DNA from: Thermoplasmata archaeon
GTDB taxonomy: Archaea; Thermoplasmatota; Thermoplasmata; Lutacidiplasmatales; UBA184
NCBI GenBank assembly: GCA_021828665.1
Contig: JAJZDH010000003.1
Coordinates: 1-34,422, forward strand
Length of the DNA: 34,422 bases
Direction of reading: 5' to 3'
The translations under genes and the position numbers were made by a program. The first letter of the stretch is position 1, and every line of letters begins with the position of its first letter. Positions 1-34,422 of the stretch are shown here, piece by piece. The notes under the pieces are model-generated. The model did no database searches, was not told where the DNA came from, and saw only the letters and a program-made list of their open reading frames with translations.

Positions 1-29
1 TCGGCCAGGAGGAAATGCACAAGCTTCAC
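1..29 (-). CDS. possible 5' end of a gene cut by the window edge
   Basis: On the minus strand a GTG at 29 opens a frame reading MKLVHFLLA before the window ends. A TATA-like element (TTATAG read on the minus strand, about 68-73) lies roughly 42 nt upstream, which would leave a leader of about 15 nt. It overlaps the stop codon of the reductase gene behind it. Nine codons are too few to name a product, and the frame could be spurious. Confidence 0.35.
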
Positions 30-67
30 GGTCGTCTTCCGTCCAGCTCCCCGGGAGACGGACCGGA

Positions 68-742
68 CTATAACGGTGCCCCGGCGCGGCCCGGTGGGGA
101 GAAGGTGAGCAGGAGCCCGGCTCCGAGCGGCTCCGCCGTCACCGGGCCCGCGGGGATCGTGGCCGCCGCGTCCGGGCATTCCGGCCCGCCGAGGAGCGGG
201 GGCGCCGTATGGCCGCCGATGAGCCAGGGGGCGATGTACACCGTGGCCCGGTCCACGAGACCGGCCCGGAAGAAGGAGCTCAGGACCTCCGCGCCGCCCT
301 CCACCAGGATCTGGCGGAACCCGCGGTCGGCGAGATCCCCGAGGAGCCCCTCGAGGTCCACCCGCCCCGTCCCGCCCCGGTACCGCTCGATCCCCTCCGG
401 GAACCGGCGCGGGCAGTCGGCGGCGGTGGCGAGGAGGGTGGGCGCCGAGCCGTCGAGCACGCGGGCCCCCTCGGGCGTCCGGCCGCGGGAATCGAGCACG
501 ATCCGGTAGGGCGCCCGGCCCCCGGTCTCCCCGAGAAGCTCCCAGTGGACCCGGAGCGACGGGTCATCGGCCAGCACCGTGCCGACGCCCACCACCACGC
601 CGTCCGAGGCGGCGCGGATCCGCATGACCCGGATCAGGTCCTCCGGGCCGGAGAGGCGGGCCCGCGCCCCGCCCGCGTAGGCCAGCCGACCGTCGAGGGA
701 AACGGCGCAATTCACGAGGACGCGGGGTCGGCGGCCGTTCAC
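68..742 (-). CDS. 2,5-diamino-6-(ribosylamino)-4(3H)-pyrimidinone 5'-phosphate reductase (RibD C-terminal / Rib7 family)
   Basis: A 224-residue stand-alone RibD C-terminal domain, the usual length of the archaeal and fungal enzyme that reduces the ribosyl group of the riboflavin and F420 precursor to ribityl with NADPH. Seen in sequence: the N-terminal SLDGRLA segment (15-21), the VVGVGTVLADDP motif (50-61) and the LVEGG motif (146-150), all characteristic of the dihydrofolate-reductase-like fold. No deaminase domain is attached, as is typical of archaea, where deamination is a separate step. The GTG start at 742 overlaps the stop of the upstream cyclodeaminase gene by 4 nt (GTGA), so translation is probably coupled. 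It is the last gene of a three-gene unit led by FEN1. The family call is strong; the exact substrate is inferred from archaeal homologues. Confidence 0.9.
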   Translation of the reverse strand: MNGRRPRVLVNCAVSLDGRLAYAGGARARLSGPEDLIRVMRIRAASDGVVVGVGTVLADDPSLRVHWELLGETGGRAPYRIVLDSRGRTPEGARVLDGSAPTLLATAADCPRRFPEGIERYRGGTGRVDLEGLLGDLADRGFRQILVEGGAEVLSSFFRAGLVDRATVYIAPWLIGGHTAPPLLGGPECPDAAATIPAGPVTAEPLGAGLLLTFSPPGRAGAPL

Positions 743-2256
743 GGGGGAGCCGCCTGGGCGGCCCTCGCCCACGCCGCCCGGAGCTCCTCGGCGGGGAACC
801 CGGCCCGCGCCAGCTCCGCGACATTGGTGGCCACGTTGGCGAGCGCCCCCTGGTGGGCGGCCCGGAGGAGCGCGAGCGCCGTCGTCCGGTCGCTCTCGAG
901 GGCCGGCTTGACCCGGGCCCGGTGCTCCTCGAGGAGCCGGCCGACCGCCGTCGCCTCCACGGCGACGGCGAGCGGCACCTCGGCGGCGGCCCGGAGCGCG
1001 GCCCCCCAGGCGGCCCGCGCCGCCGGGTCCTCCGGGGAGGCCCGGAGCGCCCGCCGGGCGGCCCCGACCGCTTCGAAGCTCCGGGCATCGGCCCCGATCC
1101 GGTCGAGGCAGCGGTCCCGGGCGGCCCGGAGCTCGGCCCGGACCGGGAGCTCGGCCCCCGGGTCCTGGGAGGCGGACTCCGAGTAGGCGAGCGCCATCGC
1201 CCCGAGGGAGGCCCCCAGCGCGGCGGCGAGCGCCGCGGCGCTCCCCCCGCCCGGCGTGGGGGTCCGATCCGACAGGCGGTGCGCGAACTCCGTCACGGTG
1301 AGCCCCGCGAGATCGGTGGCGGGTCCCGCCACCGGCGGCGACGCCGCCACCGCCCCCGCCCGGGCCAACTGCCGTTCGAGGAGGTTCTTCCGGTCGAACC
1401 CGTTGAGCTGCAGGTAGTGCTCGGCGGCGTCGAGGAGCGCCTCCTCCGGCACCAGCCCCACGATCTCGGTCTCCGCCACCTCCGCCCCGTACCGGCGGGC
1501 CTCCGCGCGGACCATCTCGAGGACCCGGTGGATCGGCGTGCGGCGGTAGTCGGTGAGGTTCAGGGAGACCTGGGCCCGGCCCCGTCCGGCGATCTCGAGC
1601 CCGAGCGCCTTCACCTCGGCGAGGCCGCCGTCGCGGGCCCGGACGGCGTGGGCGATCCGGCGGGCCACCTGGCCGTCGGAGGTGGTCAGGTTCGCGTTGT
1701 ACGCGATGAGGACCGGCCGGGCACCGATGGCGACGATGCCCGCGGTCGGATGGACGGCCGCCCCGCCGACGTCCGGACGGCGCGCGGGATCGAGCGCCAC
1801 CGCCTCGCGGATCGCCTCGAACCCTCCGGCCCGGAGGACGCCCAGGTCGCGGTGATCCGGGCGTTCGGCGGCGTCGGCGTAGAGGTACACCGGCACCTGG
1901 AGCTCGCTCCAGACCCGGGCGGCCAGCCTCCGGGCGAGCGCCACTGCCTCCTCCCGGGTCGCCTCCCCCAGCGGCACGAACGGGACCACGTCGGCCGCGC
2001 CCATCCGCGGGTGCGCCCCCCGGTGCCGCGTGAGGTCGACCTCCCGGACCGCGACCGCGATCATGCCGAACACCGCCTCGAGGAGCTCCGGCCCCGTCCC
2101 GGCGAGGCTCACCACGGAACGGTGGTGGTCGGCGTTCGCCTCGACATCGAGGACGACGACCCCCGGCCGGTTCCGGGCCGGCGCCACGATCCGTTCGATC
2201 CGGGCGGCATCGCGGCCCTCCGAGAAGTTCGGGACGCATTCGAACCAGGTCGTCAT
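739..2256 (-). CDS. glutamate formiminotransferase / formimidoyltetrahydrofolate cyclodeaminase fusion
   Basis: A 505-residue bifunctional folate enzyme. The formiminotransferase half (about 1-300) begins with WFECVPNFSEGRD and contains the HPRMGAADVVPF segment with His82 at the position of the catalytic His of the mammalian enzyme. The cyclodeaminase half (about 315-500) carries the TPTPGGGSAAALAAALG motif near residue 337 and is otherwise helical and alanine-rich. Known role: moving the formimino group of N-formiminoglutamate (from histidine breakdown) to tetrahydrofolate, then releasing ammonia to give 5,10-methenyl-THF. No other histidine-degradation gene is visible here, so in this organism it may serve mainly one-carbon metabolism (inference). 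The ATG at 2256 overlaps the FEN1 stop by 4 nt (ATGA), and its own stop overlaps the reductase start. The archaeal domain fusion resembles the animal FTCD layout. Confidence 0.93.
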   Translation of the reverse strand: MTTWFECVPNFSEGRDAARIERIVAPARNRPGVVVLDVEANADHHRSVVSLAGTGPELLEAVFGMIAVAVREVDLTRHRGAHPRMGAADVVPFVPLGEATREEAVALARRLAARVWSELQVPVYLYADAAERPDHRDLGVLRAGGFEAIREAVALDPARRPDVGGAAVHPTAGIVAIGARPVLIAYNANLTTSDGQVARRIAHAVRARDGGLAEVKALGLEIAGRGRAQVSLNLTDYRRTPIHRVLEMVRAEARRYGAEVAETEIVGLVPEEALLDAAEHYLQLNGFDRKNLLERQLARAGAVAASPPVAGPATDLAGLTVTEFAHRLSDRTPTPGGGSAAALAAALGASLGAMALAYSESASQDPGAELPVRAELRAARDRCLDRIGADARSFEAVGAARRALRASPEDPAARAAWGAALRAAAEVPLAVAVEATAVGRLLEEHRARVKPALESDRTTALALLRAAHQGALANVATNVAELARAGFPAEELRAAWARAAQAAPP

Positions 2257-3296
2257 GGGGCGGTCTCCTCGAACCGGTCCAGCCGGGATTGATGGCCGGC
2301 GGCGGGGAGCGGCGCGGGCGGGTGCGATCGGCGGCTCCGGCCCCGATCGGCCCGGGCGAGAGCGAGGTCCACCCGTTCCCTCGAGAAGCCGTGCCGCTCC
2401 ACCAGGAGCTCCCGGACCCGTTCCGGATCGGTCGGCCCGAACACGGGAGGCTCCGCCGGCACGATCTGGGGGTGGCGGAAGAGCTCGGCGACCGCCTCGG
2501 CCTCCGCTCGATCGAGCCCCGCCCGGCGGACGGTGGCCTCCCAGCCCAGGTGCTCGCGGACCAGTCGGAGCGCCCGTTTCGGCCCGAATCCGGCGGCTCC
2601 GTCGTTGTAATCGGTCCCGATGAGGATCCCCATTAGGATGAGTTCCTCCCCGTCGATCCCGAGATCGACCAGGAGGTCCGCCCGGTCGATGACCTGGGCG
2701 GCGGCTGTCCCCGGACCCCGGCCCCGCGCCGCGAGGCCCCGCACCAGGCGGGGGGTGCCGAAGAGGAGGCTGTCGTAGTCCTCCGAGGCGCTCGCCCAGA
2801 CCGTTCCGGCCGCCGCCAGCGCGGCCGCCTGGGCCTCCCCCTCCGAGGGGGCCTCGAGGTACGGCACCCCGAGGGCGTCGAGGAGCCGTTCGCCCTCCTG
2901 GACCATCTCCCGGGTCAGCCGGGAGGTGGCCGCCGCCTTCCGGCGCGCCCGCTCGAGGTCCCCCGCGTCGAGCGCCTCCTTCCATTCGGCCTCGGCCCGC
3001 TCCTTGGCCCGGAACCGACCGCTGAGGGTGCCGCTCTTGCGGTCGGGAGGCGCCCCGTCGAAGACCCAGTAGAGCCGGACCCCTTCGGCGAGGAGCGACG
3101 TGGTGCGGTACAGGAGTCCGATGAGGTGGGTCGTCACCCGACCTTCGGGGTCCGTGAACAGCTGCCCGTCGCGCTGCCGGATGGTGGCGAGGAACTGGTA
3201 GAGGGCATTGTAGCCATCCACGGCGAGCGTCCGACCGGCGAGCTGATCCCACGGGAGCTCCCTCGGGTGGACCAGGTCCCGGAGCGGAAGCCCCAC
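2253..3296 (-). CDS. fen: flap endonuclease 1 (FEN1, XPG/Rad2 family)
   Basis: A 347-residue structure-specific nuclease that removes 5' flaps during Okazaki-fragment maturation and base-excision repair. The XPG N region (about 1-100) has the metal-binding Asp27 in LAVDGYNAL and the YWVFDG segment. The XPG I region (about 135-240) has EAPSEGEAQAA, SEDYDSLLFG and GTDYNDG with the expected acidic metal ligands. A helix-hairpin-helix region follows (GFGPKRALRLV). The C-terminus carries a PCNA-interacting box, Q336-S-R-L-D-R-F342. The GTG start at 3296 gives the family's characteristic Met-Gly N-terminus, where the Gly is normally exposed after Met removal. A TATA-like AAGTAC box is centred about 25 nt upstream, so the message is probably leaderless. 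It heads a unit with the folate enzyme and the riboflavin-pathway reductase, an odd functional mix. Confidence 0.96.
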   Translation of the reverse strand: MGLPLRDLVHPRELPWDQLAGRTLAVDGYNALYQFLATIRQRDGQLFTDPEGRVTTHLIGLLYRTTSLLAEGVRLYWVFDGAPPDRKSGTLSGRFRAKERAEAEWKEALDAGDLERARRKAAATSRLTREMVQEGERLLDALGVPYLEAPSEGEAQAAALAAAGTVWASASEDYDSLLFGTPRLVRGLAARGRGPGTAAAQVIDRADLLVDLGIDGEELILMGILIGTDYNDGAAGFGPKRALRLVREHLGWEATVRRAGLDRAEAEAVAELFRHPQIVPAEPPVFGPTDPERVRELLVERHGFSRERVDLALARADRGRSRRSHPPAPLPAAGHQSRLDRFEETAP

Positions 3297-3315
3297 GTCG
3301 GCACGGAGCGGATGA

Positions 3316-3325
3316 GAGTACTTGG
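3316..3325 (-). promoter_or_regulatory. TATA-like promoter of the FEN1 operon
   Basis: Read on the minus strand the element is CCAAGTACTC. The centre of its GTAC is 24.5 nt before the GTG start of FEN1, as expected for a leaderless archaeal transcript. The same decamer occurs before hisN at 18521-18530. Confidence 0.6.
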
Positions 3326-3394
3326 GGCTTTGGCCGCCCGCTCCGGGATGGGGCGTCGGGCCACCGACGGCCCGGGACCGGACCGGCCGGGGCC

Positions 3395-3405
3395 TTTAGG
3401 TACTC
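3395..3405 (+). promoter_or_regulatory. TATA-like promoter of the PAC2 gene
   Basis: TTTAGGTACTC; its GTAC centre is 24.5 nt before the ATG at 3425, matching the spacing of the divergent FEN1 promoter. It argues for a leaderless message starting at that ATG and against the in-frame GTG at 3413. Confidence 0.6.
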
Positions 3406-3424
3406 GTGGGGCGTGGGCCCGCCG

Positions 3425-4237
3425 ATGACGAGCCGGTTCGAGTGGGTCGACGATGCCGGGGTGGCCGCGGTCGCCCCCGGCGGTGTGGTGCTGAGCTGTT
3501 TCCCGAGCGCCGGCCTCGCGGCCACGGTGGCGGCCCATTACATGGTCCAGGTCCTGGGCCTGCCCCGGATCGGCCGGCTGGATTCCGACGACGCCTTGCC
3601 GCTCGCCATCGTCCAGGCCGGTCAGGCCCAGCCCCCGATCCGGGTCTACGGCAAGGGGGCGATCACGCTCGTCGTGAGCGAGTTCCCTCCCATCCCCTCC
3701 TCCGCCCGGTCCATCGCCGAGGCCATCCTGGACGGCGTGGCGCGTCGGCGGGCCCGGTTCGTGCTGGCCGTCGACGGCGTGGTCTCCCCACCCTCCGCCG
3801 GCGAGGAAGGGGCCGCTCCGGAGGCGGCGGTCGAGCGGTCGCCCGAAACTTCCCCGGAGGGCTCCCTCTGGGCGATCAGCGCGCAGGAGGATCCGGAGTT
3901 CACGTCGATGTTCGAGCGGGCCCGGGCCCGGCGCCCGGCGGACGGCGTGATCGGCGGAGTCTCCGGCATGCTGCTGCTCCGGGGCCAGGCCCGGGGGATC
4001 CGGACCGCCACCCTGCTCGCCAATGCCCGGGCCGGCGACGGGGTTCCCGATCACCGGGCGGCGGCGGCGCTGATCGAGGCGATCGACCGGATCCTGCCGG
4101 AGGTGAAGATCGACACCCGCCCGCTCCTCTCTCAGGCCGAGGCGATCGAACGGGCGCTCCGGGCGGCCATGAAATCCCATGCGGGGGAACCCACGGGCCG
4201 ACCGTCCCTCGACGATTCCCGGTCCATCTACCAGTAG
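3425..4237 (+). CDS. PAC2-family proteasome assembly chaperone with C-terminal HbYX motif
   Basis: A 270-residue protein with the PAC2 fold: a hydrophobic beta-rich N-terminus (VVLSCFPSAGLAATVAAHYMV), a VYGKGAITLVVSEFPP strand-turn, a GVIGGVSGMLLL strand and a helical C-terminal part with paired ID/AIE helices. It ends in Ile268-Tyr269-Gln270, an HbYX motif (hydrophobic-Tyr-any). In archaeal PbaA-type chaperones and in proteasomal ATPases this motif docks into pockets of the 20S alpha ring. It is therefore probably a proteasome assembly factor or cap (inference from family plus motif). A linker of about 30 residues rich in Ala, Glu and Pro (about 120-150) interrupts the domain. ATG 3425 was chosen because of the TATA-like box 24.5 nt upstream; GTG 3413 would add four residues. 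It is transcribed divergently from FEN1. Confidence 0.85.
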   Translation: MTSRFEWVDDAGVAAVAPGGVVLSCFPSAGLAATVAAHYMVQVLGLPRIGRLDSDDALPLAIVQAGQAQPPIRVYGKGAITLVVSEFPPIPSSARSIAEAILDGVARRRARFVLAVDGVVSPPSAGEEGAAPEAAVERSPETSPEGSLWAISAQEDPEFTSMFERARARRPADGVIGGVSGMLLLRGQARGIRTATLLANARAGDGVPDHRAAAALIEAIDRILPEVKIDTRPLLSQAEAIERALRAAMKSHAGEPTGRPSLDDSRSIYQ

Positions 4238-4428
4238 GGGTGGGGAGCCCGCGCCGGCCGCGGGGTGAGGCTCCTCCGACCCCCCTCCCGCGAACGAAGG
4301 TGCGCCCCGGTGGCCGACCTCCCTCCCCCCGCCCCCGCCGGGAACCTCCTCTCGATGGGGACCCGACGACGCTCCCGCACCCGGCCCCTCGGCGGGGCCG
4401 CGGCCGGGTCGGCGGCCCGGAACCCGAC

Positions 4429-4617
4429 CTATTCGCTGCTCTCGGCCGTGGGTTGGAACGACTCCCGGTAGCTCAGGAGGTAGAGAAGCCCCACGATCAT
4501 GACCGAGATCAGTACCAGGATGGCAATCGGGTTGAGGGAGAAATAGACGGTGGTGACGGCCATCAGCACCGCGGGGAGCGCCACCGTGAGGAGAAGGGTG
4601 ATGACCCGACCGTCCAT
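4429..4617 (-). CDS. small two-helix membrane protein
   Basis: A 62-residue protein with two clear hydrophobic segments (about 6-27 and 30-48), a short polar N-terminus (MDGRV) and an acidic, Ser-rich tail. The family is not recognised. It is judged real because its ATG lies 25.5 nt from an AAGTA box like those of the neighbouring genes, and because the residue composition is that of a true membrane protein rather than the Arg/Pro/Gly-rich readings of non-coding frames here. The 190-nt stretch between the PAC2 stop and this gene's stop holds nothing I can identify. Confidence 0.7.
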   Translation of the reverse strand: MDGRVITLLLTVALPAVLMAVTTVYFSLNPIAILVLISVMIVGLLYLLSYRESFQPTAESSE

Positions 4618-4640
4618 CGGGAGCCCGACCGGTCCGCCCC

Positions 4641-4647
4641 TACTTAG
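4641..4647 (-). promoter_or_regulatory. TATA-like promoter of the small membrane protein
   Basis: Minus-strand CTAAGTA; the boundary between its G and T is 25.5 nt before the ATG at 4617, giving a leaderless transcript. It belongs to the AAGTA box group seen before FEN1 and hisN. Confidence 0.5.
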
Positions 4648-4737
4648 GGATTGGGGGAGCGGCGGAGCGAGGCGGCGGCCGGAGGCGCCCCCCCCGATCC
4701 GGAAACACCCCCTCCGGAGGCGCCCCGCTCCTCGTCG

Positions 4738-4742
4738 TTATA
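4738..4742 (+). promoter_or_regulatory. TATA box of the first HTH_10 regulator
   Basis: TTATA in an otherwise very GC-rich stretch. Its centre at about 4740 predicts a start of transcription near 4766, about 10 nt before the GTG at 4776. Confidence 0.5.
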
Positions 4743-4775
4743 CCGCCGGGGCGGCTCGCCGGCGCGGGGGGCCCC

Positions 4776-5549
4776 GTGGGGCGGCAGGGTGCATCGGTGA
4801 GGAAAACCGGAGCCGGTCGCGGGAGGGTCCGCCGCTCCCGTGCGACCACGCCCGGCGGCCCGGAGGGGCCCGCCGTCCTTCCCGAGATCCCTCTCGTGGA
4901 GATCGACGTGGACCCGGGCCCCGCTTCCCATTGGATCCGGGAGGTGACGGAACGGTGGCCGCTCGGCGTCCGGATCGATATCTGTCGGCCGACCGGCGTG
5001 GGCGGCGCCGACCTCCTCCAGGTGGTCGAGCTCCGCGGTGACCCCGGGGCGCTCGGCGAAGCGGAACGGTTCCTCCGCCACCGCCCGGAGCTGCGGGCCC
5101 TCACGGTGGCCTCGCCCTCGCCGGCGCGCCGCTTCCTCCGCGTGGTCACCCAACTGCCCGATCTCTGCCGCCGGGTCTTCGAGATCGGGGCCATCTGCGG
5201 GAGCTGCCGGTTTGTCGCTCCACCTCCGTCGGCCGACCCTCGGGAGCGGTGGACCCTCGTGGTGCCGCGGAATGCCGTCGCCCTCCGGGCGGCCGTAAGC
5301 CCCCGCTCCGGCCCGGGCCGGTCGCCGCTCCCCGTCCTCCGGGTGCGCCGGTTCGTACCCCCGAGGACCCTCACGCCCCGGCAGGCGGCGGCGCTGGAGA
5401 CCGCCTACCGGCTCGGGTTCTACGCCTTCCCCCGACGGAGCAATCTGAAGGAGGTGGCCCGGATCCTCGGGGTGAGCCGGTCGACCACGGCCGAACTGCT
5501 CCGCAGGGCCGAGAACAAGATGCTCGCCCATTCCATCGCGGACCCCTGA
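4776..5549 (+). CDS. HTH_10 (Bat-type) transcriptional regulator
   Basis: A 257-residue archaeal regulator. The C-terminal HTH_10 domain (about 199-252) runs LTPRQAAALETAYRLGFYAFPR, then a helix-turn-helix with LKEVARILGVSRSTTAELLRRAE, the family signature. The N-terminal half is a mixed alpha/beta sensor-like region with no recognised ligand domain. It holds a CxxC pair, Cys141 and Cys144 in AICGSCRF, plus Cys129 nearby, which could bind a metal or respond to redox state (inference). The GTG at 4776 lies about 36 nt past the TATA box; the in-frame GTG at 4797 would drop seven residues and is equally possible. The first 35 or so residues are Arg/Gly-rich and may not all be translated. It is a single gene, convergent with the enoyl-CoA hydratase. 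Confidence 0.85.
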   Translation: MGRQGASVRKTGAGRGRVRRSRATTPGGPEGPAVLPEIPLVEIDVDPGPASHWIREVTERWPLGVRIDICRPTGVGGADLLQVVELRGDPGALGEAERFLRHRPELRALTVASPSPARRFLRVVTQLPDLCRRVFEIGAICGSCRFVAPPPSADPRERWTLVVPRNAVALRAAVSPRSGPGRSPLPVLRVRRFVPPRTLTPRQAAALETAYRLGFYAFPRRSNLKEVARILGVSRSTTAELLRRAENKMLAHSIADP

Positions 5550-5591
5550 GGCCGATCCCGCATCCCGGGAGCCGGTCCGCGCCCGGAGCGC

Positions 5592-6377
5592 TCACCCGAG
5601 ACGGGGGGTTCCCTTCCGACCGAAGGCGGCGACCGCCTTCGCGTTCTCGGGGCTGCCCCGGAGCGGATCCGCGAGGTCGAGCTCGAGGGCGAGCCCGTCG
5701 GCCAGGCTCAGGTCGAGGCCCCGGCGGACCGATTCGCGGGCGGTCCGTACGGCGCGCGGCGGGAGCTCGGCGATCCGTGCGGCGACCGCGCCGGCCTCCG
5801 CGCGCAGCCGTTCGAGGGGAACGATCCGGTTGATGAGTCCGAGCTCGTAGGCGCGGGCCGCGGAGATCGGTGCGCCGGTGAGCATCATCTCGAGCGCCAC
5901 GTTCGGCGGGAGGGCCCGGGGGAGCCGTTGGGTCCCGCCTTGGCCGGGGATGATGCCCCATCGCACCTCCGGCAGCCCGAACGTCGCGTTCGGGCTGGCC
6001 CATCGGAGATCGCAGGCGAGCGCGAGTTCGAGGCCGAGCCCGAGGCAGAGGCCGTTGATGGCGGCCACGACCGGCTTTCCCGGGTCGAAGTTGCGGGTGA
6101 GCCCGCCGAGGCCCGGTTCCCGCTGCCAGCGGGAGCGCCGTTCTCCCGGACGACCTTCCGCATAGAAATCGTCGAGCCGCTTCAAGTCGATCCCGGCCGA
6201 GAACGCCTTGGAGCCGGCCCCATCGAGGAGCCCTACCCGGAGACGGTCGTCGTCCCGGAGCCGGATCCAGGCGCGGACAAGGTCCGCGTGCATCTCGGGG
6301 TCGATGGCGTTCAGGCGCTCCGGCCGTTCCAGCGTCACGCAGAGCACGCCGCCCCGGGCCCGCACGCCGATCGGCAT
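5592..6377 (-). CDS. enoyl-CoA hydratase/isomerase family protein (crotonase); possible dienoyl-CoA hydratase
   Basis: A 261-residue crotonase-fold enzyme of usual hydratase length. Both catalytic glutamates of true hydratases are present: one in LGLGLELALACD and one in FGLPEVRWGIIPGQGGTQRLPR. The oxyanion-hole segment AFSAGIDLKRL is also present. Expected reaction: addition of water to a 2-enoyl-CoA. It lies about 4.7 kb from the benzoyl-CoA reductase island on the same strand and could serve as the cyclohexa-1,5-diene-1-carbonyl-CoA hydratase (Dch) missing from that island, or in ordinary beta-oxidation; the sequence alone does not decide. The ATG at 6377 sits about 25 nt from a TTAA-centred box on the minus strand, so the message is probably leaderless and monocistronic. 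Confidence 0.9.
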   Translation of the reverse strand: MPIGVRARGGVLCVTLERPERLNAIDPEMHADLVRAWIRLRDDDRLRVGLLDGAGSKAFSAGIDLKRLDDFYAEGRPGERRSRWQREPGLGGLTRNFDPGKPVVAAINGLCLGLGLELALACDLRWASPNATFGLPEVRWGIIPGQGGTQRLPRALPPNVALEMMLTGAPISAARAYELGLINRIVPLERLRAEAGAVAARIAELPPRAVRTARESVRRGLDLSLADGLALELDLADPLRGSPENAKAVAAFGRKGTPRLG

Positions 6378-6398
6378 CCCGCGGCCGACCGGCCCCGG

Positions 6399-6404
6399 CT
6401 TAAT
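6399..6404 (-). promoter_or_regulatory. TATA-like promoter of the enoyl-CoA hydratase
   Basis: Minus-strand ATTAAG, with its TTAA centred about 25 nt before the ATG at 6377. It is one of the few A/T runs in the region and has leaderless spacing. Confidence 0.5.
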
Positions 6405-6600
6405 GGGATTATCGGCGGGGAGCTCCGCGGCGGGTGCCGCCGCGAGGGGGTCGCGAGGCGCCGCTCCGTTCCCGCTCCGAACGGAGTTCCCGTCGCCCTC
6501 CCCGCTGCCGGCACCCCCTCCCGACGCCGCCGGACCGCCGCGGGGGCCCCTCCCGTGCGGGGAGAAGGGTTCATGAGCGCCCCCGGGTCCCCTCCCCTCC

Positions 6601-9600
6601 ATGGGGGCTTCCCGAACCGCCCGGGGCGCTCCCGGCCGCTCGAGGACCCGGCCCGATCGCCCGCGGAGGCGCGCCGCGGTGCCGTGGACCATCGCCGTGG
6701 TCGTGGGGATGCTCGTTTCGGGTCTCGGCGTGGCCGCCGGTTCCGGTCCCGGGGCGGCGACGGCGAGCTCCGGGTCGCCGGCCGACCGCCCGGTGGCCGT
6801 CGGCCACCGCGACGCCACAACGCCCGCGGTCCCGGGTCCCACCGGCCGTACCCCGATCGACCCGCCCGGACCCCTCGCCCCGGGACGGTCGGTTTCGGCC
6901 TCCGCGACGACCGGAACCACGGGGGTCCCACCGGCCCGCTTCTCCTCGATCCGCATGGGTTCCTTCCATCTCCCCGGCCCGCACCCCCAGTCCTGGGGCG
7001 ACTCGGCGGTGCCGCCCGGGGCCCCGTTCGCGGTCGGCCCGGTGCCGTCCGCTCCGGCCGGGGGCCCGGCTGCGAGCGCATCGGAGAACAGCTCGGTGTT
7101 CTGGAGCGGCCACTGCGCGGGTCTCTATCCGGCCACGGGAAATGCGACGTACTACGACGGTTGCGTCGGCCACGACGAGCCCGGCATTCAGTTCTACTCC
7201 CCCGTTCCCGGGAGCGCGGGGAACATCACCTGGAACGTCACCCTGCCCGTGGACGTAGGCCCCTCCCAGAACCAGTCGAACCTGTACGTCGCGGTGTGGT
7301 TCGGGATGACCCTGAGCGACCCGCTCGCCTGGCTGGACCAGTGCTTCCTGGAATTGCAGCTGTACCCCGACTCCTCGTGGAGCGTTCCCGCCGTCTCCGG
7401 CGAATGGATCGGCGCCGCCGTCGCCTGGCAGATCGAGGCGGCCACCGGCTACGAGGATCCGTGCTACTACTCGCCCCTCTACCTCCACGGCCTCCCGACC
7501 GACGGGTACTTCAACATGACCGGCGGCGACCAGCTCACGGTGGCGATGTCGGGCTGGGAGAACGACCCGTGGGGGGAGAACATCTCCCTGATCGACCGGA
7601 CCCAGCACACCACCTCGAACCTCACCCTGGTCGACCCCTACTCGAACCTCCCGCTCGATCCGGCGTATTCCACCAACAGCTACGAGAACGGGCTCCAGTG
7701 GACGCCGGGCGGCGAGTACCCCAGCGTCTTCGCCTTCGAGACCGGCCACGGGCGCAACCCCGCCTACCCGACGAATACCACCTTCAACTACTGCGCGCCC
7801 GGTCCCCCTCCCGCGACGGCGGCGAATCCCGACGTGCCGTGCCCGAGCTACGATCCGGGAAGCTGGTCGAACGACACCGCCCAACCGTGGAGGATCGAGG
7901 TCCCCACCTTCGGCACGGGGACCCGCACGGCACCGGCCGCCCAGGTCTCCTTCTCGCAGGACCTCGGTGGGATCGACCTCGATGCCGGCGCGCCGGGCTG
8001 CCCCGGAAATCTCGGCAGCGCCTACTGCAGCTATCCGTGGTACAGCTACTCCTGCGCGACCCACTCCTTCCAGTTCGGGGCCACCGACTATCCGGGGGTC
8101 TCGGAGGACTTTGGAAAATACCTGGAGTTCGCCACCTCCGCCGAATCGAACGATCTCGGGTTCGGGTACTATCCGCCCACCAACTTCACCATCCCCACCT
8201 GCGGGGCCGCCTCCGCTTCCGTGAACCTTTCGATCGGCGGGCCGTCGGGAGGTTCCGTCTACTTCCTGTCGCACGATTACGGTTCGGCCGCCGTCATCTC
8301 CGGCCTCGCCCCGGGAGCGTACTCCCTGGACGCTCTCGCTTCCGGCGCCGTGGGGTTCGACCGGTGGGCGGTGACCGGGGCGCTCGCCGTCGGCTCCCCC
8401 ACCGCGGCGTGGACCACCCTCTGGGTGAACGGGAGCGGCAACCTCTCCGCCTCGTTCCAATCCTCGCCGCCCGCGACCGTCGCGGTGACCTTCGACGACT
8501 GGGGGGCGGCGGGCTCGGTCGCGGTGCTGCCGAGCTACCTCCGGATCACCGCCGGGGCCGCCCTCGCCACGGCGGCGAACGGGAGTTCCGTGGCGCTCGT
8601 CCCGCAGATCTACGGGCTCCTCGCCGATGCGCCGCCCGGGTACAACTTCACGCACTGGGCGGTGAACGGCTCGGGAGCGGTCATCGCCGCGAGCGGGCTG
8701 CCGACGAGCTGGCTGCTGGTGGACGGCGCCGCGGCGCGGGTGACCGTCACCGCCTGGTACGCCGCGTCGTCGACGTTCGATTCGATCACGGTCGCCGTCT
8801 CCGGAAACGGGACCGTGAACCTCTCCGGCTCCTCGGGGAGCAGCTTCTCCGAGACGCTCCGCGTGGGCAGCTACCCCGTGGTGGCCGATCCCGGACCCGG
8901 CTGGTCCTTCCAGGGGTGGTACGCCGGAGGGAGCGCCGCGATCCCGGACAACGGGCCGTCGAGCAACCTCACGCTGGAGAACGGCAGTTCGTACCTCTAC
9001 GCCTATTTCGGGGAGCTGCCGGTCGCGGTCCTCCTGGAGGTGGCCCCGGCCGCCGGGGGGACCGTCTCGGTGATCCCGGGCTCGTTCGATGGGAACAACA
9101 CCACCCTCGAACTCCCCGTCGGGACGACCTCGGTGGGCGTGCGGGTCGCCACGGGCTACCGGTTCCTGGGATGGACCGTGAACCAGTCGGGTGCGGGGTG
9201 GGTCGAGAGCCCCGGGGCGGCCGTCTCGAACTTCGTCGTGAATCGGACGGTCCGTCTCACCGCCGATCTCGTGGCCGCGCCGCTCGTCACCGTCTCCTTC
9301 CGGGCCGATCCTCCGGCCGGCGGGTCGATCGAGTTCAACTTCCGCACCTACGGCAACGGCAGCCAGAACACGACCGCCAACGGCTCCTACGCCCTCGCGT
9401 TCGCCCCGTCGCCGGGGTATTCCGAGGTCGGGGTCGGAGCCTCCGGTCCGCTCTCCGTCGGGTCGGGCGTCCTCCAGATCTCGGGAGGCGGCGGGGTGCT
9501 GACGGTGGACTTCCAGGCCATCCCGCCGGTGCCGGTCGCCGTGACCTTCGTCTCCGAGCCCGTGGGAGCCATGTTCGCCCGGATCCAGGGCACCGCCGTG

Positions 9601-10959
9601 ACCTCCGGCGACACCCGGTGGATCCTGCCGGGAACGTATTCGCTGGCGGTGACGACCGCCGCGGCGGACACGTTCGCCTTCTGGACCACGGCGGGCGGGG
9701 TCGGGGTGACCCCGGGCGGTCCCAGCGCCACCCTTTCCGTTTCGGGAGGGGGCACGATCTATGCGATCGGCGCCCCGTTCGTGGTGCGCAACGTCTCGGT
9801 GGCCCCGGCCGTGGTCGACGTGGGCCGGCCGATCCTCCTCGGGGCGGTCGCGACGGGGGCGGGGCCGTTCGCGTACGCGTGGTCCGGGGTCCCCGGCGGG
9901 TGTCCGACCGGCCCCCTCCGTTCCGGTGGAGTCTCCTGCACGCCGACGGTCCCGGGTACCTACGCCGTCCGGCTCACGGTCACCGATACGGAAGGGGCCT
10001 CCCTCGGCCTCGGCCCGTTCGGACTCACCGTCACGCCGCTTCCCCAGATCCAGCTCTTCTCGGCGAGCCCGTCGGCGTTCACCTTGGGCGTTTCCACGCT
10101 CCTCTCGGTCGTGACGGCGAACCCGCCCGGCGGGGTCCCTCCGCTCACCTTCGAGTATCCGGCGTTGCCGTCGGGGTGCGCCCCCGCGGACACCGCGGTG
10201 CTCGTCTGCACCCCCGACCGGGCCGGGAATTCCACGGTGACGGCCCGGGTGGTCGACGCCTCGGGCGCGGCTTCCGAGGCGAACCTCACGCTCGCCGTCG
10301 CCCCGCTTCCCCAGATTTCGTCGTTCGCCGCCTCCCGCCTGACGGTGACCGAGGGGGCGGTCACGAACCTCTCCGTCGCGTGGACCGGGGGGACGGGACC
10401 GTTGGGATGGGTCTACACCGACCTTCCGACCGGGTGCGTCTCGGAGGACGGGCCGCGCCTCGCCTGTTCTCCGAACGGCGCGGGGACCTTCTCGCCGACG
10501 GTCCGCGTCACCGACGCCGACGGCTTCGTGGCCGTCGCGACCCTTTCGCCCCTGGTGGTGAACCCGCCGCCGTCGATCCAATCGTTCGCGGCGAACCCGG
10601 ACCGGATCCCCCTCGGAAACACCACCGAGCTCACCGTCGCCGCCTCGGGAGGAACGGGGAACCTGAGCTACCGGTACACCGGTCTTCCCGGAGGATGCGG
10701 CCCGTCCGTCTCCCCGGCGCTCGCGTGCCGGCCCGCCGCGACGGGGAATTTCACCATCGGGGTGACCGTCACCGACGCCGACGGGATCGAGGCGGTCGCG
10801 TCGGTCCTCCTCGCCGTGACGACCCCCGTCCCGGCCTCCCCGACCCATGGCGGCGCCCCGGGCACCCCGTCGTGGGAGTGGGCGCTCCTGGGGGTCGCCG
10901 GGGTGGCGGCGCTCGCCGTCGGGATCGTGGTCGGGCTCCGGCGCCGCCGGGTCGCGTGA
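6601..10959 (+). CDS. large repeat-containing, C-terminally anchored surface protein
   Basis: A 1452-residue predicted secreted protein. A basic N-terminus precedes a hydrophobic signal segment (about 28-48). A Ser/Thr/Pro-rich linker follows, then a large N-terminal domain (about 160-535) of unrecognised family, rich in Trp, Tyr and paired Cys. From about 536 to 1060 come roughly six tandem modules of 80-90 residues with a GxVxv...ppGYxFxgW pattern, like bacterial surface-repeat domains. From about 1061 to 1415 come four PKD/Ig-like modules, each with a YxWxG/YTGLPxGC core, a second Cys 15-20 residues later and a VTVTDADG strand. The C-terminus has a membrane helix (about 1425-1444) followed by RRRR. 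More than 30 N-X-S/T sequons suggest heavy N-glycosylation. The role is probably adhesion, sugar binding or part of the cell envelope (inference). The ATG at 6601 is clean, with only a weak TTCATGA element about 28 nt upstream. Confidence 0.88.
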   Translation: MGASRTARGAPGRSRTRPDRPRRRAAVPWTIAVVVGMLVSGLGVAAGSGPGAATASSGSPADRPVAVGHRDATTPAVPGPTGRTPIDPPGPLAPGRSVSASATTGTTGVPPARFSSIRMGSFHLPGPHPQSWGDSAVPPGAPFAVGPVPSAPAGGPAASASENSSVFWSGHCAGLYPATGNATYYDGCVGHDEPGIQFYSPVPGSAGNITWNVTLPVDVGPSQNQSNLYVAVWFGMTLSDPLAWLDQCFLELQLYPDSSWSVPAVSGEWIGAAVAWQIEAATGYEDPCYYSPLYLHGLPTDGYFNMTGGDQLTVAMSGWENDPWGENISLIDRTQHTTSNLTLVDPYSNLPLDPAYSTNSYENGLQWTPGGEYPSVFAFETGHGRNPAYPTNTTFNYCAPGPPPATAANPDVPCPSYDPGSWSNDTAQPWRIEVPTFGTGTRTAPAAQVSFSQDLGGIDLDAGAPGCPGNLGSAYCSYPWYSYSCATHSFQFGATDYPGVSEDFGKYLEFATSAESNDLGFGYYPPTNFTIPTCGAASASVNLSIGGPSGGSVYFLSHDYGSAAVISGLAPGAYSLDALASGAVGFDRWAVTGALAVGSPTAAWTTLWVNGSGNLSASFQSSPPATVAVTFDDWGAAGSVAVLPSYLRITAGAALATAANGSSVALVPQIYGLLADAPPGYNFTHWAVNGSGAVIAASGLPTSWLLVDGAAARVTVTAWYAASSTFDSITVAVSGNGTVNLSGSSGSSFSETLRVGSYPVVADPGPGWSFQGWYAGGSAAIPDNGPSSNLTLENGSSYLYAYFGELPVAVLLEVAPAAGGTVSVIPGSFDGNNTTLELPVGTTSVGVRVATGYRFLGWTVNQSGAGWVESPGAAVSNFVVNRTVRLTADLVAAPLVTVSFRADPPAGGSIEFNFRTYGNGSQNTTANGSYALAFAPSPGYSEVGVGASGPLSVGSGVLQISGGGGVLTVDFQAIPPVPVAVTFVSEPVGAMFARIQGTAVTSGDTRWILPGTYSLAVTTAAADTFAFWTTAGGVGVTPGGPSATLSVSGGGTIYAIGAPFVVRNVSVAPAVVDVGRPILLGAVATGAGPFAYAWSGVPGGCPTGPLRSGGVSCTPTVPGTYAVRLTVTDTEGASLGLGPFGLTVTPLPQIQLFSASPSAFTLGVSTLLSVVTANPPGGVPPLTFEYPALPSGCAPADTAVLVCTPDRAGNSTVTARVVDASGAASEANLTLAVAPLPQISSFAASRLTVTEGAVTNLSVAWTGGTGPLGWVYTDLPTGCVSEDGPRLACSPNGAGTFSPTVRVTDADGFVAVATLSPLVVNPPPSIQSFAANPDRIPLGNTTELTVAASGGTGNLSYRYTGLPGGCGPSVSPALACRPAATGNFTIGVTVTDADGIEAVASVLLAVTTPVPASPTHGGAPGTPSWEWALLGVAGVAALAVGIVVGLRRRRVA

Positions 10960-10993
10960 CCTCGGCCCCGGGACCGGCCGCCCGGGCGGGACC

Positions 10994-11009
10994 GCCGCCG
11001 TTCGGCGGC
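10994..11009. terminator. short GC hairpin between convergent genes
   Basis: GCCGCC-GTTC-GGCGGC forms a perfect 6-bp stem with a 4-nt loop in the 90-nt space between the stops of the surface protein and the alcohol dehydrogenase. No T-run follows on either strand, so a role in transcript ending is only a guess. Confidence 0.2.
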
Positions 11010-11049
11010 CGGCCCCGTGGCCGCCGATCGGTCCGCCCCCCGGGGACGG

Positions 11050-12072
11050 CTACGGAACGACGACCGTCCGGAAGCCGAGGCCCTGCCGGAGCCGCTCGGC
11101 CGCGCGACCGATCTCCTCGAGGGGCACGCGCCCGGTCACGACCGGCCCGAGCTCGATCCGTCCCGAGCGCACGAGCTCCACGACCCGCCGGTAGTCGGCG
11201 GGGCGGCATCCGAGCGAGCCCACGACGGTGTATTCGTGGAACATGACCCGGGGGGCGGGCAGGACCGCCGGCGCGGAGGAGTAGCCGAGGAGGCAAAGGC
11301 GCCCGCCGCGGCGCAGCAGGGAGAAGGCCATCTCGATCGTTTTCGGATGGCCCACCGCCTCGACGACCACGTCGGCCCCGTCGTGCCAGATCCGCCGGAG
11401 TTCCCGGGCCGGGTCCCCGGTCCGGGAGGGATTCACCGTCGCGGCGGCCCCGAGACGCCCCGCGACCTCGAGTTTCGCATCGCTCAAGTCGATGGCCACC
11501 ACCTCCGCGCCGGCCCGGTACGCGAACTGGACCACGTTGATGCCGACGCCGCCGCATCCGAGGACGGCGACCCGTTCGCCGGCCCGGACCTGCGCCCGGT
11601 GGACCACGGCGTGGTAGGGGGTGGTGAGCGCGTCGGAGATGACGGCGGCGAGCACCGGGTCGATCTCCCCGGGCAGGGCGACCAGGTCTTTCGCCGGCAC
11701 CACCACCATCTCCGCGAATCCCCCGTCCACGTGGTTGCCGACCATCTTCATCCCGGGGCAGATGTTCTCCCGCCCCGTCCGGCAAAAGTCGCATCGGCCG
11801 CAGGGGAGCACCGCCGGTACCAGCACCCGGTCGCCGGGGGCGACCCCCTCGACGCCGGGTCCCAGCGCATCGATCCGGCCCGAGATCTCGTGGCCGAGGA
11901 TGATCGGCGGCGGTTTCGCGGTGGCCACCCCGTGGTCCAGGTAGTGGAGATCGGTGTGGCAGAATCCGCAGGCGAGGACGGTCACCCGCACCTCGCCGGG
12001 ACCGGGTTCGGGCCGCCCGACCTCCTCCACCTGGAGACCCCGGGCCGGATCCCGGAGCACCGCCGCCCGCAC
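11050..12072 (-). CDS. had: zinc-dependent alcohol dehydrogenase, probable 6-hydroxycyclohex-1-ene-1-carbonyl-CoA dehydrogenase (Had)
   Basis: A 340-residue medium-chain dehydrogenase. Catalytic zinc: Cys38 in CGFCHTDLH and His61-Glu62 in the GHE motif. Structural zinc: Cys91, 94, 97 and 105 in CGRCDFCRTGRENIC. The Rossmann NAD(P) site is VAVLGCGGVGINVVQ. The family is certain. The Had assignment rests on its place downstream of the benzoyl-CoA reductase genes, because in that pathway a zinc alcohol dehydrogenase oxidises 6-hydroxycyclohex-1-ene-carbonyl-CoA for the Oah hydrolase. Other alcohols remain possible. The GTG at 12072 was chosen because GGGGGAGG lies about 11 nt upstream on the minus strand and the protein then begins in the usual RAAVL strand. 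A gap of about 600 nt separates it from bcrC, so it may have its own transcript. Confidence 0.82.
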   Translation of the reverse strand: MRAAVLRDPARGLQVEEVGRPEPGPGEVRVTVLACGFCHTDLHYLDHGVATAKPPPIILGHEISGRIDALGPGVEGVAPGDRVLVPAVLPCGRCDFCRTGRENICPGMKMVGNHVDGGFAEMVVVPAKDLVALPGEIDPVLAAVISDALTTPYHAVVHRAQVRAGERVAVLGCGGVGINVVQFAYRAGAEVVAIDLSDAKLEVAGRLGAAATVNPSRTGDPARELRRIWHDGADVVVEAVGHPKTIEMAFSLLRRGGRLCLLGYSSAPAVLPAPRVMFHEYTVVGSLGCRPADYRRVVELVRSGRIELGPVVTGRVPLEEIGRAAERLRQGLGFRTVVVP

Positions 12073-12680
12073 GATCGGTTCAACCTCCCCCGACGGAGCC
12101 GACCGGTGCCGGTCCGGGGAAGGGACGGCCGTTCCGTCCGTGGGGGAGGGGGCCCGGCGCCCGTCGGGGGCCCCCGGCGGGGGTCGGCGGCGCCCCAGCC
12201 GGCGGGCGTCCCGGCGCTCCCTCCCGACGCCGCGCGCCGGCGGCCGGACCCGGACCGCACGGGGACCGGCGCCCGGCCGGGAACCCTGGTGGGAGGATCT
12301 CCCGGCGGCCCCCCGCGATCCCGGGCGGCCACCTGCCGGGAACGCCCTCCGCCGCGGATCGGCCCGGGACGGCTCCGCGGAGGGGACCGGTCGCCCGTTC
12401 CCCGAAGGGAATCGACGCTCCGGGCCGGAGGCACCGGAGAGGGTGGGTCGTCCGAAGAGCCCCCCGGTCCGGGAGGTCCGGAGCTCGTCGACCGGCGGGC
12501 CCCCGGAAGTGGGCCGCGGACGGACGGGACGCCTCCGCCCTGCCGGAGGTCCCGGCGGGGCCGTGACGTCGCCGCCTATCGGACCCGGGATCCGGACGGC
12601 CCCCTCGGGCGTCGGGGTCCCGGGAACCGCCCCGTTCCCCCCCGCCCATCGGGCCCGCCTCCCGCACCGCTCCTCCGGGC
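12073..12680. other. 608-nt gap between had and bcrC
   Basis: I see no gene here. Open frames on both strands read as Arg/Pro/Gly-rich low-complexity sequence typical of non-coding GC-rich DNA. No TATA-like run, tRNA-like fold or repeat array is visible. The only signal is the GGGGGAGG ribosome-binding sequence just before had. It could be a long untranslated region or the remains of a lost gene. Confidence 0.5.
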
Positions 12681-13925
12681 TCAGGCGAACAGGATCGACT
12701 CGACGAAGGTCTCGAGCTGGAGACGGGACTGGTCGAGCGCCGAGGACCGTTCCTCGAACTCGAGGTGAAGGGACGGGATCTTCTCCCGGTCCAGGGCGGC
12801 CCGGTACAGGACGATGTCCTCGAGCGCCGGCTCGCAGAATTTCGCGGTCAGGAAGAGGACCGCCTGCGCCCCGGCCGCCGCGACCCTTCCGAGGATGGCC
12901 TCCCCCTTCGTCGTGGGGGTGGCCCGGACACCGATGTCCAGGGGGCTCTCGACGTAGGCGCGGGCGAGGTTCTCGAGCGGATCGCCGGTCGGGTCGACCG
13001 CCGGGTGCCACCGGTAAAGCTGCAGGAGCTCGTCGTCGACGACGTAGCAGCCCACCTGCTCGAGGAGATCGAGGAGATCGAGGGTCGGCTGCTCGCAGAA
13101 CGAACCCACGAGCAGCACCCGGACGGAGTCCTTGGGACGGGGCACCCGGTCCTCGACCGCGGCGCGCATCCGGCGCAGGAGCTCGAGGTGCACCTCGCGC
13201 GGGAGGAGCCCTCCCAGCCGCCGGACCAGGTACGACTCCGTGAGGGAGATCCGGGACGGGTCCCGCCGCTTGATCTCGGTCCAACGGGCGATCTCCGCCC
13301 GCTGCCGGTTGAACAGCTCGATGGAATCGGCCAACCGGTCGGGCCGGTACGGGGAGCCGCCGGCCGATTCCAGGACGCGGAGGAGGCGGCGGTACTCGGC
13401 GACCAGGAACGGCACGGTCGCCGCCGACCGGAAATTCTGGGGGAGGTGGAGCATGTGGGTGGCGGCGCCGGGCACCGCCCGGGGAAAGATCCCCTCCAGA
13501 TTGCGGCTGACGTCGCAGATGTACGGGAAGACGAACGCCCGGAACGGGGCGAGGCGGCCGGTCAGACCCATTTCGAGGGTGGACTTGCTGATGGAGCAGA
13601 GGAAGGATCCCAGCGCCGCGTCCGCGTGGCTGATCTCGATGGTCTCCCCGCCCCCGTGGAGCGCCACGGGCAGCATCCCCATCGCATGGATCAGTTCCTG
13701 CGGGGTGTAGACGGGGAAGCATCCGACGGCCGACCGGCCGGACCGGTTCCAGGCCCGCACGGTGGGCCAGGTCGCGTCGGCTAGGACGGCCCGGGCGAGC
13801 CGGTCGACGGCTTCGAGGGATGGGGCCCGGGCGAACTCTTCGAAGGAGTCGCTCACCTCGAGGGGCGGGGCGCCCTCGGGATCGGCGGCGGCGGCGGCCC
13901 CTTCGGAGGAGGCGCGGACGGCCAT
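12681..13925 (-). CDS. bcrC: benzoyl-CoA reductase subunit C-like protein (2-hydroxyglutaryl-CoA dehydratase D-component family)
   Basis: A 414-residue D-component protein, one of two that together hold the substrate and iron-sulfur clusters of class I benzoyl-CoA reductase. Family features: VGCFPVYTPQELIHAMGMLPVAL (Cys69), the following GSFLCSISKSTLE (Cys110), VFPYICDVSRNL (Cys137), VGSFCEQPTLDLLDLLEQVGC and FLTAKFCEPALED, the conserved Cys positions expected to ligate [4Fe-4S] clusters. The N-terminal 22 residues are Ala/Glu-rich and probably disordered. It starts 3 nt after the bcrD stop and ends the reductase block. The C versus B assignment follows overall pattern and gene order and would need a tree. 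A 2-hydroxyacyl-CoA dehydratase subunit is the alternative, made less likely by the two activators and Oah beside it. Confidence 0.82.
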   Translation of the reverse strand: MAVRASSEGAAAAADPEGAPPLEVSDSFEEFARAPSLEAVDRLARAVLADATWPTVRAWNRSGRSAVGCFPVYTPQELIHAMGMLPVALHGGGETIEISHADAALGSFLCSISKSTLEMGLTGRLAPFRAFVFPYICDVSRNLEGIFPRAVPGAATHMLHLPQNFRSAATVPFLVAEYRRLLRVLESAGGSPYRPDRLADSIELFNRQRAEIARWTEIKRRDPSRISLTESYLVRRLGGLLPREVHLELLRRMRAAVEDRVPRPKDSVRVLLVGSFCEQPTLDLLDLLEQVGCYVVDDELLQLYRWHPAVDPTGDPLENLARAYVESPLDIGVRATPTTKGEAILGRVAAAGAQAVLFLTAKFCEPALEDIVLYRAALDREKIPSLHLEFEERSSALDQSRLQLETFVESILFA

Positions 13926-13928
13926 GCC

Positions 13929-14747
13929 TCACCCCTCGACCGCGAGGACCGCGGGGGGCCGACCGCCGAGCTTCTCGAGCCGCGCGTGGCCCAGGATCGC
14001 CGCCCCGAGCGCGGCGGCGTGGTGGGCGCGGGGGTCGGCGACGACCGGCACCCCCGCCGTCCGGGAGAGCGCCTCGACCATGGCCTCGCTGTGGACCAGG
14101 CCGCCGACGAGCGCGACCTCCGGTTGGATTCCCGCATGACGCATCAGGATGTACGCCCGCTGCGCCAGCGACAGGAAGACCCCCATCAGGATGTCGGGGA
14201 GCGGGACCTCCTCGGCCACGCTGTTGATGATCTCCGTCTCGGCCAGGACGGCGCAGACGCTGGAGATCATCTTCGGGTGGGCCGCGGCGAGCGCCTTCGG
14301 CGCCATCTCCTCGAGCGGGACCTGGAGGTACTTCGCGCACCGGTCCACGAACCGGCCCGCCCCGGCGGCGCACTTCTCGTTCATCTTGAACCGGACGACC
14401 CGGCCGGACTCCGAGATGGACATCGCCCGGGAGGACTGGCTGCCGATGTCGACCACATGCCGGGTCCCGGGGTGGAGGAAGGCGGCGCCGCGGGCCGAGG
14501 CGGTGATATCGCTCACCTGCAGGTGGCGGTCGGGGTAGGCGTAGCGGGCCCCGCCGGTCGTGCAGAGGTAGTCGACCTCCCCCGGCAGCAGGTTGGCCTC
14601 CTCGACCATCGTTTCGAGGATCTTCCGGCCGGCCGCGACGGGGTTGCCCCGGGTCGGCAGGAGGGCGGTGGCGAGGATGCGGCGGCCCTCCTCGAGGAGG
14701 ACCCCTTTGGTGGAGCCGGAACCAAGGTCGAGGCCACCCGAGATCAT
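13929..14747 (-). CDS. bcrD: benzoyl-CoA reductase ATPase subunit D-like protein (ASKHA, BadF/BadG/BcrA/BcrD family)
   Basis: A 272-residue ASKHA ATPase that couples ATP hydrolysis to low-potential electron transfer into the reductase. Phosphate-1 loop: GLDLGSGSTKGVLL (5-18). The phosphate-2 region reads DIGSQSSRAMS (100-110), differing from the canonical DIGGQDTKA of its partner. Adenosine region: ALVGGLVHSEAMV. Cys126 (NEKCAAGAGRF) and Cys165 (SVCAVLAETE) match the two Cys with which each protomer of such activators holds a shared [4Fe-4S] cluster. The divergent phosphate-2 motif and the pairing with a second, canonical ASKHA gene suggest BcrD rather than BcrA. The ATG at 14747 overlaps the bcrA stop by 4 nt (ATGA). 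Confidence 0.82.
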   Translation of the reverse strand: MISGGLDLGSGSTKGVLLEEGRRILATALLPTRGNPVAAGRKILETMVEEANLLPGEVDYLCTTGGARYAYPDRHLQVSDITASARGAAFLHPGTRHVVDIGSQSSRAMSISESGRVVRFKMNEKCAAGAGRFVDRCAKYLQVPLEEMAPKALAAAHPKMISSVCAVLAETEIINSVAEEVPLPDILMGVFLSLAQRAYILMRHAGIQPEVALVGGLVHSEAMVEALSRTAGVPVVADPRAHHAAALGAAILGHARLEKLGGRPPAVLAVEG

Positions 14748-15532
14748 GCGGAGATCCCCTCCGTCCGCTCGCGGCCGTGGAGCGCCGCCCCGATCGCCCC
14801 CACGTACTGCGAGAGCGGGCTCACGTTGACCGGGAGCGCGAGACGCCGCTCCAGGGTCCGGACCATCCCCCCGTTCCGGGAGACGCCCCCCGTGAAGGTG
14901 ACCTCGGGCTCCACGCCGACCCGTTGCAGGAGCGAGAGCGAGCGGCCGACGATGCCGCCGTACAGGCCGGCGAGGATATCCGGCGGCTCCTTGCCCCGGG
15001 CCACGTAGGAGGCCACCTCGGACTCCGCGAAGACCGTGCAGGTGTTCGTCACCTTCACGGGGTGCCGGGCCCCCTCGGCGAGGGCCCCGATCTCGCTCAC
15101 ATCGAAACCGAGGGCGCCCGCGCACACATCGAGGAACCGGCCGGTCCCGGCGGCGCACTTGTCGTTCATCGCGAAATCCACCACCTCCCCGCGGGGGTCC
15201 ACCTTGATTGCCTTCGTGTCCTGGCCGCCGATGTCGAGGACGACCCGCGTGCCGGGGAAGAGGAAGTGGGCTCCCTTGGCGTGGCATCCGATCTCGGTCA
15301 CGGTGAACCGGCCGAAGGCGACCTTGAACCGGCCGTAGCCGGTCCCGGTGACCACCGCCACCTCGTGGCGTTCCCGGCCGGCCTCGGCCAGCGCCTGCGC
15401 CAGCGCCCGCTCGGCGTCCTTCACCAGTTCGACGCCGACGGGGGCCAGCGACTTGCCGACGATCCGGTCTCCCTCGAGGAGCACGCATTTCGCCGTCGTG
15501 GACCCGATGTCCACGCCCGCCACGAGCGTCAC
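14744..15532 (-). CDS. bcrA: benzoyl-CoA reductase ATPase subunit A-like protein (ASKHA, BadF/BadG/BcrA/BcrD family)
   Basis: A 262-residue ASKHA ATPase, partner of the next gene in a heterodimeric activator. Phosphate-1 loop: GVDIGSTTAKCVLL (6-19). Canonical phosphate-2 motif: DIGGQDTKAIK (100-110). Adenosine motif: TFTGGVSRNGGMV (212-224). Cluster-binding Cys126 lies in NDKCAAGTGRF and Cys165 in NTCTVFAESE, at exactly the same positions as in BcrD. The enzyme class hydrolyses two ATP per two electrons delivered to the aromatic ring. The GTG at 15532 overlaps the bcrB stop by 4 nt (GTGA), and its own stop overlaps the bcrD start, so the three genes are translationally coupled. Two distinct ASKHA genes side by side point to class I benzoyl-CoA reductase and away from 2-hydroxyglutaryl-CoA dehydratase, which uses a homodimer. 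Confidence 0.85.
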   Translation of the reverse strand: MTLVAGVDIGSTTAKCVLLEGDRIVGKSLAPVGVELVKDAERALAQALAEAGRERHEVAVVTGTGYGRFKVAFGRFTVTEIGCHAKGAHFLFPGTRVVLDIGGQDTKAIKVDPRGEVVDFAMNDKCAAGTGRFLDVCAGALGFDVSEIGALAEGARHPVKVTNTCTVFAESEVASYVARGKEPPDILAGLYGGIVGRSLSLLQRVGVEPEVTFTGGVSRNGGMVRTLERRLALPVNVSPLSQYVGAIGAALHGRERTEGISA

Positions 15533-16809
15533 GGTGCCCCCCGCAGGGGTTCCGCCGCGCCCCCCCGGCGCCGATCGAGCGACTCGAAGAACGCATCCAT
15601 CCGGTTCTTGATCTGGGCGGGGGCGAAGTACCGTGGATCCTCGTGATCCGACTCGATGTAGAGCGTGGGGATCCCGAGGTCGTGGATCAGCCGGTCCCGC
15701 AGGTCGCCCTGGCCGGCGGTGAACGACCGGCAGGACTTGATGCCGTGGATGAGCACGGCATCGGCGGCGAACTCCCGGACGTACTCCTCGATGAGCTTGC
15801 GTCGCAGCGGCCACGACTGGTTCACGTACGCCCCGAGGGCGTATTCGGCGATGCTCTCGAGCGGGCGGGCCGGGTCGTGGAGGAACCCGCGGTCGAAGAG
15901 GCCGCCCACCTTCGGATAGGTGGCGGCCACCGACACCGCGCCCCACTTCCGGAAGAAGTCCCAGAAGGTCCGGTAGTTCGGGTACGGCGGCACCCCCTCG
16001 ACGACGAGGCGGACCTTCTCCTCCGGCACGGGGTAGGCGCCGGACCGGACCCGCTCGTCGACCTCGGCGTTCAACGTCGCGTAGAACCGGGCGGCCTCCT
16101 CGGTCCCGCGCAGGACATTGATGGGGAACATGTGGAACACGGCCTCGAAGTAGGCTTCGATGGGCGAGGGACGGCGCGCGCCGGAGGCCAGGTACCGGAC
16201 CCACCCCTCCTCGGCGGCCCGGGAGTGGGCCAGGGTGCGCCGCAACGACGCCGGGTCGAACCGCCGATCGGAGGCCTTCTCCAGGAAGGCGATGAATTCG
16301 TTCAGCTGGGCGACGATGTACCCGAGGTCCTCGGTGGGGGGCCGCTCGTCCCGGAGGTACGGGACGTCCAAGAGGAAGAGCGGGCAGCCGAACTTCTCGG
16401 CCAGCGCCTCCCACCACTTCACGTAGACGTAGCAGCCGGAGAAGCTGCAGACGAGGAGGTCGGGCGGCGGGATCCGGCCGAACGGCGTCTGGCCGCCGAG
16501 CTGCTGGAGCCCGAGATCGTTCTTGACGTATCCGCACACGTCGAGGCCGTACCCCTGCGCCTCGGCCTGGAGGATGTTGGGGAGCGAGACATGCTTGATG
16601 GCGCAGTTCAGGGCGACGATCTCGGGGAAGACCACCTCGTAGCCGAACGAACGGACGATCTCCGTGAGGTTGCCGCCCACCAGCATGTAGGCGACCGGCC
16701 GCTTCGCTCCCCCGGCCGTGGCGAGATCGGCGTAGTAGGCCTCGATCATCTCGCGTTGCCGGTCCCGCGCGGAGACCAGGAAGGAGGGCTCCTCGGTGGA
16801 TGCGCCCAT
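15529..16809 (-). CDS. bcrB: benzoyl-CoA reductase subunit B-like protein (2-hydroxyglutaryl-CoA dehydratase D-component family)
   Basis: A 426-residue D-component protein, the second catalytic half of the reductase. Features: the RPVAYMLVGGNLTEIVRSFGYEVVFPE opening strand-helix (about 37-63), GLDVCGYVKNDLG (Cys92), LLVCSFSGCYVYVKWWEALA (Cys121, Cys126), PNYRTFWDFFRKWGAVSVAATY in the middle, and ADAVLIHGIKSCRSF (Cys360) near the end. These are family positions for cluster ligands and CoA-thioester contacts. The length fits the larger D-subunit of class I enzymes. The ATG at 16809 follows the Oah stop by 20 nt, and its stop overlaps bcrA, so oah-bcrB-bcrA-bcrD-bcrC reads as one transcription unit. 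No dedicated ferredoxin gene is present in the window. The B assignment is by length, pattern and order; it needs phylogeny. Confidence 0.82.
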   Translation of the reverse strand: MGASTEEPSFLVSARDRQREMIEAYYADLATAGGAKRPVAYMLVGGNLTEIVRSFGYEVVFPEIVALNCAIKHVSLPNILQAEAQGYGLDVCGYVKNDLGLQQLGGQTPFGRIPPPDLLVCSFSGCYVYVKWWEALAEKFGCPLFLLDVPYLRDERPPTEDLGYIVAQLNEFIAFLEKASDRRFDPASLRRTLAHSRAAEEGWVRYLASGARRPSPIEAYFEAVFHMFPINVLRGTEEAARFYATLNAEVDERVRSGAYPVPEEKVRLVVEGVPPYPNYRTFWDFFRKWGAVSVAATYPKVGGLFDRGFLHDPARPLESIAEYALGAYVNQSWPLRRKLIEEYVREFAADAVLIHGIKSCRSFTAGQGDLRDRLIHDLGIPTLYIESDHEDPRYFAPAQIKNRMDAFFESLDRRRGGAAEPLRGAP

Positions 16810-16829
16810 CGATCCCCCCCTCGCCGGGA

Positions 16830-17891
16830 CTACGGTGGCGGGGCCGGTCCCGCTCCGGCTCCGTCGGACAACGGGGCGCCGCACCGGCCGCAGTAGCGGA
16901 ACAGTTCGGGGAGTCCGGTCTCCCCGCACCGGCCGCAGGACCGGAGCGGGGCGCCGTGGAGGAAGTCGGCCTCCCCGCCCCGCGCGAGAGCGCGTCGCAA
17001 CTCGGCGACCCGGGCCGGTCGCTTGTCGACGAAGGCGTGCATCCCATCGAACGGTTCGGCGGTGGCGAAGTGGAGGGCGAGCCATTCCTGGGCATGCCCG
17101 ACCGTCTGGTTCCAGGCGAACTCCTTCCAGAAGTTGGCCTGCGCCTTCGTGTACCGGAGGCACTCCGGATACATCCCGAGCAGTCTCTGGGCGAGGGCAT
17201 CGACCGCCTCGTCGAGCCGCCCCAGGTCGATCCGGTACCCCCGCTCCTCCTTCTGCGCCCAGCCGATCTCCTCGGCCGTCGGCGCCGCCACCCACTCTCC
17301 GTTGCACACCACCGAGGGGACCACGGAGTTGACGAGCCCCCACTCCGCGGCCCGGGCGGCCGGGACCCGTTCGTTCGTCATCAGCATCGAGCGCGCCCTC
17401 CGGTCCCCGACGGCGAGCGGCAGCCACTGGGTCGCCCCGCCCGCGGCGACCGAACCGACCCCCACGCCGACCTGCCCGAGGTAGATGTGCGCGGCGGCGA
17501 TGGAGAGGTCGCAGGCGAGGTGGAGCTCGTTGCCCCCGCCGACGGCGATCCCGTTGAGGCGGGCGATCACCGGCTTGCCGCAGCGCAGGATGGACTCGAC
17601 CGCCTCGCGGAAGACGGCCATGTACTTCCAGTAGTCGTGGGGACGCTCGAGGAAGCGGCTCGCGTACTCCTTCACATCCCCACCGGTGCAGAACGCCCGG
17701 GAGCCCGCGCCCGTGAGGACGATCACCCCGATCCGATCGTCGCGAGAGGCGTTCCCCATCGCCCGGGTGAGTTCCCGGAGGGTGGCGGTGCTGTAGGCGT
17801 TGTGCGCCTCCAGTCGTTGGAGCGTGATCCGGACCACCGATTCGGACCGCTCGTACCGGAGGTCGAGGTATCCCCCGGATTCGTCCGCCAC
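16830..17891 (-). CDS. oah: 6-oxocyclohex-1-ene-1-carbonyl-CoA hydrolase (Oah) with C-terminal zinc ribbon
   Basis: A crotonase-fold ring-opening enzyme of 353 residues that adds two waters and cleaves the alicyclic ring to give 3-hydroxypimelyl-CoA. Oah-type marks: FCTGGDVKEYA (68-77), VGGGNELHLACDLSIA with Glu122, and LGQVGVGVGSVAAGGATQWLPL, where ordinary hydratases keep a second catalytic Glu. An extra C-terminal region (about 236-290; MYPECLRYTK, EWLALHFATAEPFDGMHAF) is typical of Oah. Residues 319-337 add a zinc ribbon (Cys319, 322, 334, 337) followed by a Gly/Ala/Pro tail, which I do not know from characterised Oah proteins. The GTG at 17891 starts just before the folded domain; an in-frame GTG at 17960 would give about 376 residues, closer to bacterial Oah length, and a T-rich minus-strand element near 18000 fits that start. 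First gene of the reductase operon. Confidence 0.88.
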   Translation of the reverse strand: MADESGGYLDLRYERSESVVRITLQRLEAHNAYSTATLRELTRAMGNASRDDRIGVIVLTGAGSRAFCTGGDVKEYASRFLERPHDYWKYMAVFREAVESILRCGKPVIARLNGIAVGGGNELHLACDLSIAAAHIYLGQVGVGVGSVAAGGATQWLPLAVGDRRARSMLMTNERVPAARAAEWGLVNSVVPSVVCNGEWVAAPTAEEIGWAQKEERGYRIDLGRLDEAVDALAQRLLGMYPECLRYTKAQANFWKEFAWNQTVGHAQEWLALHFATAEPFDGMHAFVDKRPARVAELRRALARGGEADFLHGAPLRSCGRCGETGLPELFRYCGRCGAPLSDGAGAGPAPPP

Positions 17892-18520
17892 CGGGGAGAT
17901 CGGGTCGGGGCGGGCGGAGCCCAGGGCGGCGGAGCCGTTCGCGCGCGCCCGGACCGACACCGCTTCCGCCCCGGGAGGCCATCGGGTCCGGTTCGGAAAA
18001 TCGTTCGCCCTGACCGGTGCGGGACCGGCGGGCCGGGCGATCGCCCCGGTCGGTGCGGCCGCTCCCGGCCCCCGAGGGATTCCGGCGGCCCCGCGGGCGT
18101 CGGCTCGCCGCCTCTTCCGACGGCTCCGCGCTCCGCCACCGGTCGCCCGCGGAGCCCGCGGCGCGCGGAGCGGTCGGTCGGATGCCTTCTCGCTCCGGGC
18201 GATCGCCCCCTCCTCGGGCCCTCGCCGACCGTACCGGTACGGGAAGGCGCGAGGATCCCCTCCGCGGGCGCCTCGTCCCCCGATCGCCCGTGGCGGTCGT
18301 CGGGCCCCCCATCGCCCCCCCCCGCGGGCCCCCGGACCGTCGGAGCACCACGGAACGGAACGATCCGGAGCGCCTCCCCCGGGCGTCGCCATCGTCCCCC
18401 CTCCCCTTGACGGACGTCGGCCGGGCCGGCACGCCGAACCCAAGGTCCGCCGTCCGAAGGGACCCCCCGTGGCCGGGGTTCGGGGTCGGGCGGAGGAACG
18501 GCGGCTTGGGCCGGCAAGCT
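17892..18520. other. divergent intergenic region between oah and hisN
   Basis: About 630 nt with no convincing gene; all open frames are Arg/Pro/Gly-rich. On the minus strand a CGATTTTCC element centred near 18000 is the only A/T-rich run and may be the promoter of the benzoyl-CoA operon, putting the transcript start near 17975. The rest of this stretch is featureless to my reading. Confidence 0.45.
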
Positions 18521-18530
18521 CCAAGTACTC
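18521..18530 (+). promoter_or_regulatory. TATA-like promoter of hisN
   Basis: CCAAGTACTC, identical to the element before FEN1 on the other strand. It predicts transcription starting near 18550, which places the upstream ATG at 18542 before the transcript start and favours the ATG at 18554. Confidence 0.55.
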
Positions 18531-18553
18531 GGAGGGCGGAGATGGCGGCACCG

Positions 18554-19438
18554 ATGGAGCCCCTCCCGCCGCGGCCGCTCGCATCGTCGGTGCCGGGGCC
18601 GCGGGAACTGCTCGAGATCGCCCGGAAGGCCGCCCGGGCCGGCGGTCGTCGGACTCTCGAATATTTCGGGGGGCGGCTCCCGGCGGAGACGAAGTCCGAC
18701 GGCTCCCCGGTGACCCGGGCGGACCGGGCGTCGGAGGCGGCGATCCGGGCCGTCCTCCGGCGGGAGCGTCCCCACGACGGCGTCACCGGCGAGGAAGGAG
18801 GGGTGCGGCCGGGACGCTCCCCGGTCCACTGGATCGTGGACCCGATCGACGGGACGAAGTCGTTCGTCCACGGGGTGCCGCTGTACTCCGTGCTCGTGGC
18901 GGCGGAGGTGGACGGGGAGCCCACCGTGGGCGTCATCCACATGCCCGCCCTCGGCGAGACGGTCGCGGCGGCCCGGGGCCTCGGATGCCGCTGGAACGGC
19001 CGGGCCGCTCACGTGTCGCGAACGGAGCGGCTCTCCGAGGCGACCGTCCTCACCACCTCGGTCCGGGGGTTGGAGGCCCGGGGGGTGCCGTTTCGACGCC
19101 TCGCCCACCGCTCGCGGTGGCAGCGGGGGTGGGGCGACGGCTACGGGTACGCGCTCGTCGCCACCGGACGGGCCGATGCGATGATCGATTCCGCGGTCCA
19201 GATCTGGGACGCGGCGCCGCTCCTTCCCATCCTCGCGGAGGCCGGCGGACGGTTTTCCGATTGGACCGGGCGGGCCTCGATCCGGGGCCCGGACGCCGTG
19301 GGGACGAACGGGCTCCTCCACGAAGAGATGCTCCGCCTGCTCGGGCGCGAGCGCCTTCCCCCGTCGGGGCGGACCCGGGCCCACCCCGCTCCGGGCGGCC
19401 CGCGCCGGCGGGGCCGGACCGATCGGCCTCCCCGGTGA
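18554..19438 (+). CDS. hisN: histidinol-phosphatase, inositol monophosphatase family (HisN-like)
   Basis: A 294-residue Mg-dependent phosphatase of the inositol monophosphatase superfamily. Metal sites: GEEGG (VTGEEGGVRPG), WIVDPIDGTKSFVHGVP near residues 92-105, and the C-terminal IWDAAPLLPILAEAGG. The RGWGDGYGYALVATGRADAMID segment and the SDWTG turn are characteristic of the HisN subgroup that hydrolyses L-histidinol phosphate. The setting agrees: it is convergent with an eight-gene his operon that lacks any other phosphatase, since its hisB has only the dehydratase domain. The start at ATG 18554 was chosen by promoter spacing; ATG 18542 in frame would add four residues. The last 30 residues are Arg/Pro-rich and probably disordered. 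The alternative, a general inositol phosphatase, is less likely here. Confidence 0.85.
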   Translation: MEPLPPRPLASSVPGPRELLEIARKAARAGGRRTLEYFGGRLPAETKSDGSPVTRADRASEAAIRAVLRRERPHDGVTGEEGGVRPGRSPVHWIVDPIDGTKSFVHGVPLYSVLVAAEVDGEPTVGVIHMPALGETVAAARGLGCRWNGRAAHVSRTERLSEATVLTTSVRGLEARGVPFRRLAHRSRWQRGWGDGYGYALVATGRADAMIDSAVQIWDAAPLLPILAEAGGRFSDWTGRASIRGPDAVGTNGLLHEEMLRLLGRERLPPSGRTRAHPAPGGPRRRGRTDRPPR

Positions 19439-19510
19439 GGAGGCCCCCGGCCGCTTCCCGTCGTCCCGGTCCCGGTCTCCCCGGCGGGGTCGCCGGCCGG
19501 AGTTCGGATT

Positions 19511-20218
19511 CTAGGCGCCCGGCGCCGTCGATCCGCCGGCCGGATCCGGCGGGGCGGAGCCTCCTCCGGGGGCGGCCGGATCCCCGGTGGCGGGCCGCCG
19601 CCGACGGAGTTCCCGAAGGACCTCGTCGAAGGAGACCCCGCGGGCCTCCAGGAGGACCAGCGTGTGGAAGAGGAGGTCGGCGGCTTCCCACGCGATGGGA
19701 GCCCGGTCCGAACCCTCGGCTGCCAGGATGAGCTCGATCGCCTCCTCCCCCACCTTCCGGCGCAGCCGCGCCGGATCCCGGAGCAGTCCGGCCACATAGG
19801 ATCCGTCGGGGGCCCGCCGGGCCCGGTCCGCGACCACCGCTCGGAGCTCCTCGAGGATCGCATACGGGGGTTCGGGGCCGGGAAAGCAGCTTCCGGCCCC
19901 GGTGTGGCAGGCCGGCCCGAGCGGAAGCACCCGGGCGAGCAGCGCGTCCCGGTCGCAGTCCCATTGGAGGTCGACGACCCGCTGCACGTTCCCGGAACTC
20001 TCCCCCTTGTGCCAGAGCGCCCGCCGCGACCGCGACCAGAAGTGCATCTCCCCGGTCTCCCGGGTCCGCTCCAGGCTCTCGTCCGAGGCGTACGCGAGCA
20101 TGAGGACCTGGCCGGTCTCTGCATGCTGGACCACGACCGGAACGAGGCGCGGTCCCGTCCCCCCGGCCCCGCCCGGGGCGGCCCGGTCGGATCCGCCATC
20201 GGCCGGCTCCTCCGTCAT
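19511..20218 (-). CDS. hisIE: bifunctional phosphoribosyl-AMP cyclohydrolase / phosphoribosyl-ATP pyrophosphohydrolase
   Basis: A 235-residue fusion for steps 2 and 3 of histidine synthesis. The HisI domain (about 23-112) has [16 protein letters not shown], the [22 protein letters not shown] block and the zinc ligands Cys88, Cys104 and Cys111 ([21 protein letters not shown]). The HisE domain (about 118-205) has the EELRAVV helix and [15 protein letters not shown] with the MazG-like acidic metal site. The final 25 residues are a Pro/Gly/Ala tail. The fusion order I-E is that of most bacteria and some archaea. The ATG at 20218 overlaps the hisF stop by 4 nt. It is the last gene of the operon, its stop 72 nt from that of convergent hisN. 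Confidence 0.95.
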
Positions 20219-20982
20219 CCGGCCTCCTCCGAGCGCACCGGGAGGCGGTGCGCCCGCAGGTAGGACTTGATCGAGGGAATCGAGACGGCGCCGTCGTGGA
20301 GCCGGGAGGCGAGCAACGCCGCGTCGGCCAGTCCCTCCCCGAAGAGCCGTCCCATGTCCTCGAACGCCCCGAACCCTCCCGACGCGATCAGGGGCCGCTC
20401 GAGCACCCCCCGCAGCGCCCGGTAGAGGGCCCGGTCGTACCCCGCCTGCGTTCCGTCGGCGTCGATGCTCGTCACCAGGAACTCGCCGGCGCCGGCCGTC
20501 TGCCCCGCCGCGGCCCAGGCCACCACCGAGGTTCCGGTCCGCTCGCGCCCGCCGCGGAGCGCCACCTCCCACCCGTCGGCCGTCCGCGCGGCGTCGATGG
20601 CGAGGACGGCGCACTGCGTCCCGTACTGGGCCGCCGTCTCGGTGAGGAGCCCGGGGCGGCGGAACGCGGCCGTGTTCATCGCCACCTTGTCGGCGCCGTG
20701 GCCGAGGAGGTCGCCGACCTCCTGGAGGCTCCGCACGCCGCCGCCCACCGTCAGCGGGACGGAGAGCGCTCCGGCCACGTCCCGGACCACGCCGAGGTCC
20801 GGCCCCCGTCCCCGAACGGAGGCCTCGATGTCCAGGAGCACGAGCTCATCGGCCCCCTCGGCCTCGTACCGGACGGCGGCCGCGACGGGATCGCCCGCGT
20901 CCCGGAGATCCTCGAACCGGACCCCCTTGACGACCCGTCCGTCCCGGAGGTCGAGGCAGGGGATGATCCGGAGCGCGACCAT
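20215..20982 (-). CDS. hisF: imidazole glycerol phosphate synthase, cyclase subunit
   Basis: A 255-residue (beta/alpha)8 barrel that uses ammonia from HisH to close the imidazole ring and releases AICAR. The catalytic aspartates fall at the canonical places, Asp11 in [15 protein letters not shown] and Asp130 in LAIDAAR. The phosphate-binding turns TVGGGVR and IASGGFG are intact. The ATG at 20982 was preferred because it gives this exact numbering; a GTG one codon earlier (20985) would produce the 4-nt GTGA overlap used elsewhere in this operon. GGGAGG lies a few nucleotides upstream, inside the hisB end. Substrate and partner follow from hisH two genes upstream. Confidence 0.96.
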
Positions 20983-21542
20983 CACCGGAGCTCCTCCCAG
21001 GCGACCTGGCCCTTCGTGGAGAGTTCCCGGGCCGCCGGCGCGGTCGCCCGGTCGAAGGCGAGGCCGAACGCCTTGAAGGTGGCCTCGAGGAGGTGGTGCG
21101 CCTCGCCCGGCCGGATCGTCCTCTGGTGGAGGGAGAACGGGGCTTCGAGGACCAGCGACCGGAGGAGGTGTTCCCCGAGGTTGTCGGCCGGGAGGTCGGC
21201 GCGGTAGTACGGCCGATCGACCAGGTCGAGGACGACCTGGACGAGCACCTCGTCCATCGGCACCGTCGCCTCGCCGAACCGGGCGATCCCGCGCTCGGGA
21301 ATCGCCCGGCGCAGCGCCCGGCCCAGCGCGAGGGCGCTGTCCTCGGCCACGTGGTGGGGATCGTCGCCGCGGGTGCGGAGCCGGATATCGGTGCCCGAGT
21401 ACCGGGCGAAGGCCCCCAGCAGGTGGACCAGGAAGCCGTCCGGGTGCTCCCAGTCGAGCCGTCCCCGGGCGTGGAGCCGGACCGAGACCTCGACCCGGGT
21501 CTCCCGCGTCGTGCGCCGGAGCCGTGCCGCCGGGCCGGTCAT
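20982..21542 (-). CDS. hisB: imidazoleglycerol-phosphate dehydratase
   Basis: A 186-residue single-domain dehydratase with no fused phosphatase. Manganese ligands: His63-His64-x-x-Glu67 in DPHHVAEDSALALGRAL and His149-His150-x-x-Glu153 in EAHHLLEATFKAFG, plus His40 and His139. The usual GFLDH sequence reads GFLVH here: the His ligand is kept but the Asp before it is Val. The usual GTG/S-DIDTG entry loop is also altered to RGRLDWEHPDG. The enzyme still looks functional but is a divergent member of the family. The ATG at 21542 overlaps the hisA stop by 4 nt. The phosphatase step that follows it is taken by HisC and then hisN. Confidence 0.93.
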   Translation of the reverse strand: MTGPAARLRRTTRETRVEVSVRLHARGRLDWEHPDGFLVHLLGAFARYSGTDIRLRTRGDDPHHVAEDSALALGRALRRAIPERGIARFGEATVPMDEVLVQVVLDLVDRPYYRADLPADNLGEHLLRSLVLEAPFSLHQRTIRPGEAHHLLEATFKAFGLAFDRATAPAARELSTKGQVAWEELR

Positions 21543-22246
21543 CGGACCGCCTCCCGGAGCCGATCCGGGCCCGGTCCCTCGCGGTAGAGGGCGAGGCCGA
21601 CCACCGCCGCGTCGAACCCGGCCGCGGCGAGGGTCCGGAGATCCTCCGGCCCGGCGACCCCCCCCGCCGCGATCCGCTCGTGCCGGCAGCGGGCCACCAT
21701 CTCTCCCAGCGGATCGCCGACGCCCTCCATCCGGCCCTCGGCGACGGTATTCGTGAAGAGGACCCCTCCCAGGGGCAGGTCGTTCGCGGTCCTCACGATC
21801 TCCCCGAGCGGCACGGCCAGGGACTCGGTCCGGCCCGCGAGGAGCGCCCGCCGGTCCCGGTGGTCGATCCCGAGGAGGATCCGTCCGGGGTGGCGCCGGG
21901 CCATCGCGACGAGCCACGGGGGATCCCGGAGGGCGCGCGTGGAGACGATGGCCCGGGAAGCCCCGGCCGCGAGGAGCTCGCCGATCCGATCCGTATCCCG
22001 GAGACCACCGCCCACCTGGACCGGCACCTCCACGCTGCGGAGGATGCGGAGGAGGAGCTCCCGGTTGTCCCCCCGGCCCAGGGCCGCGTTGAGGTCCACC
22101 ACCTGGAGCCGCCGCGCGCCCCGGTCCGCCCACGCCCGGGCGGTGGCGACCGCATCCTCGGCCACGGTCGTGAGCTGTTCCGGCGGACCGCCCCGCAGGA
22201 ACCCCACCCGGCCATCCCAGAGGTCGAGGGAAGGGATCACGATCAT
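21539..22246 (-). CDS. hisA: ProFAR isomerase (phosphoribosylformimino-AICAR-phosphate isomerase)
   Basis: A 235-residue (beta/alpha)8 barrel performing the Amadori rearrangement of ProFAR to PRFAR. Catalytic Asp8 (IPSLDLWDGRV) and Asp128 (LLGIDHR) are at the family positions, and the phosphate-binding turns VQVGGGLRD and IAAGGVAG are present. The usual lysine after the first aspartate turn is missing (DGRVGFLRGG where bacterial enzymes have a Lys-Leu-Xaa-Gln-Gly stretch), a mild divergence. The TrpF-like second activity seen in some single PriA enzymes cannot be judged from sequence alone. The ATG at 22246 overlaps the hisH stop by 4 nt, and an open reading upstream in the same frame is ignored for that reason. 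Confidence 0.94.
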   Translation of the reverse strand: MIVIPSLDLWDGRVGFLRGGPPEQLTTVAEDAVATARAWADRGARRLQVVDLNAALGRGDNRELLLRILRSVEVPVQVGGGLRDTDRIGELLAAGASRAIVSTRALRDPPWLVAMARRHPGRILLGIDHRDRRALLAGRTESLAVPLGEIVRTANDLPLGGVLFTNTVAEGRMEGVGDPLGEMVARCRHERIAAGGVAGPEDLRTLAAAGFDAAVVGLALYREGPGPDRLREAVR

Positions 22247-22860
22247 CCGGCTACCCCCTCCGCCCACTCGAGGAAGGCGGCCAGGAAGGCGGCCCCCGCC
22301 CGTCCGCTCCGCTCCGGGTGGAACTGCACCCCGACCACGGATCCGGCGCGGACGACCGCGGCGAACTCGATCCCATGGAAGGAGGTCGCCACCGTCCCCG
22401 CCGTTCCGGCGGGCAGGGCGTAGGAATGGGCGTAGTACATCTCGGGATCGACCGTCGGCCCGCCGAGCCCGAGCAGCATGGGATCGGGGGTCCGCCGGAG
22501 CGGCGACCAGCCCATGTGCGGCAGGAGCGGTCCGGGGAGACGGACCACCTCGCCGCGGAGGAGCCCCAGACCCTGCCCCGGTCCCTCCTCGCTCGCCCCC
22601 GCCAGGACCTGGAGGCCGGCGCAGATCCCCAGGAGCGGCGTTCCCGCGCGCACCCGCCGCACGAGCTCGGCCCGGAGCGGCTCCACCCCCCGCGCGATCG
22701 CCGGGAAGGAGGCGACCCCGGGGAGGACGAGGATCCCGGCCCCGGCGATCGCCTCCGGGTCCCGGGAGATCCTCGGCGGGCGTCCCAGCCGTTCGAACGA
22801 CCGGGCCAGGCTGAAGAGATTGCCGGTCCCGGTGTCGACGATGAGGATCGGCCCCTTCAT
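22243..22860 (-). CDS. hisH: imidazole glycerol phosphate synthase, glutaminase subunit
   Basis: A 205-residue class I glutamine amidotransferase that supplies ammonia to HisF. The catalytic triad is visible: Cys80 in LLGICAGLQVLA and His181/Glu183 in VQFHPERSG. The N-terminal ILIVDTGTGNLFSLARSFERLG strand-helix is the HisH hallmark. One position is notable: the usual PGVG oxyanion loop reads LPGVASFP here, with Ala in place of the second glycine. The ATG at 22860 overlaps the hisC stop by 4 nt. HisH and HisF are separated by hisA and hisB in this operon. Confidence 0.95.
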   Translation of the reverse strand: MKGPILIVDTGTGNLFSLARSFERLGRPPRISRDPEAIAGAGILVLPGVASFPAIARGVEPLRAELVRRVRAGTPLLGICAGLQVLAGASEEGPGQGLGLLRGEVVRLPGPLLPHMGWSPLRRTPDPMLLGLGGPTVDPEMYYAHSYALPAGTAGTVATSFHGIEFAAVVRAGSVVGVQFHPERSGRAGAAFLAAFLEWAEGVAG

Positions 22861-23861
22861 GCGCCCACCTCCGCGAGCGCCCCGAGGCAGCGGGCGATCT
22901 GCTCCGGGGAGCCGACGGTGATGCGGAGGCAGCCGCCGGCGGCGCCGCCGGGATAGTCGATCCGGCGCACCCAGATCCCCCGCCGTCCGAGCTCCCGGTG
23001 GATCCGGACGGCCTCCGGCGACGGACCGATCAGGAGGAAGTTCGCCTGCGAGGGCCACACCTTCCAGCCGAGACCGGCGAGGCCCCGGGCCAGCGTCCGC
23101 CGGCCCGCCCGCGCCCGGGCCACCGTCCGGGTCACGAAGCGGTCGTCGGCGAGGGCGGAGAGGGCCGCCCGGATCGAGAAGGAGGAGACGGAGAACGGCG
23201 GCCGGGCCGCCCGCAGCCGCTGGACGATCTCCGGGGCCCCGACGGCATACCCGACCCGGATCCCGGGCAATCCGTAGGCCTTCGAGAAGGTGCGGACGAC
23301 GACGACATTCGGCTGGGCGCGGGCGAGCGGCAGGAGGTCCTGCCCGGCGAACTGGTGGTAGGCCTCGTCCAGGACCACCGGACGCGGGGAGGAGGCCGCG
23401 AGCGCCCGGTAGGCCGCGGCCGGATAGGCGGTGCCGGTCGGATTGTTCGGGCTCGCGAGCAGATAGACGGAGGCATCGGCCCGCCGCAGCGCCGCCCGGG
23501 GGAGCTCCTTCGCCTCCGGCACCGGAACGGTCGCCCCGCCGTGGGCGGCGAGGAATCGGGCGTACATCGCAAAGGTCGGGTTTAGGGTGGCCGCCCGGCC
23601 CCCGTACGGGACCAGCGTGCGGACCGCAAGCCCGAGGATCTCGTCCGAACCGTGGCCGACGACGATCCATTCGGCCGGGACCCCGAGCTTCCGGGCCAGG
23701 GCCTCGACCAGCTCGGTCGCCTCCGGGTCCGGATAGGCGGCCAGGTCCGGGGGCGAGCTGCCCTCCCACGCCCGCCGGAGCGCCTCGAGATTGAGCTCGG
23801 GCACGGTGTTGAGGTCCAGCCGGTCCACGGCGTTCGTCCCGTCGGCCTCCCCCGGCCTCAT
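22857..23861 (-). CDS. hisC: histidinol-phosphate aminotransferase
   Basis: A 334-residue fold-type I PLP aminotransferase that converts imidazole acetol phosphate and glutamate to histidinol phosphate. Lys194 in RTFSKAYGLPGIRVGY forms the Schiff base; ASPNNPTGTAYP and VVLDEAYHQF bind the cofactor; GHGSDEILGL is the phosphate loop. The C-terminal CLRITVG arginine strand, which binds the substrate carboxylate or phosphate, is present. The enzyme is a little shorter than most bacterial HisC. The ATG at 23861 overlaps the hisD stop by 4 nt. Operon position supports HisC over other class I aminotransferases. Confidence 0.94.
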   Translation of the reverse strand: MRPGEADGTNAVDRLDLNTVPELNLEALRRAWEGSSPPDLAAYPDPEATELVEALARKLGVPAEWIVVGHGSDEILGLAVRTLVPYGGRAATLNPTFAMYARFLAAHGGATVPVPEAKELPRAALRRADASVYLLASPNNPTGTAYPAAAYRALAASSPRPVVLDEAYHQFAGQDLLPLARAQPNVVVVRTFSKAYGLPGIRVGYAVGAPEIVQRLRAARPPFSVSSFSIRAALSALADDRFVTRTVARARAGRRTLARGLAGLGWKVWPSQANFLLIGPSPEAVRIHRELGRRGIWVRRIDYPGGAAGGCLRITVGSPEQIARCLGALAEVGA

Positions 23862-25177
23862 AGGGCGCTCCGTGGGGGAGCCACCGAACGGATCGCGATG
23901 GCGGCGGCATGGGCCCCGAACCCCTCGGCGGTTGCGATCCGGAGCGCCGGGCGGGCGAGGGACGAAAGATCCCCGCGGGCGATCTCGAGGTAGCTCACCG
24001 GCTTCTGGAAGTCCCGGACCCCCAGCGCTCCGTACGCCACCGCCGCCCCGGCCGTCGGGAGGATGTGGTTGGTGCCGGCGCCGTAATCCCCGAACGGGAC
24101 GGCGCTGAACGGCCCGAGGAAGACGCATCCCGCATTCTGCACCCGGCGGAGGAGCGCCCGGGGCCGGCGGACCCCGAGGACGAGGTGCTCGGGGGCCAGC
24201 TCGTTGGCGAGCTCGATCCCCTGCGCCCGGGAGAGGTTCCGGACCATCCAGCCGTGCCGGCGGAGGGAACGGAGGATCGGGACCCGCCGATCGGCCCCGG
24301 CCACCGCCGCCCCGAGCGCCTGCGCGACTTCCGCCGCGGGCCGGTCGTCGAGGAGGATGAGGCCGGCGGCGGAGTCCTCCCCGTGCTCGGCTTGCGCCAC
24401 GAGCTCGGCGGCCACGAACCGGGTCGGAAAGCGGGCGTCCGCCAGCACCACCACCTCGCTCGGGCCGGCGGGGGCATCGGTGCCGACGCGATCGGCGACC
24501 TGCCGCTTCGCCTCCGTGACGTAGGCGTTCCCCGGCCCCACGATCCGATCGACGGCCCGGACCGAGGCGGTGCCGTACGCGAGCGCGCCCACCGCCTGCG
24601 CGCCGCCGGCCACCAGAAGCTCGGTGGCCCCGGCGAGGTGGGCCGCCGCAAGGACGGCATCGGAGGGAAGACCGCCCCCCCGCGCGGCCGGGGAGGCGAT
24701 CACGATCTCCGGGACCCCGGCGATCCGGGCCGGCAGGACCCCCATGAGCACGGTGGAGGGATAGCCGCGGGGTCCACCGGGCACGTAGACCCCCACCCGA
24801 CGGAGAGGGCGGAGCACCTGCCCGGCCCGCGAGCCGGAGGCGCCGATCCGGATCTCGTAGGATCGGCCACGCTGCGGGGCATGGAACCGGGCGATCCGGT
24901 CGCGGGCCGCGATCAGCGCGGCCCGGAGCGGTTCCGGGATCCGACGGGCGGCGGCGGCGAAGGCGCGCGGCCCGAGGAGGAGACGGTCCGGGGCCCGCCC
25001 CTCGAACCGGCGGGCGTAGTCGGCCAGCGCCTCGTCCCCGCGCCGTTCGACGCCGGCCAAGATCTCCGCGACCCGTCGGGCGGCTTCCCGGCGGGACGGA
25101 CGGAACGCCCGGAGCTCCCGGGCGATCTCGGGAATCTCCCGGTCCCGGCCGTCCACCTCCCGGATCCACGCCCTCAC
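23858..25177 (-). CDS. hisD: histidinol dehydrogenase
   Basis: A 439-residue zinc enzyme catalysing the last two oxidations, histidinol to histidine, with two NAD. The signature is clear: YVPGGPRGYPST (131-142), GPGNAYVTEAKRQV, the DAPAGPSEVVVLAD segment (235-247), zinc and catalytic Gln262/His265 (QAEHGEDS), the Glu330-His331 pair in NELAPEHLVL, and the C-terminal zinc His in EGFGAHAAAI. The NAD-binding VGALAYGT region is intact. The GTG at 25177 overlaps the hisG stop by 4 nt (GTGA); a GTG start in the middle of a tightly coupled operon is usual in this GC-rich DNA. Confidence 0.96.
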   Translation of the reverse strand: MRAWIREVDGRDREIPEIARELRAFRPSRREAARRVAEILAGVERRGDEALADYARRFEGRAPDRLLLGPRAFAAAARRIPEPLRAALIAARDRIARFHAPQRGRSYEIRIGASGSRAGQVLRPLRRVGVYVPGGPRGYPSTVLMGVLPARIAGVPEIVIASPAARGGGLPSDAVLAAAHLAGATELLVAGGAQAVGALAYGTASVRAVDRIVGPGNAYVTEAKRQVADRVGTDAPAGPSEVVVLADARFPTRFVAAELVAQAEHGEDSAAGLILLDDRPAAEVAQALGAAVAGADRRVPILRSLRRHGWMVRNLSRAQGIELANELAPEHLVLGVRRPRALLRRVQNAGCVFLGPFSAVPFGDYGAGTNHILPTAGAAVAYGALGVRDFQKPVSYLEIARGDLSSLARPALRIATAEGFGAHAAAIAIRSVAPPRSAL

Positions 25178-26040
25178 GGGATCACCCGCTGCAGCGGAAG
25201 GACCATGATGGCCCGGGCCCCCGCCCGCCGGAGCCGGCCGAGGAGGCGGTCGAGACCCTCCTCGGGGATCACGGCCTGGAGGGCGACCTCCGGCCCGCCG
25301 CCCACGAGCTCGGCGACGGTGGGTGCGTCCGAGGGATGGAGCCAGCCCGAGATCTCCGAGATCCGGTCCCGGGGGATCCGGGCCACGAGGCAGCGGCGGC
25401 CCTCCGCCGCGACCACGCTCCGGAGCGCGATCTCGATCTCCCGCAGCCGTTCCGTCCCGGCCCCCGGACGCGAACTCCCGGCCGGGCCGATGAGGACCGC
25501 CTGGGATTCGAGGATGGACCCCAACAGCTTGAGCTCGTTGTCCCGCAGGGTGCGGCCGGTCTCCACGAGATCCGCGATGAACTCCGCCGCCCCGATCCGG
25601 GGCGCCACTTCCACGGCGCCCCGGGTGGGAACGATCTCGATCTGGCGACCCAGGCTCCGGAAGTACTGGCGGACCAGGCGGGGGTAGGAGGTGGCCACCC
25701 GCGCCCCGGGAGGGATCTCCTCGGGCCGGTCCACGACGTGCCCGGAGGCGGCCGCCAACGAGAGGCGGCAATAGCCGAACGGGAGCGCCATCCGTTCCCG
25801 CACGCGCGCATCGCCCTCCCGGACGATGTCGCGCCCGGTGATCCCGAGGTCCACGGAGCCCCGGGCAACATACTCGGGGATGTCCCAGGGACTGGCGTAG
25901 TGGATCTCGTACCGTTCGGGGGAGCGGTGGTCGCTCAGCCGCCGCCCGTCGGCGTCGGGGGGCGGAAAGCCCCCCACGGCCCGGAGGAGCCGGTCGGCCG
26001 GCTCGGCGAGCCGCCCCTTGTTCGGGATCGCGAGCCGTAC
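25174..26040 (-). CDS. hisG: ATP phosphoribosyltransferase, long form; start codon unclear
   Basis: First enzyme of histidine synthesis, condensing ATP and PRPP. The frame encodes the conserved N-terminal VRLAIPNKGRLAEP beginning at 26040, then VARGSVDLGITGRDIVREG, the PRPP loop-like RIGAAEFIADLVETGRTLRDNEL, and a C-terminal ACT-like regulatory region (about 215-288) ending ARAIMVLPLQRVIP, the long form that can be feedback-inhibited by histidine. The conserved N-terminus starts at GTA (26038-26040). In this frame there is no ATG, GTG or TTG between the in-frame TAG at about 26174-26176 and the GTG at 25977, which would cut off 21 conserved residues. Either GTA or another rare codon is used, or a base is wrong: a run of eight C (26078-26085) lies just upstream. 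The coordinates take the start of homology, not a proven start codon. Confidence 0.85.
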   Translation of the reverse strand, partial: VRLAIPNKGRLAEPADRLLRAVGGFPPPDADGRRLSDHRSPERYEIHYASPWDIPEYVARGSVDLGITGRDIVREGDARVRERMALPFGYCRLSLAAASGHVVDRPEEIPPGARVATSYPRLVRQYFRSLGRQIEIVPTRGAVEVAPRIGAAEFIADLVETGRTLRDNELKLLGSILESQAVLIGPAGSSRPGAGTERLREIEIALRSVVAAEGRRCLVARIPRDRISEISGWLHPSDAPTVAELVGGGPEVALQAVIPEEGLDRLLGRLRRAGARAIMVLPLQRVIP

Positions 26041-26372
26041 CGGCCCGGACCGCCGCCCGCGCGGAGTTCGGGTGGATCGGGGGGGGACGCGGCGGACCGT
26101 CGCGGGACCGGTCGCTTCAGAAATTCGGAATGCAGCCGACCTGCGACGTCGCGGCGTGAACGCAATCCCACGCTACGACCTCGGCTGCCATCGCGTTCGG
26201 GGGGGAAAACCCGGGGCATATAACGATTGGCAGGGAGGCGGCCCCCCGGAGGGTCTCTCACCTCCGGAACCCTCACTGCCGACGGGGAGAGGGAGGCGAG
26301 GTCCTCCGCTTCAAGGGCCCCGGCGCCGGATCGCCCGCGCCGGCTGCCGCCGCCGGGGGCCGTGCGCCGGGA
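26041..26372. other. leader region before hisG
   Basis: About 330 nt between the second HTH_10 regulator and hisG, both on the minus strand. It holds two A/T-rich minus-strand elements: TTATAT at 26218-26223 and GAATTTCTGAA near 26116-26126. A short frame on the minus strand, ATG at 26191, encodes 24 residues ending in IPNF at a TGA around 26117-26119. It has just one His, so it is not a classic histidine attenuator peptide. Confidence 0.4.
26218..26223 (-). promoter_or_regulatory. candidate TATA box of the his operon
   Basis: Minus-strand TTATAT inside CGTTATATGCC, one of the clearest TATA boxes in the window. It predicts a transcript starting near 26195, about 155 nt before the conserved part of hisG, or a nearly leaderless short ORF at 26191. 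The sequence is close to symmetrical, so it might also work toward the right, where no gene is seen. Confidence 0.45.
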
Positions 26373-27191
26373 TTACCGGTCGCCCCCCCGATGGGGCCGG
26401 TCGCCCGGTCCACGGGGCGGGCGCCGCACCCAGCTTCCGGGAGCGCTCCCTGGTCTTCCGGCGCTCCGGTCGCCGCTCCATGCCGCCGGTTGCGGATCGG
26501 TCGGGGAGGTACGCTCCGCCGCCGGCACGGTGAGGTAGGGCAGGAGGGAGAGGAGGATCCGATTCTCCGCCTTGCGCAGGAGCGACTGGAACCCGGGCCG
26601 GGAGATCCCGAGCCTTCTCCCGAGGGCCTCCGTGGTGATGCTCCGGGGAATGCGGTAGTATCCCTGGTCGATCGCCGCCATCAGCGCCGCGCGCTGCTTG
26701 ACGGTCAGCCCGTCGAGGAGCCCCGCCACCGGCACGAGCAGGGACCGGTCGAAGGGAAGGGTCGAAATCGGGTGGGTGCCCACCCGAACGATCCGGACCT
26801 CCGCGGGCAGGCGGTCGAAGGTGGCGGCGGAGAACTCCCTGCCGGAGACCAGGAACTGGTAGGTCTCCCCTTCCGGCGCGTAGGTCGACGGTCCCAGGTG
26901 GAGTCCGCCGTCGGCCTCCGCCACCGGAATGACCCGGCCGGAGCGGCAGCAGGCGCACTCCGGAAAACGGAGCATCGCCGCCGAATGGTCCTCCTCGAGG
27001 AAGACCACGGAACCCCCCACCGCTTCGTACGCGGCGATCGCCGCCCGGAGCTCCGCTGGGTCCGGACCCCCGAGTTCGAGCGTGGCCTGGCGGCCCCGGT
27101 GGCAGAGATGCGCGACCCTCACGGAGCTCCCGGCCGGAAGGGGGCCCGCGAACGGACACGGATGCCGTACGGTCAGGGTGACCAAGTTCAC
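26373..27191 (-). CDS. HTH_10 (Bat-type) transcriptional regulator with Cys cluster
   Basis: A 272-residue archaeal regulator. The HTH_10 domain (about 164-220) reads LTVKQRAALMAAIDQGYYRIPRS, then TEALGRRLGISRPGFQSLLRKAENRILLSLLPYL. The N-terminal region carries Cys12 (HPCPFAGP), Cys30 (HLCHRG) and Cys79, 81 and 82 (PECACCRSG), a plausible metal- or redox-sensing cluster (inference). The last 45 residues are Arg/Pro/Gly-rich and likely disordered. The GTG at 27191 is the first start after an in-frame stop. Divergent promoters with the MarR gene share the A/T-rich stretch 27244-27266. It lies upstream of, and on the same strand as, the his operon, which makes that operon and the exporter genes its nearest candidate targets; the ligand is unknown. 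Confidence 0.87.
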   Translation of the reverse strand: MNLVTLTVRHPCPFAGPLPAGSSVRVAHLCHRGRQATLELGGPDPAELRAAIAAYEAVGGSVVFLEEDHSAAMLRFPECACCRSGRVIPVAEADGGLHLGPSTYAPEGETYQFLVSGREFSAATFDRLPAEVRIVRVGTHPISTLPFDRSLLVPVAGLLDGLTVKQRAALMAAIDQGYYRIPRSITTEALGRRLGISRPGFQSLLRKAENRILLSLLPYLTVPAAERTSPTDPQPAAWSGDRSAGRPGSAPGSWVRRPPRGPGDRPHRGGDR

Positions 27192-27247
27192 GGCTTTCGG
27201 TCCCTCCGACGGCGGAACCGCCCCCGGCGGCAGAGATCGGGGGTTAC

Positions 27248-27264
27248 TACATTACCGTAATATA
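27248..27264. promoter_or_regulatory. palindromic operator candidate overlapping the marR TATA box
   Basis: TACATTAC-C-GTAATATA is a 17-nt dyad with seven of eight pairs matching and a perfect core ATTAC-n-GTAAT (27251-27261). It overlaps the TATA element AATATAT (27259-27265) that lies about 26 nt before the ATG at 27288. MarR proteins typically bind such dyads, so autorepression is likely (inference). The same A/T-rich stretch would also serve the divergent HTH_10 gene. Confidence 0.6.
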
Positions 27265-27287
27265 TGGCACCTAGGTTTGCCCGTCCG

Positions 27288-27791
27288 ATGCCCCGACCTC
27301 CCCGTCGCCCCCCCTCCCCCGCCCGCGGGTCGCGGCCCCGACCCCGGGACGACCCGCTCGACGGGGGGCCGCTCGCCCCGTACAAGGCGAACTATCGCGG
27401 CCTGCTCGCGGAGGTGCGGGCGCTCCTGGCACCGCGGGAGCTCCTCCTCTCCGATGCCCGCGCGCTCCGGCTCGCGGGGCGGGGCCCGACCAGTCCGACG
27501 GCGATCGCGCTGGCGCTCGACATCTCGCCCGCCTCGGCGACCGAGCTCATCGACCGCCTCGAGCGGCGGGGCCTTCTCCGCCGTTCCACCGACCGGACCG
27601 ACCGGCGGGCGGTCGTGGTTTCGCTGACCCCCTCCGGATCGCGCGCGAACCGCTGGGCCGCCGAGCGGGTGCGCCGGTTGGCCCGGGCCATCTCCCGGGA
27701 GCTGGGGCCGGAGGGGTGCGCGGCGGTCGACCACGCCTCCGGACTGGTCGCGGCCGCGCTCCAAACGTGCCGGGCCCGGCGGCTCCGGTGA
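27288..27791 (+). CDS. MarR-family transcriptional regulator
   Basis: A 167-residue winged-helix regulator. After a Pro/Arg-rich N-terminus (about 1-30), a dimerisation helix (YKANYRGLLAEVRALLAPREL) precedes the winged helix: SPTAIALALDISPASATELIDRLERRGLLRR, then the wing STDRTDRRAVVVSLTPSGS with the DxRxxxVxLT signature of MarR. C-terminal helices complete the dimer interface. The ATG at 27288 is preferred over the in-frame ATG at 27264 because the latter lies inside the TATA box, and 27288 is placed correctly for a leaderless message. The gene ends 25 nt before a DHA2 exporter in the same direction, the usual arrangement of a drug-responsive repressor with its target pump. The ligand cannot be told from sequence. 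Confidence 0.88.
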   Translation: MPRPPRRPPSPARGSRPRPRDDPLDGGPLAPYKANYRGLLAEVRALLAPRELLLSDARALRLAGRGPTSPTAIALALDISPASATELIDRLERRGLLRRSTDRTDRRAVVVSLTPSGSRANRWAAERVRRLARAISRELGPEGCAAVDHASGLVAAALQTCRARRLR

Positions 27792-27816
27792 GCAGCGGGG
27801 GAGAGGAGGAGCCCGT

Positions 27817-29646
27817 ATGGTCGCGTACAAGTGGACGGTGCTGTCGAACACCACGCTCGGTTCCCTCCTCGCCTCCCTCGACGGTACGATCGTCCTCATC
27901 TCCCTGCCGGTCATCTTCAAGGGACTCGGCGTCGATCCGTTCGCTCCCTCCAACTTTCCGATCCTCATCTGGCTCCTCCTGGGGTACGGCGTCGTCACGG
28001 CCACGCTCCTCGTCACCGTCGGGCGGCTCTCGGACATGTGGGGCCGGGCTCGGATGTACAACCTCGGATTCGCCGTCTTCTCGACCGGTTCGATCCTGCT
28101 GTTCGTCGAGCCGTTCTCCGGCAGCCCCGGCGCGTGGGCGCTCGTGGGGTTCCGACTTGTCCAGGCGGTGGGATCGGCGTTCCTCCTCGCCAACTCCGCC
28201 GCCCTCCTGACCGATGCGTTCCCGGCCGCCGAACGCGGCAAGGCGATGGGGATCAACCAGATCGCCTTCATCGGAGGCTCCCTCGTGGGCCTGGTCGTGG
28301 GCGGGATCCTGGCCGGCATCCCGGACCTCCACGTCGCCGGCCTTGTGCTGCCGACCTGGAGGCTCATCTTCCTCGTGAGCGTGCCGGTGGGGGTGGCGGG
28401 AACCCTGTGGGCCTACGCCCGCCTCCACGAGATCTCGATCCGGCGGATCGGGCAGAGGATCGATTTCCTCGGCAACGGGACCTTCGCGGTCGGCCTGACC
28501 CTGCTCCTCGTCTCGGTGACGTACGGGTTGCTCCCCTACGGCAGCTCCCGGACCGGCTGGTCGGATCCGTTCGTCCTCGCCGGGCTTGCCGCCGGCGGGA
28601 TGCTGCTCGTCGGCTTCCTCTTCCTGGAATCCCGGGTGGCCGACCCGATGTTCCGGCTCGAGCTGTTCCGGGTCCGATCGTTCGCCACCGGCAACATCGC
28701 CTCCCTCCTCGGTTCCATCGCCCGGGGGGGGATGATGCTCCTCCTGGTCCTCTGGTTCCAGGGGATCTGGCTGCCGTTGCACGGTTACTCCTTCGCCTCG
28801 GTCCCGCTCTGGGCCGGGATCGCCCTCATGCCGATGATCGCGGGATTCCTCGTGGCGGGTCCGCTGAGCGGCTGGCTGTCCGACCGGCACGGACCCCGGA
28901 TCCTGGCCACCCTGGGGCTCTCCCTGGCCTCGGGGACCTTCTTCGCCCTCGCGCTCCTGCCCATCGATTTCCCCTACTGGCAGATGGGTGTCCTCCTCTT
29001 CCTCCAGGGCAGCGGGATGGGGATGTTCGCGGCCCCCAACGCCGCCGCCGTGATGAACTCGGTGCCGCCGGAGAACCGGGGCGCCGCCTCGGGCATGCTC
29101 GCCACGCTCCAGAACTCCGGTCAGCAGGTGTCGATGGCGATCTTCTTCACCATCGTGATCGTGGCCCTCTCGGGGGACCTCGCCGGATCGGCCGGCCAGG
29201 CGCTCGCGGCCATCCCCATCACGGGGCCGGACCAGGGGATCCTGGCCGGCGCCATCTCGTCGAACCCGACCGGAGCGCTTTTCGGGGCGTTCCTCGGGGA
29301 GAATCCGATGGGCGGGATCCTTCCGGCCGTCGCCGCCGCCCCCGGCTGGCAGCCGCTCGGCGCGTCCGCGATGGGGGCGCTCCTGGCCCCCCGATTCTTT
29401 GCGTCGGCGGTGGCGCCGGCCTTCGGGGCGGCGCTCTCCGACGCCTTCGTCTTTGCCGGGATCGTCACCGCCTCGGGGGCGGTGATCTCGGCGCTGCGGG
29501 GGGGGCGGTTCGTCTACGGGGAACGCCGGCGCGAGGGGCCCCACGCGCCGACCGTGGGGTCCGGAGCGACCCCTCCCGCAACGCGGCGGCTCCCGCCGCC
29601 CGCCCTCGACGTCCAACCGCGGGACGGCCGCGGCGATCTTCGGTGA
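27817..29646 (+). CDS. DHA2-type MFS multidrug exporter
   Basis: A 609-residue member of the 14-helix EmrB/QacA drug:H+ antiporters. Helix 1 carries the family motif ASLDGTIVLISLPVIFK with the membrane-embedded Asp. Motif A is seen as GRLSDMWGRARMYNLG, and helix 5 carries a GSLVGLVVGGILAGIP-like antiporter motif. The loop before the last helix is long (about 465-540; Gly/Ala/Pro-rich), and a 50-residue polar C-terminus follows. The ATG at 27817 has GGAGGAG just upstream (27805-27811), as expected for the second gene of an operon whose first gene is leaderless. Probably exports toxic organic compounds under control of the MarR gene (inference). Confidence 0.92.
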   Translation: MVAYKWTVLSNTTLGSLLASLDGTIVLISLPVIFKGLGVDPFAPSNFPILIWLLLGYGVVTATLLVTVGRLSDMWGRARMYNLGFAVFSTGSILLFVEPFSGSPGAWALVGFRLVQAVGSAFLLANSAALLTDAFPAAERGKAMGINQIAFIGGSLVGLVVGGILAGIPDLHVAGLVLPTWRLIFLVSVPVGVAGTLWAYARLHEISIRRIGQRIDFLGNGTFAVGLTLLLVSVTYGLLPYGSSRTGWSDPFVLAGLAAGGMLLVGFLFLESRVADPMFRLELFRVRSFATGNIASLLGSIARGGMMLLLVLWFQGIWLPLHGYSFASVPLWAGIALMPMIAGFLVAGPLSGWLSDRHGPRILATLGLSLASGTFFALALLPIDFPYWQMGVLLFLQGSGMGMFAAPNAAAVMNSVPPENRGAASGMLATLQNSGQQVSMAIFFTIVIVALSGDLAGSAGQALAAIPITGPDQGILAGAISSNPTGALFGAFLGENPMGGILPAVAAAPGWQPLGASAMGALLAPRFFASAVAPAFGAALSDAFVFAGIVTASGAVISALRGGRFVYGERRREGPHAPTVGSGATPPATRRLPPPALDVQPRDGRGDLR

Positions 29647-29829
29647 TCCGTCCCGTCGATCCCCCGGGGGCGGCGCCGGCCGCCGTGGTCCGGTCGGGGG
29701 GTGCGACCCCGGGGACCGGCACCGCCGCTCCGGCGGCGGCGACGTCCGCCCGCCTCCGGTCCGTGCCGACGACGCGGGGCCCGCCCCGTCGGCGATCTGG
29801 AGCGCGGGGGCGGGTTCCGGCCCTCGCCG

Positions 29830-31281
29830 TCATGGCCGGCGAGGGGGGGCGGCGCCCGAGGGCGACGCCGGGACCGGGCGATCCGACCCGCGGTGGCGGC
29901 TCGCCGAGAGCGCCCCGGCCGCGAGGAGGACGAGCGCCATGACGTAGAAGACCGACCGCACCGCCGCAAGGAAGGCCGCCGAGACGGAACCGATGAGCCC
30001 CCCGGTGCCCGTGAAGACCTCGAAGGCGACCTCGCGCGGCACCGCCAGCGAGGCCACCGTGATCACGAGCACGTAGCTTCCGATCGTCCCGGAGTTCGTG
30101 AGCGTCCGCAGGAGACCCGAGACCGCGCCGTAGTGCTCGGGCGGAACGTCGTGCATCACCGCCTTGTTGTTCGAGGGCCAGAAGAGCGCCCCGCCGATGC
30201 CGGTGACGAGGGAGATGAGTGCGATGAGGACGTAGGAGGTGTCCGCCCGGAGCTGGGCGTACAGCAGGACGCCCCCCAGCATGAACGCGATGCCGAGGGT
30301 GGCGAACCGGGCCGCCCCGTACCGGTCGGCCCACCGTCCCGCGAGGGGCGCGAGCCCCGAGGAGAGGATGTAGCCGGGGATCAGGAGGAGCGCGGCATCG
30401 AGCGGCGAGAGGCCGCGGATCCCCTGGAGGTACATGATCAGGACGAAGACCACGGAGAGGTAGCCGAGGCTCTGGAGGAACGAGGCGAGGAGGGACCGGG
30501 AGAGGAGGCGCGACCGGAACAGCCCCAGCGCGAGCGTCGGTTGCGGAGTCCTCCGTTCCCACCAGACGAACGGCCCCACCAGCCCGGCCCCCAGCGCCAC
30601 GAGGGCCAGGTTCTCCGCCGACGGACCGGAGGAGGCGAAATCCGTCGTGCCGTAGACCAGGAGCGCGAGGAGCGTCCCGAGCAGCAGCATGCCGACCGGA
30701 TCCAGGTGGGCTTTGATCCGGTGCCCGACCCCCAGGACCCGGTACCCGATCCCCACCGCGACGAGGCCGATGGGAACGTTGATGAAGAAGATGTACCGCC
30801 AGCCGAAGAAGGTCGTCAGGACCCCACCGAGCACGATCCCGAGGGTCGCGCCCACGTTCCATCCCATCGTGGTGAAGCCGAAGGCGCGGCCCCGGACCGA
30901 CGGAGGGAAGTGATCGGCCAGGATCGCCGTCCCCGTCGCCACCATGAAGGCGCCGCCGACCGCCTGGACCCCCCGGAACGCCACTAGGCTCGTGGCGGTC
31001 GGGGCCAATCCGCACAGCGCCGACCCGACGGTGAAGACCACGAACCCCAGGTTGTACACTCGTCCGTGGCCGAGGAGGTCGCTGATCCGGCCGGCCTGGG
31101 TGGTCAATACGGAGACCACGAGGAGGTAGATCAGGATCGTCCACAGGACCGTCGTGAGCGGCGCGGAAAGGCTCCCCGCGATGGTGGGAAAGGCGAGGAG
31201 GACGATGGTCGTGTCGACGCTGGCCATGAGCGTCCCCAGTACCACGACGAAGAGGACCCACCGCGACGGTCCGGGGGGCAC
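29830..31281 (-). CDS. DHA2-type MFS exporter
   Basis: A 483-residue 14-helix transporter of the same subfamily as the convergent neighbour. Signatures: MASVDTTIVLLAFPTIAGSL in helix 1, GRISDLLGHGRVYNLG as motif A, and GATLGIVLGGVLTTFFGWRYIFFINVPIG around helices 5-6. The C-terminus ends in an Arg/Ser/Pro-rich tail. The GTG at 31281 is preceded by GGTGA at 7 nt and by a TTTTGAA element about 40 nt upstream (31318-31325), suggesting a short leader. The two DHA2 genes face each other across a 183-nt gap in which I see nothing else. They are too different in length and loops to be a recent duplication. Confidence 0.9.
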   Translation of the reverse strand: MPPGPSRWVLFVVVLGTLMASVDTTIVLLAFPTIAGSLSAPLTTVLWTILIYLLVVSVLTTQAGRISDLLGHGRVYNLGFVVFTVGSALCGLAPTATSLVAFRGVQAVGGAFMVATGTAILADHFPPSVRGRAFGFTTMGWNVGATLGIVLGGVLTTFFGWRYIFFINVPIGLVAVGIGYRVLGVGHRIKAHLDPVGMLLLGTLLALLVYGTTDFASSGPSAENLALVALGAGLVGPFVWWERRTPQPTLALGLFRSRLLSRSLLASFLQSLGYLSVVFVLIMYLQGIRGLSPLDAALLLIPGYILSSGLAPLAGRWADRYGAARFATLGIAFMLGGVLLYAQLRADTSYVLIALISLVTGIGGALFWPSNNKAVMHDVPPEHYGAVSGLLRTLTNSGTIGSYVLVITVASLAVPREVAFEVFTGTGGLIGSVSAAFLAAVRSVFYVMALVLLAAGALSASRHRGSDRPVPASPSGAAPPRRP

Positions 31282-31317
31282 GACGGGCTCACCGTTCCGC
31301 CTTAGACCCCGTCGGAT

Positions 31318-31325
31318 TCAAAAGG
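31318..31325 (-). promoter_or_regulatory. TATA-like promoter of the second DHA2 exporter
   Basis: Minus-strand CTTTTGAA, the only A/T run upstream of this gene. It places the transcript start near 31294, about 13 nt before the GTG, with the GGTGA ribosome-binding sequence in between. Confidence 0.4.
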
Positions 31326-31460
31326 GGTGCGCCGCCGCGCGCCGTTCCCGCCGCCGCCCCGTCGGGCCGGGAGCGCCGACGCCGCCAGCGCGGCCGGGCG
31401 GCCCCCCGGGGCCTCCCCTCGCCTACCCCGCACCGACCGCCCCCGGGTGGGTCGCAGCCC

Positions 31461-31466
31461 AAATAC
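31461..31466 (+). promoter_or_regulatory. weak TATA-like element before the small unknown gene
   Basis: AAATAC in a GC-rich spacer predicts a start near 31488. A short basic frame follows (ATG 31498, about 60 residues), and its stop overlaps the TTG start at 31677 (TTGA). The short frame is low-complexity and may only be a leader. Apart from this and the exporter promoter, the spacer 31282-31676 looks empty. Confidence 0.3.
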
Positions 31467-31676
31467 CGGTGGGGTTTCGGGGAGCCGGGAATCCCCGATG
31501 CCGACGACGTCACCGGTCCGGAGCGGCCCGAGTCGGGGTCCGGCCCGAGGCCGGGGGCGCGGACGCCGGTGGACCACCGGAAGGGCTCCCCGTTCCCCGA
31601 ACGGTCCGATCGGCCCCCGAGGGGCCACCGCGTCGGGGACCCCTTGCGGGCCGGCCGCACGGGAACGGAGGATCCT

Positions 31677-32060
31677 TTGACGCGGGGGATCGAGGTCGCC
31701 ATCCATCTGACACCGGGACCGAACGATACCGACGCGATCGCCGGGGCCCTCGGCAACTTGGCCGCCTATCGGTTGGGTCGGCAGCGCGGCGAGACGCTAC
31801 AGTGGCAGATCCTCAAGGTGATGGAATCGGACGGCAAGCACTTCTACCGGCTCCTGATGCGGCACCCGGAGCGGAGGCTCGACCTCGGCATTCACGCGGC
31901 TCTCGGCCGGACCCTCGAGGAGCTTTCGGCGAACTCCCCCGACGCGCTGCGGGAGGCGCTCCGGGCCGCCGAAGCCGAGGGGCTGCGGCCGGTCCCGCTC
32001 CGGACGATCCGGTACGCGGTCGATTTCTGGCGGGACGATTTCTGGAACTGGATCGGCTGA
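31677..32060 (+). CDS. small soluble protein of unknown function
   Basis: A 127-residue protein with no family I recognise. It begins TRGIEVAIHLTPGPNDTDAIAGALGNLAAYRLG, followed by an amphipathic helical region (LQWQILKVMESDGKHFYRLLMRHPE), an Ala/Glu/Leu-rich helix (about 72-98) and a Trp-rich end, FWRDDFWNWIG. No signal peptide or membrane segment. Composition and codon-level reading look like a true protein. The TTG at 31677 was chosen because GGAGG stands 5 nt upstream; the longer GTG start at 31569 would add 36 Pro/Arg-rich residues that look non-coding. Its stop faces that of the M13 peptidase across about 50 nt. Confidence 0.65.
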   Translation: MTRGIEVAIHLTPGPNDTDAIAGALGNLAAYRLGRQRGETLQWQILKVMESDGKHFYRLLMRHPERRLDLGIHAALGRTLEELSANSPDALREALRAAEAEGLRPVPLRTIRYAVDFWRDDFWNWIG

Positions 32061-32108
32061 ACGCCGTCCGCTCCACCGGGCGTCGGGACCCCTCCCTGTC
32101 CGAGCCGC

Positions 32109-34133
32109 CTACCAGACGCCGACGCCGGGCCCGACGTCGTCGGGGGCCCCGCCGCCCGATGGCGGGGGGAACGCCTTGCGGAACGCCGGATGCTGCGCGA
32201 CCGGGACCGATCCCCGGTACCGGGCCGGGGCGTGAGGGTCGATGGTGAGGCGGCGGCGTGCTTCCGGCTCCCGGATCGTCAGCCGCCAGCACTGCGCCCA
32301 GGAGAGGAAGAACCGCTGCTCGGCGGAGAACCCGTCGACCGACCGCCGAGCGGCAGGCTCCCGCTCCAGACGGCGTTCCAGCGCCTCGAAGGCGAGCTTC
32401 ACGCCGCCCAGATCGGCGATGTTCTCCCCCAGGGTGAGCTCGCCGTTCACCCGGGTCCCCGGCACCCCCTCGAGCGCCCCGTAGAGGTCCACGACCCGGC
32501 GGGCCCGTTCCTCGAACTTGCGGAGGTCCTCGGCGGTCCACCACTCCCGGAGATTCCCCTCGGCATCGTACTTGCGGCCCTGGTCGTCGTAGCCGTGGGT
32601 GATCTCGTGGCCGATGACCCCTCCGATCCCCCCGTAGTTCACCGCATCGTCCATCTCGAGGTCGAAGAACGGCGGTTGGAGGATCCCCGCCGGGAAGACG
32701 ATCTCGTTCTGGGTCGGGGAGAAGTAGGCGTTGACCGTCGGCGGGGTCATGAGCCACTCGGTCCGGTCGACCGCGGAGCCGATCCGGGTCAGCTGCCGGC
32801 GGGTCTCGAAGGCCGCGGATTCGAAGATGTTCGCGAGGTAGCCGTCGGGGGTGAGCGGGATCGCCGAATAGTCCCGGAACCGGTCGGGGTGGCCGATCTT
32901 GGCCGAGAACCGATCGAACTTGGCGAGAGCGATCCGGCGGGTCCCCTCGGTCATCCAGTCAAGCTGGGCGAGCCGCTCCCGGAAGACCGCCCGCAGGTCG
33001 TCGAGGAGGAGCCCCATGCGCCGCCGGGCCTCCGCGGGGAAATGACGCTCGACGTACAGCCGGCCCAACGCCTCCCCGATCCGGGCGTCCAGGACCATGC
33101 CGGCCCGTTTCCAGCGCGGTTCCGGCTCCCGTTGGCCGAGCAGCACCCGGTGGAAGAAGTCGAAGTCCTCCGACTCGACCGCCGCCGTCAGGAACGGGGC
33201 GGCCGCATGGAGGAGGTGCCAGCGCAGGTACGCGATGGAATCGTCCAGCGGCCGTTCCCGGAGCAGTCGGTCCGCGGCGGCGAAGAACTCCGGTTGGCCG
33301 AGGACGAGGTACTCCGGTTCCCGGGCCCCGAGGTCGGCGAGGTACTGCTTCACGGCAAGGGTGGGCAGCTCGCCGTCCAGCTCCGGGGGGCTCTTCCGGT
33401 GGTAGTTCCTCTCCTCGTCCCGCAGTTCGGTCCGGCTGCGGCTCGACCGGGCCAGTTCCGTCTCCACCGCCAGGACGCGGTCCGCGTCCGCCCGGGCGGC
33501 CTCCACCGATTCCCCGCCGAGACGGAACATCCGTCCGAGGTGGGCGCCGTAGGCGGCGCGCATCTCCTCGAACAACGGGGCCAGGTAATACTCCCGGTCC
33601 GGGAGCGAAAGGCCGCCCTGATCGAAGTACAGCGCATACCGGCCGCTATCCCGCTTGTCGGGTGCCGAGTAGGCATCGAAGAGGCCGGAGATGCCGATCG
33701 CATGAAGCTCGGCGAGGCGGTGGACCAGGTCGCCGGTTCGGGAAGTCCCCCCGATCCGGTCCCAGAGGGGGGCGATGGGGCGGAGACCCTTCTCCTCGAT
33801 CCGGGCGGTGTCCATCGCAGAGGCGAAGAAGAGGCCCACCTGCCGCTGCGCCTCCGAGGTGCCCGACGGGGAGGTCCGGGCCGCCTCTTCCATGATTGCC
33901 CGGAGAAGCTCGAAATTCCGGTCCGACAGTTCGGTGAACGCCCCCCGCAGGGACTTGTCGGCCGGCACCGGATGGTCCCGGAGCCAGCCGCCCACCGCGT
34001 ACTGGTAGAAATCCCGTCGGGGATCCTGCGTCCGATCCATGTAGGCGACGGAGAAGCGGGGAACCTCCGCCGCACCGGCCCCCGGCACCCCGTCCGCCGC
34101 CGATTCCCGATGGTGCATCCGTCGGACACCCAT
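32109..34133 (-). CDS. M13-family zinc metallopeptidase (neprilysin/PepO-like)
   Basis: A 674-residue peptidase of the family's normal length. The N-terminal M13 domain starts at DPRRDFYQYAVGGWLRDHPVP (about 37-57). The catalytic domain has NAYFSPTQNEIVFPAGILQPPFF, the zinc motif His509-Glu-Ile-Thr-His513 (VIGHEITHGYDDQGRKYD) and the third zinc ligand Glu570 in GENIADLGG. The C-terminal LSWAQCWR and VAQHPAFRKAF blocks are also family hallmarks. There is no signal peptide or N-terminal membrane anchor, unlike neprilysin, so it is probably a cytosolic oligopeptidase like PepO (inference). The ATG at 34133 lies about 37 nt after an AAAAGGTATT element on the minus strand (34167-34176); ATG 34118 in frame is the next choice. 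Confidence 0.93.
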   Translation of the reverse strand: MGVRRMHHRESAADGVPGAGAAEVPRFSVAYMDRTQDPRRDFYQYAVGGWLRDHPVPADKSLRGAFTELSDRNFELLRAIMEEAARTSPSGTSEAQRQVGLFFASAMDTARIEEKGLRPIAPLWDRIGGTSRTGDLVHRLAELHAIGISGLFDAYSAPDKRDSGRYALYFDQGGLSLPDREYYLAPLFEEMRAAYGAHLGRMFRLGGESVEAARADADRVLAVETELARSSRSRTELRDEERNYHRKSPPELDGELPTLAVKQYLADLGAREPEYLVLGQPEFFAAADRLLRERPLDDSIAYLRWHLLHAAAPFLTAAVESEDFDFFHRVLLGQREPEPRWKRAGMVLDARIGEALGRLYVERHFPAEARRRMGLLLDDLRAVFRERLAQLDWMTEGTRRIALAKFDRFSAKIGHPDRFRDYSAIPLTPDGYLANIFESAAFETRRQLTRIGSAVDRTEWLMTPPTVNAYFSPTQNEIVFPAGILQPPFFDLEMDDAVNYGGIGGVIGHEITHGYDDQGRKYDAEGNLREWWTAEDLRKFEERARRVVDLYGALEGVPGTRVNGELTLGENIADLGGVKLAFEALERRLEREPAARRSVDGFSAEQRFFLSWAQCWRLTIREPEARRRLTIDPHAPARYRGSVPVAQHPAFRKAFPPPSGGGAPDDVGPGVGVW

Positions 34134-34166
34134 ACCGGACCCGCCGGGCGCAGCCGTGGGCCCGAC

Positions 34167-34176
34167 AATACCTTTT
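34167..34176 (-). promoter_or_regulatory. TATA-like promoter of the M13 peptidase
   Basis: Minus-strand AAAAGGTATT, the only A/T-rich element in the 240-nt divergent spacer. It predicts a transcript start near 34143, about 10 nt before the ATG at 34133. Confidence 0.45.
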
Positions 34177-34373
34177 CCCGGCCCCTTGCGGAGTCGGTCG
34201 CCGGCGCTCCGTGCGGGAGGGGGCGTTCCGGGCGGGCCCTCCCCCAGTGGGGGGGTGGGGCACGGCTTCGTCTTCGCCGGGGGCCTTCCGGAGCCTCGCC
34301 GGGGTCGTCTGCCGGAACGCGATCCGGGCGGACGCCGGCGGTGCTCGGGGGATCCCGGGCGGGGGAAGGAACG

Positions 34374-34422
34374 ATGTTGCGCGAGACGGTGTTCGCCGTG
34401 GGCGGCATCCTGCTCCTCACCA
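34374..34422 (+). CDS. start of a gene with hydrophobic N-terminus (cut by window end)
   Basis: ATG at 34374 is preceded by GGGGAAGGA with suitable spacing and opens a frame reading MLRETVFAVGGILLLT before the window ends. The hydrophobic run suggests a membrane helix or signal peptide. Sixteen codons do not allow a family call. Confidence 0.5.
   Translation, partial: MLRETVFAVGGILLLT

Follow-up and report, generated by a model that had tools for sequence, protein, structure and literature searches.

Layout of the gene and its stalk

The window, a stretch of 34,422 nucleotides from a Thermoplasmata archaeon (contig JAJZDH010000003.1), carries at 6601-10959 on the forward strand, on which all features described here lie, one uninterrupted frame of 1,452 codons that starts with ATG and encodes 1,452 amino acids. 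Its GC3 of 0.91 is in line with coding sequence. An N-terminal hydrophobic segment (aa 25-47, 6673-6741) follows the residues RRR and represents a putative export signal or signal anchor. It is succeeded by a linker rich in Pro, Ala, Ser and Gly (aa 48-165, 6742-7095), whose final residues are modelled with a pLDDT below 50, and by a head domain (aa ~166-540, 7096-8220). The initial annotation had proposed a Cys/Trp/Tyr-rich N-terminal domain of about 375 residues, and such a domain is present, with 10 Cys, 13 Trp and 26 Tyr among 401 residues. In the model, which starts at aa 144, residues 1-28 (aa 144-171; protein numbering equals head-segment numbering plus 143) are a low-confidence linker, and we therefore place the start of the domain nearer to aa 166 than to aa 150.

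The head is followed by a stalk in two parts. The first (8236-9780) consists of about six divergent modules of the InlB B-repeat (Flg_new_2) type, with no cysteine and 16 N-X-S/T sequons; the GYxFxgW-type modules described earlier correspond to these, six being recognizable by eye and four by a strict pattern, and Pfam assigns three stretches to Flg_new_2 (PF18998, E 2e-7). The second part (9787-10800) holds four PKD-like modules (PF00801 in two stretches, E 5.5e-9), and the two-Cys core ascribed to each is seen as exactly four cysteine pairs (1101/1113, 1193/1203, 1279/1289, 1366/1376). Both Pfam families exceed their gathering cut-offs in the 1,452-aa protein. A hydrophobic segment and an RRRR tail (aa 1426-1452, 10876-10956), read from the sequence and resembled by the ends of many homologs, form the C-terminal transmembrane anchor that had been claimed. 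The whole protein contains 35 sequons, in agreement with the earlier count of more than 30, compared to 9.0 ± 2.7 in shuffled sequences (maximum 23 among 2,000 shuffles); as far as this excess goes, the protein may be called glycosylation-prone.

Taken with the anchor, the Pfam repeats support the proposed surface-anchored architecture, in which the long repeat stalk probably holds the head outside the cell. About ten further surface proteins encoded by this genome have PKD stalks related to this one, with heads that include beta-propeller, kelch and beta-helix domains and, in one case (L150, genome contig C31), a PNGase A. The stalk itself is ordinary, and it is the head that comes from an undescribed family.

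A head family shared by archaea and bacteria

Sequence searches did not assign the head to any known family. No Pfam match was found for the window head and 26 further archaeal members, no NCBIfam family matched the window head or the tested bacterial members, and sequence searches of the PDB gave nothing significant; the hits to an mL87 fragment (E 0.38) and to YpeB (E 1.2) are at chance level. The description of the domain as unrecognized therefore stands: a match to a known family, such as a peptidase or lectin, was not found at the sequence level, and the only link is at the level of the fold.

Relatives of the head were detected in 25 of the 61 genomes searched (the window genome included), and at least 80 loci of the family are present in the genome collection. 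The window genome (1.62 Mb, 176 contigs, 98% complete) is closest, among named organisms, to Thermoplasmata MAGs such as Candidatus Lutacidiplasma silvani. It has a single copy of the head domain; in some relatives up to six matches were found. Within the class Thermoplasmata nearly all occurrences of the head fall in a single family (27 sampled genomes), with one distant match outside it. There, in Lutacidiplasmatales-like organisms, two head types are found, each of them carried by long proteins with a stalk. In Chloroflexota, Dormibacterota, Actinomycetota, Acidobacteriota and Pseudomonadota the domain is secreted and stands alone. One bacterial group (L074-L095; Chloroflexota, Dormibacterota, Actinomycetota and one member labelled Proteobacteria) consists of proteins of about 350-380 residues, with an N-terminal hydrophobic segment and the domain but neither stalk nor anchor; in bacteria the domain makes up the entire secreted protein. 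The same motifs recur in bacterial sequences of a more distant group (L096-L110), whose frames mostly span 540-680 aa. The head thus represents a real, undescribed family common to soil archaea and bacteria. A quick tree places the second archaeal type together with the stand-alone bacterial proteins (SH-aLRT 95) and gives the head type of the window a clade of its own (SH-aLRT 99). With long branches, this grouping hints at transfer between archaea and bacteria; no plasmid relatives of the bacterial homolog were found.

The head types diverge down to about 30% identity and span six phyla, yet six polar residues never vary among 70 sequences, the distant group included: H191, E193, E251, Q253, E380 and H383. 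W233, W367, C172, C398 and C414 are likewise invariant, and D192 varies once. The polar residues lie in three motifs: GHDEP (aa 190-194, 7168-7182), with H191 and E193; FLELQLYP (aa 249-256, 7345-7368), with E251 and Q253 on the same predicted strand and the candidate first catalytic residue; and FETGH (aa 379-383, 7735-7749), with H383 and, on another predicted strand, the candidate catalytic base E380. Such a set of invariant acidic, Gln and His residues is what one expects of an active site, and it leads us to favor an enzyme over a binder. Of the earlier suggestion that the domain is binding or enzymatic, the enzymatic half is thereby favored and the binding half made less likely. A lectin or adhesin, with the stalk serving for attachment and the invariant residues being structural, would be in keeping with the legume lectins and other sugar-binding sandwiches found lower in the fold lists and with the beta-propeller, kelch and beta-helix heads that the PKD stalks of this genome also bear. 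As it would have to accommodate six invariant charged or polar residues across 70 divergent sequences, as well as bacterial versions that, unlike an adhesin, are secreted free without an anchor, we regard such a binding module as quite unlikely.

Predicted fold of the head

AlphaFold2 models made without templates reached a pLDDT of 86.9 and pTM of 0.87 for the window head; for the L074 protein from bacteria the values were 80.5 and 0.83. The two models are headed by divergent members, yet their alignments are partly common, so that they are not fully independent. In Foldseek searches against the PDB, eqolisins occupied ranks 1-3 for the window head (E 3.5e-5 to 3.8e-4, prob 1.00, with 2ifw best at 3.5e-5). 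For L074, neprosin 7zvb ranked first (E 5.6e-4, prob 1.00, target TM-score 0.47), followed by further neprosin and HC7 di-glutamate mucinase matches at prob 0.92-0.98; neprosin was absent from the top 50 matches of the window head. A viral fold library gave no match to the head below 1e-3. The new fold suggested for the N-terminal domain is not borne out by these results, as the best solved matches of both models are glutamate peptidases and the head is predicted to be a beta-sandwich resembling them. Because the superpositions are loose (TM-score 0.26-0.36 on the query and 0.45-0.48 on the target, r.m.s.d. ~8-9 Å), the fold class appears better supported than the exact family.

Concanavalin-like folds also take in lectins, GH16 enzymes and alginate lyases, and both Foldseek lists include, further down and with weaker E-values, lectins and GH16 or alginate-lyase enzymes. 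The chief rival reading is that the head, with this same broad sandwich fold, is a carbohydrate-active enzyme, a glycoside hydrolase or lyase in which E251 and E380 would act as acid/base and nucleophile. GH16 7kr6 (E 3.7e-3, prob 0.96) and alginate lyase Aly36B follow the eqolisins for the window head, GH16 and PL7 recur in the list of the bacterial relative, and two glutamates placed on different strands would be compatible with a retaining glycosidase. In contrast, glutamate peptidases come first in both searches, Pfam gives no match to a CAZyme family, and the GH16 signature ExDxE is not present, the strand reading FLExQxYP in 70 of the 70 members. On balance we consider a carbohydrate-active enzyme unlikely, if the most serious of the alternatives.

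Proposed activity and relation to known peptidases

A slightly better than even chance may be given to the reading in which the gene product is an acid hydrolase at the cell surface, with a head of glutamate-peptidase-like fold displayed on a stalk. We propose more tentatively, at a little below an even chance, that the head represents an additional glutamate-class peptidase family, separate from G1, G3 and the HC7 type, with a Glu/Gln/Glu center and two assisting His residues, secreted freely by soil bacteria and stalked in Thermoplasmata.

The eqolisins (MEROPS G1, PF01828 Peptidase_A4; scytalidoglutamic peptidase 2IFW), which are secreted, share the predicted beta-sandwich and rank first by fold for the window head, and their elements follow the same order (WxG, Gln/Glu strand, W strand, GDxI, DxTxG, Glu strand). 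The catalytic residues of SCP-B are Q53 and E136 (PMC6154417), and the candidate dyad Q253/E380 is invariant and lies on predicted strands in the corresponding order. Differences include about 150 extra C-terminal residues and the invariant His residues of the head, and the SAEW[IV] context of the catalytic Glu in eqolisins is absent, the head reading FETGH or WEIGH. Neither the window head nor any of 27 archaeal and 7 bacterial members matched the PF01828 profile at E<=1. A profile comparison aligning GDxI...DxTxG scored 33.4 (best of 60 column-shuffled decoys 24.1), which supports a weak link. The hhalign probability with eqolisins was only 13-26%, and global hhalign gave no meaningful alignment. 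True eqolisins occur in 26 of the 61 related genomes searched, and none in the window genome.

Neprosin (MEROPS G3, PF03080; 7ZVA/7ZVB) comes out on top by fold for the bacterial relative and also combines two Glu with an upstream His. Its catalysis depends on E188 and E297 with H134 and Y136 (PMC9343461). In linear spacing, as judged from sequence, the invariant H191, E251 and E380 are placed similarly to H134, E188 and E297: the distances in the head and in neprosin are 42 and 41 from His to Trp, 18 and 13 from Trp to the first Glu, 25 and 26 from there to the next aromatic residue, and 129 and 109 between the glutamates. In contrast to neprosin, the head has no PF03080 match (nor have the tested archaeal and bacterial members), no recognizable prodomain, and different motifs (FLELQFYP, ExGH). 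Comparison by hhalign gave P 0.2 with a two-sequence neprosin profile, a negative that is uninformative, as the eqolisin-neprosin control was also low (P 0.6); G1 and G3, at 11% identity, have this sandwich in common, and their catalytic pairs occupy corresponding positions (PMC9343461). The neprosin comparison also bears on the possibility that the near-invariant H191, D192/E193, E251, E380 and H383 (GHDEP, ExGH) make a metal site, the head being a metal-dependent hydrolase or other metalloprotein. No well-known metalloenzyme family comes first among the fold matches, and the upstream His of neprosin, at similar spacing, holds the catalytic E297 (PMC9343461); we consider metal binding improbable, the least likely of the three alternatives.

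If the head does belong to the glutamate-peptidase-like fold group, E380 could act as general base and activate a water, while E251 (or Q253) would polarize the scissile carbonyl and H191 and H383 might position the acidic residues, as H134 does for E297; the assignment of these roles is by analogy. The enzymatic activity, pH range and substrate are inferred. Stalk and anchor would keep the activity away from the cell, where it would probably cleave external proteins or glycoproteins as a source of nutrients in acid soil. The head gene has no conserved neighbors, as expected for a hydrolase working alone; a link to the flanking benzoyl-CoA reductase-like genes was rejected, this neighborhood not being conserved.

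The order Lutacidiplasmatales was described from acidic environments, and the published account of its peptidases names A4, S53 and A5 (thermopsin) as the main extracellular ones, with no mention of the head family in the passages that a term search brought up (PMC9287336). If our reading is true, a further family across acid-soil archaea and bacteria adds a probably acid-active enzyme group, whose candidate catalytic residues are testable in the small (~350 aa) bacterial protein. To our knowledge, only a few glutamate peptidase families are known. Lutacidiplasmatales-like archaea also mount various heads on repeat stalks (this family, thermopsin, PNGase A), by which they probably feed on protein in acid soil.

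Among other known systems, HC7 is a di-glutamate mucinase (PMC13003899) that cleaves glycoproteins; compared by fold only, it matches the bacterial relative at prob 0.95-0.98 (8PN3, 8PN5, 8PMU), ranking below neprosin. The thermopsins (A5, PF05317) of the same genome combine an acid peptidase head with a long repeat stalk and a C-terminal anchor, in two proteins of 1,027 and 1,015 aa, and those of related genomes lie mostly within frames of 700-1,800 aa. Membership of the head itself in this family was rejected (no Pfam match; hhalign score 15, below shuffled decoys). Surface proteins with InlB B-repeats (PF18998) and PKD modules (PF00801) share the stalk modules of the window protein, which differs from them in the cysteine pair of each PKD-like module and in its new head.

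Distant and probably mislabelled members of the head family

Among the relatives of the head domain, the bacterial loci L096-L110 form a longer and more distant branch, with frames mostly of 540-680 aa, in which the GHDEP, FLELQFYPPG and EIGH motifs are all kept and an additional CFP...FDGxxY...W region is present. One distant archaeal match to the family was found in G415, a sampled genome from another Thermoplasmata family. An archaeal-type stalked member is encoded on a contig labelled 'bacterium isolate DX1.bin10' (locus L072); it falls within Thermoplasmata by grouping, and the record is probably mislabelled.

Other stalked proteins of the same genome

Repeat stalks topped by thermopsin heads, with C-terminal anchors, were observed at loci L134 and L135 (contigs C13 and C150); their stalk modules are of the GLPxGTxW type, with PEGA in L134. 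On contig C31, a 927-aa anchored protein (L150:75-2855, minus strand) carries a PNGase A head (PF12222, E = 3.4e-29) and is a possible glycoprotein deglycosylase displayed on a stalk. In a single open frame on contig C146 (L146:396-3230, minus strand), kelch and PKD modules are fused to a peptidyl-tRNA hydrolase (PTH2) domain at the C-terminus. It is odd for a surface protein to be fused to a cytoplasmic one, and a sequence error may be the cause.

Benzoyl-CoA reductase-like genes flanking the gene

The gene under study is flanked by a set similar to class I benzoyl-CoA reductase (window 11050-16790 and 5592-6230, both minus strand). It comprises a subunit C-like gene (12681-13925, minus; TIGR02263, E = 9e-75), two activase-type, BcrA/BcrD-like ATPases (within 13929-15596 and 14744-17200, minus) and a subunit B-like gene at the low end of frame 15529-18942 (minus; TIGR02260, E = 8e-101). 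An enoyl-CoA hydratase and an ADH resembling 6-hydroxycyclohexene-carbonyl-CoA dehydrogenase also belong to it. The activase domain alone reaches its NCBIfam equivalog cut-off, the other members scoring below theirs. Anaerobic aromatic degradation is a possible function of the set in this Thermoplasmata archaeon.
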